The notes below the pieces were generated by a model. The model was not told where the DNA came from. It was given only the letters and a program-made list of their open reading frames with translations, and did no database searches. Shown piece after piece: positions 1-43,389 of a stretch of DNA of 43,389 nt. Location of the stretch: positions 1 to 43,389 of the IMG/VR virus record IMGVR_UViG_3300049048_000158. One strand, given 5' to 3'. Position 1 is the first letter of the stretch. Each line of letters starts with the position of its first letter. Source of the stretch: a virus. Position numbers and translations under genes: made by a program.

Positions 1-1206
1 ATGGCCCAAAGCTGTAAGCTCTGCATTCGGAAAGACCGCAATAAGCGCAGCGGTCTGGCTCCATTGTACCTCCAGGTTCTGATCGACAGTAAAAAGACCA
101 CCCTATCCCTAGAGCTGAAATGGGATCCGGAATTTTTCGATGAAGACAAAGGCAGATTGCTGAAGCGGAGTAAAAAGGATCCTGACATTGAGGATTATGA
201 AATGATCATTCAAACCACGATGGCGAAGGTGAATGAGATTTTTAAGTGGTACCGCCTGGCTGGCCAGCCGCTGACCATGGAGAAGTTTAAGGATGAAATG
301 AATTCGTTTACCTCGAAAACCGACTTCATTGCCTTTTTTGAAAAGAAACTCAATGACCGGCGCTATAAGGAGAAGGTAATTGAAGAACAGACTTACCGCA
401 ATCACCGGGCAGTACTTCGAAAGCTCAGGCAGTTTAGCCCAAAGCTTCGATTCGTAGATATTACTCCTGAATTCCTCAACCGGTACAAAGCCTATCTGCG
501 CGATGAGTTGAAAAATGCCAAAGCGACGATCTGGGGAAATTTCAAAGACATCAAAACCTATTTCCACCTGGCTAAGAGTGCTGGTATTACAGCACTGGAT
601 CCATTCGAGAACTTTGAGGCTCCGGAAGGAGAATCGAAACCCACCCCACTGTCCCAGCAGGAACTGGCAATGTTGATGCGGGAGTACTACAATCCGCAGA
701 TTACCCGGAGTGAAAAGCAGGTACTGAAGTATTTTCTTTTTGCCTGCTGTGGTGGAGGCCTCCGGATCTCCGACCTGATTCGCTCCACCAAAGAGAACCT
801 GGTAGGAGAGGTGTTGATTTTCCAGCCCTACAAAACCCGCAAAAAAGGCAAGACCTTATACGTGCCACTCAATGACCTGGCATTGCGATTCCTGAAAGAT
901 AACTGGGATGATAATACCTCCCATCAACTTTTCCAGGTAGTCACTGGTCAGGGCAGTAACCGGATATTGAAGCGAATTGCTGAACGGCTGGGCATTAAAA
1001 AGAACATCACCAACCACGTGGCCCGCGATACCTTTGCCAGCATCTTTTTGGAACTGGGTGGAAGTATTGAAGTACTGCAGAGAATTTTAGGTCACTCTAA
1101 AATTTCAACCACTATGAAATACGTGGACGTGTCAGCGGAAAGGAAGCAACAGCAGATGCAAAGCTTCAATCAGTTGGCGGTTACCGTTGAGGCTGAAAGT
1201 ATTTAG
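1..1206 (+). CDS. int: Tyrosine recombinase (phage integrase)
   Basis: Site-specific recombinase expected to integrate and excise the phage genome. The 401-residue protein has the three-part layout usual for Bacteroidota integrases: an N-terminal arm-type DNA-binding region (about 1-100), a SAM-like core-binding domain (about 105-205) and a C-terminal catalytic domain (about 215-390). The active-site set is complete: R255 in GGLRISDL, a lysine in the KTRKKGK beta-hairpin near 281-284, H339 and R342 in NHVAR, H365 in LGHSKIS, and nucleophile Y374. The ATG is the first base of the window, so its promoter, a longer N-terminus and any attachment site upstream are out of view. It lies at the extreme edge and points toward the ArsR-like gene, as expected at a prophage boundary. 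Which strand of the phage it serves, and the att core, cannot be read from this sequence. Confidence 0.96.
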   Translation: MAQSCKLCIRKDRNKRSGLAPLYLQVLIDSKKTTLSLELKWDPEFFDEDKGRLLKRSKKDPDIEDYEMIIQTTMAKVNEIFKWYRLAGQPLTMEKFKDEMNSFTSKTDFIAFFEKKLNDRRYKEKVIEEQTYRNHRAVLRKLRQFSPKLRFVDITPEFLNRYKAYLRDELKNAKATIWGNFKDIKTYFHLAKSAGITALDPFENFEAPEGESKPTPLSQQELAMLMREYYNPQITRSEKQVLKYFLFACCGGGLRISDLIRSTKENLVGEVLIFQPYKTRKKGKTLYVPLNDLALRFLKDNWDDNTSHQLFQVVTGQGSNRILKRIAERLGIKKNITNHVARDTFASIFLELGGSIEVLQRILGHSKISTTMKYVDVSAERKQQQMQSFNQLAVTVEAESI

Positions 1207-1264
1207 ATATGAGTGATTTTTAAAGAAAGCACAAAATTATATTTCTCTATATAGTAATTTATAC

Positions 1265-1272
1265 TAGTTTTG
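1265..1272 (+). promoter_or_regulatory. Candidate Bacteroidota -7 element before the ArsR-like gene
   Basis: The octamer TAGTTTTG matches the Bacteroidota -7 consensus TAnnTTTG, 26 bases before the ATG at 1299. At the expected -33 position there is only TTC, not TTG, so support rests on the -7 match and its placement. The surrounding 1207-1298 gap is AT-rich and holds nothing else I recognise. Confidence 0.4.
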
Positions 1273-1298
1273 TATTTGGCACCTATTAACAAACCATT

Positions 1299-1589
1299 AT
1301 GAATCCAGAGAAAGAAGAAAAATTCATTGCCAAAGCAGCTAAAGCCCTAGGCGACAAGCACCGGCTGATGATCCTGCAGGAAATCGCCAAACAGGGCAGC
1401 ATCAATTGTACCCAAGCTCAACAGCTCACCAACCTGGCTCAGCCCTCCGTATCTTTTCACATCAAGCAATTGACCAATTGTGAATTGGTGGAAATCAATA
1501 AAATAGGAAGGGAAGTAAACCTGAGCATCAACCAGGATAAAATGCAGGAATTCCTTTCAGTGATTGGTCAGATACAACCTGTTGGCTAA
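1299..1589 (+). CDS. ArsR-family winged-helix transcriptional regulator
   Basis: Small 96-residue winged-helix DNA-binding protein. Residues 10-80 follow the ArsR/HTH-5 pattern: a helix reading KALGDKHRLMIL, then the recognition helix region with QPSVSFHIKQL, then a wing (EINKIGREVNLSIN). The metal-binding ELCVCDL-type motif of classical ArsR/SmtB sensors is absent; its two cysteines (in INCTQ and TNCEL) are not in the canonical pair spacing. It is therefore probably not a metal sensor. It follows the integrase by 92 bases with its own candidate promoter and is followed by a strong terminator, so it is its own transcription unit. It may regulate integrase or excision, or may be a host gene next to the prophage edge; the sequence does not decide this. 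Confidence 0.85.
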   Translation: MNPEKEEKFIAKAAKALGDKHRLMILQEIAKQGSINCTQAQQLTNLAQPSVSFHIKQLTNCELVEINKIGREVNLSINQDKMQEFLSVIGQIQPVG

Positions 1590-1643
1590 TGTTATCGGAG
1601 GCAAAACCTTAATCAGGAGCATTCATTATATGAGAAGGGATAG

Positions 1644-1669
1644 GCCCGGGGCTTTGCTTCGGGCTTTTT
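1644..1669 (+). terminator. Intrinsic terminator after the ArsR-like gene
   Basis: Arms GCCCGGGGC and GCTTCGGGC (9 pairs including two G-U) around a TTT loop are followed by five T. It lies 55 bases past the stop codon at 1589. Confidence 0.8.
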
Positions 1670-1756
1670 ATATTTCCAGGAAAACACTTAATCAATAGGT
1701 TTTTAACTGGAAATATTAAAATGGGTAAATATTCCGTTCTACACCGTTTGATGGAT

Positions 1757-1776
1757 GGTTAACTTTGTTTTTAACC
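1757..1776 (+). promoter_or_regulatory. -7 element overlapped by an inverted repeat
   Basis: TAACTTTG (1760-1767) matches TAnnTTTG. It sits inside an inverted repeat GGTTAA (1757-1762) / TTAACC (1771-1776). This arrangement would let a bound regulator block the promoter of the gene starting at 1791. No clear -33 TTG is seen at the right distance. Confidence 0.35.
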
Positions 1777-1790
1777 AAAAGGAGATAGCT

Positions 1791-1988
1791 ATGTTCACTA
1801 TTTTTGTTCTCCAGAAAGGAAAGAGTGAGTTCGTAGGCTCAATTAAGGAAGTGCCTCTGCTGGGTAAGTGCCAAGCAACCAGCTCAGAAGAGTTGGTAGA
1901 ACACTTTAAGAAAGAAATTAAGTTTCTTACTAAAGGTCGTCCAGATTTGAAGAGAGCCAAAATTGACGTGTGTATTGAAATTGTATGA
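1791..1988 (+). CDS. Small protein, possibly HicB-like
   Basis: A 65-residue protein of unknown function. I chose the ATG at 1791 because AAGGAG lies about 7 bases upstream; an ATG at 1755 would add 12 residues but has no such site. The sequence shows beta-strand, then VGSIKEVPLLGKCQA, then an amphipathic helix SSEELVEHFKKEIKFL. This is reminiscent of the HicB antitoxin fold (a strand with a P-x-G-C-like turn and a helix of the EEA-type), but it lacks a DNA-binding tail and no HicA-type toxin lies beside it. It converges on the last late gene, with 12 bases between stops. The HicB resemblance is only a suggestion. Confidence 0.6.
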   Translation: MFTIFVLQKGKSEFVGSIKEVPLLGKCQATSSEELVEHFKKEIKFLTKGRPDLKRAKIDVCIEIV

Positions 1989-2000
1989 ACATAAAGAAAC

Positions 2001-3881
2001 CTAAATTTTACAAATCGTCACGGTAGCCGGCTTTCTCAATGGCAGTGTGACCACCACTTTTTTCACGAAGTAATTCACGCCCAGCACCTGTCTGGGAGAG
2101 AAATAATCCATGCCAGCCAGGTCGCGGGCATCCAGCGCCACGGGTTGCTCAGTGGCATAAGTCCGGGCCCGGAAAGCGGCGTACTCCTTCCAGCATTGCT
2201 CATGCAGCCCGTAAGGGCCTGCCCATTGCAACACCAGTTGATTACCTTCCCCATCGTTATAGGTATTGCTTCCCTTCGGATAAGATCTACTGCCACTGGC
2301 CAGGCCGTGCCAGAACAGTAGTCGGATCCCGAATTTGGTTTCTCCCAGCCCAAAAAACGGCGAAACCCCTTTCTGCTGGGTATAGGGCAGGGTCAGACCG
2401 TTGCTCCCTCTTTCCAGCAGCGAGGAAAGCGCAACGGGGATTTCCTCTTCTCCGCTACCATAAGACTGAAACAGTTCGGGCAATACGCCGGCATCATTGG
2501 CTTTGGCTGTGGCATCGTCCTGTTCGGGCGTGAAAGAGAGCGTGACCTCACTGCCAAAGGAAAGATCGTCTTCGTAATCCGGATCTACCTTGCTGCTCCA
2601 GTCGGTCAGGCACTCGGTTTCCAGCACTTCCTTGATCATCCGGATGGTGAGCTTTTTTCGGGTCACATCGAACTGATAAGCCAGGGCAAAGGCATTGCGG
2701 AGCGCCGTCATGAATTCCTCCAGCGTGACCGATGGCAGGCATTTGGCGTAGTTCAGTTCCGGATTATAGGTATTGAAAGGGAATACAGTTTCCGGCGCTT
2801 GCCGGTCCATCGACTGCAGCGAGTAGATCAGCAGTCGCGCCACCAGGGGATTTTCCAGCCAGTCCCCTTCGACGGTATAGCCAAAAGAGGAGAAGATCCG
2901 CTCCAGGGCAAAGCGCAAAAACAGCATCGGGCTCAGGGTATAACGCAATGGCTGACCAGGCGTGTTATGTGCATAGCCGGCATCGTAATAATTCACGTAG
3001 CCTACGTACTGCTTATTTGCCTGGTCTCCCGTAGGCTCCCCATAGAAATGGGCATTATCAATCATTGGGAAGGCGTATTTATCCCCCGGGCCATTGTCGA
3101 CAGTCGTATTGGGAAAGGGAGCGATTGTCTGGTAAATCACCCGGCTGAAATCTCCTTGCCGGTTCTGAAAAGCCAGAAAATCATCACTGCTATTGTAAAG
3201 ATCCAGCCGTTCCTCCAACCGGAAAACAGAAACCACTCCGTTGACTGGCGTGATCACCAAGGCATTGCCGTAGGCCTGCGCCCGGATGGGTAGGTTGTTG
3301 TCATTGATGTAGGCCGAAAGCAACACCAGGTTGGTCGATTCTTCCTGATCGAGCCGGCTGCCCAGGTTGTCGAGTTCCCAGGAAACGATCTGGACGTTAT
3401 CACGGTAGATCCAGTAGCGGCCGCGCAGTACCCGACCAAAAGCCGGATTGAAGGCCCCGATTTGCACTGCATAATGGTGAGAAGTCACCTGCACGGTGGG
3501 CAGGGTCTCCGATCCCAGGTCCAACTCTGGCAAAAGTTTGGTGCGGATGGTCTCATCCAGACCGCCCTCCGGAGAGATAAGGTTTACGCTGATATTACGC
3601 ACCGTGACCGTACGGATCTCCATCAGGCATTCCCTCAGCAGACCCCCGTAGTAGAGGCCTACTGCATACTTTCGTTTCCGATCGGTGGCGCTTTGCCGGT
3701 GGTTCAGATAGCCCAGCTTGCGAACGTTGTGCGGTGTCCAGGGCAAAGTAAAGGGATACGAAAATGTACCGCCCCAAAGCTCAGTTTCAAACAGGGGAGA
3801 AAGCATCTCCAGCTGCAGGCTGGGATTGGGCCCCAGTTCCAGGGCCTCCCCGTCTTCCATACGTATTTCCAGCTCCCTCAT
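2001..3881 (-). CDS. Distal tail / baseplate-hub-like protein
   Basis: A 626-residue protein, last gene of the late region. I do not recognise a named family from motifs alone. What is visible: no signal peptide, no membrane segment, mixed beta-rich composition, an N-terminal segment with GTFSYPFTLPWTPHN, and a C-terminal part with PRQVLGVNYFVKKVVVTLPLRKPATVTI. Position three genes past the tape measure protein is where siphophages encode distal-tail and tail-hub proteins. The repeated alternation of short beta strands (for instance FDVTRKKLTIRMIKEVLE) would fit a hub built from beta domains. Its start overlaps the stop of the preceding gene by four bases, which indicates translational coupling. 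Function is inferred from location; a receptor-binding role is also possible. Confidence 0.7.
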   Translation of the reverse strand: MRELEIRMEDGEALELGPNPSLQLEMLSPLFETELWGGTFSYPFTLPWTPHNVRKLGYLNHRQSATDRKRKYAVGLYYGGLLRECLMEIRTVTVRNISVNLISPEGGLDETIRTKLLPELDLGSETLPTVQVTSHHYAVQIGAFNPAFGRVLRGRYWIYRDNVQIVSWELDNLGSRLDQEESTNLVLLSAYINDNNLPIRAQAYGNALVITPVNGVVSVFRLEERLDLYNSSDDFLAFQNRQGDFSRVIYQTIAPFPNTTVDNGPGDKYAFPMIDNAHFYGEPTGDQANKQYVGYVNYYDAGYAHNTPGQPLRYTLSPMLFLRFALERIFSSFGYTVEGDWLENPLVARLLIYSLQSMDRQAPETVFPFNTYNPELNYAKCLPSVTLEEFMTALRNAFALAYQFDVTRKKLTIRMIKEVLETECLTDWSSKVDPDYEDDLSFGSEVTLSFTPEQDDATAKANDAGVLPELFQSYGSGEEEIPVALSSLLERGSNGLTLPYTQQKGVSPFFGLGETKFGIRLLFWHGLASGSRSYPKGSNTYNDGEGNQLVLQWAGPYGLHEQCWKEYAAFRARTYATEQPVALDARDLAGMDYFSPRQVLGVNYFVKKVVVTLPLRKPATVTICKI

Positions 3882-4303
3882 TCCCCGCAGGTAAAGATGT
3901 AATAGATAATACCGTCTCCATCCACAGCGAGCACATAGCTGGTATTGGGCACTTGGTAATAGCCCCCATTGTTGGCCGGGATGGTCAGGTTTTCATCCTG
4001 GTAGAGCACTGTGCCCACCTGGAGCGTATCAGAAGGGGAATACAGGGTCGTGTCCCGGTCCCCGGGCAGGGCCGCGCAGGCTTCCGACTTGCTGGCATAG
4101 CGCCCGTAGACCGGATGGTCATAATGCACCGGTGGCGGGGGTGGCGGTTCGTCAATGGGGCAGGCCTCCTCATTGAGGATCGGTTCGATGTAATCCGGAT
4201 CACCGGGCAGATTGGCTTTTTCCAGGCCGGTGGGTTCGCCGTCGGGCACGTCGGTATAGTATTCTTCGATGGTGTGGCTGAATTGATATCCGTTGTTGGC
4301 CAT
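3878..4303 (-). CDS. Tail-associated small protein with a Bacteroidota-type repeat domain
   Basis: A 141-residue acidic protein between two large tail genes. The N-terminal half is rich in Asp, Glu and Pro and contains a run of six prolines near residue 55. The C-terminal half (about 65-141) has the pattern seen in repeat domains of secreted and phage proteins of Bacteroidota: TTLYSPSDTLQVGTVLYQDE, then LTIPANNGGYYQV, then a final GDGIIYYIFTC. It resembles the DUF5977-type repeats that I associate with this phylum, but I cannot confirm this without a profile search. It probably decorates the tail tip or stabilises its neighbour. The stop overlaps the next gene by four bases, and 11 bases separate its start from the previous stop. 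Confidence 0.7.
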   Translation of the reverse strand: MANNGYQFSHTIEEYYTDVPDGEPTGLEKANLPGDPDYIEPILNEEACPIDEPPPPPPVHYDHPVYGRYASKSEACAALPGDRDTTLYSPSDTLQVGTVLYQDENLTIPANNGGYYQVPNTSYVLAVDGDGIIYYIFTCGE

Positions 4304-4314
4304 AAGGATGAATG

Positions 4315-6090
4315 TTAGCGTGGGTTACCGTAACCGGTGGTGATGGAAATGGTATAATCGGCCTCCTCGTTGACAGAGAAGGTCACCGGGCCGGCCGTAT
4401 AGTTTTGAACAACAATGCCATTCTTGGAAATGGCAATCCGGTACCCGACCGGAACACTGACGGTAATACTACCAGAAACCGGGTGCTGAATGGCGGTGAA
4501 TTTCTGGGTCAGGGCACCCAGCACGGAGCTGTTCACCGACCAGGTGGTGAGCGTATTGATTACCTGAATGGTAATGGTGGCATTGGTGGTGCTGGCCAGC
4601 TGGCAAAGCTGCTCATTGGGGCCGGCATCGACCCAGCGCAGACCCTGATTGGTATCCGGATTAACGTCCTTTTGCTCTTTCTGCGTGGTGGCATCGGTGC
4701 GCGGAGCGGCGAATTTGCAGCGCACGTTGCCCGTATCCTGCCAGTTGGGCAGGCTGTTAGGATCCGTGCCTTCCGGCACGCAGAATTCGGTACCCGGCTT
4801 GAATCGCCAGGCGGTGGGCCGTACCACCGGTGGCAGTGCCCGGGGCATCCTGCTGAAGTTGCGCTCCTGATGCGAGAGCCGGAATTTGAGCTTAGCGGCA
4901 ACGGTATTGGGCTTGCTGTCTTTGCTGGTGAGTTCCTTACTGACCAATTCCACGGCCATCAGGCCCCGGTGGTTCAGCTGGTAGATCTCCTTGGAATAAA
5001 ATAACTCCTGCAAATACTCCACCCACTCGCGCTGATTTTGGCGGAAGTAGCCGGTATTGGCCAGGATGTCGGTGTCTCCGGAGAGATAGGCCGGAAAAGA
5101 AGCACCGAAACTACGGCCGTAGTTATAGGGCGTGAACCGCTTGCCGGCTTCGCGCTCCGTGACCAGGTTCTCCAATAGATTGCCGGTGCAGCGCAGGGTA
5201 TCGAATCCACCCAGGGAATTGCGGTACAACCAGTAGCTGACTTCATCCGGACGAAAGTAGCGGCGATCTACCTGGTAGGTCCGCACTTCGGAAATGCGCT
5301 CATCGGCCTGATTGGTCACGTAGACGGCGTATTTCCGGATCTGCTTGCCTTCCGTGATTTCTTCCGTGGCCAGTTCCAGGGCCCTAAAGCCCACCGGGAA
5401 GCAGTATACCTGGTAAGCTTTGGGCAGAGCCAGTGTCTGAGCCAGTAGGTTTTTGCTGGTACCATCGTCGAAAGTGAATTCCACGCACAGCTTCAGCTCA
5501 GTAGGCAGGGGCGTGAAATTGGTGAGCAGGTACAAAAATTCCGGCTGCCAGGTATCGATCCACTTGCCATCGGGCTGCCAGGTGAGAAACTGGGCCGTTT
5601 CTTTCAGCCAGGTGACAAAGAAAGAAGTAGCATTATCGGCAAAATCTGAGAAGTTGAGTCCCCCTTTGAGGGCATAATAAACGGGCGTAGCGGCCGGGGT
5701 ACCCACCGGGGTATCCACGCCTTGGGTAACCCGGCTTTCGATCCGGAAGGGCAGTACAGCGCCCGGGCAGGGCGTAATGACCTGAGTATCCCAGTCGGGA
5801 GCTTGCGATTCCAGTGCCAGCAGGGCTTCCAGGATGTCTTCGTAATAGATGGTAGCCCCTTCCCGGATGGTCACCGATCCGACCGTTTTGGGTGGTTTTT
5901 CCCGGGCTTCGCGGGTGGTTTCTTTCACGAAGTTGGTAGAAAGCCAGGCTTCGGGAACGAACAGATCGGCAAAATACCTCAAGGTAGCCCGTTCCTCTAC
6001 ATTAGCCGGAGCGGCCGGAATCAGATGAGCCAGCGGATTGTGGGCCAACCGCAGGGGCAGATACGAAAGGGAGACTAAGGGCGGAATCAT
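4315..6090 (-). CDS. Large tail protein downstream of the tape measure
   Basis: A 591-residue protein whose start overlaps the tape-measure stop by four bases. Residues 1-400 have no motif I recognise and are rich in Thr, Tyr and Trp as in beta-structured virion proteins. Around 430-500 there is a segment with CVPEGTDPNSLPNW, CKFAAP and QKDVNPDTNQGLRWV, which resembles the DxNPxSxTxxxxxWV-type repeats of Bacteroidota surface and phage proteins. The last 90 residues look like an Ig-like or PEGA-like domain (GSITVSVPVGYRIAISKNG). The immediate post-tape-measure position suggests a distal tail protein; it could equally be a side or tip fibre. Lack of a signal peptide agrees with assembly inside the cell. 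Confidence 0.7.
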   Translation of the reverse strand: MIPPLVSLSYLPLRLAHNPLAHLIPAAPANVEERATLRYFADLFVPEAWLSTNFVKETTREAREKPPKTVGSVTIREGATIYYEDILEALLALESQAPDWDTQVITPCPGAVLPFRIESRVTQGVDTPVGTPAATPVYYALKGGLNFSDFADNATSFFVTWLKETAQFLTWQPDGKWIDTWQPEFLYLLTNFTPLPTELKLCVEFTFDDGTSKNLLAQTLALPKAYQVYCFPVGFRALELATEEITEGKQIRKYAVYVTNQADERISEVRTYQVDRRYFRPDEVSYWLYRNSLGGFDTLRCTGNLLENLVTEREAGKRFTPYNYGRSFGASFPAYLSGDTDILANTGYFRQNQREWVEYLQELFYSKEIYQLNHRGLMAVELVSKELTSKDSKPNTVAAKLKFRLSHQERNFSRMPRALPPVVRPTAWRFKPGTEFCVPEGTDPNSLPNWQDTGNVRCKFAAPRTDATTQKEQKDVNPDTNQGLRWVDAGPNEQLCQLASTTNATITIQVINTLTTWSVNSSVLGALTQKFTAIQHPVSGSITVSVPVGYRIAISKNGIVVQNYTAGPVTFSVNEEADYTISITTGYGNPR

Positions 6091-9000
6091 TTAGTGGCTT
6101 TTTTTACCCCAGCGGCCACTTTTACTTGGTCCATCCGGGAAGTTTCCTTCTGATGATAATCGTAATCGAAAATGGCAAAGTTGGGCACCGGGTTCTCCAG
6201 GTTGTAATTCATCCGTTCCAGGTTGGCGTTGAGCTTGCTTACCCAGGCCGGTTCGGTGCTGTCCGTACTGCCCGACGTCGCGGATCCAGAAGCCGAAGAG
6301 CTCGCAGCGGAATAGCTGAGAGCCGGGGTAGCCGTCATTCCACCGCTGGCAAAGCCGCGCATGCGGATGGCCTCCAGCATCCCGACTGTATCGGCCACCA
6401 GGGGATCCTGCAACATCCAGTTGGGAACAATGTACTCCGAACCCTTTTCACCCACCAGAGCCAGGTACGGCCGGTTGACGGCCCCTCCCTTGGATATGTT
6501 GTTAATCGGTCCAGTACCGCCACCCTCGGCAAACTCTGGAATGGGGGTAGCTACGACCTTGGCAATGTTCACCGCTGACATAGCGGCCGTAGCGATTGCC
6601 GTCGGAGAGAAAATACCCAGCGGGTTCTGGCTGGCCTTGATCAAAGCCAGGGCCCCGGCCATAATGGCCTGGGCTACGTTATTGGCTTTTTCGGATTCGG
6701 CCTGCTTTCTTTTCAGCTGACGGGTTTTGGCGTCGTAATTGGCTTCAATGGTGGATTTGGCCTTTTCGTACTCTTCTTTGGAGACCCGGCCGGCTTTGAG
6801 CTCACTGTCTAGGCTCCGGACCCGGCGCTGTTTGGCCCGCTCTTCCTGGGACTGCTCTTTGTCGAGAGAAATCTTTTTGAAATCGAACAGATTAGCAACG
6901 CCAGCCTGCATATAGCCCATTACCTGCTCGGCCACCTGCTTATCGCGCTCGATGCGCTTGAGCCGGTATTCTTCTTCCAGGTTATAGACATTCTGCTGGT
7001 GTTGGTCCTCCAAAAGGAATAATTCGTCGATCAGCGCCTGCTTTTTGGCCTTTTCCGCTTCAATGACAGCGGTAGGTTCGATGGCATCGGGATTTTTGAG
7101 CTTTTCCCGCTCGTAATCCCGCTGGATTTTATCCATCTCCCGCTGCTGGGCCTCAATTTCCCGCTGTTTGGCCCGGGCCTTCTCCTCGTATTCGGTTTTC
7201 ATCCGGAAGGATTCGGCCAGGTGCATAGCCTCCTCATTGCGGGAATTCTTCAGCCGGTCGTAACTGAGTTTGGCCTGATTTTCATCCATCGCGGCATAGG
7301 CAATGGCGATGTCAGCCCGTTTCTTAGCCGTATCCGAAGCGATGCGAACGGCCTGCTCAGCCATTTTCTCGGAAGCAGCCCGGCGCTTTTCAGCGAATTC
7401 CTTATCAATTTCGAGCAGGTCGTGCTCCAGCTTCTTGCCTAAAGTGGTCAGGATGTCGTTTTTGACCTCGGCACTGGCCTTGGAGTTGGCCACCTCGGCC
7501 ATTTCCTGCTGGGCTCTCCAGTTGGCCTGGGCAATCTTGCGCTCCTGCTCATTGGCAATCAGCTCAATTTCCATCGCGGCCTTGCGGGCGTAGTAGTCCG
7601 CTTCCAGCTTCAAGCGATCGGCCAGCTCCTTTTCGGCTTTCTTCCTGTCAGCATCGGATAGAATGGAAGGCATATTCTCATTTTCCCAGGATGGATTGGC
7701 CGCGGCCAGAGTGATAGGTTTATCGGGCTGAATGCCTTTCATCTCGTTGATCAGGCCCCTGGTACCGTCCGCTTTGCGCTGCAGCAAGGCCAGTTCTCCT
7801 TGCAGACGTTTGATTTCATCACCGGTAAGCTTTACCTCCTGGGTAGCCAGGCCGCGCCGGTCGGTTTCCAGCTTCCAGCCGCGTTGCAGGGTCTGCTGAG
7901 CCAGGAAAATGCTGGATTCAATGGATTTCAGTTTCTGCTCATTGGCTTTGATGGCCGGGGCATTGCGGACTTCTTCCACTTTGCGCATTTCTTCCACGAA
8001 GGCCCGGGCCTGGGTAGTATTGAGTCCCATTGCGTTGCCGTACTTGTCAAACTCAGTAATGGCTGTGGGAATGGTTTCGGAAACCTGTTTGATGATTCGC
8101 TCTAATTCCGCCTGTTCATCCTTATTGAGCGTGGTTTTTCCTTTCAGCTCATCGTAACGGTTAAGCAAGGGCAGGGTATTTTTTTCCAGGCTGTTGACCG
8201 CGTCCCGCTGCTCGAAAAAAGCATCGGATAGCTGTTCGGCCTCCGATCGGAGATCAAACAATTTGGTCATCTTGCCCAGCACATTCTCCAGTCCATCCAT
8301 CACAGTGGTACTGACCAGTCCTTCGGAAAAGAACTTTTTAATCTTCTCCCAACTGGCAGCCGCATTCTGGTTTTTGGTATTGAACTCATCCATAATGGAG
8401 TTCGTGTTCTGGAGGGCATTATTGGAAAGGGCTACTTTTTCGGCCAGCAACCCGGTATTGCTGCCTAGCTTGGCGATCACCTCCGAAGCGCCGGCCCCGT
8501 CGAGCTTCATCGCATCCAGGATCTTGGCAAAGTTGGTAGCCGAAGCGCTGCTTTTATTCGCCCCTTCCACCACTTTGGTAAAAGCGGCAAAAATGTCTTT
8601 ATCAATCAAGGCTTTGAAGTCCTTGGCACTCATCCCGGCTACCTGGGCAAAAACCTTCGGTGAAGAAGCCATTTTCTGTAGAATGCCAGTAATGGCCGTT
8701 CCCCCGCGCTCGGTAGACACGTTCAACTCCTGAAGGGTAGCCGACAGGCCCAGCACTTGGCCGGAAGTCATGCCCAGGGTAATGCCCACGCCACCAATCC
8801 GGGAAGAAAAATCGGCAACGACCGGGGCAGTTGCCGATCCGGAAGCGCCCAGTTCATTCAAGGCATTGCCAATCCGGAGCATATCCTGATCGACTTTCTT
8901 GCTTTTGATATCGGTGAAAATATTACGAAGTGCCCCGGTGGTTTTGGTTACTTCCTCCACGCCGCCCGAAAATTCATCACCCAGGGCCACGTTGAGCTTA

Positions 9001-9677
9001 TCGGTGGCTACGGTAAAATCCTCAATTTCTTCTTTGGCGATGCCCAGCTGGCCACCCACGGCTGCAATCTGACGCAGTTCCTCAGTAGTGGAGCGGGTAT
9101 CAACCTTGCGGAGTTCGCTGTTGAGATCTTTTACCTCCATTTTAGTCATGCCGGTGGTTTTCTGGATGTCGGCCAGTTCATCGCTCAGTTTCAGGGTATC
9201 GGTAAAGACCTTGGCTCCCTGGCTCAGCAGCGCCTGCATACTCACGTAACCAGCAGCCATTGCCCCAAAGGAAGCCATCGAAGATTTGAGGGGATTGAAA
9301 GCTTCGGTACTACCCTTGGAATCAGCTCTCCGAGCAGCCATCGTTCCGTTTACCTCCTGTAGCTTTTTATTCAGCTCATCGTACCGTTTAGTGCCTTTGG
9401 TGACGTTTTCCAGTTCACCGTTCAACTCCCGGGCGTAGGATTTCATCTGCTTCATCGTCATCCCGGCCGTGCCCATTTCGGTACGCAGATCCGCAATGCG
9501 TTTCTGCACCGTATCGAGCCGGGAAGCGCTTTGCTTATACTCCTCGGTATCTTTTTTAAGACCTTTGATGGTTTTTCTGAGGTCACCGGATTCCATCTCC
9601 AGCTTACCCAGCTCACTAATGGCCTGTTTGCCATCAAGGGTAAGGGAGGTCTGGACGCGATCTTCTTTTACAGCCAT
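6087..9677 (-). CDS. Tail tape measure protein (TP901 type)
   Basis: At 1196 residues it is the longest protein in the window. Tape measure proteins fill the tail tube, set its length, and travel to the host envelope at infection. Residues 1-120 are a charged coiled coil. About 155-400 matches the TP901/PhageMin_Tail core (segments such as LADIQKTTGMTKMEV, AVGGQLGIAKEEI, GITLGMTSGQVLGLS and ERGGTAITGILQKM). About 650-1010 is long Glu/Lys/Arg/Gln-rich coiled coil. Then comes a hydrophobic stretch (AQAIMAGALALIKAS to SAVNIAKVVATPIP) that could cross the host membrane, then a Gly/Ser/Thr-rich tail. By the rule of thumb of about 1.5 angstrom per residue the tail would be near 180 nm. The gene lies 3 bases past the preceding small gene and overlaps the next by four. 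Confidence 0.93.
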   Translation of the reverse strand: MAVKEDRVQTSLTLDGKQAISELGKLEMESGDLRKTIKGLKKDTEEYKQSASRLDTVQKRIADLRTEMGTAGMTMKQMKSYARELNGELENVTKGTKRYDELNKKLQEVNGTMAARRADSKGSTEAFNPLKSSMASFGAMAAGYVSMQALLSQGAKVFTDTLKLSDELADIQKTTGMTKMEVKDLNSELRKVDTRSTTEELRQIAAVGGQLGIAKEEIEDFTVATDKLNVALGDEFSGGVEEVTKTTGALRNIFTDIKSKKVDQDMLRIGNALNELGASGSATAPVVADFSSRIGGVGITLGMTSGQVLGLSATLQELNVSTERGGTAITGILQKMASSPKVFAQVAGMSAKDFKALIDKDIFAAFTKVVEGANKSSASATNFAKILDAMKLDGAGASEVIAKLGSNTGLLAEKVALSNNALQNTNSIMDEFNTKNQNAAASWEKIKKFFSEGLVSTTVMDGLENVLGKMTKLFDLRSEAEQLSDAFFEQRDAVNSLEKNTLPLLNRYDELKGKTTLNKDEQAELERIIKQVSETIPTAITEFDKYGNAMGLNTTQARAFVEEMRKVEEVRNAPAIKANEQKLKSIESSIFLAQQTLQRGWKLETDRRGLATQEVKLTGDEIKRLQGELALLQRKADGTRGLINEMKGIQPDKPITLAAANPSWENENMPSILSDADRKKAEKELADRLKLEADYYARKAAMEIELIANEQERKIAQANWRAQQEMAEVANSKASAEVKNDILTTLGKKLEHDLLEIDKEFAEKRRAASEKMAEQAVRIASDTAKKRADIAIAYAAMDENQAKLSYDRLKNSRNEEAMHLAESFRMKTEYEEKARAKQREIEAQQREMDKIQRDYEREKLKNPDAIEPTAVIEAEKAKKQALIDELFLLEDQHQQNVYNLEEEYRLKRIERDKQVAEQVMGYMQAGVANLFDFKKISLDKEQSQEERAKQRRVRSLDSELKAGRVSKEEYEKAKSTIEANYDAKTRQLKRKQAESEKANNVAQAIMAGALALIKASQNPLGIFSPTAIATAAMSAVNIAKVVATPIPEFAEGGGTGPINNISKGGAVNRPYLALVGEKGSEYIVPNWMLQDPLVADTVGMLEAIRMRGFASGGMTATPALSYSAASSSASGSATSGSTDSTEPAWVSKLNANLERMNYNLENPVPNFAIFDYDYHQKETSRMDQVKVAAGVKKATK

Positions 9678-9680
9678 AGC

Positions 9681-10085
9681 TTAGTTTTTCAGGGGATTGA
9701 CAATAGCCGCAATGGCCTGCTCGGAGAGTTTGGCGGAGACTACGCCGTTGAGGGCACTCAACCGGCCATAGAAAGCCCGGGAATACCATTTTTTTGGCTT
9801 CCGACCCTTTTTCTGGCCGCGTATGATGTCACCGTTGGATTGGATGGATTCTATTTTTCTACGCCGGCCAGCCCCCATGTCACGGTAGCGGCCGCGCATC
9901 AGGAAGGATAGATCATAGCCAATTTGGGCACCGGCCTGCTGGTAGACCCGATTGCGCACGGAAGCGAAAAGCTCATCAGTTATACCAATGCCCATCGCTT
10001 TCATCTGCTGCAGCAGGATCTGATCGGTACGGGTTGCCCATTCCTGAACTACTTGAAATACTTCCGAAAATGAGGAATCGGCCAT
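9681..10085 (-). CDS. Small tail-completion / HK97 gp10-like candidate
   Basis: A 134-residue basic protein directly upstream of the tape measure gene. It has an N-terminal helix (FSEVFQVVQEWATRTDQIL), a middle with VYQQAGAQIGYDLSFLMRGRYRDMGAG, and a Lys/Arg-rich loop (GQKKGRKPKKWYSR) before a C-terminal helix. Size, charge and location are compatible with the gp10-like head-tail or tail-completion proteins. Phages often also place tail assembly chaperones here, but no frameshift arrangement is visible. The gap of 57 bases to the previous gene is longer than usual for this operon. Function is inferred from position. Confidence 0.6.
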   Translation of the reverse strand: MADSSFSEVFQVVQEWATRTDQILLQQMKAMGIGITDELFASVRNRVYQQAGAQIGYDLSFLMRGRYRDMGAGRRRKIESIQSNGDIIRGQKKGRKPKKWYSRAFYGRLSALNGVVSAKLSEQAIAAIVNPLKN

Positions 10086-10142
10086 CTAGCTTCGTTTTTA
10101 CCCGAAACTAATAGGTGAGGAAGGGGCTGGAAAGGACAGGAT

Positions 10143-10655
10143 TTACTCCGGAAGGAAATCGTCTGGATTGTATACCAGAGGAAGGGAGTCATAGACCTGG
10201 AAAGTAAAGCGGTACCCAAAGCAGTTATCGAAGATGGGACCTACTTTTTCGTACTGTACGGAATTGATATCAAAATTCTTCAGTGCCACCGGTGCCAGGC
10301 CGCGCTGCCTCCGCTCAGCATCGAAGGCCATTTTCGCTACCACCTTCATTCCAATCACCTTCGCCTGGTCGCAGATCTGGGTTTCCATGACAAAATTGTC
10401 GTTCCCGCAATTCTTGACAATCATAAATGCGCAGGTATTGTTATCGAATACCTGGTCGTAATTATTGGCTCCCAGGTTCCCCTCAAAGCTCTCCAGGCAC
10501 AGACAGAAATTATTCAAATCCAGGGTAGACCTCAATCCGGAAAACACCTCCTCGATGTTGAAGCGGGTAAACCGCTTTCTGGCTTCGGTATGGCCAATCT
10601 CCTTCAGGCGGGTGGCGATATCGAGAAAGTAATCCGTGTAGGCTTGTAGTTCCAT
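10143..10655 (-). CDS. Unknown late protein, possible tail terminator
   Basis: A 170-residue protein without signal peptide or membrane segment. It begins with a helical part (YTDYFLDIATRLKEIGHT) and ends with beta-rich FGYRFTFQVYDSLPLVYNP. Tail-terminator and completion proteins (gpU-like) have a similar size and helix-then-sheet order, and the gene is two places upstream of the tape measure. That is only a positional and topological argument. It has several cysteines (LNNFCLCLES, NNTCAF, VKNCGN, QICDQ), unusual in this operon. Its start shares one base with the stop of the preceding gene (TAATG-type overlap). Confidence 0.55.
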   Translation of the reverse strand: MELQAYTDYFLDIATRLKEIGHTEARKRFTRFNIEEVFSGLRSTLDLNNFCLCLESFEGNLGANNYDQVFDNNTCAFMIVKNCGNDNFVMETQICDQAKVIGMKVVAKMAFDAERRQRGLAPVALKNFDINSVQYEKVGPIFDNCFGYRFTFQVYDSLPLVYNPDDFLPE

Positions 10656-11488
10656 TACTGTTGGTTTTTAAGGGCTTCTAAACGTTCCTGTAATTCGTCA
10701 CTCTCCTGAATGGCCATATCTAGATCGATCAGCACAGTCCCGAGCGGCTGATGGGCCGTCCGCTCGTATTCATTCACCGAACCGGCCAGGCTGCGGAGCA
10801 CGTGACCCCAGCCCCGGCCCTTGGCATCGCCGTCTTTGGGTTTGCGAAAAACGTTGGAGTACTGCTGGAGAATGAGCGCCCGGCAACCATCGTAATACAG
10901 AAATACCGCCTGTCTGGTGGCCAGTGGCAGCCGGCTTACTTTCTTTACCCGGCCGGCCAGCAGGTGATCATTGTACTTCTCCCGGATATCGCCGTCAAAG
11001 TCAGGAGAGTCCGGGTCGTAGTCCTTCCGTTTGGGTCGGTATAGGATGGCCACCAGCAGATTCAGTGCTTCCTCATTGCGGGTTTTGGCGTAGCTGATGT
11101 AAGCGCCCTCCGCTTTGATGAATTCGACGAAAGAAAGGTTGGCCAGCTCATCGGCCGGGCCGTAGAGCTTAATACTGAAAGGCCCAAAGCTGGGTACCTC
11201 CAGTAGCGGTAGTAGCTGTTTGGTCAGGGAGTTGGTGCCCTCCAGGATCCAGTCGGCCAGCATTTCCATATCGTAACGGCTTTCGTCCGAAATACTAAAC
11301 AGAAAATACCACTGCAAACGCAGGCTCCTGGGCACGTTCAGCAGGGATAGCAGCAGCCGTACCCGGGCTTCCGGAAGGGGTATTTCCGCGTGCAGGATGC
11401 CGGCAATCTCTTTCAACTGTACGGCCGAAAGCTCATTGTACAAGCATGGTACCTGGTAGAATTTCTGGTTGATATAAACGCCGTTCAT
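10655..11488 (-). CDS. Unknown late protein, possible tail assembly chaperone
   Basis: A 277-residue, largely helical protein with no motif I recognise. It starts MNGVYINQKFYQVPCLYNELS, has a Leu-rich region (ARVRLLLSLLNVPRSLRLQWYFLFSI), a charged loop with RPKRKDYDPDSPDFDGDIREKYND (given here in part as DPDSPDFDGD), and a C-terminal helix with ESDELQERLEALKNQQ. The final part is Glu/Gln-rich as in some assembly chaperones. It overlaps the small lipoprotein by four bases and the next gene by one, so it is translated in a coupled chain. The position between lysis and tape-measure genes suggests a tail role, but no function is supported by sequence motifs. Confidence 0.5.
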   Translation of the reverse strand: MNGVYINQKFYQVPCLYNELSAVQLKEIAGILHAEIPLPEARVRLLLSLLNVPRSLRLQWYFLFSISDESRYDMEMLADWILEGTNSLTKQLLPLLEVPSFGPFSIKLYGPADELANLSFVEFIKAEGAYISYAKTRNEEALNLLVAILYRPKRKDYDPDSPDFDGDIREKYNDHLLAGRVKKVSRLPLATRQAVFLYYDGCRALILQQYSNVFRKPKDGDAKGRGWGHVLRSLAGSVNEYERTAHQPLGTVLIDLDMAIQESDELQERLEALKNQQ

Positions 11489-11670
11489 CGTTCCTGGTAG
11501 TCGTAGAGGCTATCGGCTTTGATTTCAAAAAGCAGCAAGTACTGGCCTTTCGATTTCTTCATAAAGGCGTACCGGTCTTTGTCGATTTTTTCAAAATGGC
11601 CACCAAGGCCCGCGCACCCGGCCAAACCGGTCAGCAGTAGCAGCCACCGAAGCGTTTTGTAGATTTTCAT
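11485..11670 (-). CDS. Small lipoprotein, candidate outer-membrane spanin
   Basis: A 61-residue protein with a signal peptide and lipobox: a basic start (MKIYKTLRW), a hydrophobic LLLLTGLAG core and C19 as the lipidated residue. The mature part is only 43 residues and ends in a charged region (KADSLYDYQER). In Gram-negative phages a tiny lipoprotein in the lysis cassette is usually the o-spanin (Rz1-like), which joins an inner-membrane i-spanin to disrupt the outer membrane. Here it is the last gene of a six-gene lysis block and overlaps the preceding gene by four bases. Unlike many Rz1 proteins it is not proline-rich and is not nested in another gene. Assignment is from context and topology. 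Confidence 0.65.
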   Translation of the reverse strand: MKIYKTLRWLLLLTGLAGCAGLGGHFEKIDKDRYAFMKKSKGQYLLLFEIKADSLYDYQER

Positions 11671-12161
11671 AAAAGGATAATGATTACAATCACAAATAAC
11701 ACGATGCCAAGGAAGGTGAGTCCTTTGGCTAAGAGGGATTGCCGGTGCAGCTGACGGTCTTTGTGTTTGATCTCCTTGTGCTGAAGATCGATCATCCCAT
11801 CCAACTGCGCCACCAGGCTATCGCGCTCCTGGATCTTTTGCTGCAGCAGCATGATCTCGTTTTCCCTCAGTAGGGTAATGGAGCGCTGGACTTCTACCTT
11901 GGTAGATAAGGAGGATACTTGCTTATCCTTTAGCCCGATTTCCTGCTTATCAAATTCCCCGATCGTGATCAGCTTGGCCAGCTCTTTCAATTGTCTCGCT
12001 GAAAAGACAAAAGAGGTATCCGCCCCTTCAACAATCACGCGCGGCTTGAGCGTACCCAGCTGAGGTACATTGTTGCGATGCGGCCTGGTTCCCTGTGCCT
12101 GCTGGGCCTGGGCAGCGCTGGCCAGCCAGATCAATCCCGCTATCAATAGAAACTTTTTCAT
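11667..12161 (-). CDS. Exported coiled-coil protein with C-terminal membrane anchor
   Basis: A 164-residue protein with an unusual topology for a lysis gene. Residues 1-19 form a signal peptide (FLLIAGLIWLASAAQA, cleavable at AQA-QQ). About 50-135 is a coiled coil with many Glu, Lys and Gln (STKVEVQRSITLLRENEIMLL). Residues about 143-164 are one hydrophobic segment (GLTFLGIVLFVIVIIILL) ending at the C-terminus. It would therefore sit in the periplasm, anchored in the inner membrane by its tail. That is the topology of a unimolecular spanin except that the lipobox is missing. It lies between a membrane-anchored coiled-coil protein and a small lipoprotein and overlaps both by four bases, so a role in outer-membrane disruption is likely but unproven. 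Confidence 0.65.
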   Translation of the reverse strand: MKKFLLIAGLIWLASAAQAQQAQGTRPHRNNVPQLGTLKPRVIVEGADTSFVFSARQLKELAKLITIGEFDKQEIGLKDKQVSSLSTKVEVQRSITLLRENEIMLLQQKIQERDSLVAQLDGMIDLQHKEIKHKDRQLHRQSLLAKGLTFLGIVLFVIVIIILL

Positions 12162-12610
12162 TTTTTCCTTACTGATTTACTCTTGAAAAATTCGACCAGC
12201 TGCTCATTGGTGAAGCCGTCAATGGTTTCCATCGCTTTACTGCGATTGGCTTTCAATTCCTGCAGGTCTTTGATGACCTGAGCCACGGTCTGATCCTGCT
12301 TTAGACTTATTTCCTGCATGCGTTTCACTTCCCGGTGCATGGAATCAATCTGCGCTTCTTTTACCTGGTCTGACACGCGCAGGGAGTCCCGAAAGTCCAG
12401 GATTTCTCGTTTGACTTTTTTAATTTCCGATGAATTGTCTTTGACCTGTTTGACCTGCTGCGTGTTGATGATCATCAGAATGAACGTGACTCCGGCCAGG
12501 CCAATCTGCAGGTGCGTGCCCATCACCTGGGCACTATTCCGTAATTTCTTTTTCAGGCTCGACCAGGCCAGGCTCAACAGGCTCAGCAGGACTTTCAGGA
12601 TTGTTTTCAT
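12158..12610 (-). CDS. Membrane-anchored coiled-coil protein, candidate inner-membrane spanin
   Basis: A 150-residue protein with a hydrophobic N-terminus (ILKVLLSLLSLAW), a transmembrane segment at about 33-50 (LQIGLAGVTFILMIINT) and a long charged coiled coil from 52 to about 130 (EIKKVKREILDFRDSLRV). An N-terminal anchor followed by a periplasmic coiled coil is the plan of Rz-like i-spanins. Its start lies 77 bases inside the holin gene in another frame; an alternative start at M30 would shorten the overlap but would remove the basic residues before the membrane segment. It overlaps the next gene by four bases. The pairing with the lipoprotein ending at 11485 is inferred. Confidence 0.65.
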   Translation of the reverse strand: MKTILKVLLSLLSLAWSSLKKKLRNSAQVMGTHLQIGLAGVTFILMIINTQQVKQVKDNSSEIKKVKREILDFRDSLRVSDQVKEAQIDSMHREVKRMQEISLKQDQTVAQVIKDLQELKANRSKAMETIDGFTNEQLVEFFKSKSVRKK

Positions 12611-13055
12611 TGAGTTTCATGGAAATTTTCGATTCGATAAGTTGAGCCACCAGCGGACTGATGATACCAATTTTTGAAAACTGCTTTACGATGAGAATAA
12701 TCAGGGCCGAAAGCAGCACCGCAAACACCAGCTGAGGCAGGTAGAAAAACCAAGAATTGTATTTGGCGGATCCGGTAGCGATATACAGCAGAATAATCGC
12801 TCCCAGGCTGTTGCCGTGGGTGGCCAGTAGTTTACGGCCGGTGAGTCTCCAGGAGAGCTGGCCAGCTTTGTAGTGCAGCCACAGTTCAGCGCCCAGTGCC
12901 ACGTGGTAAGCAATCAGCATAAAGCCGATCGCTTTCGGTTCCTGCCAGACGTAAGCCTGCACGAAAGCCACCAACCAGTTCAACGACGTAGCCACAATGG
13001 GCTCGGCCGTCGAACTGGTGACTTTGGAAAGTGCCTGGAGTGAATCCTGCTGCAT
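12534..13055 (-). CDS. Phage holin-like membrane protein
   Basis: A 173-residue membrane protein adjacent to the endolysin module. Hydrophobic segments lie at about 41-60 (AIGFMLIAYHVALGAELWL), 82-97 (LGAIILLYIATG) and 102-124 (FFYLPQLVFAVLLSALIILIV), with a possible weaker one at 20-36. The C-terminus is hydrophilic and rich in Pro and Glu (NNPESPAEPVEP), typical of the cytoplasmic tail of holins. The layout resembles the toxin-secretion/phage-lysis holin family (Phage_holin_4 type). Holins make lesions in the inner membrane at the set time of lysis and let the endolysin reach the wall. The gene starts two bases before the stop of the 80-residue gene upstream. Confidence 0.75.
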   Translation of the reverse strand: MQQDSLQALSKVTSSTAEPIVATSLNWLVAFVQAYVWQEPKAIGFMLIAYHVALGAELWLHYKAGQLSWRLTGRKLLATHGNSLGAIILLYIATGSAKYNSWFFYLPQLVFAVLLSALIILIVKQFSKIGIISPLVAQLIESKISMKLNENNPESPAEPVEPGLVEPEKEITE

Positions 13056-13056
13056 T

Positions 13057-13299
13057 TTAAGTGTTGTGTTCGGTATGCTGCTTTTCGATGTCTTTAGCCA
13101 CCTGTTCCAGCCGGACCATGCATTGAGCGATGAGCTCCAATTTTTCCTGATCCGTGATGTCCAGGCTCATAATGCCTTGGATGGAGTAAGCCGGTCCGGT
13201 GACCCGGTGGTTGAGCTGGAAAAGCAGCTCGCGGTACAATTTTTCAAAATCGGGACGGGCTACCCTGGGCCGGCCGGCTCCCCATCGCTTTCCCGTCAT
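13057..13299 (-). CDS. Small unknown protein in the lysis cassette
   Basis: An 80-residue soluble protein between endolysin and holin. The N-terminus is basic (MTGKRWGAGRPRVARPDF) and the rest is helical (EKLELIAQCMVRLEQVAKDIEKQ). No family is recognised. Its start shares one base with the endolysin stop (TAATG-type overlap) and its stop lies one base before the holin start, so it is cotranslated with lysis genes. It might regulate lysis timing, as antiholins do, but it has no membrane segment or signal peptide, so that is speculation. Confidence 0.65.
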   Translation of the reverse strand: MTGKRWGAGRPRVARPDFEKLYRELLFQLNHRVTGPAYSIQGIMSLDITDQEKLELIAQCMVRLEQVAKDIEKQHTEHNT

Positions 13300-13832
13300 T
13301 ATTTAGGCAGCCACTTAGCGCGGTTTGTCCATCCTTTGATGAATTCTTCCTGGGTGGGATCTTCTTTCACCCTTGAGTCGTAATAAGCCTTCTGCTGAAC
13401 GCAGTACACCTTCAAGATGTCGGCTTCGGGATGCTTCCCGCATTCAGCCAGCGTGACATTCCCTATCAGGCCATCGGCTTTGATCCGACTTCCCAAGGCA
13501 TTGAGCGATTGCTGCAGCAGCACGTGTGCCCGCGAATGACCCGCATTGACGGCCGTATCGAAGATTTTAACTGCCAGCCTGCCAGGAAGCTGGTCGTAGA
13601 ATGGCCTCCAGAAGTTTTGCCAGTAAATTTCGATCGCGTTTTCCCGGGTGAGTCCCTTGATGTCGAGCCAGTCGATCTGGCCATCGCCGTTGAGGTCTTT
13701 TTTAATGAGCTTCAAAAAACGCAGACTGACGCCCCAATTGGTGGCTCCCCCTTTGTCATTGACGCGGTTATTGTAACCACCTTCGTGGATCAGGATATCC
13801 TCCACGGCTTTTAAGAATCGGGCAGTTTTCAT
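13299..13832 (-). CDS. Endolysin, GH108 N-acetylmuramidase with peptidoglycan-binding domain
   Basis: Muramidase that cuts the glycan strands of peptidoglycan at lysis. The 177-residue protein starts at the ATG at 13832, two bases past the stop of the preceding gene; a longer reading would overlap that gene by about 185 bases and adds unrelated sequence. Residues 1-100 carry the GH108 signature with catalytic E17 in EGGY, followed by NDKGGATNWGVS. A calcium-binding-like loop DLNGDGQID follows at 45-53. The C-terminal half (about 105-177), including QQKAYYDSRV and GWTNRAKWLPK, matches the Pfam PG_binding_3 domain that usually accompanies GH108. There is no signal peptide, so it needs the holin at 12534-13055 for access. 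Confidence 0.93.
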   Translation of the reverse strand: MKTARFLKAVEDILIHEGGYNNRVNDKGGATNWGVSLRFLKLIKKDLNGDGQIDWLDIKGLTRENAIEIYWQNFWRPFYDQLPGRLAVKIFDTAVNAGHSRAHVLLQQSLNALGSRIKADGLIGNVTLAECGKHPEADILKVYCVQQKAYYDSRVKEDPTQEEFIKGWTNRAKWLPK

Positions 13833-13833
13833 A

Positions 13834-14814
13834 TTAAAAGACGTAGAGGCCACTTTCCGGATCATTCTGATAAAGCCTGTGCGCCTGGGATTGATAACAG
13901 GGACTGTCGCGGTACAGCGGGTAGGCATCCAGATCACTCTCCAGCAATTCCCGGATCTGGGCCAGGTAGGTTTGTCCATCAGCCTGCGCCTGGCATTTGA
14001 GTCGCTGCAGCTGGGCATCGGAAGCCGGCTCCTTGCCTTTGGTGTAAGTGGAGCCGGTGTTGTTGGCTACCTGAATGCCGTTTTCTGACTGGATGAGGGA
14101 AAGCTCATCAACGGCCCGGGCCATGGTCAGGTGGGCTACGGCCGGGCGGATTAGGTCGAGTAGTGCCTTATTGGGGTCACTGATCTCTCCGGAGAGAATC
14201 TGACTCTTTAACTCCGCAAAAAGGGGCTTGCAGGTGAGGGGAAGAATGGAAAATTCCTCCACTTTCTTCATCTGTGACCGCATTGATAGAAACATGCGCC
14301 GGCTTTCGTTGATCCAGACGAATTCACTGAATTGCCGGGCCGTATTGATGAAAAACTGCTTTAAGACGGTATAAGCCGTGGAAGAAGCCCAGGCCGGGAA
14401 AAGCAACTTCTGCTCCTCTAAATATTCCAGCATCGGGTCGATGGAATCGTAGCCGGCATTCAAAAAAGAAGCCTGCAACTCATCGATTTGCCACTGGGCC
14501 GGTGGTTTCTTGTCTTTGGAACCTGGCTGCTGAATGCCGGAAGCGGCTATCTGTAGCTGGCCGACCGGTACGAACAAGGCCAGCGCGAAATGAGCCAGCG
14601 GCATGCGCACCTTATCGAGGAGTTTTGCCTGAGCACTGGAGAGGGCATCCGCCTGGTAGGCCACGCGCAGTTCGGTGAACTGGTTCACGCCCAGGTAAGG
14701 CATCAGGAATTTGACCTCCGCTTGTTGAATGTAGGGCTTTACGGCCGCAAAATCGAAGGTGACGGTGGCAGGAAGGTATTCCTTCAACTCCTGCGTAGTT
14801 TTAAATAGGGCCAT
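13834..14814 (-). CDS. Conserved virion protein after the portal (connector-like)
   Basis: A 326-residue mostly helical protein. The beginning (MALFKTTQELKEYL, then AAVKPYIQQAEVKFLMPYLG) recalls the DUF6712-type proteins of Bacteroidota phages, a label I give from memory and not from a search. Head-tail connector proteins (gp6-like) are helical and are encoded just downstream of the portal, which is exactly its place here: it shares one base with the portal stop. At 326 residues it is about three times longer than typical gp6-like connectors and seems to have two similar halves: AAVKPYIQQAEVKFL early, and LLDLIRPAVAHLTMARAVDEL later. It may therefore be a duplicated or fused connector. Confidence 0.65.
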   Translation of the reverse strand: MALFKTTQELKEYLPATVTFDFAAVKPYIQQAEVKFLMPYLGVNQFTELRVAYQADALSSAQAKLLDKVRMPLAHFALALFVPVGQLQIAASGIQQPGSKDKKPPAQWQIDELQASFLNAGYDSIDPMLEYLEEQKLLFPAWASSTAYTVLKQFFINTARQFSEFVWINESRRMFLSMRSQMKKVEEFSILPLTCKPLFAELKSQILSGEISDPNKALLDLIRPAVAHLTMARAVDELSLIQSENGIQVANNTGSTYTKGKEPASDAQLQRLKCQAQADGQTYLAQIRELLESDLDAYPLYRDSPCYQSQAHRLYQNDPESGLYVF

Positions 14815-16157
14815 TATTCAGTCGTGGTAGCGCGTTGTTTGGGAGAAACTTTGTCGAGCGTTTGCAGGAAAGGCTGCTTGAATTTGAATTCCAGTTCCGG
14901 ATCCCAGCCATTGTAGTCACGGATCAGGTACAGCGGCGAAAGGATGATGTCGGCGTGGATCTGGCACATCGACAGGTACATATTGAAGGCCTCCCGTTTA
15001 TCGGAGCCGCTGCCAGAACCCATATTCTTACCGGGTGCCGAGCCGATCAGCGTGCCATCCACGCCCAGGGCGTAGAGCAGGTGGGCGGAGGCTTCCTGAC
15101 TGTCTTCGATGTAGGCACCACTCTGCAACTTGTCATCGATGGCCGTGATTTTCCAGCCGGGAAATTCCTTGCCGGTTTTGGGATCACTCTGCATCATCGT
15201 GATGATGGCTTTGCCGGCATTCTTAGCCCCCGACATCATATCATTGAAGCGCTTCAGCTCTTCCTCCATCTTCTGCATCTTGATCGGCTGAGGATAGGTA
15301 GCCCATTCTTTGCCGTACTTTTTCTCCCAGTACCACTCGGCAATCTCGATGTGATACTTCACCGTGATCTGGTTCTTCATCAGGGCCTGCTTGAATTCGG
15401 GCAGGTAGTTGGCAAAGCCCAGCCAGCCGGATTCGATGATGGAATGCCAGTCGGCCAACTGATAGTAGACCTTTCCGGAAGAGGGATAAGAGAGTGGGTA
15501 GATGTATTTGTGATCACTACCGTTCTGAAGGAAGGCTACCGGATCATAATAAGGGTCCAGTACCGGTACCTTGGTGGTAAGGTCGCTGTCTGCGTTCTCA
15601 TTGTTCTCCCAGTTGGCGTTGATGTAGCAGTTTTCGACCAGACCGGTCTTTTCATTCTGCACTTCCCAGCGGCAAAACTGGGCGTCCTGAGTAGCGAGGG
15701 AATTGATTTTCTTCCGATCAGCGGAAAGTACCAGTTCCGGAAACCCGTGGTAGAACCAGTAAAAATCCTTGATCGCTTCGATCAGGTAGAGGTGCAGGCC
15801 GCTGGTGCGCCGAAAGGCTTCAAAGTCAGTATCCCGAGCCGGTTTAAACTTCTCGTTCCCGTTGTCATCGTAAGATGTTTTTCCGGTAATCAGCCCGCCG
15901 GCGTACAGTGCCCGGGCTTTCCAGTCAAGGGTTGATGGTACCAGGGTGTTTTTCCGACAGGCCGCTACTACTTCCTGGGGAAAAAGATTGTTGTCGCCCC
16001 AAATGGCCACCTTGCCGGAACGAGTGGCCGAACTGGGTTTCACCTGGGGAGAGGTGGGAGTGGGCATTTTGTTCTTGCCCGAAGCGAGTGAAACGCTTAC
16101 CTGGTGATCAACCAGGTAAGCAGCCTGCAGGTCGCCCGATATCTGTACGCTGCTCAT
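14814..16157 (-). CDS. Portal protein
   Basis: A 447-residue protein that I call the portal, the dodecameric ring through which DNA enters the head. It has the expected early segment KVAIWGDNNLFPQEVV followed by LDWKARALYAGGLI, a central region with WHSIIESGWLGFANYLPEFKQ, and a long helical stretch (KMQKMEEELKRFNDMMSGAKNAG) before DSQEASAHLLYALGVDGTLIGSAPG, which resembles the late part of SPP1/HK97-like portals where candidate tunnel loops lie. The C-terminal segment has LYLIRDYNGWDPELEFKFKQP, a typical portal ending. Location supports the call: the connector-like gene follows, and terminase genes lie upstream across four small genes. It overlaps the upstream gene by four bases. I cannot name the exact family. 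Confidence 0.8.
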   Translation of the reverse strand: MSSVQISGDLQAAYLVDHQVSVSLASGKNKMPTPTSPQVKPSSATRSGKVAIWGDNNLFPQEVVAACRKNTLVPSTLDWKARALYAGGLITGKTSYDDNGNEKFKPARDTDFEAFRRTSGLHLYLIEAIKDFYWFYHGFPELVLSADRKKINSLATQDAQFCRWEVQNEKTGLVENCYINANWENNENADSDLTTKVPVLDPYYDPVAFLQNGSDHKYIYPLSYPSSGKVYYQLADWHSIIESGWLGFANYLPEFKQALMKNQITVKYHIEIAEWYWEKKYGKEWATYPQPIKMQKMEEELKRFNDMMSGAKNAGKAIITMMQSDPKTGKEFPGWKITAIDDKLQSGAYIEDSQEASAHLLYALGVDGTLIGSAPGKNMGSGSGSDKREAFNMYLSMCQIHADIILSPLYLIRDYNGWDPELEFKFKQPFLQTLDKVSPKQRATTTE

Positions 16158-16468
16158 AAGTGCGTTTCTTGTCCGTTAAATTGAGTGATGAGCCAGATGT
16201 GGCACTTGCGGATTTCGCCATTGGGAAAAAGCAGGTTTCGTGTGCCGTTGTCCCATTCGTTGGCCGCTTTGGCTGGTGAAGACTGATTGGATCTGGATAC
16301 GCGCTTTTTGTGGCGGGCCAGGATGACGCCTTCAGCGGTGATGATCTCTCCACCGGTCAGGCGATTTTCGTCGCAGGTGGTAAACTGCAGGGAAAAAGGA
16401 ATGGCATTGCCGCGATGATCGCGTAACTCCATTTTCTTGAGCGCATCTTTGATCGAGATTGTATTCAC
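16154..16468 (-). CDS. Small unknown protein before the portal
   Basis: About 104 residues if started at the GTG at 16468 (VNTISIKDALKKMELRD); an ATG at 16432 would give 92 residues. A longer reading from 16561 adds a hydrophobic stretch that looks like untranslated sequence. The protein has a beta-rich part (AIPFSLQFTTCDENRLTGGEIITAEGVILA), a basic stretch with HKKRVSRSNQS and a C-terminal LIWLITQFNG-like strand (actual HIWLITQFNG). No family is recognised. It overlaps the portal start by four bases and so is probably translationally coupled to it. A role in portal or head assembly is a guess from place. Confidence 0.6.
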   Translation of the reverse strand: MNTISIKDALKKMELRDHRGNAIPFSLQFTTCDENRLTGGEIITAEGVILARHKKRVSRSNQSSPAKAANEWDNGTRNLLFPNGEIRKCHIWLITQFNGQETHL

Positions 16469-16595
16469 AGGCCAAACAGGGCTAATCCAATACTGTTGGG
16501 CAGTGAAGGTAGAAGAGAGCAGTGGGGTCAGAAAGGACAGGTAAAAGGCCCCGAACGGCAAGTATAAATTTCCTTAATTGCAGAAAAGGTTTTCA

Positions 16596-16826
16596 GTGCA
16601 AACAAGACTCACCTTATACCCGCGCTTTGAGGATCCCATTGAGTTGGTGATTCAATACCTGCCTGCGCTGGATGGGGCCCAATGTGAGGGATGGTGGAAT
16701 GTAGACCACAACGTGATCGCCCTGAGCTGGAGAATGTACAGCCAGTTTCAAAAAATAGAGCAGCAGTCCGAGAAGAAGGCTTTCTTTCAATCCCTGCGGA
16801 AAGTTTCCGCCACACAGATCAGTTAA
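16596..16826 (+). CDS. Small + strand protein between portal and terminase
   Basis: A 76-residue protein running against the late operon. I chose the GTG at 16596 because AAAGG lies 6 bases upstream; a TTG at 16578 is possible. The protein VQTRLTLYPRFEDPIELVIQYLPALDG... through WWNVDHNVIALSWRMYSQFQKIEQQSEKKAFF has balanced composition and predicted strand-helix structure, unlike the shadow frame on the other strand, which is Ser/Arg/Pro-rich. It ends four bases into the stop region of the oppositely directed gene at 16823. No family is recognised. An antisense gene in a late operon could be a regulator or cargo. Confidence is limited by the rare start codon. Confidence 0.5.
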   Translation: MQTRLTLYPRFEDPIELVIQYLPALDGAQCEGWWNVDHNVIALSWRMYSQFQKIEQQSEKKAFFQSLRKVSATQIS

Positions 16827-17056
16827 ATCAGTACGCCATTCTTTAGTCTCCGACCGGTGAGCTCGCAGATATCCACGTGAAAATCGCCATTCTTCTCTCC
16901 TTTAACCATTTCATAACGGCGATCAATGCCGGCAACAATATCGGTCAGCTCGGCTCCCTTGATTCGGAACTCGTAGCCAATGGATTCAGAAAACAGAATC
17001 AGGCGCTGCAGGCGAATCTCCTGCACCTGCTCAGATGGAATAGGGGATTTTCGCAT
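16823..17056 (-). CDS. Small unknown protein between terminase and portal
   Basis: A 77-residue protein starting at the ATG at 17056 (MRKSPIPSEQVQEIRLQRL). An upstream in-frame start at 17119 would add 21 hydrophobic and basic residues and is less likely. The sequence has a helix (QVQEIRLQRLILFSESIGYEF), then KGAELTDIVAGIDRRYEM, then beta-rich NGDFHVDICELTGRRLKNGVLI. No family is recognised. It lies 281 bases downstream of the terminase stop and is flanked on both sides by small + strand frames, so it may belong to a small inserted cluster and not to the packaging operon. Confidence 0.55.
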   Translation of the reverse strand: MRKSPIPSEQVQEIRLQRLILFSESIGYEFRIKGAELTDIVAGIDRRYEMVKGEKNGDFHVDICELTGRRLKNGVLI

Positions 17057-17158
17057 AAATAGAGGTGTTTTTGTTTGAAAATAGCCCAAAAAAGAGGAAA
17101 GTAAAGCCTTTCGCAACAAAAACTTAGTAAAGGCTTATTCATCAGGCTTTTATCCGGT

Positions 17159-17329
17159 TTGAACTCTATTCAACTGAATGAAACCACACTGCGCACCACG
17201 TCCCGCGCTGTCGCGTTTCAGCAATTGCCGGGGCGGTTTTTGACGATATATGAGGATAGGGGCCTTAAAACGGCCATTGACCTGCTGCTCGGCCTGGTGG
17301 AGGTCGGGTGGCAGGTCAATGCGATATGA
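17159..17329 (+). CDS. Possible 56-residue + strand protein
   Basis: In the gap between the terminase and the gene at 16823, the + strand has an open frame from TTG (17159) to TGA (17329). Its translation begins LNSIQLNETTLRTTSRAV, continues with PGRFLTIYEDRGLKT and ends AIDLLLGLVEVGWQVNAI. Composition and the amphipathic C-terminal helix look protein-like. However, the start is a TTG with no good ribosome site nearby, and the frame is short. It would converge on the terminase gene, with 8 bases between stop codons. Together with the gene at 16596 it suggests a pocket of + strand genes inside the late operon. Confidence 0.35.
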   Translation: MNSIQLNETTLRTTSRAVAFQQLPGRFLTIYEDRGLKTAIDLLLGLVEVGWQVNAI

Positions 17330-17337
17330 TAGAAGGA

Positions 17338-18984
17338 TTAAAGGATCATCGTATCGAAGAACTCACCCTCAGCCTTCCCGATGTTAGCTCTTAGCTTGGC
17401 GTAGATAAGCGTATCAGCGGCTTCAGTCTGGTGGGTAGCCTCCTGGGGAGGTACCCCGGAGCTGGGCTTCTCCGAACTCTTATCCTTGGCAAAGAACTCG
17501 CCTTTCTTGATCACTGCAGCCTGCTTGGCCGCAACGGACCAGCTACCGGCATTGGTGGTGTTGTAGCCAAAGCGTGGCAATCGACTATCCTGCCCTTGTA
17601 GCAGGTTACCCCAGAGCAGGTAGCGGGAATGGTGGGAAGGTGCCTGGCCAATGTAGTGGGGTGTCACGTGCCAACCCAGGTCAGTGAGGCCCTGGATCCA
17701 CTCATCCGAGTAGGATAGATCAGTGGATGCAGTACCGGCAATTGCCGTGTGGTCGTAGTAGTAGTTGATGTAGCGGCTCTGATGGTACTGGTAGTAATCG
17801 TGGAACTTCTGGATACAATCCTTGAGCAGTAAGGGGTTGAGTACGTAAATACTATTCAATAGCCGATACTCCCATCCCTTATTGTGGTTCTCCTGCCCTA
17901 CACATACACAGTTGATAGAGTTGTTATAGTCACAGGCAATATCCAATGGCTCGTAGGGCTGGACATCCCCATCCCATCTACAATCCTTCTTGAAGTCTCT
18001 TCTATAGCCCGTGCCGTACAGATTGTCAATGTAGCTATAGTTGGCCATCTCGTAGCCGTGCTCATCTTCATTGAGCAGGCCATAGAAGCCGTTCTCAATG
18101 GCCAGGATCTGCTTATTGAGGACCGATATCTGGAAAGCCAGGTCGGAAAGGGTACGCTTAAACTGTTTGATGGGAGAAAGGCCCAGGGCGTGAATGTTGT
18201 CCAGGGTAGAAGCCAGGCTAAAGTAAACGGTTTCCTTGCGGAGCTCATTGAGATACTCCTGAAACTGATTGAGCCGGCTCTGCAGCTTTTTTCGGGTCGC
18301 CTCGCTGGCCGCTTGCATCTGGGCCTGTAGCTCAATAATCTGGCTTTGTACCATCAGAATGGCCTCAATGGTTTCCGGCTCCATCATCTCCTGATACTCC
18401 AGCAGCCATTTTCCCTTGCTTGTGGTAGGCATATCCGAACAGAACAGGAGCGAAAGGTAATTGCTCAGGTGGCCGAACTTATCCGCGTGGCCAGCCATCG
18501 TGAGCAAAGCTTCGTTATCCAGCTTTTCCTTATTGAGGAATTTGGCCTCGTCACCGGCTCCCCACTGGGTACGCACGCCATTGATGGTGCCGGGCCGGTC
18601 CTGGCTCACCAGGTAGATGCCGGATCCGTTGTACCACTGAATATAGTGCTCAGCCTTCAGCGGGTGCCTCCAGGCTTTGGGCCATTTGTAGTAATCGGGA
18701 GCAAAACGCCTTACGCAGTAGTGGATGCCCTCCACGTAGCCCAGCTTCTCCCAGCCGGCAATCAGCGGTGGCAGCGTCCGGGTCAACAACTGCTCATAGG
18801 TGGTACCCAGCAGAAAGCCGTTTGACCGGGGCATCTTGTGAATGTTGTCCAGGGTAAAGAAAGCCATCGGGCCTTCCGTCTTGCCCGTGGCCCGGCCCCA
18901 AATGCATACGTTAATCGAACAGTTAATCAGGTGGAAAAGCAGCTGAGGAACGTTGTAATGAAGCTTTTGGCGGTCACTCATCAT
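17338..18984 (-). CDS. terL: Terminase large subunit
   Basis: DNA-packaging motor, 548 residues. The ATPase domain (about 1-200) has a Walker A motif GRATGKT at 30-36 and a Walker B-like segment QWGAGDEAKFL with D145/E146. The RNase-H-like nuclease domain (about 340-530) supplies acidic residues D352 in DIACDYN, D411 in YYYDHTA and a final acidic pair in HQTEAADTL (about 518-525). Between the two domains lies an unusually long helical and coiled-coil linker (about 205-300: EAILMVQSQIIELQAQMQA, then LQSRLNQFQEYLNELRKE). It overlaps the upstream gene by 11 bases. With portal, small subunit and capsid it forms a complete packaging set. Whether packaging is cos or pac cannot be told; the HNH gene is far away in the early region. 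Confidence 0.94.
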   Translation of the reverse strand: MMSDRQKLHYNVPQLLFHLINCSINVCIWGRATGKTEGPMAFFTLDNIHKMPRSNGFLLGTTYEQLLTRTLPPLIAGWEKLGYVEGIHYCVRRFAPDYYKWPKAWRHPLKAEHYIQWYNGSGIYLVSQDRPGTINGVRTQWGAGDEAKFLNKEKLDNEALLTMAGHADKFGHLSNYLSLLFCSDMPTTSKGKWLLEYQEMMEPETIEAILMVQSQIIELQAQMQAASEATRKKLQSRLNQFQEYLNELRKETVYFSLASTLDNIHALGLSPIKQFKRTLSDLAFQISVLNKQILAIENGFYGLLNEDEHGYEMANYSYIDNLYGTGYRRDFKKDCRWDGDVQPYEPLDIACDYNNSINCVCVGQENHNKGWEYRLLNSIYVLNPLLLKDCIQKFHDYYQYHQSRYINYYYDHTAIAGTASTDLSYSDEWIQGLTDLGWHVTPHYIGQAPSHHSRYLLWGNLLQGQDSRLPRFGYNTTNAGSWSVAAKQAAVIKKGEFFAKDKSSEKPSSGVPPQEATHQTEAADTLIYAKLRANIGKAEGEFFDTMIL

Positions 18985-19546
18985 TATCTACGATTTGGGC
19001 GTCTTCAATCGAAAGATCCTTTTTCCGCTTGGTGGCAATGAGCTTCTGTACCTGGTTTTCCCAGTTGTCAGGCAGCGGATTATTAAGCAGCTCCGGAAAG
19101 AAGCCCACGATCCATTGGGGAGGCTGCAAACGGCTGAAGTCGGGTACCTCCTGATCTTCCTTCTCGAATCCGGAATTCTTTCTAAGTTCAGCCACGGCCC
19201 GGATATAAGCCTTGATGTCTTTTTCCTCCTCGGCCCAGTCCAAGGCTTTGTACACCTTTTGCAGGTGCACGTGGCGCATATAATCCTTCTGATTGCGGTG
19301 AATGGAGCCATAGACCTGCATGGCGCTGTCAAAGTCGCGGTAGACCGTTGCCTGGTCGATGTTGAATTTGAGCTTATGCAGACTAATGGAGGTTTTACAG
19401 ATACCGTGCTTTTGGATGAGGTTATCGGCAAATTCCCAACGCTCGACGCGCTTTTTGACATGATCGGGCAGTGGATAGGCTTCCGGATCCCCGATGTGGC
19501 GGAGGTAGATATCGACCTCTGCGTATTTGCTTTCCTGCTTAGGCAT
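18974..19546 (-). CDS. terS: Probable terminase small subunit
   Basis: A 190-residue protein immediately upstream of the large terminase, overlapping it by 11 bases. The N-terminal third has a helix-turn-helix-like run (ADNLIQKHGICKTSISLHKLKFNIDQATVYRDFDSAMQV), fitting the DNA-recognition domain of small terminases. The middle is helical (HLQKVYKALDWAEEEKDIKAYIRAVAELRKN), compatible with oligomerisation, and the C-terminus is charged (ATKRKKDLSIEDAQIVDNDE). The family is not recognised by motif, so the call rests on position, size and the putative HTH. It overlaps the preceding gene by 8 bases. Confidence 0.65.
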   Translation of the reverse strand: MPKQESKYAEVDIYLRHIGDPEAYPLPDHVKKRVERWEFADNLIQKHGICKTSISLHKLKFNIDQATVYRDFDSAMQVYGSIHRNQKDYMRHVHLQKVYKALDWAEEEKDIKAYIRAVAELRKNSGFEKEDQEVPDFSRLQPPQWIVGFFPELLNNPLPDNWENQVQKLIATKRKKDLSIEDAQIVDNDE

Positions 19547-20192
19547 CTTTCAGCCTCCTTTCCAGTTCGTCCCGCTCAACGATCCAGCCGGCCACGTCGT
19601 CCGCTCGTTTGGGATTACCTTTGTGCTTGGAAATGTAGGTACGCACGTTTCTGAGCCGCTCCATCATGACTACTGGCTCGGCCGGTACCAGTGGCAATTG
19701 ACTTGGATCCGCTGGGCGGCATTCCGCTGCGGGCTGTGGAAGCTGTCCGGTCTGCTCGAATTGCTTGATCTGCGCCCAGTACTGGTTGACAAGGCGGAAG
19801 TTCTTCCTGATGGCCAGGGCGTGCCGAAAACGCTCTTCGTTGCTGGCCAGCAACGTCAACTGACTGTGCAGCCGGGCGCTCTCTTTATAGAGCTTGCTGC
19901 GTTGTTCAATCAGCTGGGTGATTTGCTCCGGCAGTACTTTTTCGGATGGGGTAGAAACGGCCGGGTTTGCGGGGTACACAGATATACCCCTCAAACCCGA
20001 TGTCTCGGGGCGGGCAAAAACTGCCAACAGCTGAATCTCCTCCAAGAGTTTCGCTCTGGTATAGGGAGAATCGCCTGTTTTCAATAAACGCAACAGAGGC
20101 CCGTTTCCGCTACCGGATTGCTCCAGCAGGGCCAGGCCTTCACCGTAATTTTGCTCCGATCGGAGCCAGTTAGAAATAGCAATTGCCGACAT
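19539..20192 (-). CDS. Unknown helical protein upstream of the terminase
   Basis: A 217-residue protein starting at the ATG at 20192 (MSAIAISNWLRSEQNYGEG); a TTG at 20216 would add eight residues. The first part, with WLRSEQNYGEGLALLEQSG, GPLLRLLKTGDSPYTRAKLLEEI, is of a type I have seen in Bacteroidota phages without a function. The middle is a charged helix (TQLIEQRSKLYKESARLHSQLTLLASNEE) and the end is basic (ISKHKGNPKRADDVAGW). It overlaps the small terminase by 8 bases. It might act in packaging or as a DNA-binding partner; there is no motif to support a specific role. Confidence 0.6.
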   Translation of the reverse strand: MSAIAISNWLRSEQNYGEGLALLEQSGSGNGPLLRLLKTGDSPYTRAKLLEEIQLLAVFARPETSGLRGISVYPANPAVSTPSEKVLPEQITQLIEQRSKLYKESARLHSQLTLLASNEERFRHALAIRKNFRLVNQYWAQIKQFEQTGQLPQPAAECRPADPSQLPLVPAEPVVMMERLRNVRTYISKHKGNPKRADDVAGWIVERDELERRLKDA

Positions 20193-20240
20193 ATACCCGA
20201 AGGTAATTGCCGGCAATCGTGCCCGAAAGGACTCTAAAAG

Positions 20241-20579
20241 CTACGCTTCCCGGGCTTCTTTAAACAGCCAATGGAAGTGCATTTGATCAATGATCACGTA
20301 GGTATAGCCCAGTTTGCTTAATAGATCAAACATATCCTTTCGACCATATAGGCCGCTGGGATAGTGCTTTTGCAACCGGTCGTAGACTTCCCGGGTGGTC
20401 AGCGTAAAATCAGCCTCCGGAAGGGATTTGGCCGGCTGAAACTGCAGCTTGACGAAAGCCATGATTTCCTCGACCTTAGCCAGGCGATCCACCCTACTGT
20501 CTTCCGGAATGTCCTCCTCACTTTTTGCCTTCTTGGCGGGCTTTTCGGCCTGTTCCTTCACAAAAAACGTTTTTCCCAT
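20241..20579 (-). CDS. Small unknown protein, possible winged-helix fold
   Basis: A 112-residue protein. The first 30 residues are charged and probably disordered (QAEKPAKKAKSEEDIPEDSR). The rest suggests a small winged-helix-like domain: a helix (RLAKVEEIMAFVKLQF), TTREVYDRLQKHYPSGLYGRKDMFDLLSKLGYTYV, then a strand pair with FHWLFKE. That order of helix, recognition-like helix and strand hairpin is the main evidence and is weak. It is preceded by an intrinsic terminator, so it could be the first gene of a separately controlled packaging block. Confidence 0.55.
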   Translation of the reverse strand: MGKTFFVKEQAEKPAKKAKSEEDIPEDSRVDRLAKVEEIMAFVKLQFQPAKSLPEADFTLTTREVYDRLQKHYPSGLYGRKDMFDLLSKLGYTYVIIDQMHFHWLFKEAREA

Positions 20580-20594
20580 AGTGGTAGCGAATAA

Positions 20595-20625
20595 AAAAAG
20601 CCTGAATCAGTTGACCAGGCTTTTT
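20595..20625 (-). terminator. Intrinsic terminator inside the late region
   Basis: Arms AAAAAGCCTG and CAGGCTTTTT (10 pairs, loop of 11) are followed on the - strand by a run of seven T in total. It sits between the 65-residue gene ending at 20663 and the gene starting at 20579, so it should reduce transcription from capsid genes into terminase genes. Confidence 0.75.
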
Positions 20626-20662
20626 GAGTAACATCAAACAAACTAAAACGATAAATGTCCTA

Positions 20663-20860
20663 TTAAGCCAATTTCGTTTTCTTATCTGCCACTTTCTTCA
20701 AATAAGGGCAGCCATCCGCGTATAGCTTTTCAGCCAGTTCCAGTGATACCGAACGGAGATCAACGTTCCCGTAGTGGGGAACGTTGATCAGGCCGGGTAC
20801 CACTCCAATTACTTCGAATTTCCCCTCCAGTGCCGGAGAGGCTTTCACGGTTTCCCTCAT
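20663..20860 (-). CDS. Small unknown protein after the tube-like gene
   Basis: A 65-residue protein, MRETVKASPALEGKFEVIGVV followed by GLINVPHYGNVDLRSVSLELAEKLYADGCPYLKK (shown in parts as NVDLRSVSLELAEKLYADG). It has a short strand, then a helix, then a Lys-rich end (KKVADKKTKLA). The pattern of a residue run KLYADGCPYLKK resembles small proteins in Bacteroidota phages that sit next to capsid genes, but I know no function. The gene lies 12 bases after the previous stop and is the last before an intrinsic terminator, so it belongs to the capsid transcription unit. Confidence 0.6.
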   Translation of the reverse strand: MRETVKASPALEGKFEVIGVVPGLINVPHYGNVDLRSVSLELAEKLYADGCPYLKKVADKKTKLA

Positions 20861-20872
20861 AGCTGGGAAGGA

Positions 20873-21412
20873 TTAAGCAGCCGGCGTAAGCGGCACAGCA
20901 GCCGTGTAGAAGGGAGCAATCCGGCCTACTGACATAAACTCAGCAGTAACGGAAATTTCGTCTTTTACTGCACCACCCGATTTGATAGTGAACTTCTCCA
21001 GGGAAGCTGGCAGACCTTCCGATCCCAGTACCCGCTTTTTGCCATTGATGTGGCTCACAATCAGTACCAGGTCACTGTTCTTTACCTGCTCGATCCAGCC
21101 TAAAATTTCGTCTTCGTTGCCGGCCCGCTTCAAGGTGAGCTTGTTTTCCGCTGAGCGGCTATCGCGCTCACCTACGCCTTCGCTATCCAGGAAAGGGGTT
21201 AGCAGCGTGCTCTGGAACTGCCAGAACTTTGTGCCCGTCTTCATTACGAAGGGATCAGCGATCGTCACCTTCTCCGCCAGGGTAGTGGGGTTGGCTGGCA
21301 CCTTGGGGAAGGTAGCTATGTCGTGATACAGTGTCCAGTAGGCAAATACCAACAAACCGCCGTCGTTATCACGTCCGTCGGTCCGGAGCATATCTTTAAA
21401 AATAAGAGCCAT
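20873..21412 (-). CDS. Virion protein, possible tail tube protein
   Basis: A 179-residue protein between capsid and terminase genes. It is beta-rich with an early aromatic part (LLVFAYWTLYHDIATFP), ENKLTLKRAGNEDEILGWIEQV, LVLIVSHINGKKRVLGSEGLP, then LEKFTIKSGGAVKDEISVTAEFMSVGRIAPFY. The last segments, a strand pair with a G-S-x-x-x-P-type turn and a final beta strand, resemble major tail tube proteins. A tail tube gene so far from the tape measure would be unusual, and a head decoration protein is the main alternative. Strong expression is expected in either case: it is in the same terminated unit as the major capsid protein. Confidence 0.55.
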   Translation of the reverse strand: MALIFKDMLRTDGRDNDGGLLVFAYWTLYHDIATFPKVPANPTTLAEKVTIADPFVMKTGTKFWQFQSTLLTPFLDSEGVGERDSRSAENKLTLKRAGNEDEILGWIEQVKNSDLVLIVSHINGKKRVLGSEGLPASLEKFTIKSGGAVKDEISVTAEFMSVGRIAPFYTAAVPLTPAA

Positions 21413-21460
21413 AATAGTCTTTATTGAAAATGTTAAACCATTGAAAGAAGACCAGGCGCT

Positions 21461-21802
21461 TTAAGCCTTTTCCTCGATCTTTTCGAGTACGCCGGATCCG
21501 GCTTTTACCAAAGCTTTCAGCAAATCGCTATCGCGCTCTACTTCCTTCGCTTTGTAAACCTTGTCACCGATCTGGAATTGAGGAATTACCACCCGGTATT
21601 TAACCTTACCGAGCGATACCACCGGAGCAGCCGCATCCTTTTGCAGGGAGGTTTCCTCCAGCTTGGCCAGCAGCTCATGATTCACTTTGTCATTGTCTTC
21701 GCGCTCCTGTGCCAGCTGAGCGTCTTTTTGCTTATTCTGGGCCTCCAGTTCAGCAATTTTGGCCTTCATTTCTTCGGGCGTCAGTTCTTTTTCTTGTGCC
21801 AT
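21461..21802 (-). CDS. Small protein with N-terminal coiled coil, downstream of capsid
   Basis: A 113-residue protein. I start at the ATG at 21802 (MAQEKELTPEEMKAKIAEL); an upstream reading would overlap the capsid gene end and includes unlikely sequence. Residues 8-60 are a coiled coil (AKIAELEAQNKQKDAQLAQ), residues 65-95 are beta-rich (VSLGKVKYRVVIPQFQIGDKVYKA), and the end is helical. It may be a head accessory or head-tail joining protein. The pattern of an N-terminal coiled coil and a small beta domain does not match a family that I know. Confidence 0.65.
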   Translation of the reverse strand: MAQEKELTPEEMKAKIAELEAQNKQKDAQLAQEREDNDKVNHELLAKLEETSLQKDAAAPVVSLGKVKYRVVIPQFQIGDKVYKAKEVERDSDLLKALVKAGSGVLEKIEEKA

Positions 21803-21818
21803 TGTAGGGTAAGAGAGA

Positions 21819-21848
21819 GGGAAGCGACCGCTTATACAGTCACTTCCC
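21819..21848 (-). other. Hairpin after the capsid gene
   Basis: Arms GGGAAG-c-GAC and GTC-a-CTTCCC enclose a 10-base loop in the 88-base gap between the capsid gene and the next gene. There is no strong T run, so it looks more like an mRNA processing or stability element than a terminator. Confidence 0.35.
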
Positions 21849-21890
21849 GGATGAGTTAAAATTGAATAGTTGACCGCGTATGCGGGGAGT

Positions 21891-22835
21891 TTAAACCTGG
21901 TCGTTGCAGAAGAATACTTCAGGAATGACCATACCCACACCTACCCAGAAGTCGGTGTACATCTTTACCCGACGATCCACGTTCTCAATCTGGAAGTTGT
22001 CCATGTTTTGAGTAGCACGGCCCAGTTTGATGAGGTTGTCTTTGGGAGAGCAGAAAATCCGGTTGGAGCTGGCCATCGAAGGCAGGCCCTTAATGGTCAG
22101 GTTGGTGTCTTTCACCTTGCCGTTAGCATCCTTGTAGTCGGTGTCTTTGCCGTACTTCTTGCGGAAGGCCCGGGCGTAGCGGCGCTCAATTTTCTGGCTC
22201 ATGCACAGCTCCATCGACAATGACCAGTACTTGGTATTGATGGCATCCACGAATGATTCCACCTGATCGACGAATACCAAATCATCGGCATCCCAGGCAC
22301 CGGTTACAATCGGGGTAATCCGCGATGCAGTGATCAGGTCAGCAATGATCTTCTTGAGACCATTCATGGCTGTGCCGGCTGCGCCAGGCGTTCCAGCAGT
22401 AGGAGCCGCCGCTACACCCGACCAGATTTCATTCATTTCCAGATCCTCTTTCAATTTGGGGATCACCAGCTTTTCCATCCACCAGCGTACGAATGGCCAG
22501 GTTTTGCGATCCAGGCTATTGGAAGCCAGAAAGCCCAACCAGGTGGCCTTCAGATCATCGGGATACTCCTCCAGATCGGCCTTCATTTGGTGCTGCTGGA
22601 TAGAAACCGGCAAGAAGGTAGCCGCACCCACTGGGGTCCAGGCCTTCTGGAAAGGCTGCAGAACACGGGTGTGACGGGCTTCGGAAGCACGCCATACGGT
22701 TTCGTCGGTCAGTACCGGGGTAAAGATTCCTTCCGTTACGGAAGCCTGGAACAACTGCATGTACAGGCTGGCCAGGTTTTGGCCATTCTTCAGGTAGTAT
22801 GCTCCGAATTCGGATAAAATTTGTGCAATAGTCAC
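21891..22835 (-). CDS. Major capsid protein
   Basis: A 314-residue protein encoded directly after the head protease/scaffold gene, the standard place for the major capsid protein. It starts MTIAQILSEFGAYYLKNGQN, has a long mid-protein helix region (WPFVRWWMEKLVIPKLKEDLEMNEIW) compatible with the HK97-fold spine helix, a Gly/Ala/Thr loop (GVAAAPTAGTPGAAGTAMNG) and a beta-rich end (RRVKMYTDFWVGVGMVIPEVFFC) as in the P-domain. Residues 230-250 (RRYARAFRKKYGKDTDYKD) are basic. I infer the HK97 fold from position and pattern; exact family membership needs structural comparison. No separate delta domain is seen, which agrees with the scaffold being part of the upstream gene. Confidence 0.8.
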   Translation of the reverse strand: MTIAQILSEFGAYYLKNGQNLASLYMQLFQASVTEGIFTPVLTDETVWRASEARHTRVLQPFQKAWTPVGAATFLPVSIQQHQMKADLEEYPDDLKATWLGFLASNSLDRKTWPFVRWWMEKLVIPKLKEDLEMNEIWSGVAAAPTAGTPGAAGTAMNGLKKIIADLITASRITPIVTGAWDADDLVFVDQVESFVDAINTKYWSLSMELCMSQKIERRYARAFRKKYGKDTDYKDANGKVKDTNLTIKGLPSMASSNRIFCSPKDNLIKLGRATQNMDNFQIENVDRRVKMYTDFWVGVGMVIPEVFFCNDQV

Positions 22836-22893
22836 GGTAGTAGTAAGGGGTTAAAATGCAATGAACTTTTATGAACTGGGATTGATCAGGCAG

Positions 22894-24294
22894 TTACTTC
22901 GCCTTGGGAATCAGAATATTGTTATCCGCTTCCTGATTGTGGGGCAGTTCGTCGATCAGCTTCTGGCTGTCTTCTGCCAGGCTGGGCTGCGATTCCTGGC
23001 CATCCTTGCGGGCGTTGGTATGGCTGGCTCCGGAAAGAGCACCGTACTTGGTAGCTAAGGCTTGGGCTTCGTCACGCTCTTTGGTAAGGGTCGCTACCTG
23101 GGCAGTGAGCGTATTCAGGCTGGCAGTGGCGGTAGTCAGCTGGGCAGTGGTCTGCTCCAGATCGGCCGTAGCCTGTTCAGCGGCCGCGATGATCTGGGCG
23201 TTTACTACACTCACTCCGGTAATGCCGGCAGCTGAGAGTTCTTCGTTTACCCCGTTGATGTCCTCCAGGGTGATTTGATCGGCAGTCTTTCCTTTGAGGG
23301 CCGTCGTTTTGGGGTATTTGTTCCCGAACATAGTATTGGAATTTGGGTTGGTTGTTGCGTTAGTAGAGGCCTCCGACGTGGATACGTCAGCAAGTTCAGC
23401 GGCCCGGGCAATGGCTTGCTCAAGTGTGCCGATATTGTCAATAAGGCCGTAGGAAAGCGCCGTTTCAGCCAGGTACACTTTGCCAGTCAGTGGCTCAGGT
23501 GCCTGCCCTTTCTCACCAGGCTTATCCAGCTTGATCTTGCCGGCACGTTTGGTCTGCAGATCCGAAAGGAATACATTGTTAAGGGGATTGAGCATTTCTA
23601 CCTTGATGGGGCCGTCGTTTCCTTCGATCAGTTGGTAGAAAGATTCATTTTTGTCTTTGGAGTCATCGGCCCGGGAGCGAACCTCCCTAATGCCGAATTT
23701 TTCCATCATGCCCGTGGTATCCAGGAAGGAAATCATCGTGCCGATGCTACCGATCCGGGCAGTGCGACCACCAGCCCATATCTCATTGGATCCGGAGAAG
23801 CTCCACACGCCGGCTGAGGCCATCAGACCGTCCACGAAAGTGACGAAAGGCTTCTGAGTACCCGAGATAACGCGGGAAAATTCTTCGGTGCCATCCACGG
23901 TACCACCAGGCGTATTGACAATGGCCACGTGAGCGATGATGTTGGGATGAGCATCGGCCAACTGAATGGTTTTACCCATCGAAGCCATGCCCATTCTCCA
24001 GGAATCAATTTTCATCAATGGCCCGGTTACGTAATGCATGGCAATGGATCCGGCCGGCACGTCATCGTAGGCCTGGGCCTGGTTCACCATTCCTCTGGAA
24101 CAGGAAACAAACACCAGTTTTTCTGTTGCTTTTTCGCTTTCCAGGGCTTGCACTACAGATTGGAGCCGGTTGGTATCCGAAAGGGCAGCCATAGCCAGCA
24201 TCAGATAATTCTGAGCGGCCTCCCGCTCAATCAGCCATGAAGTACTGGCTAATTGAGTAATGAGTGAATAAATAGATACAGGGTTGTTTTGCAC
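22894..24294 (-). CDS. Head maturation protease (S49/SppA type) with C-terminal scaffold
   Basis: A 466-residue protein. The N-terminal 310 residues are an S49 protease: VAIVNTPGGTVDGTEEF, then the nucleophile motif DGLMASAGVW with S160, ARIGSIGTMI, a candidate general-base lysine near 213 in DSKDK, and GKVYLAETALSYGLIDNIG. The part from about 322 is different: Ala/Thr/Gln/Glu-rich coiled coil (AAEQATADLEQTTAQLTTA) of scaffold type. An internal ATG at 23331 (MFGNKYPKTTALK) could give a scaffold-only protein of 145 residues, as lambda C/Nu3 does. The start is a GTG with AGGA six bases upstream; M32 is the alternative. It precedes the capsid gene by 58 bases. Confidence 0.88.
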   Translation of the reverse strand: MQNNPVSIYSLITQLASTSWLIEREAAQNYLMLAMAALSDTNRLQSVVQALESEKATEKLVFVSCSRGMVNQAQAYDDVPAGSIAMHYVTGPLMKIDSWRMGMASMGKTIQLADAHPNIIAHVAIVNTPGGTVDGTEEFSRVISGTQKPFVTFVDGLMASAGVWSFSGSNEIWAGGRTARIGSIGTMISFLDTTGMMEKFGIREVRSRADDSKDKNESFYQLIEGNDGPIKVEMLNPLNNVFLSDLQTKRAGKIKLDKPGEKGQAPEPLTGKVYLAETALSYGLIDNIGTLEQAIARAAELADVSTSEASTNATTNPNSNTMFGNKYPKTTALKGKTADQITLEDINGVNEELSAAGITGVSVVNAQIIAAAEQATADLEQTTAQLTTATASLNTLTAQVATLTKERDEAQALATKYGALSGASHTNARKDGQESQPSLAEDSQKLIDELPHNQEADNNILIPKAK

Positions 24295-24386
24295 AGAGTC
24301 CTATGACATTTTCGGAGCGTAAACTTATCGGGCGGGCAGGCGAACGGAAAGGACTCGGTAAGCCAGTAGCAGGGGACAAAACAGAA

Positions 24387-24439
24387 CTCCCCATTCCTTG
24401 CGGAAGGCAGGGGAAAGCCTTCCAAAAAAAAATGGGGAG
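24387..24439 (-). other. Nested hairpin between tail-fibre and head modules
   Basis: Outer arms CTCCCCATT (24387-24395) and AATGGGGAG (24431-24439) pair perfectly and enclose an inner perfect hairpin GGAAGGC/GCCTTCC (24402-24408, 24417-24423). On the - strand it is followed by the T-rich TTCTGTTTTGT, so it may act as a weak terminator or an RNA processing site. It lies in the 268-base gap (24295-24562) that holds no gene I can see. Confidence 0.6.
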
Positions 24440-24562
24440 AAATGTAAGAAGAATGTAATTTATTATTGTATCTTTGTATTAATTAATTGCACTTTGACGG
24501 GACAAATCGGATGGTAAATTCATTGATTTTTTTACAGCTTATTCAATCCCTCCCCTTGCTTT

Positions 24563-26857
24563 TCAGCTTCCGTATACCTCAATCTCCGAAACCTTATCCC
24601 AATCCTTGCCATCCGCTTCGTAGCGCAAGTTGGAAATGGAGACCCCACTGATCACAAACTCCCTTCTCAGTTGCTGGTTGCCCGACGCACTGGCCAGGTC
24701 CACGAAGCCGGAGCCGGGATTGTGCTGCAGGCGGAAAGAAGGCACTACCTGGTTGAATACGATTACAATTTTGGTGATGGTCTTAGCGCTTCCCCACACG
24801 GCATTGCTCCAGTCCACCCGGAACTGCACCGCACCCGGCGATTGCTTGGGCTGGCCATCGGTAAGGTTGGCCACTGTATAGGGTACCGGCACGGCGCTGG
24901 TTGTGCCCAGCTTACCCAGCAGCACATTGCTCACCACCGGTACCGGGGCGGAAGTCACCAGGAAAGAGCGCTCAGCGGAAGAAGCCAGGTAATTGGCATT
25001 GCCGGGCTGACTGGCCCGGATGGTGACCTGCCCCACACCGCCGTAATTGTAAGTGCCTGCCAGGATGCTACCCGGTCCGGAAACAATCTCGTAACTGATG
25101 GGAAGCCCGGCCGGCACGGAAGCGTTGAGACTGAAAGGCGCATCCACGCCCAGCTGCTTGTCGGTGATGGCCGCAAAGGTCATCGGGGCCGGTGCCTTGG
25201 CTACCGTGAAAGTGCGCTCCACTGTGGGAGCGGCCGCGTAGGTGGCGTTACCTGGCTGGCTTGCCCTTACCTTCACGGTACCCGCTCCGGTAATGGTGAG
25301 CTGATTGCCGGCCAGACTGGCACTGCCTGAAATGATGGCCAGCGTAACGGCCTCCCCCGATCCGGCTGATACCTCCAGGTTGAAAGGGGCATCCCCAAAT
25401 GTCTTGTTCGAAGGCTGAGGAAAGGTAATCAACTGAGCGATCTTCGCCTGGCTGAAGCGGTCCAGTACGGGCACCTGCAGATGCATAAAAGATACGCCCG
25501 GAATCAGGTTGGCATTCCCACCTTCCGGCTTATTACTACCGATCATTCGCTGTCTGGCCGGTACCGGATTGGGATAGCAGCCAGCCGCTACCCGCCGGAT
25601 GTTCTGATCGATCACCGAATCCTGGTAATACGTGTTGAGCATCGCAAACCAGGTGTAATAGGTGATCGTGTCCCGGGTACCGGAGAAGGGGTCAATGCCG
25701 TTGAGCAGGTATTTTTCCCGCTCGGTAGGTGATAGCAGGGCCGGATCGGTGGAGAGGGCATACCGCTGGTGGGTACCATTCAGATAGTTGAGCGCATTGA
25801 GCATCATACCCAAAAATCCCTTGGGCTGGCCAGGCGACTCTGAACCATAGAGGCCATCTTCCGAAGTATGATCCAGTAGGCTCTTATCACCATTCAAAGC
25901 CAGCACGTAAGCGAAATAGCCGGCGGTGAAAATCATTCCGAAGATATAATTCAAGCCGCGTTCCGGTTCTTCGCCGCTCACCAGATTACGGTGGCCATCG
26001 GCCACATCGTTGCCTGGATACACCCCCCACTTGATCCATTCCCTTACCCAAAGTTTGGCCTGGTCGATGAGCTCCTGATCACCTAAGAATACCCCAATCA
26101 GCCCCATTACCATATTGTTGGTACACATGCGATTATTCCAGCCGCGGGCCCATTCGCCTACTAGTGGAGAGCCCCAGTACATCAGCTGCTTGTAATCATT
26201 CTTCTGGGAATTGATGGCCCAGGAGGATATCTGCCCAGTCAGCCGGTTGCCATTGGCGAAACGGTTATAGTAGTACCGGTTCTGGCTTTCCTTTACGTAA
26301 TGGCCGAATTTGCGGAACATATTGTCAATGGTGGTCTGATTGCCTGAGCTGGCAGCCGGCTTTACACAGTCCCAGCCGAAGAGCAGCCGGGCAATGAGTT
26401 CCGACCAGGTGAATAAGGGATTGCCGTCCCCGATGTTGGCATCGGTGGTATTGAAAAGGGTGCGGTTGCTCCAGTCCAGGCGGGGATCGTTGGCGTAATC
26501 GAGCAGCTGGGTGATCACCCGGGCCGTGTGCGTATCGGTGCCTTTCACGTAATCAAAAAAGGCCGCATCCCGCAGGATAATCCCCTGCTGTTTGGCATCC
26601 AGGCCTCCGGTTTTGTCCACCGGTACCGGACCGGCTCCACTGTAGGGCAGGTAATACCGGTGCGTGGGATTATTAAGGGCTGTCTCGGCAAACGTATTCT
26701 GATTGATGGCAACAGTGGCAAAGTCACCAGGTGTATTCTTCAGACCGTTGGCCGGATTGTTGGGGTGATTTGGCGCATCATTGGCGTTCTTATACGGGCC
26801 GTTTTCGGCCCGGTCCTGATAGATGGCCAGGTCGAGGGCGTGGGTGAATTTGGGCAT
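24563..26857 (-). CDS. Probable tailspike with alginate-lyase-like domain, Ig-like repeats and C-terminal lectin-like domain
   Basis: A 764-residue protein I read as a receptor-binding tailspike that degrades or binds a polysaccharide. Residues 1-480 are helix-rich with the feel of an (alpha/alpha) toroid of the alginate lyase group: NNRMCTNNMVMGLIGVFLG, AKLWVREWIKWGVYPGND, ADGHRN and GLNYIFGMIFTAGYFAYV. About 483-560 and 561-634 are two Ig-like repeats of the MBG type, each with a version of FGDAPFNLEVSA or GVDAPFSLNASV and ending IRASQPGNANY or VRASQPGNATY. About 635-764 suggests a discoidin-like jelly roll (NLTDGQPKQ to VSEIEVYGS). There is no signal peptide. It is 3 bases from the upstream gene and is the last of the adhesin group. 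The enzyme class is a judgement from pattern, not tested. Confidence 0.7.
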   Translation of the reverse strand: MPKFTHALDLAIYQDRAENGPYKNANDAPNHPNNPANGLKNTPGDFATVAINQNTFAETALNNPTHRYYLPYSGAGPVPVDKTGGLDAKQQGIILRDAAFFDYVKGTDTHTARVITQLLDYANDPRLDWSNRTLFNTTDANIGDGNPLFTWSELIARLLFGWDCVKPAASSGNQTTIDNMFRKFGHYVKESQNRYYYNRFANGNRLTGQISSWAINSQKNDYKQLMYWGSPLVGEWARGWNNRMCTNNMVMGLIGVFLGDQELIDQAKLWVREWIKWGVYPGNDVADGHRNLVSGEEPERGLNYIFGMIFTAGYFAYVLALNGDKSLLDHTSEDGLYGSESPGQPKGFLGMMLNALNYLNGTHQRYALSTDPALLSPTEREKYLLNGIDPFSGTRDTITYYTWFAMLNTYYQDSVIDQNIRRVAAGCYPNPVPARQRMIGSNKPEGGNANLIPGVSFMHLQVPVLDRFSQAKIAQLITFPQPSNKTFGDAPFNLEVSAGSGEAVTLAIISGSASLAGNQLTITGAGTVKVRASQPGNATYAAAPTVERTFTVAKAPAPMTFAAITDKQLGVDAPFSLNASVPAGLPISYEIVSGPGSILAGTYNYGGVGQVTIRASQPGNANYLASSAERSFLVTSAPVPVVSNVLLGKLGTTSAVPVPYTVANLTDGQPKQSPGAVQFRVDWSNAVWGSAKTITKIVIVFNQVVPSFRLQHNPGSGFVDLASASGNQQLRREFVISGVSISNLRYEADGKDWDKVSEIEVYGS

Positions 26858-26860
26858 GGT

Positions 26861-27340
26861 CTAAGCGGTTTGGCTGGCTTTTGAATAGAAATAGTCCAGA
26901 AACTCCCGGGGCAGGATCTGGTTGGCATTGGGCACTCCGTGGGCATAGGCTACCAGCTCAAAGCAGTACATCTTTTGCTGGCCACCCTGGTAATCCTTTC
27001 CGTACCACTTCCTCCGGATCAGTTTGAGCGTACAGAACCAGAGCAGGCTCCAGTAATCGTAGCTCTTGCCCAGGTGAAGGGCAAAGCTTTCGGCCGCGCA
27101 CTCCAGGGGAATGATGGTGGTTTCCCTTTTGGCCCGGCGCAGCCACACGTTATAATGGGTGGCACAGATGCCCCGGCCGTCGGCTTCCACAATGAAGGGT
27201 TCACCGTCGGCTTCCCAGAACATGGCAACGTGGTTGTAAGGGCAACCAGCGAGAAAGCGGATGAGCCACCAGACGATGGATGAAAAGGGATACTGCCACT
27301 GCCAGGGGTTTCTCACCAGGATGATGTAGCCGGTTTTCAC
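26861..27340 (-). CDS. Permuted papain-fold (YiiX/NlpC-like) protein
   Basis: A 159-residue protein with features of circularly permuted NlpC/P60 and LRAT-like proteins. The histidine comes first in PYNHVAMF (H37), followed by an acidic strand (PFIVEADGRGI), and the cysteine last in MYCFELVAYAHG (C126), which is the reverse of the ordinary NlpC/P60 order. A hydrophobic segment near the start (FSSIVWWLIRFLAG) is part of the fold in such proteins, not obviously a membrane anchor. The stop of the tailspike-proximal side and the start of the upstream gene are 3 and 4 bases away. It may cleave peptidoglycan stem peptides during entry, or act as a thioesterase-like enzyme on lipids. Catalytic roles of H37 and C126 are inferred. 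Confidence 0.7.
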   Translation of the reverse strand: MKTGYIILVRNPWQWQYPFSSIVWWLIRFLAGCPYNHVAMFWEADGEPFIVEADGRGICATHYNVWLRRAKRETTIIPLECAAESFALHLGKSYDYWSLLWFCTLKLIRRKWYGKDYQGGQQKMYCFELVAYAHGVPNANQILPREFLDYFYSKASQTA

Positions 27341-27855
27341 TGATCGAAAGCCCCCTCCATATGGCGCATATACAGCATCTGGGTAGTGAGGGTGTTCAAG
27401 CCGGCATCGGACCGGATGGCTCCTACCAGGAAATCGAACTCAGGTACCAGGCCGTTTTCGGTGGGGATGCTGGCCTGGTTGGTGCAGACCAGCTGCACAA
27501 TGCGCTCCGGCATTCCCTCATCCCTTACTGTCACATCCAGCACGAAGGAGGAACCACCCGTCAGAATGGGTAGGTTACAGACCAGCGTGCGGGTAGCACT
27601 TACCGGTACCTCAAAGAGAAATGAAGTCAGGGTGGCCAGCGGATTGCCCGACAGCCAGAGACTAAATTCTCCACCGGTAGCAAACCAGCCACCACCCAGG
27701 GCAATCAACTCGGCTTTCTGGGCCTGAGAGAATTCCGTTTCTTCGACCCCTCCGTAAAGCAAGCCATTGCGCTCAAACTGCCAGTCGGCCGGCCCGGTAA
27801 TGCTATAGGGGAGTTGCAGCAGCGCCACGTTTTCAATAGGAATGTAGCCGTACAT
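27337..27855 (-). CDS. Unknown late protein among adhesin genes
   Basis: A 172-residue protein starting MYGYIPIENVALLQLPYSITG. It is beta-rich, with a central WFATGGEFSLWLSGNPLATLTSFLFEVP and VLDVTVRDEGMPERIVQLVC, and no signal peptide. No family is recognised. It overlaps the permuted papain-fold gene by four bases and starts five bases past the LamG-type gene, so it is part of the adhesin block. A structural or baseplate-wedge-like role is possible, on position only. Confidence 0.6.
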   Translation of the reverse strand: MYGYIPIENVALLQLPYSITGPADWQFERNGLLYGGVEETEFSQAQKAELIALGGGWFATGGEFSLWLSGNPLATLTSFLFEVPVSATRTLVCNLPILTGGSSFVLDVTVRDEGMPERIVQLVCTNQASIPTENGLVPEFDFLVGAIRSDAGLNTLTTQMLYMRHMEGAFDQ

Positions 27856-27860
27856 AAAAA

Positions 27861-28607
27861 TTAAAGGGTTTGCAGGATGGTGTTTACATCCACGTTCTGT
27901 AAAAACATTTGAAAGGCATTCTGACCGGTGCTGTTGACCCGGTTGGTATTGACCAGCTGGTCAAAGCTCCAGCGGTCCAGCAATCCGATGGTATTGGAGG
28001 GATTTTCTCCGATACCCAAATTGTAATTCAACCGCCGCTCATCGGCATCCAGCCGGCGGTTGTACAATCGAATTTCATCGTGCTTTCCGGCTGCGTAAGT
28101 CGTAGTGAATCCCCGGAAGAATTGCATGGCCGAGAGGTTGTTGGTCAAAAAAGCGCTGGCACCGCCGGCATTGGCCACCGAATACGAAAAGCCCTGGTTT
28201 TCCGATCCCCCGTTGACGTGGAAAAAGAAGGTGGTCGGACTCCACTCAAACACCCAGTACTGAATGTTAGCGCTTTGATTCGAAGCGGTGGAAGCGGAAT
28301 AAGACGTGTTTATGGTAGGCGTAAAACACTGAAAGCCCACGGAAGATCCGCTCACCTGAATCGTGAAACGATAGGTACCATCGGTCACGTGGAAAATCTG
28401 TTCGGTAACGGGTATTGAAGGCTTTCTCACCCACATCTCCAGGGCACCGGTGGTCCAGAAAGGGGCCCCGTTGTAGCCGGTCACGGTCGCAAAATCATTG
28501 ACGGCATCCCCGGCGAAAGCCAGGCCGAAGTCAAAGGGAGCCAGCAGTGGCCGGTTCCAGCCGGTACCTCTCAGGGCGCGCACGCTGGGTTTGAGTCCGG
28601 GCTGCAT
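27861..28607 (-). CDS. LamG/concanavalin-like adhesin
   Basis: A 248-residue protein with a LamG-like jelly-roll pattern from about 28 to 205: LAFAGDAVNDFATV, WTTGALEMWVRKPS, a strand set TYRFTIQVSGSSVGFQCF, HVNGGSENQGFSYSV, and the closing GKHDEIRLYNRRLDADERRLNYN that is typical of LamG_3-type domains (DEIRLYN..L...E...). Such domains bind glycans and are common in tail fibres of Bacteroidota phages. The last 40 residues (NRVNSTGQNAFQMFLQNVDV) form a tail without motif. It has no signal peptide, as expected of a virion protein. It lies 3 bases after the upstream gene. Confidence 0.82.
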   Translation of the reverse strand: MQPGLKPSVRALRGTGWNRPLLAPFDFGLAFAGDAVNDFATVTGYNGAPFWTTGALEMWVRKPSIPVTEQIFHVTDGTYRFTIQVSGSSVGFQCFTPTINTSYSASTASNQSANIQYWVFEWSPTTFFFHVNGGSENQGFSYSVANAGGASAFLTNNLSAMQFFRGFTTTYAAGKHDEIRLYNRRLDADERRLNYNLGIGENPSNTIGLLDRWSFDQLVNTNRVNSTGQNAFQMFLQNVDVNTILQTL

Positions 28608-28610
28608 GGC

Positions 28611-29039
28611 TTAGGCCGTATAATCCGCTCCCAGTACGGTGACAATGATTTGCTCGGAACCCGTAAGCGCCGCGCTCAGCCGGGCCGAGAGCCGCATATT
28701 GTTGTTCAGGTTCAAGTAGGGGTTGCCGTTGGCGTCGATCTGCAGCCAGGGCAGGTTGCCCCGGTTCAAGCCACTGACCGCGTTGGCGCTGCCCTGCCCG
28801 GCGTTAGCCGGAACGGTGATGTGTCCCAGCTGAAAGATCTGCCCCTGGTTGATGTCATTGATCTGCAGGAAAACCGTGCGGGCGGTGGCCGAGGTGGAAG
28901 TGATGATCAGCGCCTCGATCCGGGTACCGTCGGTTGCTGGAATGAGCAGGTCCTTGGAGTTGGTGGAGTCGGCCAACGCGAAAGCCGAGCCCCTGGCCCG
29001 GATGTCGGAGGTGAAAAAGATATTCTGATTTTTTGCCAT
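28611..29039 (-). CDS. Small virion-like protein
   Basis: A 142-residue protein, beta-rich, starting MAKNQNIFFTSDIRARGSAFA and continuing with STNSKDLLIPATDGTRIEALIIT, RTVFLQINDINQGQIFQLGHI, VPANAGQGSANAVSGLNRG and YLNLNNNMRLSARLSAAL. It has the composition (Ala, Asn, Thr, Gly) of phage tail-fibre-associated proteins. A similar pattern of a conserved small protein before an adhesin is frequent in such clusters, but I cannot name a family. It lies between the long fibre-like gene and the LamG gene, 3 bases from each. Confidence 0.65.
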   Translation of the reverse strand: MAKNQNIFFTSDIRARGSAFALADSTNSKDLLIPATDGTRIEALIITSTSATARTVFLQINDINQGQIFQLGHITVPANAGQGSANAVSGLNRGNLPWLQIDANGNPYLNLNNNMRLSARLSAALTGSEQIIVTVLGADYTA

Positions 29040-29042
29040 TGC

Positions 29043-31232
29043 TTAAAAGCCGTTAAAGTTGGTGCTCTTGTAGATTTTCAAAGTTTTCTGATCGTTGTCC
29101 AGCGTCGTGAAAGAGGTCACAATCTGATCCGCCGTCAGGGGTAAGCCGTTGGTTTGGCGTAGCGCCGTATCCGTGTTCTGAATGTGGGAAGCCGACAGTT
29201 CCGTCCAGTAGGTATTCTGGGTTACGGCCGGATTGGTAGGCGGAGCCGTGCCGGCCTGGTCGATGAAGACATCCGTGCGGGCCGACCAGAAACGCCCGCC
29301 GCTGGTCACCTGGTCACCCGGATGGTAGCGGGTCTGCAGGGTGGCATCGTAGGCAGCAATGCCGGAGGAGGTATTGGCTGAAGGGGCAGGCAGTTGGGAG
29401 GCCGGCACCTTGCCTTCGACCAGATCCGCTTTGGCTCCCACAACAGTAGTCAGCGCGTCGATCAGGTCTTTCAAGGCCTTGCCCTGGGCAGCCGTCAGCG
29501 CCGCATCGGTCGCAGTAGAAACCAGGCTATTGATCAGCTTCACCAGACCGGGAGCCGAGGCGGTAGCCAGGTCGATGTTGTGCTCGATGATGGTCCAGTC
29601 GGCATCACTGTTGCCGGCATCATCCACCAGGGCTACGATCAGCGCCCGGTTGCCATTGATGGCCAGGCCGCTCCCGATCGTTTCGGTACCAGTATAATTG
29701 ACTACGTACCAGGTATCGCCTTTCTTGATTGTATTGCCAGATCCGGAGCCATTGCCGACTTGAGTGGCGTTCACCGCATCGCTGGCCAAGCCCTTGGGGT
29801 AGCTGGCCGGATTGGCCGTAATATCATAACTACCGCGGATGTGGGAGCCGGAGGGCACTGAGGCCAGAGCGGCCGTTATATCATCGAGATGTGCAAGAAT
29901 CCCGGCTTTGGCCTGGATTTTTTGCATGTAGGTAATGCCGGCGTTGTTTGGGTGGTCAGTTACGTCAAAGTGCGCCGTTTGGTTGATGTTTCCGGTAATG
30001 GTTAAATATACCGTACCTTGAACAACGCCAATTGCAAAGCCTCCCATTGCACCCGCTACTATGTTAATGGTTCTTTCCGCGTTGCTTTGCCAGTTAGTTC
30101 CCTTAATATTGAGGGTTCCAAGCCCTTCGCTGGACTGCTTAAATCCTATGCCGCTGGCGTGCTGGATTAACTTTTTGCCCCAAATGTTTTCGTCCTGTCC
30201 TTTGGTGACGAACTCCCCGTTTTGAATTAACGACTGGATATCACTGATGGAGGCTGCCTGAAACCAATTCGCCGAGCCGGCACCCGCGTACAGGCAAATG
30301 TACAGCTGGCTGGAGTAGGCAATAAAAACATCACCCGGCTTATAGCCTTGTGCGGCATCAAAAGTGCTATCTGGTACTGCTTCATCTGAGGCATAGATGA
30401 TGGGGTACTTGGACTGGTCAGCCTTGAGCTGAAAGCGGAAAATACGGGTTTCCGGATCGAAGGAGACCGAAATATTTTCCGTATCCTCCACGTGCTCAGC
30501 CAGGGCATCCAGTGCCCGCTCATCGGTGTATACCTCCTCATCGAGCTTAGTGCGGATCTCCTGAGCGGTTGACTCATAGGCCGTGCCCTCAGCCAGCTTC
30601 AGGTCCGTGTTCTGCTTGTGGTCGTTGGGGCTGGGAATGACTTCCGGGCCGTTGGGGGTGATGGGAATAATGCCGATGACAATGCTCTTGTTGCTGTCGT
30701 AGAGCGGCTGAGGTCCCAGTACCGGGCCGTTTGCTCCCTTAATCAATGCGGTCGTGCCCTGATCATTCAAGACAATCAGATCCGTGCGGCTCAAGGTTTC
30801 GTGGGCTGGATCGGCAATAAGGGTTTTGCTGTTCAGGCTGAAGGCTACGTTATTGATGAGCCACTCGTAGCCGGCAATGATGTACTGGTAAGGATTGTCC
30901 GGGGACTGGGTAATGGTACCTACCTTGGTTACCCGGGTTTGCGTGGGTACCTGGTTGCTGTTTTTGAGCTGGTCAATGGCAGTCTGGAGAGCGCTGATCA
31001 AGAGACGCAGTTTATACAGCGTATTGGCATCGTTGCCAGCGCCTCCGATGAGCCCCTGTACCAATGCGGCCGCTACCCCCTTATTTTCTTTTTCCGGAGT
31101 ACTGGCCTCCTGGACTGCATTCATCAGCTCGTTCAGGAAGAAACGAAGGTCCTCCGGCTCGATTTCTTCCGAGACGTTATCAAAGAAAAGTTGCTGGGAA
31201 AGCTGTTTCAGCTCATCAATGGATAAGGCCAT
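29043..31232 (-). CDS. Long fibre-like tail protein
   Basis: A 729-residue protein from the ATG at 31232 (MALSIDELKQLSQQLFF), chosen because the next upstream stop is at 31234 and a longer reading would run into it. The N-terminal 100 residues are helical and charged; the middle is beta-rich with repeated Asn/Thr/Gly-rich segments (TIQSLIQNGEFVTKGQDENIWGK-like; given here only as IQSLIQNGEFVTK). About 590-660 has AQGKALKDLIDALTTVVGAKADLVEG, a typical fibre trimerisation-like pattern, and the end is a stretch with SASHIQNTDTALRQ. It is probably a tail fibre or a base for the adhesins encoded just downstream. No chaperone or intramolecular peptidase domain is visible. Confidence 0.7.
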   Translation of the reverse strand: MALSIDELKQLSQQLFFDNVSEEIEPEDLRFFLNELMNAVQEASTPEKENKGVAAALVQGLIGGAGNDANTLYKLRLLISALQTAIDQLKNSNQVPTQTRVTKVGTITQSPDNPYQYIIAGYEWLINNVAFSLNSKTLIADPAHETLSRTDLIVLNDQGTTALIKGANGPVLGPQPLYDSNKSIVIGIIPITPNGPEVIPSPNDHKQNTDLKLAEGTAYESTAQEIRTKLDEEVYTDERALDALAEHVEDTENISVSFDPETRIFRFQLKADQSKYPIIYASDEAVPDSTFDAAQGYKPGDVFIAYSSQLYICLYAGAGSANWFQAASISDIQSLIQNGEFVTKGQDENIWGKKLIQHASGIGFKQSSEGLGTLNIKGTNWQSNAERTINIVAGAMGGFAIGVVQGTVYLTITGNINQTAHFDVTDHPNNAGITYMQKIQAKAGILAHLDDITAALASVPSGSHIRGSYDITANPASYPKGLASDAVNATQVGNGSGSGNTIKKGDTWYVVNYTGTETIGSGLAINGNRALIVALVDDAGNSDADWTIIEHNIDLATASAPGLVKLINSLVSTATDAALTAAQGKALKDLIDALTTVVGAKADLVEGKVPASQLPAPSANTSSGIAAYDATLQTRYHPGDQVTSGGRFWSARTDVFIDQAGTAPPTNPAVTQNTYWTELSASHIQNTDTALRQTNGLPLTADQIVTSFTTLDNDQKTLKIYKSTNFNGF

Positions 31233-31233
31233 A

Positions 31234-31791
31234 TCAGGGAGTGCGTAAAAAACCGTAAGTGAAACCGGAGGAGAATACCTTCCGGGGAGGGGGCAGCAGG
31301 GATTCGTACAACAGGTAGAAGAGCGCCCGGTCGGGGCCCTCGCCACTCAGCGTAAAACCGTAGCCATTCTTTTTGGCTGGCTGATTGCCCGTATCCACAT
31401 CCGCCTTCAGCTTGAGCGTATAGTCGGGATTGCCAATCAGCATCGGATTGGAATTGCCATCCAGGACAATGGCCATCAACTCGTGGCCGCGCTGGGCTTG
31501 GAGCCAATAGTGGATGTCGGGAGCGGTTTTAGGAACGGAAAAGGAAATCTTCCATTTAAAGATTTCGCCCTGGTCGGTATCGGCCGGATCCTCGGAAAAA
31601 GTCGCGGTACCCGGTGTGAAGTAGAGGCCGGCCAGGGTGATGCCGCTCTGCAGTTGGATGGACTGGGCTAAAATAACGCCGTCGTGATCCGGAATACGAA
31701 CCACGTGGGAAGCTTTGAATAATTGCAGGGCCAGCAGGCCCCCGAAGTTATCTCCTTCAGGCCGTGCGAGCGAAGGTAGGGAGGGTGGCAT
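31234..31791 (-). CDS. Unknown late protein at head of adhesin block
   Basis: A 185-residue protein. Beta-rich sequence with AQSIQLQSGITLAGLYFTPGT, KWKISFSVPKTAPDIHYWLQ and NPDYTLKLKADVDTGNQPAKKNGYGF (shown in parts), ending in FSSGFTYGFLRTP. No family is recognised. The size and strand pattern are consistent with a tail or baseplate attachment protein. It starts 35 bases inside the upstream gene in another frame and its stop lies one base before the next start, which argues for coupled translation in this block. Confidence 0.6.
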   Translation of the reverse strand: MPPSLPSLARPEGDNFGGLLALQLFKASHVVRIPDHDGVILAQSIQLQSGITLAGLYFTPGTATFSEDPADTDQGEIFKWKISFSVPKTAPDIHYWLQAQRGHELMAIVLDGNSNPMLIGNPDYTLKLKADVDTGNQPAKKNGYGFTLSGEGPDRALFYLLYESLLPPPRKVFSSGFTYGFLRTP

Positions 31792-32263
31792 GGCTCAGCG
31801 GGTTTACTGGAACTACATCCAGTGCCCGTTGTGATCGCTCGTGCCGGTAATACGCTTTTTTCAGGGTTTCAAAGGCCAGTTCGTCTTCTCCGAATCCATA
31901 GCGTTCCCGGAACTTGTAAATCGCATCCCGGCGCATCACGCCGGCAGCCAGGTGGAGTTCCATGAAGGTGAAGAATTGCGCCTTGATCAGATCATCCACA
32001 AAGTTGTTCAACTGCATCACTGAATAGGTGCTCAGGTAGCGAACGCCCCGGTTAAAGACAAAGCCCTTGGGAATGTCCACCGTGTAGCTCTTCTCATAAG
32101 ACTGGAGCACGTATTCATACTGCTTGTCCTTTGAATTGCGCTTGAGTAGATGGCTAAGCAGCAAACCAACCGAATGAGACTTGGTGAGTGTCATCGACAA
32201 CCCAAATTGTGAATTCAGGTACTTGTAGACGTGAGCCTTGACAGGGATCTGGATGGAGATCAT
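31757..32263 (-). CDS. Conserved phage protein leading the late region
   Basis: A 168-residue protein from the ATG at 32263 (MISIQIPVKAHVYKYLNSQF); a longer version would add 18 hydrophobic residues of less likely coding sequence. The start IPVKAHVYKYL and the later DIPKGFVFNRGVRYL, MQLNNFVDDLIKAQFFTFMELHLAAG and YKFRERYGFGEDELAFETLKKAYYR are of a type I associate with Bacteroidota phages; the C-terminal part could be a helix-turn-helix. It might be a late-transcription regulator or a DNA-binding virion protein, but I know no tested function. As the first gene of a 30-kb late block it is placed well to be a regulator. Confidence 0.6.
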   Translation of the reverse strand: MISIQIPVKAHVYKYLNSQFGLSMTLTKSHSVGLLLSHLLKRNSKDKQYEYVLQSYEKSYTVDIPKGFVFNRGVRYLSTYSVMQLNNFVDDLIKAQFFTFMELHLAAGVMRRDAIYKFRERYGFGEDELAFETLKKAYYRHERSQRALDVVPVNPLSHATLPTFARTA

Positions 32264-32546
32264 AGCGATAATTTCACTGGCAAAAGAGCGGAAAAGGGAT
32301 AGAACCAGAAAGGACAAGCCAAACGGGCAAAAAAAGCTGAAGGGAAGGATCTCGAATAGGTTGTCCGTAAAGATAAGGGTTAAAACGGATCGGCAATTCT
32401 TAGGGGTAAATCCAAAAAGGAAGTACTCAGTTAATATTTACAAATTAGAATTAATAACTTACATAGGTCTTTTAAGCGGTACTTCTTAGTATGATCAAAA
32501 CTGCTGCTAAGTATACTTTTGTACTACAAACAAAACAGATTATGAT
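32264..32546. promoter_or_regulatory. Divergent intergenic region, late block versus lipoprotein
   Basis: This 283-base AT-rich gap separates the first late gene (-) from the lipoprotein gene (+). The + strand has a -7 element TACTTTTG (32514-32521) overlapped by the perfect palindrome AAGTATACTT (32509-32518), 26 bases before the ATG. No convincing TAnnTTTG was found on the - strand, so the late promoter is not visible and may need a phage activator. Confidence 0.45.
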
Positions 32547-32918
32547 ATGAAGTATTTACTTATGCTGTCTCTTGCCTGTTTGGTGTTCACTTCTTGTAAA
32601 AAGAATGAAGACCCATCCATGTACAAAGTTAAGTTTTCTGTAACCGGTACCTCGGTGAATCAATTTAAATTCAATACTGAAGGGCTTCCGGCCTCTACAA
32701 GTGTGGCTGTACCATTTACCGGGACCAGAGACACAACCGTTTATGTGAGCTTAGCACAAACACTCAGTTTAGATACAAAAGCTGATGCAACTACCAGCAG
32801 CAAATTAGAAGGAAAAATTTATGTCAATGATGTTCTGGTGGCTAGCCAGGTAGATGAAGATACTGATAAAGATGGCAAAACGCAGGTAAAATTAAATTAC
32901 ACTATCGTAGCCAAGTAA
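32547..32918 (+). CDS. Small lipoprotein (probable lysogenic cargo)
   Basis: A 123-residue lipoprotein with signal peptide MKYLLMLSLACLVFTSC and the lipidated Cys at 17, followed by KKNEDPS, a charged stretch as often seen in Bacteroidota lipoproteins that reach the cell surface. The mature part is Thr/Ser/Val/Asp-rich beta sequence (VTGTSVNQFKFNTEGLP, DKDGKTQVKLNYTIVAK). No family is recognised. It has its own -7 element and a strong terminator, so it is an independent unit and not part of the late operon. That pattern is typical of a moron expressed from the lysogen, perhaps altering the host surface. Base composition is visibly richer in A/T than the late genes. Confidence 0.75.
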   Translation: MKYLLMLSLACLVFTSCKKNEDPSMYKVKFSVTGTSVNQFKFNTEGLPASTSVAVPFTGTRDTTVYVSLAQTLSLDTKADATTSSKLEGKIYVNDVLVASQVDEDTDKDGKTQVKLNYTIVAK

Positions 32919-32955
32919 TGGATTTGTAGTGTACTGAAAAAAAGGGTACTTGAAA

Positions 32956-32993
32956 AGGCCGGCTTTCCCGTAAGGAAGCCGGCCTCTTTTTTT
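32956..32993 (+). terminator. Intrinsic terminator after the lipoprotein gene
   Basis: Arms AGGCCGGCTT and AAGCCGGCCT (10 perfect pairs, extendable by CC/GG with a bulge) enclose a short loop and are followed by seven T. It lies 37 bases past the stop codon. Confidence 0.9.
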
Positions 32994-33084
32994 GGTTTTA
33001 GTGTACTGCTGAAAACGCTCCTTTTTTCGTACAAAATAAGTATATTGGAATGCTTAAAATCTACATTAGTTGCATCACTTCACT

Positions 33085-33738
33085 ATGGTTTATTCCAATA
33101 TTTATCAAAGAACATTTTTCATAAAATATGATCGATATAATGGTACAGCGTTCACTTTTGAAAGAGATGGTGTTCAATATTTAGCATCAACAGGGCATAC
33201 TTTCCCCTACGTTACAAATGGGCAGCAGATACAATACTTCATTTACAGAAACAACAACTGGATAGAAATGGAAGGGTATATTTATTTGCATCCTAACTCC
33301 CAAGTTGATATATGTATTATCTCTCTACCAAGAGATATTTCTCAAAGACATCCTATAATCCTAACTTCAGTTGGGATGGCTTTAAGTATGGATGTGTACT
33401 TTCTAGGGTTTCCTTATGGTAGATTTATGGATGTTGCCCAACCGGTAAATAGTGGATATCCTATTCCTTATGTCAAGAAAGGAATTATTTCATCCTTTTC
33501 CGTTATTGATGGAGTGGAGATAATATTTTTAGATGGTATGAACAATCCAGGCTTTTCCGGGGGACCGTGTATATATATGAAGAGGAACACTACAATACCA
33601 GTTGTAATAGGAATAATAAAAGGTTACGTTCCGAACGAAATACAATTTAATTCCCCATTAGGTCCTATTACCTATAATGAAAATTCAGGTATTGTTGATG
33701 TTCAGTCTATTAAATATTTGGATGACATAATCATCTAA
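33085..33738 (+). CDS. Trypsin-like serine protease, cytosolic
   Basis: A 217-residue protein from the ATG at 33085; a TTG at 33070 would add five residues without cause. It has the chymotrypsin-fold catalytic triad in order: H38 in ASTGHTF, D75 in SQVDICIISL and S158 in NNPGFSGGPCI, where GFSGGP is the nucleophile motif. There is no signal peptide or membrane segment, so it would act in the cytoplasm. Its A/T-rich codon use differs from the late genes. It lies in a + strand cargo block before a serine recombinase, 5 bases from it. Similar stand-alone trypsin-like proteins occur as effectors or processing enzymes in bacterial immune systems; here no partner protein is recognised, so a defence role is only inferred from location. 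Confidence 0.85.
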   Translation: MVYSNIYQRTFFIKYDRYNGTAFTFERDGVQYLASTGHTFPYVTNGQQIQYFIYRNNNWIEMEGYIYLHPNSQVDICIISLPRDISQRHPIILTSVGMALSMDVYFLGFPYGRFMDVAQPVNSGYPIPYVKKGIISSFSVIDGVEIIFLDGMNNPGFSGGPCIYMKRNTTIPVVIGIIKGYVPNEIQFNSPLGPITYNENSGIVDVQSIKYLDDIII

Positions 33739-33743
33739 ATCAT

Positions 33744-34370
33744 ATGAAAGTAACCCTCTTCGTCCGAGTAAGCCGCAAAGACCAATCCTACCAGCGTCAG
33801 GTATCGGAGCTCACCGAATACGCCCGCTCCCTCAACTGGGAAGTGGTCCATGTCATCGAAGAAAAGATTTCCGGATCCAAGACCCGACTGGAAAGCCGGC
33901 CTGGATTTAAGCAGCTTTTCGACCTGGTGGGCAGTGGCCAGGTGAACAAAGTACTGATCAGTGAGGTGACCAGGCTGGGCCGACGGACCCGGGATCTGCT
34001 GGAGGTGATTGAATTCCTGCACCAGCACAGAGTCAGCCTGGTTGTCTATAATTATAGATTAGAAACGCTGGACCATCGCGGCAAGGTCAATTCTATGGCG
34101 CAATTCCTGATTACGCTGTTAGGAGATATTGGAAGGATGGAGACTGAGACGCTTTCTGAGCGAACCCTTTCCGGATTGGAGGAAGCCAAGCGAAAAGGCA
34201 AGAAGCTCGGCCGGCCAGCTGGCAGTCAGATGGATGCTCAACAACTACTACAGGAATATGCAGGTGTAGTGAAGGATCTTAAAAATGGTCTGAGCATCCG
34301 TAAGACAGCTGCCTTCCGGAAGATATCAGTGGATACCGTACAACGAGTTAAAAAAGCAATCAATATTTAA
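33744..34370 (+). CDS. Serine recombinase (resolvase/invertase)
   Basis: A 208-residue resolvase-type protein. The catalytic domain (about 1-140) has the nucleophile S10 in VRVSRKDQ, then ISGSKTRLESRPGF, LISEVTRLGRRTRDLLEVIEFL and the dimer helix region SMAQFLITLLGDIGRMETETLSERTLSGLEEAK. The C-terminus carries LGRPAGS and a helix-turn-helix (SIRKTAAFRKISVDTVQRV). It has the size of resolvase/invertase proteins and lacks the long C-terminal part of large serine integrases. No res-like paired sites or invertible segment are obvious beside it, but the inverted-repeat array 600 bases downstream is a candidate site. It could serve plasmid-like resolution, DNA inversion, or be a transfer relic. Confidence 0.93.
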   Translation: MKVTLFVRVSRKDQSYQRQVSELTEYARSLNWEVVHVIEEKISGSKTRLESRPGFKQLFDLVGSGQVNKVLISEVTRLGRRTRDLLEVIEFLHQHRVSLVVYNYRLETLDHRGKVNSMAQFLITLLGDIGRMETETLSERTLSGLEEAKRKGKKLGRPAGSQMDAQQLLQEYAGVVKDLKNGLSIRKTAAFRKISVDTVQRVKKAINI

Positions 34371-34381
34371 CGTCATTAATT

Positions 34382-34804
34382 ATGGAATACATCAAAACAG
34401 TTGAGGAATTATTAGAAATAATTGGTCATCATTTAGACCCTGAAGCACTTGATCAGAAGTCGGTAGAAGGAAAACTTGAGATATACTTCAATTTTAAATA
34501 TTTAGGCTACTCTTCATCAAAAATGGATGGTGAATATTTTTGGACTGCCATAAATTCTCAAACCCTTGATCACTATAGTAAGTACTTGGCTACTCCTAAT
34601 GTGATTGATTTTTTGATTAACAGCGGAGTCATGGCCGAACCGCTTCAGAATCGTTCTATCATCAAGTTATTTGGTTACTCACAAGGAGGAAGGATAGGTG
34701 ACATACTTGCCTTAAATACTAGAAATGTATTTGGGAGCACTGGAGTTTTACAAGTCGGTGGTCAAGGAGGAGCTAATCTTGATATTAGTAGTTTGTTACG
34801 CTAA
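34382..34804 (+). CDS. Unknown protein after the serine recombinase
   Basis: A 140-residue protein, MEYIKTVEELLEIIGHHLD..., with a helix near the start, a beta-rich part (KLEIYFNFKYLGYSSSK) and a Gly-rich end (SQGGRIGDILALNT, then QVGGQGGANLDISS). The pairs of glycine-rich turns may be a nucleotide- or DNA-binding site or simply loops. It starts 11 bases after the recombinase stop and shares its transcription unit, which ends in a terminator 27 bases past the stop. A/T-rich codon use suggests recent transfer, as for the protease two genes upstream. No function can be assigned. Confidence 0.65.
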   Translation: MEYIKTVEELLEIIGHHLDPEALDQKSVEGKLEIYFNFKYLGYSSSKMDGEYFWTAINSQTLDHYSKYLATPNVIDFLINSGVMAEPLQNRSIIKLFGYSQGGRIGDILALNTRNVFGSTGVLQVGGQGGANLDISSLLR

Positions 34805-34831
34805 CGATAAAAGTTTGTAAGAACTATTTAG

Positions 34832-34859
34832 AGCCCCTGATCAGTCAGGGGCTTTTTTG
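34832..34859 (+). terminator. Intrinsic terminator of the protease-recombinase unit
   Basis: Perfect arms AGCCCCTGA and TCAGGGGCT around a short TCAG-type loop, followed by six T. It closes the unit that ends at 34804. Confidence 0.9.
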
Positions 34860-34960
34860 TTACCACCTCTCGAAAAAAGTCAATTTTTTATTCTACTACT
34901 AAATATCTGCTCTTATGGATCGGGTACGTAGAAACTGTGGTGCCTGAAAAGTGGTAAAAA

Positions 34961-35219
34961 AATCGTGCTTTTGAACTGTCTTTCTGAACTAAATTGATTT
35001 TTAGTTACTTACAACTTTTTTACAGTTCAAATCAGTTCAAAATCAGTTCAAACCAGTTCAAAAAATTTGAACTGAATCGTGCTGTCGAAGGCCCAAAACA
35101 GCCAAATTTGAGGGGTGTAAAAAAAATTTGAACTGGTTTGAACTGATTCGTGCTGTTTTCGTGCTGCCATTTTCTGCGATTCCAGCCAGTATGGGAAGAT
35201 TTTTGCCCTTCAGCACGAA
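34961..35219. repeat. Composite repeat array (CAGTTCAAA iterons and TCGTGCT motifs)
   Basis: CAGTTCAAA occurs at 35023, 35033, 35044 and 35054, a spacing of 10, 11 and 10 bases, so all four lie on one face of the helix. The reverse form TTTGAACTG occurs at 34970, 35066, 35127 and 35137. TCGTGCT occurs at 34963, 35077, 35148 and 35159, and reversed (AGCACGA) at 35212. Twice they join as TTTGAACTG-AA/AT-TCGTGCTG. Phages use such helically phased direct repeats as initiator-binding iterons or repressor sites. Confidence 0.8.
35041..35148. repeat. 22-bp perfect inverted repeat
   Basis: The 22 bases at 35041-35062 (AATCAGTTCAAACCAGTTCAAA in two pieces: AATCAGTTCAA and ACCAGTTCAAA) are the exact reverse complement of 35127-35148. 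The spacer is 64 bases. A transcript across it would form a long hairpin; as DNA it may form a cruciform or a two-site protein target. Confidence 0.8.
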
Positions 35220-35311
35220 AGCACTTTTGCATATTCTCTTACTCAATGTTTTTCATGAAAGTATAAATAAAGAATATATATAAGGGGAGTGGTCAAAAAA
35301 TCTCACTTTAG

Positions 35312-35323
35312 TCCAAATTTGGA
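35312..35323. promoter_or_regulatory. 12-bp perfect palindrome
   Basis: TCCAAATTTGGA is a perfect palindrome in the noncoding stretch before the membrane-protein gene. Such sites are often dimeric regulator targets, but nothing links it to a particular protein. Confidence 0.4.
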
Positions 35324-35341
35324 TTCCATTTTGAACGCAAA

Positions 35342-35363
35342 AGCCCGGCGGAGCGGCCAGGCT
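35342..35363 (-). terminator. Possible terminator for the membrane-protein gene
   Basis: On the - strand, AAGCCTGGC and GCCGGGCTT pair (nine pairs, one G-U) around a short loop, then TTTTGCG. It is 190 bases past the stop of the gene at 35553, so the link is tentative. Confidence 0.45.
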
Positions 35364-35552
35364 TATAATGGGGTAGAAGATTGTTTATTGTTGCAGCAGG
35401 TTGCGACAAAATCTAAAGTGAATAGACCTTTCTTATATAGTTCCTCCCGTAGCGTTTGAGCTCGCTGAGCCTGGCCGATCGGGAACATAGGCACTCCAGC
35501 CGATCATCTGTTACTTTTTGGCAAAAGTGAGCCAAGTAGTTCAAGAAAGAAT

Positions 35553-36347
35553 TTAAACAGTCGAATCACTCTTATCTGATTTTTGCACTTTATCTTTTTC
35601 TGAAGTAGGCTCTTCTAACAAAATCTTATGAGTGGTAACTACTGATTCGATAAAAGCTTCTGATAGTACTTTTGCCTTTACCCAAAACACAAATGTGAAA
35701 AAACAATAAATACCAAAGATGCAAAGCTTATCCCAAGGCCAATAAGATATGGTATTGAAGAATTTGATATAAAAGAATAGGAAGAATGAATAAAAGGATA
35801 AAATAATTAAAACTGTTTCCAATCCATTTAAGAGATCCTTAACAACATACCAATAATTACTGTACGTGTATTGTCCCTTCACCTGTAAGTAGACCGCTTT
35901 TTCCCAAAATTGTTTCTCATAGGTTTGGGCGTCTATCAGACCTTGGTTGCTCTGGCTATCTTTGTTCGCCGGTCGAACACCTGTCAGATACTGAGACAAC
36001 AGAGCTCCTGCAACTCTTCCACCCATACCAGTGCGATAAATAAAACCATTTACTCCTGGTTCTGTAGCGTGATCGTAAAAGAATTTTTTTACAAGTTTAT
36101 ATCTAACCATATCAATGGCCTGAATGAGATGACCCATGATATAAAGGCAGGCAATGACTGAAAAAACAAATAGAGTATTGCTGCTTTTCAGTACTTCAAA
36201 AAGGGGATTTACTTTAGTTGGATCGACCTTAAATGCCGTAACATAGTTTGACAAATTCTCAAATTCGATAGGGATTAAAAATATCACGAATGAGAAGCCG
36301 CACAAGAAGTAGACAACTATGTCTCTTAGCGTAAATTTAAAGTCCAT
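35553..36347 (-). CDS. Four-pass membrane protein
   Basis: A 264-residue protein with hydrophobic segments at about 10-28 (IVVYFLCGFSFVIFLIPI), 57-75 (LFVFSVIACLYIMGHLIQ), 175-195 (VLIILSFYSFFLFFYIKFF) and 205-225 (LCIFGIYCFFTFVFWVKAK), and a soluble region of about 95 residues between the second and third. The C-terminus is charged (EEPTSEKDKVQKSDKSDSTV). It stands alone between the noncoding repeat region and the early genes, with A/T-rich codon use and a probable own terminator. This is a typical place for a moron, for example a superinfection-exclusion or defence effector, but I recognise no family. Which side of the membrane the large loop faces is not determined. Confidence 0.75.
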   Translation of the reverse strand: MDFKFTLRDIVVYFLCGFSFVIFLIPIEFENLSNYVTAFKVDPTKVNPLFEVLKSSNTLFVFSVIACLYIMGHLIQAIDMVRYKLVKKFFYDHATEPGVNGFIYRTGMGGRVAGALLSQYLTGVRPANKDSQSNQGLIDAQTYEKQFWEKAVYLQVKGQYTYSNYWYVVKDLLNGLETVLIILSFYSFFLFFYIKFFNTISYWPWDKLCIFGIYCFFTFVFWVKAKVLSEAFIESVVTTHKILLEEPTSEKDKVQKSDKSDSTV

Positions 36348-36458
36348 GCTAGTTTTTTTATTTAGGCATTTGGATACTATTTAAATATAATTCTATGAAT
36401 ATGAAATAAACTTCAAAAGTTAAAATCTAAATACTGGATATTTATTTGAGCCCGGATT

Positions 36459-36821
36459 TTAGGTTAGTAGTAAGGTGTGTTGTGTCTTTTTGTATTTTTT
36501 ACCGTACTTCCGGCTTGCGATGGATCGGAAAGTCCTCCGATCGGCACATTCCTTACTATCATAGCCCAGGTGGCACTTCTGACAAAGGGCTTTCAACCGG
36601 TCGTCTGATACCTCCCAGTTCTGCGGATCTCGGTCGAGGTGGGCAATGGTCAAAATGATTTTGGTCTGGTGTACCGAGCCATCCTTCCAGATCCGCTCCA
36701 CTACGGAATAATTTTCAACCCCACAGCCTGGCGTTTCGCACCGGTGGCCAGCTCTGGCCAGAATACGAGGCCGCCTGACCTTTTTCCAGTCAGGCGGATA
36801 GATCTTGTAATTGCAGGGCAT
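36459..36821 (-). CDS. HNH endonuclease
   Basis: A 120-residue HNH protein with zinc-binding cysteines C28 and C33 (CETPGC), H61 in IAHLD, and the closing SDDRLKALCQKCHLGYD with C80, C83 and H84. This is the usual pattern of small phage HNH nucleases; the middle Asn of the motif seems to be replaced or shifted (candidate N68). In cos phages such proteins sit next to the terminase and help cut DNA; here it is at the end of the early region, 18 kb from the terminase, so a role in recombination or host-DNA attack is equally possible. It is 11 bases from the upstream gene and so probably cotranscribed with the primase unit. Confidence 0.88.
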   Translation of the reverse strand: MPCNYKIYPPDWKKVRRPRILARAGHRCETPGCGVENYSVVERIWKDGSVHQTKIILTIAHLDRDPQNWEVSDDRLKALCQKCHLGYDSKECADRRTFRSIASRKYGKKYKKTQHTLLLT

Positions 36822-36832
36822 AATTTAACTGA

Positions 36833-37210
36833 TTATTGCTTTTCCTGATAGAAGCTATCAATGGATTCCACTAGCTCATCAATTCCCTCCACAATGATCA
36901 TATTCTCCGTACCAAAAGTGAGGGTGATGGGAAGGCCAGAACGGCGACTGTTGTGAATGGCTATATTCATTTCATTGAATTTAGCCACAACCAGTTTTAC
37001 CAATTGCTGCAGTTGATGCCTGTTGTGATCAATCACGACTACACCATCATGCCTGGTACTATGAAGCACTTGCATGCCGGCACTAAAAAGTCTGCTGATC
37101 GTCAGATCACGCTCTTTTTCAGCACCACCTGAAAAACTTCGCCCGGTCTCATCCAGCAGGCGAAAGAGGAAGGTCAGCTTCAACGTGAGGGATTCTTTAG
37201 AAATGGTCAT
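36833..37210 (-). CDS. Unknown early protein
   Basis: A 125-residue protein from the ATG at 37210 (MTISKESLTLKLTFLFRLLDE); a longer reading would overlap the upstream gene. It has a helix, then GAEKERDLTISRLFSAGMQVL, a strand with HDGVVVIDHNRHQ, LQQLVKLVVAKFNEMNIAIH, and ends IVEGIDELVESIDSFYQEKQ. No family is recognised. It is the second-to-last gene of the early operon, between a 69-residue protein and the HNH nuclease, and is 8 bases from the former. A role in replication or recombination is only by association. Confidence 0.6.
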   Translation of the reverse strand: MTISKESLTLKLTFLFRLLDETGRSFSGGAEKERDLTISRLFSAGMQVLHSTRHDGVVVIDHNRHQLQQLVKLVVAKFNEMNIAIHNSRRSGLPITLTFGTENMIIVEGIDELVESIDSFYQEKQ

Positions 37211-37218
37211 AAGAAGAA

Positions 37219-37428
37219 TTAGGATTTTAAGTGAATGGGTAATTCCTCCAGCAGATCCGAAGGAGTAAGAAGGTCCATATGGTATTCCAGGCCTTTCCTG
37301 AATCGGTGAGCTCCGGTCAACTTCCAATGGGTATCAGGCAGGCCATCTACTAAGCGGAGCTTTTGAATATTGTTCCAGCAGTTCCGATGCACCTCCAGTA
37401 GGATGGGTATTAGTCTGTCTTCACTCAT
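37219..37428 (-). CDS. Small unknown early protein
   Basis: A 69-residue protein, MSEDRLIPILLEVHRNCWNNIQ..., with helical beginning and a basic middle (LTGAHRFRKGLEYHMDLL). It overlaps the primase-helicase stop by four bases, so it is translated with it and may be an accessory factor. No family is recognised. Confidence 0.6.
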   Translation of the reverse strand: MSEDRLIPILLEVHRNCWNNIQKLRLVDGLPDTHWKLTGAHRFRKGLEYHMDLLTPSDLLEELPIHLKS

Positions 37429-40169
37429 GGCATTACGTAGCTAGAATTGGCAATCGTGAAATATTCCTTTCCGTTGGATTTGTCGTCTTCGCCCTTTTTG
37501 TGCGGATTGAAGTCGTAGGCTTTGTACTCGCAGTACTTCTTTACGCCCTTTTTGAAAGTGCTGGATTTGAGAAACTTCTTGAAATTGGGTGCTGCCTCCA
37601 GCAATTCCCGGAAAACTTCCTCTTTTTCCAGTCGGGTGTTGAGCTTGCCCCCACCTTCCATAAAATACAACTCCGCCCAGGTAAAGAACTCTTCGCTCAT
37701 TTCCTGACGTAGCCGGCGCTTGATCAGCGTGGTATTGGGAGCCGTGATGATGTCATACTCCAGGTAGAGCTTCAGGCACGTGGCCATCAGGTTGTAAAAC
37801 AGGTTCCACTGATCGGGATTCCACTCGTCGAAAAACAGGCAGCCAAACTCATCCACCGGCTTTCGCTTGGCATTGTAGTAGTCCGAAAAGCCCAGCAGGA
37901 TCTGTCGATCCAGGAAGGAATCGGAATCTCCGGAAATGGCGTGATTGGTGGTAAAAAGCAGCTTGGGCGTGTGCTCTTTGGCAATCTTATATTTTGACTG
38001 CCCTTTTTTATTCACCGTCAACCGGCCGGTGATGATGGTGAAAAACGATTCAAAGTCTACCGACTTATCAATGTCATCGAACCAGATCAGCTCCGATCGC
38101 TCGTCTACTTCTTCGTAGAGGAACTGATCTTCCTCCATCTTTTTCTTTTTGCCGTCAATAAAAACGGTCGGGATCATTTGTTCCAGGCCGACTCCCACCA
38201 GTGACTTCCCGGTACGGCCAAACGACTGGCCGACTTCGCTCACCTTGGCATCCATGCAGATCACGGCTTTGGCCTTGGAAGGATTGCGGTAGGAGTGGAG
38301 CAGGTACCCGATGGCCGTTAGTTTATTGAGCAGGCTCAGCACCTGCTCGTATTCCTGCTCATCAGTGAGGGGCTTGGTAGGCTCCGCTGGATCCAGCGGG
38401 TTCGTCTGACGCCAGTAGATCCGGCTGGCATTGCTCAGGTAGCTGAGGTAATCACAGCCCTGGGCACATTCGGCAATTTCGTAATCGTAGTACGTTTCAC
38501 CCTGGTGCTGATGGGTAGTAATTTTGAGAAAGTCAGGAATCAGCGTAGGCTCAAAGGTGACGGTCTTATCTTTCCAGATAAAATGAGGAAGATCAGTAAG
38601 GGATTGCTCCTCGATGCCCTGGGCTGTTACTTTCCAGTACTTGGTTTGAAAGCAGAGGTACTGATAATCCTTTGCCGGCGGGAGAAACTGTACGTTGAGG
38701 TATTTGAGGTTGCCCAGGCTCTCCGGACCCAAATACTTATTGCCCCGGTAGAGCATATTCAACACGTCAATTTCCCCGATTTCTTCCGTGAATGTCTGTA
38801 CGAAATCTTTGATGTGGTGCGGCTTTACTTCGTAGACCAGCTTTCCTTCCTTTCGAATGAAAATATAGCCCTCACCCTTGGCGGAGGCTATCTCGTAGCG
38901 GCCAAAGCCACGTGCTTTCAGAAAGTTGTAGCAGTTAAAATAATTGAAGGAAAGCACCATTTTGGACTTGGTACCATATTCCTCCAGATCGCGGCTCCAG
39001 AAGGTTTCTTCGGGCAGTAGTGGCTGAGCCAGTTCGATGCTACCATCTTCCTTGAAACGCCACTCAGTTTTCCAGTATTTAAACTTTTCACCCTTGGCCA
39101 GCAGCTTCTCCCGGTATTTCTCGGCAAACTCCTTGGCATTATTCACCCCAAAATAGCTACGTAGCTTTACCTCGCTGTCAGTAGTGATTTTATGCAGCTG
39201 TAGGTACTGCCCTTCCCGGTGCTTATCAATCAACCCATTCGCCAACTCTTCCTTCAGGATGGATTCTTTCCCATTCAGCGAGCCGGCCAGCAAATCATCA
39301 ATCCCTTTTTCCCCTTCTGGCCCGGGCTTGGTGTACCCGAAATAGATTTCCAGATCAATTTCATCACTGGAGAGCGCCCGGAAGTAGTCCCTGAAGTTGC
39401 GTACGGCGCAATAAAAAAGATCGGGCCGGCTGTTGGCCGGTCCACTTGCCTTCTCTCCCAGATCAAAAAGGTCGGAGTCGAGCAGGAAAACGATATTCTT
39501 TACCGCGCACGTCCGGATGATCTTGTCGAACTCTACCGGCAAATTGTTATTAGTGGCCAGGTTAAATATGCCGGAAATGCCTACCGCGTAGGTCAATTCC
39601 TGGCAAAACTTATCGGCTTTCTTTTCCCCCTCGGTAATGATCAGGGTTTCGATGGGTAGCTTCTGTTCGTAGGCTTGAATCACCTTCTCAGGCAACCATA
39701 TCTTGCTTCCGGATCCGGGAGGGGAAGCGTACTTCATCGGCTTTTGGTACTTGTCCAGGTGGCGATCTGGGTACTGGTGGCGAACCCGTACAAAATCCTT
39801 TGTTTTATTGAATTTGGGCGGCTCGTACTGCATTACGAAGCGGTCCAGATCAATGTAAAGCATCACCATATCGTCGCCCGGCTCAATCTTCCACTGTTTG
39901 CTGAACGAGCCGGGGAAATAGCGATCAAGCTCTTCTTCTTTGTATTTGGGTTTTTCAGGTTCAGGAGCATCCGGATCTGTGGACTTGCCCCGGGCCATAC
40001 TCACAAAGAAGGCATCGCCTTCAAAGTCTACATTCTTTTTACTTTTTGAGTCATGGATTAGAAATTTGACAATTGATTTTTGAGATTCTTCGCGGATACC
40101 TGATTGCTGGAGGCTCTTATCGCGGAAAGTTTGAAGTGTGTTGGTAGATGTTTTTAAGGCATTATCCAT
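37425..40169 (-). CDS. DNA primase-helicase (TOPRIM plus SF3/D5-like helicase)
   Basis: A 914-residue protein that should prime and unwind phage DNA. The N-terminal half has a TOPRIM-like domain at about 160-240: TLIITEGEKKADKF with E180, and IVFLLDSDLFDL with D231 and D233. The C-terminal part is a D5/SF3-type helicase: a Walker A-like GRTGKS near 650-656, Walker B LIWFDDID near 692-699, and KLLFTTNHAISGDSDSFLDRQ with sensor-type features around 730-750, followed by QILLGFSDYY and a DUF-like tail. It is the largest early gene and the only replication protein I recognise. A terminator separates it from upstream early genes. No polymerase, SSB or initiator is seen, so the phage would rely on the host for those. 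Confidence 0.88.
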   Translation of the reverse strand: MDNALKTSTNTLQTFRDKSLQQSGIREESQKSIVKFLIHDSKSKKNVDFEGDAFFVSMARGKSTDPDAPEPEKPKYKEEELDRYFPGSFSKQWKIEPGDDMVMLYIDLDRFVMQYEPPKFNKTKDFVRVRHQYPDRHLDKYQKPMKYASPPGSGSKIWLPEKVIQAYEQKLPIETLIITEGEKKADKFCQELTYAVGISGIFNLATNNNLPVEFDKIIRTCAVKNIVFLLDSDLFDLGEKASGPANSRPDLFYCAVRNFRDYFRALSSDEIDLEIYFGYTKPGPEGEKGIDDLLAGSLNGKESILKEELANGLIDKHREGQYLQLHKITTDSEVKLRSYFGVNNAKEFAEKYREKLLAKGEKFKYWKTEWRFKEDGSIELAQPLLPEETFWSRDLEEYGTKSKMVLSFNYFNCYNFLKARGFGRYEIASAKGEGYIFIRKEGKLVYEVKPHHIKDFVQTFTEEIGEIDVLNMLYRGNKYLGPESLGNLKYLNVQFLPPAKDYQYLCFQTKYWKVTAQGIEEQSLTDLPHFIWKDKTVTFEPTLIPDFLKITTHQHQGETYYDYEIAECAQGCDYLSYLSNASRIYWRQTNPLDPAEPTKPLTDEQEYEQVLSLLNKLTAIGYLLHSYRNPSKAKAVICMDAKVSEVGQSFGRTGKSLVGVGLEQMIPTVFIDGKKKKMEEDQFLYEEVDERSELIWFDDIDKSVDFESFFTIITGRLTVNKKGQSKYKIAKEHTPKLLFTTNHAISGDSDSFLDRQILLGFSDYYNAKRKPVDEFGCLFFDEWNPDQWNLFYNLMATCLKLYLEYDIITAPNTTLIKRRLRQEMSEEFFTWAELYFMEGGGKLNTRLEKEEVFRELLEAAPNFKKFLKSSTFKKGVKKYCEYKAYDFNPHKKGEDDKSNGKEYFTIANSSYVMP

Positions 40170-40196
40170 AATAAGAATTTGAGGTACCTATAAAAA

Positions 40197-40223
40197 ACCG
40201 GTAGGGTGGAAGCCTCTACCGGT
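40197..40223 (-). terminator. Intrinsic terminator between early units
   Basis: On the - strand ACCGGTA and TACCGGT pair, extended by three more pairs (one G-U), around a seven-base loop, followed by six T. It lies 19 bases past the stop at 40242 and before the primase-helicase ATG at 40169, so the small early genes and the primase may be differently expressed. Confidence 0.8.
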
Positions 40224-40241
40224 CAGAAAACACTTTCTTTT

Positions 40242-40535
40242 TCAGGTGATATTTGATTTGTAGATTGAAAACACCCCTGCGGATCTAGGTTCAAATTCAG
40301 GAGCCAGCTGGGATTGGTAATGGTTCCAGACCGATGCCTCAGCAGATTCCAGCATTCCGATTTCGTGCATGATCTCCGAGACCGTTCCCCGAAACTCATC
40401 CTCCATCATCGGACTTACCTGATTTTGGAGCAATACGCCCCGGAGACGCCTGGCCAGCAGGTCTAATTCAGCTGCTTTTACCTCCAGCAGATTCTGTAGC
40501 AGCATAAGTTTCCCGTCATTGGATGAATCAGCCAT
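40242..40535 (-). CDS. Small helical early protein
   Basis: A 97-residue protein from the ATG at 40535 (MADSSNDGKLMLLQNLLEVK); longer readings overlap the previous gene further. It is largely coiled coil with RRLRGVLLQNQVSPMMEDEFRGTVSEIMHEI. No family is recognised. The start lies 8 bases inside the upstream gene, so translation is likely coupled, and the gene is followed by an intrinsic terminator. Confidence 0.6.
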   Translation of the reverse strand: MADSSNDGKLMLLQNLLEVKAAELDLLARRLRGVLLQNQVSPMMEDEFRGTVSEIMHEIGMLESAEASVWNHYQSQLAPEFEPRSAGVFSIYKSNIT

Positions 40536-40923
40536 GGATTGAATGTTCGGTACCGCCGTCCCCCGGATGAGTGTTGCGAAAGTGGTACCTCTGCACATTG
40601 GCAGATTTCTTTTCCCGAAGCATCGAGTCGTATTGATCAGTCAGGAATCGGAGTTCATTGAGGTACACCTCTCCGATGAGTTGCCGGCGCTCCGGATGGG
40701 GACAGTCTCTGATTTCCATAATGGCCGTGGTGGCGACATCGGAGAGCAGCCGATCCAGCAGGTCACCGTTGCTGGTGCCGTTCCGGATGGCTTCTACTTC
40801 CTCGAAAAGAGGTCCGAATTCCTGTAAGACGGCGCAGTGAATGGCCGTCTCAAAAAGGGTGGGTTTGCGCTCCAGAAATGAGCGGTTTGCATCAATAGGA
40901 TGCGATTTTTCGTTACTTTGCAT
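40528..40923 (-). CDS. Helical early protein
   Basis: A 131-residue protein, MQSNEKSHPIDANRSFLERKP..., with helical segments (TLFETAIHCAVLQEFGPLFEEVEAIRN, then RRQLIGEVYLNELRFLTDQYDSMLREKK, shown in part) and a His/Arg-rich end. No family is recognised. It is the second gene of the early unit controlled from the switch region. Together with the gene it overlaps (to 40535), it could be a regulatory or anti-host protein; nothing in the sequence decides it. Confidence 0.6.
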   Translation of the reverse strand: MQSNEKSHPIDANRSFLERKPTLFETAIHCAVLQEFGPLFEEVEAIRNGTSNGDLLDRLLSDVATTAIMEIRDCPHPERRQLIGEVYLNELRFLTDQYDSMLREKKSANVQRYHFRNTHPGDGGTEHSIHG

Positions 40924-40965
40924 ATGCGTTCGAGGGGTTTGTAGAGACTCTATCGGAATTATTAG

Positions 40966-41000
40966 GGGCAGGTCGTTGCAAGCGGCCTGCCCTGTTTTTT
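40966..41000 (+). terminator. Terminator-like hairpin in the + orientation
   Basis: GGGCAGG (40966-40972) and CCTGCCC (40986-40992) pair, and six T follow on the + strand (40995-41000). On the - strand, where the neighbouring genes are read, no T run follows the stem. It would stop transcripts running toward the repressor, but no + gene lies upstream. Confidence 0.5.
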
Positions 41001-41016
41001 ATAGCTGAGTAATGGA

Positions 41017-41307
41017 TCATCTCTGCGGAGGGACCATTTTCTGGCGCTTAGCCAGACTTTTTATTGGTGGCTTAGGCTTGGGAGTATACAGCCGGTCGAA
41101 AGCCTCCGCGATGGGTAGGTGAAAGCTGCGGCGGTTGCGGGTCTGATAGACCTGCTGTTCGGTGTAGGGAACGCCAGGCCGGTATTCAATTCCGAGATTA
41201 TCCAATTCCTTCAGTACTTCTGGTGCATAATTCCTGAAAGGAATGTGATTGTCAATCCGGTTGAAAATCTCAATGCATTTGAGCTTTCGGGCGTTTGTAA
41301 GTGTCAT
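41017..41307 (-). CDS. Small early protein, first gene after the switch region
   Basis: A 96-residue basic protein: MTLTNARKLKCIEIFNRIDNH..., PEVLKELDNLGIEYRPGVPYTEQQVYQTRNRRSFHLP and a C-terminal PKPKPPIKSLAKRQKM (motifs given in part). It may have a helix-turn-helix, but that is uncertain. It is the first gene read from the promoter at 41347-41376 and divergent from the repressor, the usual place of a Cro-like or early regulatory protein. No family is recognised. The start ATG is at 41307, 40 bases past the promoter -7 element. Confidence 0.6.
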   Translation of the reverse strand: MTLTNARKLKCIEIFNRIDNHIPFRNYAPEVLKELDNLGIEYRPGVPYTEQQVYQTRNRRSFHLPIAEAFDRLYTPKPKPPIKSLAKRQKMVPPQR

Positions 41308-41320
41308 CGTTATTTACATT

Positions 41321-41332
41321 ATTTGTACAAAT
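41321..41332. promoter_or_regulatory. 12-bp palindrome in the switch region
   Basis: ATTTGTACAAAT is a perfect palindrome close to the start of the early transcript, 14 bases from the ATG at 41307. It could be a second regulator site in addition to the two repressor-type operators. Confidence 0.5.
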
Positions 41333-41346
41333 AGGATCTAGTAAGA

Positions 41347-41376
41347 CAAAAATATAACCTTATTGGTTATTAACAA
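41347..41376 (-). promoter_or_regulatory. Early promoter (Bacteroidota type)
   Basis: On the - strand TATTTTTG (41354-41347) matches the -7 consensus TAnnTTTG. A TTG (41376-41374) stands exactly 19 bases upstream as the -33 element. It should drive the early gene starting at 41307. The first operator palindrome fills the space between the two elements. Confidence 0.75.
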
Positions 41377-41390
41377 ACCATATTGGTTAT
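41354..41390. promoter_or_regulatory. Two palindromic operators, probable repressor sites
   Basis: ATAACC-TTATT-GGTTAT at 41354-41370 has perfect six-base arms. CAAACC-ATATT-GGTTAT at 41374-41390 has the same AACC-N5-GGTT core. Their centres are 20 bases apart, about two helical turns. They cover the early promoter and lie upstream of the repressor gene, as lambda-type operators do. Confidence 0.75.
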
Positions 41391-41410
41391 ATTTTTAGCA
41401 TTTGCTAAAC

Positions 41411-41821
41411 ATGGAAAACCAAGACTCTGTACAAATTGGTGTAAATCAACGCTTTATAACTGTGTTTGATGCATTAAGAAATTCTGGAGCAGTAAAGAAT
41501 AAGAAGGATTTTTGTGATAAAATCGGCATCCCAGCTCAGCATTTTAGTGACTTTCAGAAGAATGATAGGAATGTATCACCCAGATTGATTAGTGAACTTT
41601 ATAACCAATTTGGTGTGTCAGCAGAGTATATGCTTTTGAACAAAGGAGGGATGTTTGAGAAAAAAGAAAGTATGGTGGTTGAGCCTGAGCCTAAATATTT
41701 GACAAAAGATGAAATGCTTGCTAAGCTCATCAATGAGATGGAATTCAAAACCAAGCAGCTACAGCGGTGTGAAGAAGAGGTAGATAGGCTTAAAAATGGT
41801 CGCACTCCTGTTTATGGCAAG
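41411..41821 (+). CDS. Phage repressor-like HTH protein
   Basis: A 136- to 137-residue protein from the ATG at 41411; a TTG nine bases earlier is less likely. The stop codon is at 41822-41824. Residues 28-75 form a Cro/CI-type helix-turn-helix: KNKKDFCDKIGIPAQHFSDFQK, then VSPRLISELYNQFGVSAEYML (shown in part), as in Bacteroidota phage repressors. A short coiled coil follows (LINEMEFKTKQLQRCEEEVDRL). There is no S24 peptidase domain, so it lacks the RecA-triggered self-cleavage of CI and LexA and must be inactivated another way. It is divergent from the early unit over a 103-base region with two palindromic operators, so it is the most likely lysogeny repressor. Confidence 0.85.
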
Positions 41822-41894
41822 TAATTAGGCAGGCTACAAAACAATAACCCTGGTTTTACCAGGCAAATCAAAAACTAAGTATATCCCCTGATTA

Positions 41895-42506
41895 ATGAAG
41901 CGTATTTTCCCCGTTTTGGCGCTTTTGATTAGTGCTGCTTTATTACTCAGTTGTGATACTGCCAGTAAGCAACAGCAAGAAGAATATGATAAAGCTGTCA
42001 CAGAGGCATTGAAAAGTGGGGTTAAGAAAGACTCAATTATGATGGGATTTCACTTTGGGCAAAGGAGACAAGATTATGATATTATTGTTGCCAGAGGGCT
42101 TAGAAACGGGGAGTTTACTCTGTGGCAGACTCCCGAAAAAATTGATACTGTATACCGTTTCCATATTCAGCCTTACCGGGAAGTTCACGCATATCTTCAT
42201 CCCAAATTTTTCCGCAATCGATTAGTTGAACTACACCTAAGTCTCCCCGACTTAGAATCTGATTCAAAGAACAATCAGGAATTACTAACTCAGTCCTTTA
42301 TCAAAACTCACGGAGCTAGGTTCTTCAAATTAAAGAGCGGGGATATAATTGAAAACGTATGGGTACTAGGAAATCAACGAGTAACAGTAGCGCCAATCTT
42401 AGATCGTGTTAATACTATCACTTTTACTGATCTGTCAAAAGAAAAGGAGTGGAATGATTATGAAGTCAAGCAGATCATGAAGCGGCCGACTTCAAAAGGT
42501 AATTGA
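41895..42506 (+). CDS. Lipoprotein of unknown function
   Basis: A 203-residue lipoprotein: signal MKRIFPVLALLISAALLLSC with the lipidated Cys at 20, then DTASKQQQEEYDKAV. The mature part is mixed helix and strand (GFHFGQRRQDYDIIVARGLRNGE, YRFHIQPYREVHAYLHPKFF, shown in part). No family is recognised. It is followed by two unknown genes on the same strand, with 24 and -8 bases between them. It may be a lysogenic conversion gene or the first host gene beyond the prophage. A/T-rich codon use is similar to the cargo block at 32547-36347 and unlike the late genes. Confidence 0.7.
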   Translation: MKRIFPVLALLISAALLLSCDTASKQQQEEYDKAVTEALKSGVKKDSIMMGFHFGQRRQDYDIIVARGLRNGEFTLWQTPEKIDTVYRFHIQPYREVHAYLHPKFFRNRLVELHLSLPDLESDSKNNQELLTQSFIKTHGARFFKLKSGDIIENVWVLGNQRVTVAPILDRVNTITFTDLSKEKEWNDYEVKQIMKRPTSKGN

Positions 42507-42530
42507 AATTTAATTCAAATCATCAATATA

Positions 42531-43067
42531 ATGGCTCTTAAGAAACCAACAAATTTAGAGGAGTTGCTTCAGTTTGAAGTAGATAGAAAAAACATACAAA
42601 ATGAAAAGATTAAGCGGCAAGAAGAGGAGAAAAAAAGCCGTGCAACAATAGCAAAAGAGAAGTACAGCGATATAAGGAAAAATATTATAGAGCCAACTAT
42701 GGCCTCTGACATTAAAAATAAATTAGAAAAGTATGGATATAAACTGATTCACCATAAGGAGGAAGATACTGATTCAATAATTAAATATACAGTAGAAACT
42801 CCAGAACGTGAGCTGATTAGCATGCAAAGATCTACGACCTATGGCCAGGTAGATAAACCCAAATTTGTTAAGTATTCTGTATTTGTTGGTTTTGGTTTTA
42901 ATCCAGAAAAGTCAACATTACTTTTTCACGTAAATTTTTCTCATAGCATAGGAGGAATTCAAGATTTAAATTCTGAAATGTTATTTGATGATTTTGAAAA
43001 GGGGATGATTGAGGAGAAGATTTTTTTAGCGCTAAGCCTTCTAATCCAGCCTGAGAAAAATGTCTGA
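42531..43067 (+). CDS. Unknown protein with N-terminal coiled coil
   Basis: A 178-residue soluble protein. Residues 10-70 are a charged coiled coil (VDRKNIQNEKIKRQEEEKK), followed by a beta-rich domain (KYSVFVGFGFNPEKSTLLFHVNFSHS). No family is recognised. The stop overlaps the start of the next gene by eight bases, so the two are coupled. An A/T-rich unit with a lipoprotein ahead suggests an exported or surface-linked system or a cargo set; nothing more can be said from sequence. Confidence 0.6.
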   Translation: MALKKPTNLEELLQFEVDRKNIQNEKIKRQEEEKKSRATIAKEKYSDIRKNIIEPTMASDIKNKLEKYGYKLIHHKEEDTDSIIKYTVETPERELISMQRSTTYGQVDKPKFVKYSVFVGFGFNPEKSTLLFHVNFSHSIGGIQDLNSEMLFDDFEKGMIEEKIFLALSLLIQPEKNV

Positions 43068-43389
43068 TAGTGAAATATGGTCCCAACTTCAGTCTATGCA
43101 CAATGACATAGATGTGAAAAGGAGCGAAACTCGCTATACGGTCAATGAGATAAGAAACATTTGTTTAAGAGCTATACCGCTCATTGAGCAATGGAAGGGA
43201 AGTGGGTCCAAAAAAGAAATCCAGACACTGAAAGTAGAAGTTGTTGATATGCTTAAAGAGGCAGTGTTATTAGCAGACGCGTATTACAAAAAAGTAAATA
43301 TTAAAACGGATAAGAGTGAGGTCGATTGGATGGATATAGTGAATTTAAGCCAAGGCGGTTTAGAAATATTTCTTCATCGTGCCAGGTAA
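43060..43389 (+). CDS. Unknown helical protein at the right end
   Basis: A 109-residue helical protein, MSDSEIWSQLQSMHNDIDVKRS..., with long amphipathic helices (IQTLKVEVVDMLKEAVLLADAYY). Its stop codon is the last three bases of the window, so the gene is complete. It overlaps the previous gene by eight bases. It may be its partner. No family is recognised. Confidence 0.6.
   Translation: MSDSEIWSQLQSMHNDIDVKRSETRYTVNEIRNICLRAIPLIEQWKGSGSKKEIQTLKVEVVDMLKEAVLLADAYYKKVNIKTDKSEVDWMDIVNLSQGGLEIFLHRAR

Follow-up and report, generated by a model that had tools for sequence, protein, structure and literature searches.

A putative iteron-type replication origin near the primase-helicase gene of a temperate Bacteroidota phage

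A noncoding array of short repeats in the virus record IMGVR_UViG_3300049048_000158 is very probably the vegetative replication origin of the phage, with iterons that are predicted to be bound by the phage's own primase-helicase. The window analyzed here comprises the whole IMG/VR record, i.e., 43,389 nucleotides. The reading builds on an array whose layout and place are kept in related phages and whose sequence depends on the type of the initiator, together with the predicted fold class of the initiator in the window.

The repeat array and its setting in the phage genome

Eight exact copies of CAGTTCAAA are present within 176 bp (34970-35145), and the window contains no further exact copy. 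Four of them are on the plus strand, with starts at 35023, 35033, 35044, and 35054 and hence a spacing of 10-11-10, and four are on the minus strand at 34970, 35066, 35127, and 35137. They are interleaved with TCGTGCT, which occurs at 34963, 35077, 35148, and 35159 on the plus strand and at 35212 on the minus strand. In two places, 35066-35085 and 35137-35156, TTTGAACTG is followed by TCGTGCTG. The first-pass annotation had already described these copies at these positions (four forward, four reversed, five TCGTGCT/AGCACGA), including the two fusions in the same order. In 1000 order-2 Markov replicas built from local noncoding DNA, with any 9-mer counted per 180 bp, at most four copies were reached, whereas in the array a single 9-mer occurs eight times within this length. 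When one mismatch to CAGTTCAAA was allowed, 26 matches were found in the window, versus a mean of 12.6 and a maximum of 21 in shuffles.

The array had been described as two interleaved motifs. The interleaving is real, but the two motifs are not distinct: in the same orientation, CAGTTCAAA and CAGCACGAA are variants of one site, CAG[TC][TA]C[AG]AA, with a core of the GYNC type. The window contains 14 such sites in the layout pair (8)-52-six-51-four-52-pair (8), and the steps between cores are 10, 11, 10, 13, and 10 in the six-site cluster and 10, 10, and 11 in the four-site cluster (Table 1). The array spans 260 bp, and a scan of all 43,389 bases found only this one. Its location had been recognized correctly as 34961-35219, but its extent had been underestimated, because the 14th core at 35221, which closes the second outer pair, lies beyond that interval, and an AT-rich tract continues on the right to about 35285. 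The AT content of this flank is 0.7-0.9 in three 20-bp bins (relatives, 0.70-0.86). Helical phasing had been proposed for the array as a whole. A global test for a helical period yielded a best period of 9.5 and a long-range signal not above that of shuffles, and because this test was not clean, phasing is claimed solely within clusters. The region is noncoding; an ORF of 66 aa is the only one that overlaps the array.

Table 1. Features of the proposed origin and of associated genes in the window.
Feature	Position	Strand	Remark
Proposed phage replication origin, iteron array and AT-rich flank	34961..35290	.	Layout and place kept in relatives; sequence tracks initiator type
Outer site pair, cores GTGC 34965 and GAAC 34973, 8 bp apart	34963..34978	-	Inverted outer pairs in 38/51 relatives, 0.0 expected
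Six-site cluster, cores 35025, 35035, 35046, 35056 (+), 35069, 35079 (-)	35023..35085	+	Sequence
Four-site cluster, cores 35130, 35140, 35150, 35161	35127..35166	-	Sequence
Outer site pair, cores GCAC 35213 and 35221, 8 bp apart	35211..35226	+	Reverse complement is GTGCTTTCGTGC
AT-rich flank, candidate unwinding element, tatatatattctttatttatactttcatg on minus strand	35229..35285	.	Alignment by eye to the AT-rich flank conserved in relatives
c3 family gene	31757..32272	-	HMM E=2.8e-13
Putative inserted cargo module: lipoprotein, trypsin-like protein, serine recombinase, 140-aa protein	32547..34804	+	Lower G+C; no good homologues in relatives
Serine recombinase, resolvase/invertase type	33744..34370	+	PF00239 E=6.4e-31
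Primase-helicase, 914 aa, proposed array-binding initiator	37425..40169	-	DUF3854 weak; phrog_28855; predicted fold nearest SaPI5 primase-helicase

The record looks like a trimmed prophage, because its first codon is the start of a tyrosine integrase gene and it closes with a stop codon. Its virion and lysis genes include a tape measure, a portal-like protein, a head protease, and an endolysin. The array is flanked by the 3' end of the replication operon (35553-41307), which runs leftward, and by the rightward module at 32547-34804, which closes with a terminator-like hairpin. At the other side of the replication operon, between it and an HTH gene (41402-41824), the region 41300-41440 contains short TTTGTACA-type repeats (e.g., ATTTGTACAAAT) as well as ATAACC(A/T)AT-type repeats, which look like repressor operators.

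Arrays of the same layout in related phages

A direct search with the array DNA against phage and plasmid collections returned nothing relevant, and single-protein scans with the primase or the recombinase yielded no relatives. The primase matched phage MT835542, which carries a different array at the corresponding place, and a two-sequence alignment (A1), then used as query, retrieved 80 viral and 7 genome loci. The repeat scan extended from about 3.5 kb upstream of the primase gene to 7.5 kb downstream. For the majority of loci, the best repeat cluster was located 0.2-5.7 kb downstream of that gene, and each has its own word of 8-9 bp (e.g., CAGCACGA, ACAGTCCA, CAGTACAA, TTCGTGCG, AATCGTGC, TTTGTGCG, AAGTGTGC). 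No convincing array was detected in the scanned stretch of some primase-bearing relatives, e.g., L100 and L125. The counts given below are based on 51 non-redundant loci with a repeat cluster downstream of the primase gene, after loci with a coding or plainly other-type best cluster had been dropped by hand, and they are uncorrected for kinship between phages.

The layout of the arrays is widely shared. Tandem cores 8 bp apart are present in 43 of the 51 loci (1.0 expected), and 38 contain inverted outer pairs with this spacing (0.0 expected), which mostly span 227-234 bp. Consecutive cores are separated by 8 bp 131 times, versus 7.2 times after shuffling, and by 9-11 bp 216 times, versus 20.6. 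Typical spacings in the relatives are 8 / 54-56 / 11, 10, 9, 10 / 17 / ... / 55 / 8. The window departs from this commonest layout in its longer span (260 bp) and in the sizes of its clusters. At least two core classes are mixed in 26 of the 51 loci, as they are in the window, and therefore an appearance of two interleaved motifs is usual. An AT-rich tract adjoins the primase-side pair in the relatives (CATATATATA..CTTTTTTTTATTT..AAAAAGACTACC.TAAAAAA), with a mean AT content of 0.83-0.86 in the bins that lie at -20 and -60 relative to the outer pair, and the window has its counterpart, tatatatattctttatttatactttcatg, in the corresponding position. Five relatives (L089, L094, L126, L137, and L175) share the outer pair GTGCTTTCGTGC with the window letter by letter.

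In contrast to the layout, the letters of the iterons vary from phage to phage. The exact motif of the window is missing at the same place in the relatives, which had been named as a finding that would refute the first-pass reading. This is a misleading test, because arrays of the same layout with other letters are present there.

The tandem pattern of CAGTTCAAA was also tried as a route to relatives, and it was abandoned; the scan returned 85 stretches, none of them recognizably related, and the loci with at least three phased copies differ in their flanks, with the TCGTGCT variant missing from them. In a group of unrelated phages (L077:10189-10808, L007, L010, L015, L017, L049, L057, L061, and L075), two to six tandem copies of CAGTTCAAAC lie just upstream of a 153-aa gene whose product resembles the small subunit of a terminase. 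These copies are frequently located at the ends of contigs, and L077 also carries terminase and portal genes. In these phages the tandems are perhaps a feature of the packaging site. Two loci with more distant primases have a long downstream array of AGAATGTTG/CGAATGTTA words in inverted pairs (L156:6568-7007, L157:9680-10079), which could be the origin of that subgroup.

Association of the array with the replication module

In about 50 relatives the array is located directly 5' of a gene family of about 160 aa, called c3 here, which is the first gene of the late block. The c3 gene of the window is 2.65 kb away from the array, behind the rightward module on the opposite strand. A search with c3 as the probe, meant to distinguish its contribution from that of the initiator, yielded 53 loci, all with c3. 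The array class followed the initiator type. GYAC-type cores outnumber GTTAC in 19 of 19 loci with a type-1 primase-helicase, while GTTAC/GTAAC predominate in 10 of 10 loci with a type-2 enzyme (Fisher p=5e-8, uncorrected for kinship). Loci encoding DnaG-like CHC2/DNAG_N/TOPRIM proteins have arrays of 13 TCTACA or 13 CCAAC, and those with VapE helicases have arrays of 7-8 CTACA. Among the c3-probed loci with DUF7833 / phrog_19658 initiators, an array is absent, and coding DNA extends right up to c3.

Pairs of loci point in the same direction. The c3 proteins of L183 and L185 are 88% identical, the initiators differ, and the arrays are unrelated; L194 and L197 share 75% identity in c3, and only L197 has an array, of GTTAC type. 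Array similarity is 0.354 for pairs with similar primases and unlike c3 and 0.347 when both are alike, compared to a background of 0.146; it is 0.163 for pairs with similar c3 and unlike primases (n=3). Pairwise co-variation of the array with the primase domain is weak, and therefore the argument rests on the module swaps. Judged from these sequence comparisons, the array belongs with the replication module and not with c3, and the co-inheritance of array class and initiator type suggests that the repeats are specific to the cognate initiator. The iteron-type origin, one of three options in the first-pass annotation, is thus strongly supported by a layout that is kept in relatives and letters that track the initiator.

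The proposed initiator was modeled with AlphaFold from 61 sequences (pLDDT 88.9). The best PDB match of the model is the SaPI5 primase-helicase (7ola, E=3.2e-9, with a sequence identity of about 10% in the structural match), followed by ASFV PrimPol, poxvirus D5/E5, and the enzyme of phage NrS-1. The C-terminal 100 residues are modeled with helices at 813-824, 826-835, 849-859, and 869-882 and strands at 846-848, 896-898, and 901-907, which would fit a winged helix. The homologous protein of L089 has CHC2, DUF3854, and DUF5906 domains, and the protein of the window lacks the N-terminal CHC2 zinc part. None of the ORFs upstream of the primase-helicase gene obviously supplies a CHC2 domain, and another protein may be needed for priming.

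By analogy with P4, the PICIs, and SaPI, replication would start at the array. Several copies of the primase-helicase would bind the iterons of about 9 bp, probably via the C-terminal winged-helix domain. The initiator-helicases would load on the outer pairs and on the clusters, in which the sites are spaced by about one helical turn, and helicase rings would assemble. The AT-rich flank at 35229-35285 would then melt, and the same protein would unwind and prime.

The neighborhood of c3 suggests another function, namely, that the array is a control region of the late operon, at which c3 or another regulator binds and turns on the late genes. The first-pass annotation had likewise listed a multi-operator control region. 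In addition to the position directly 5' of c3, the c3 homologue of phage BT-TP2 is annotated as "transcriptional regulator," and the c3 model (pLDDT 89), which has no match in the PDB, is helical in its C-terminal half, and this half weakly resembles HTH domains. However, the array follows replacements of the replication protein even though c3 is retained, as in L183/L185, and it is kept when c3 is exchanged. Where the initiator is of the DUF7833 kind, c3 has no array next to it, and in the window c3 is remote and separated by opposite-strand genes. The array tracks the replication protein rather than the neighboring late gene, and we regard late-operon control as improbable. An origin that is recognized by another co-inherited replication protein, e.g., the product of a small gene, instead of the primase-helicase, would agree with the genes of about 110 aa (clusters 8 and 9) that often separate the primase gene from the array and are inherited together with the primase. 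This is also quite unlikely: in L153 the array directly follows the primase gene with no gene between them, the window has different genes at this place (a 164-aa ORF, an HNH gene, and a membrane protein gene, unlike those of the relatives), and known proteins of related fold recognize their own origin.

The serine recombinase adjoins the array in the window, and a recombination site of this enzyme had been considered. In the 142 loci of relatives, most of which carry arrays, no good homologue was found for the recombinase, its 140-aa neighbor, the trypsin-like protein, the lipoprotein, or the membrane-protein gene; three loci encode a recombinase of about 25% identity, more than 7 kb from the array. 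Furthermore, an arrangement of 14 short sites in four groups is unlike a resolvase/invertase crossover site. We consider this explanation highly improbable; the recombinase is most likely cargo, neither the partner of the array nor part of the origin, because the genes of its module are without good homologues in these loci. A dispersed host repeat of the REP type, or a chance simple repeat, could be invoked, as unrelated viral contigs also contain CAGTTCAAAC in tandem. Against this stand the uniqueness of the array in the window, the other flanks and the missing TCGTGCT variant at loci with at least three phased copies, and the corresponding arrays of the relatives, which keep layout and place but have different words. 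Such a repeat is hardly credible. The recombinase site, the late-operon operator, and the host repeat were all rejected on the grounds given here.

At the spot of the cargo module, extra kilobases or minus-strand genes are also present in L140, L146, L165-L167, and L174, and therefore the spot between the origin and c3 may be a hot spot for cargo. The c3 family itself (window 31757-32272, L137:14258-14728, BT-TP2 gp8) has a confidently modeled fold of about 160 aa and stands at the head of the late block in many Bacteroidota prophages. The best BFVD match of the c3 model is an uncharacterized 157-aa protein of phage Leef_1.

Implications and comparison with known systems

An iteron origin with a P4/PICI-like initiator is already known as a kind, and it is apparently undescribed so far in Bacteroidota phages, in which related arrangements appear to be widespread. 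In our searches of open-access literature we found no description of replication origins of temperate Bacteroidota phages, none of a four-group layout in full-size phages of this type with replaced words and kept geometry, and none of initiator and array swapping in front of one late gene. The kept geometry with changing letters is a clean natural data set on protein-DNA specificity, and a recognizable origin with its cognate initiator and natural swaps makes origin use, incompatibility, and targeting by satellites or defence systems testable. Two isolated phages with comparable arrays can serve as test systems. The B. thetaiotaomicron phage BT-TP2 has a GTTAC array in the noncoding stretch 4907-5500 (PQ571279) before the c3 gene gp8, and the Polaribacter phage Leef_1 has GATTACA repeats in noncoding DNA ahead of gp39; this gene of 157 aa is probably the Leef_1 c3, judging from its length and from the c3 fold match to the 157-aa Leef_1 protein.

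As a tentative extension, possible rather than probable when taken as a whole, temperate Bacteroidota phages would share one "origin socket" ahead of c3, where the early and late regions meet. Initiator and iteron modules would be swapped whole, with at least four kinds of initiators (primase-helicase types 1 and 2, DnaG-helicase, VapE). Type 1 would keep the geometry (8, ~54, phased cluster, ~54, 8) while the letters drift freely, and mixed-class arrays like that of the window would represent intermediates or dual-affinity designs. If this were true, the letter drift would perhaps allow escape from incompatibility, satellites, or origin-targeting nucleases.

The nearest known counterpart is the pri-rep-ori arrangement of PICIs and SaPIs. 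PICI origins are located just 3' of pri-rep, with an AT-rich region between two sets of iterons (PMC6092414), and the window shares with them an iteron origin 3' of a gene for a primase or initiator-helicase and an AT-rich region (PMC6092414). Sites in opposite orientations and an initiator with a predicted fold nearest to the SaPI5 primase-helicase are further similarities. In contrast to these satellites, the phages described here are full-size temperate phages, and the window encodes its own virion genes. The arrays have four groups of sites with 8-bp outer pairs instead of two iteron sets, and their AT tract lies outside the primase-side pair rather than being flanked by two sets. Moreover, the array does not follow immediately 3', but is 2.2 kb away from the gene in the window and up to 5.7 kb in relatives.

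The satellite phage P4 has two separate cis sites, ori and crr, whereas the window has a single array, and the repeat words are different. P4 alpha combines a TOPRIM-type primase, an SF3 helicase, and a DNA-binding domain, through which it acts on the origin repeats (PMC4234260), and the proteins considered here may be built in a similar way, with the putative winged helix as the DNA-binding domain; a zinc domain as in P4 alpha is present in relatives such as L089 and missing from the protein of the window. Plasmid and phage replicons of the pRN1 ORF904 type also encode a primase with an SF3 helicase and a C-terminal winged helix and have the cis site downstream of their own gene (PMC4234260), but they have an archaeo-eukaryotic primase domain and a large stem-loop in place of iterons. 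The PLE satellites have a RepA_N initiator and three iterons of about 30 bp, and their proteins and host group are unrelated; as proposed here, however, their repA varies in step with the iteron origin, and both are swapped as one module (PMC8263062).
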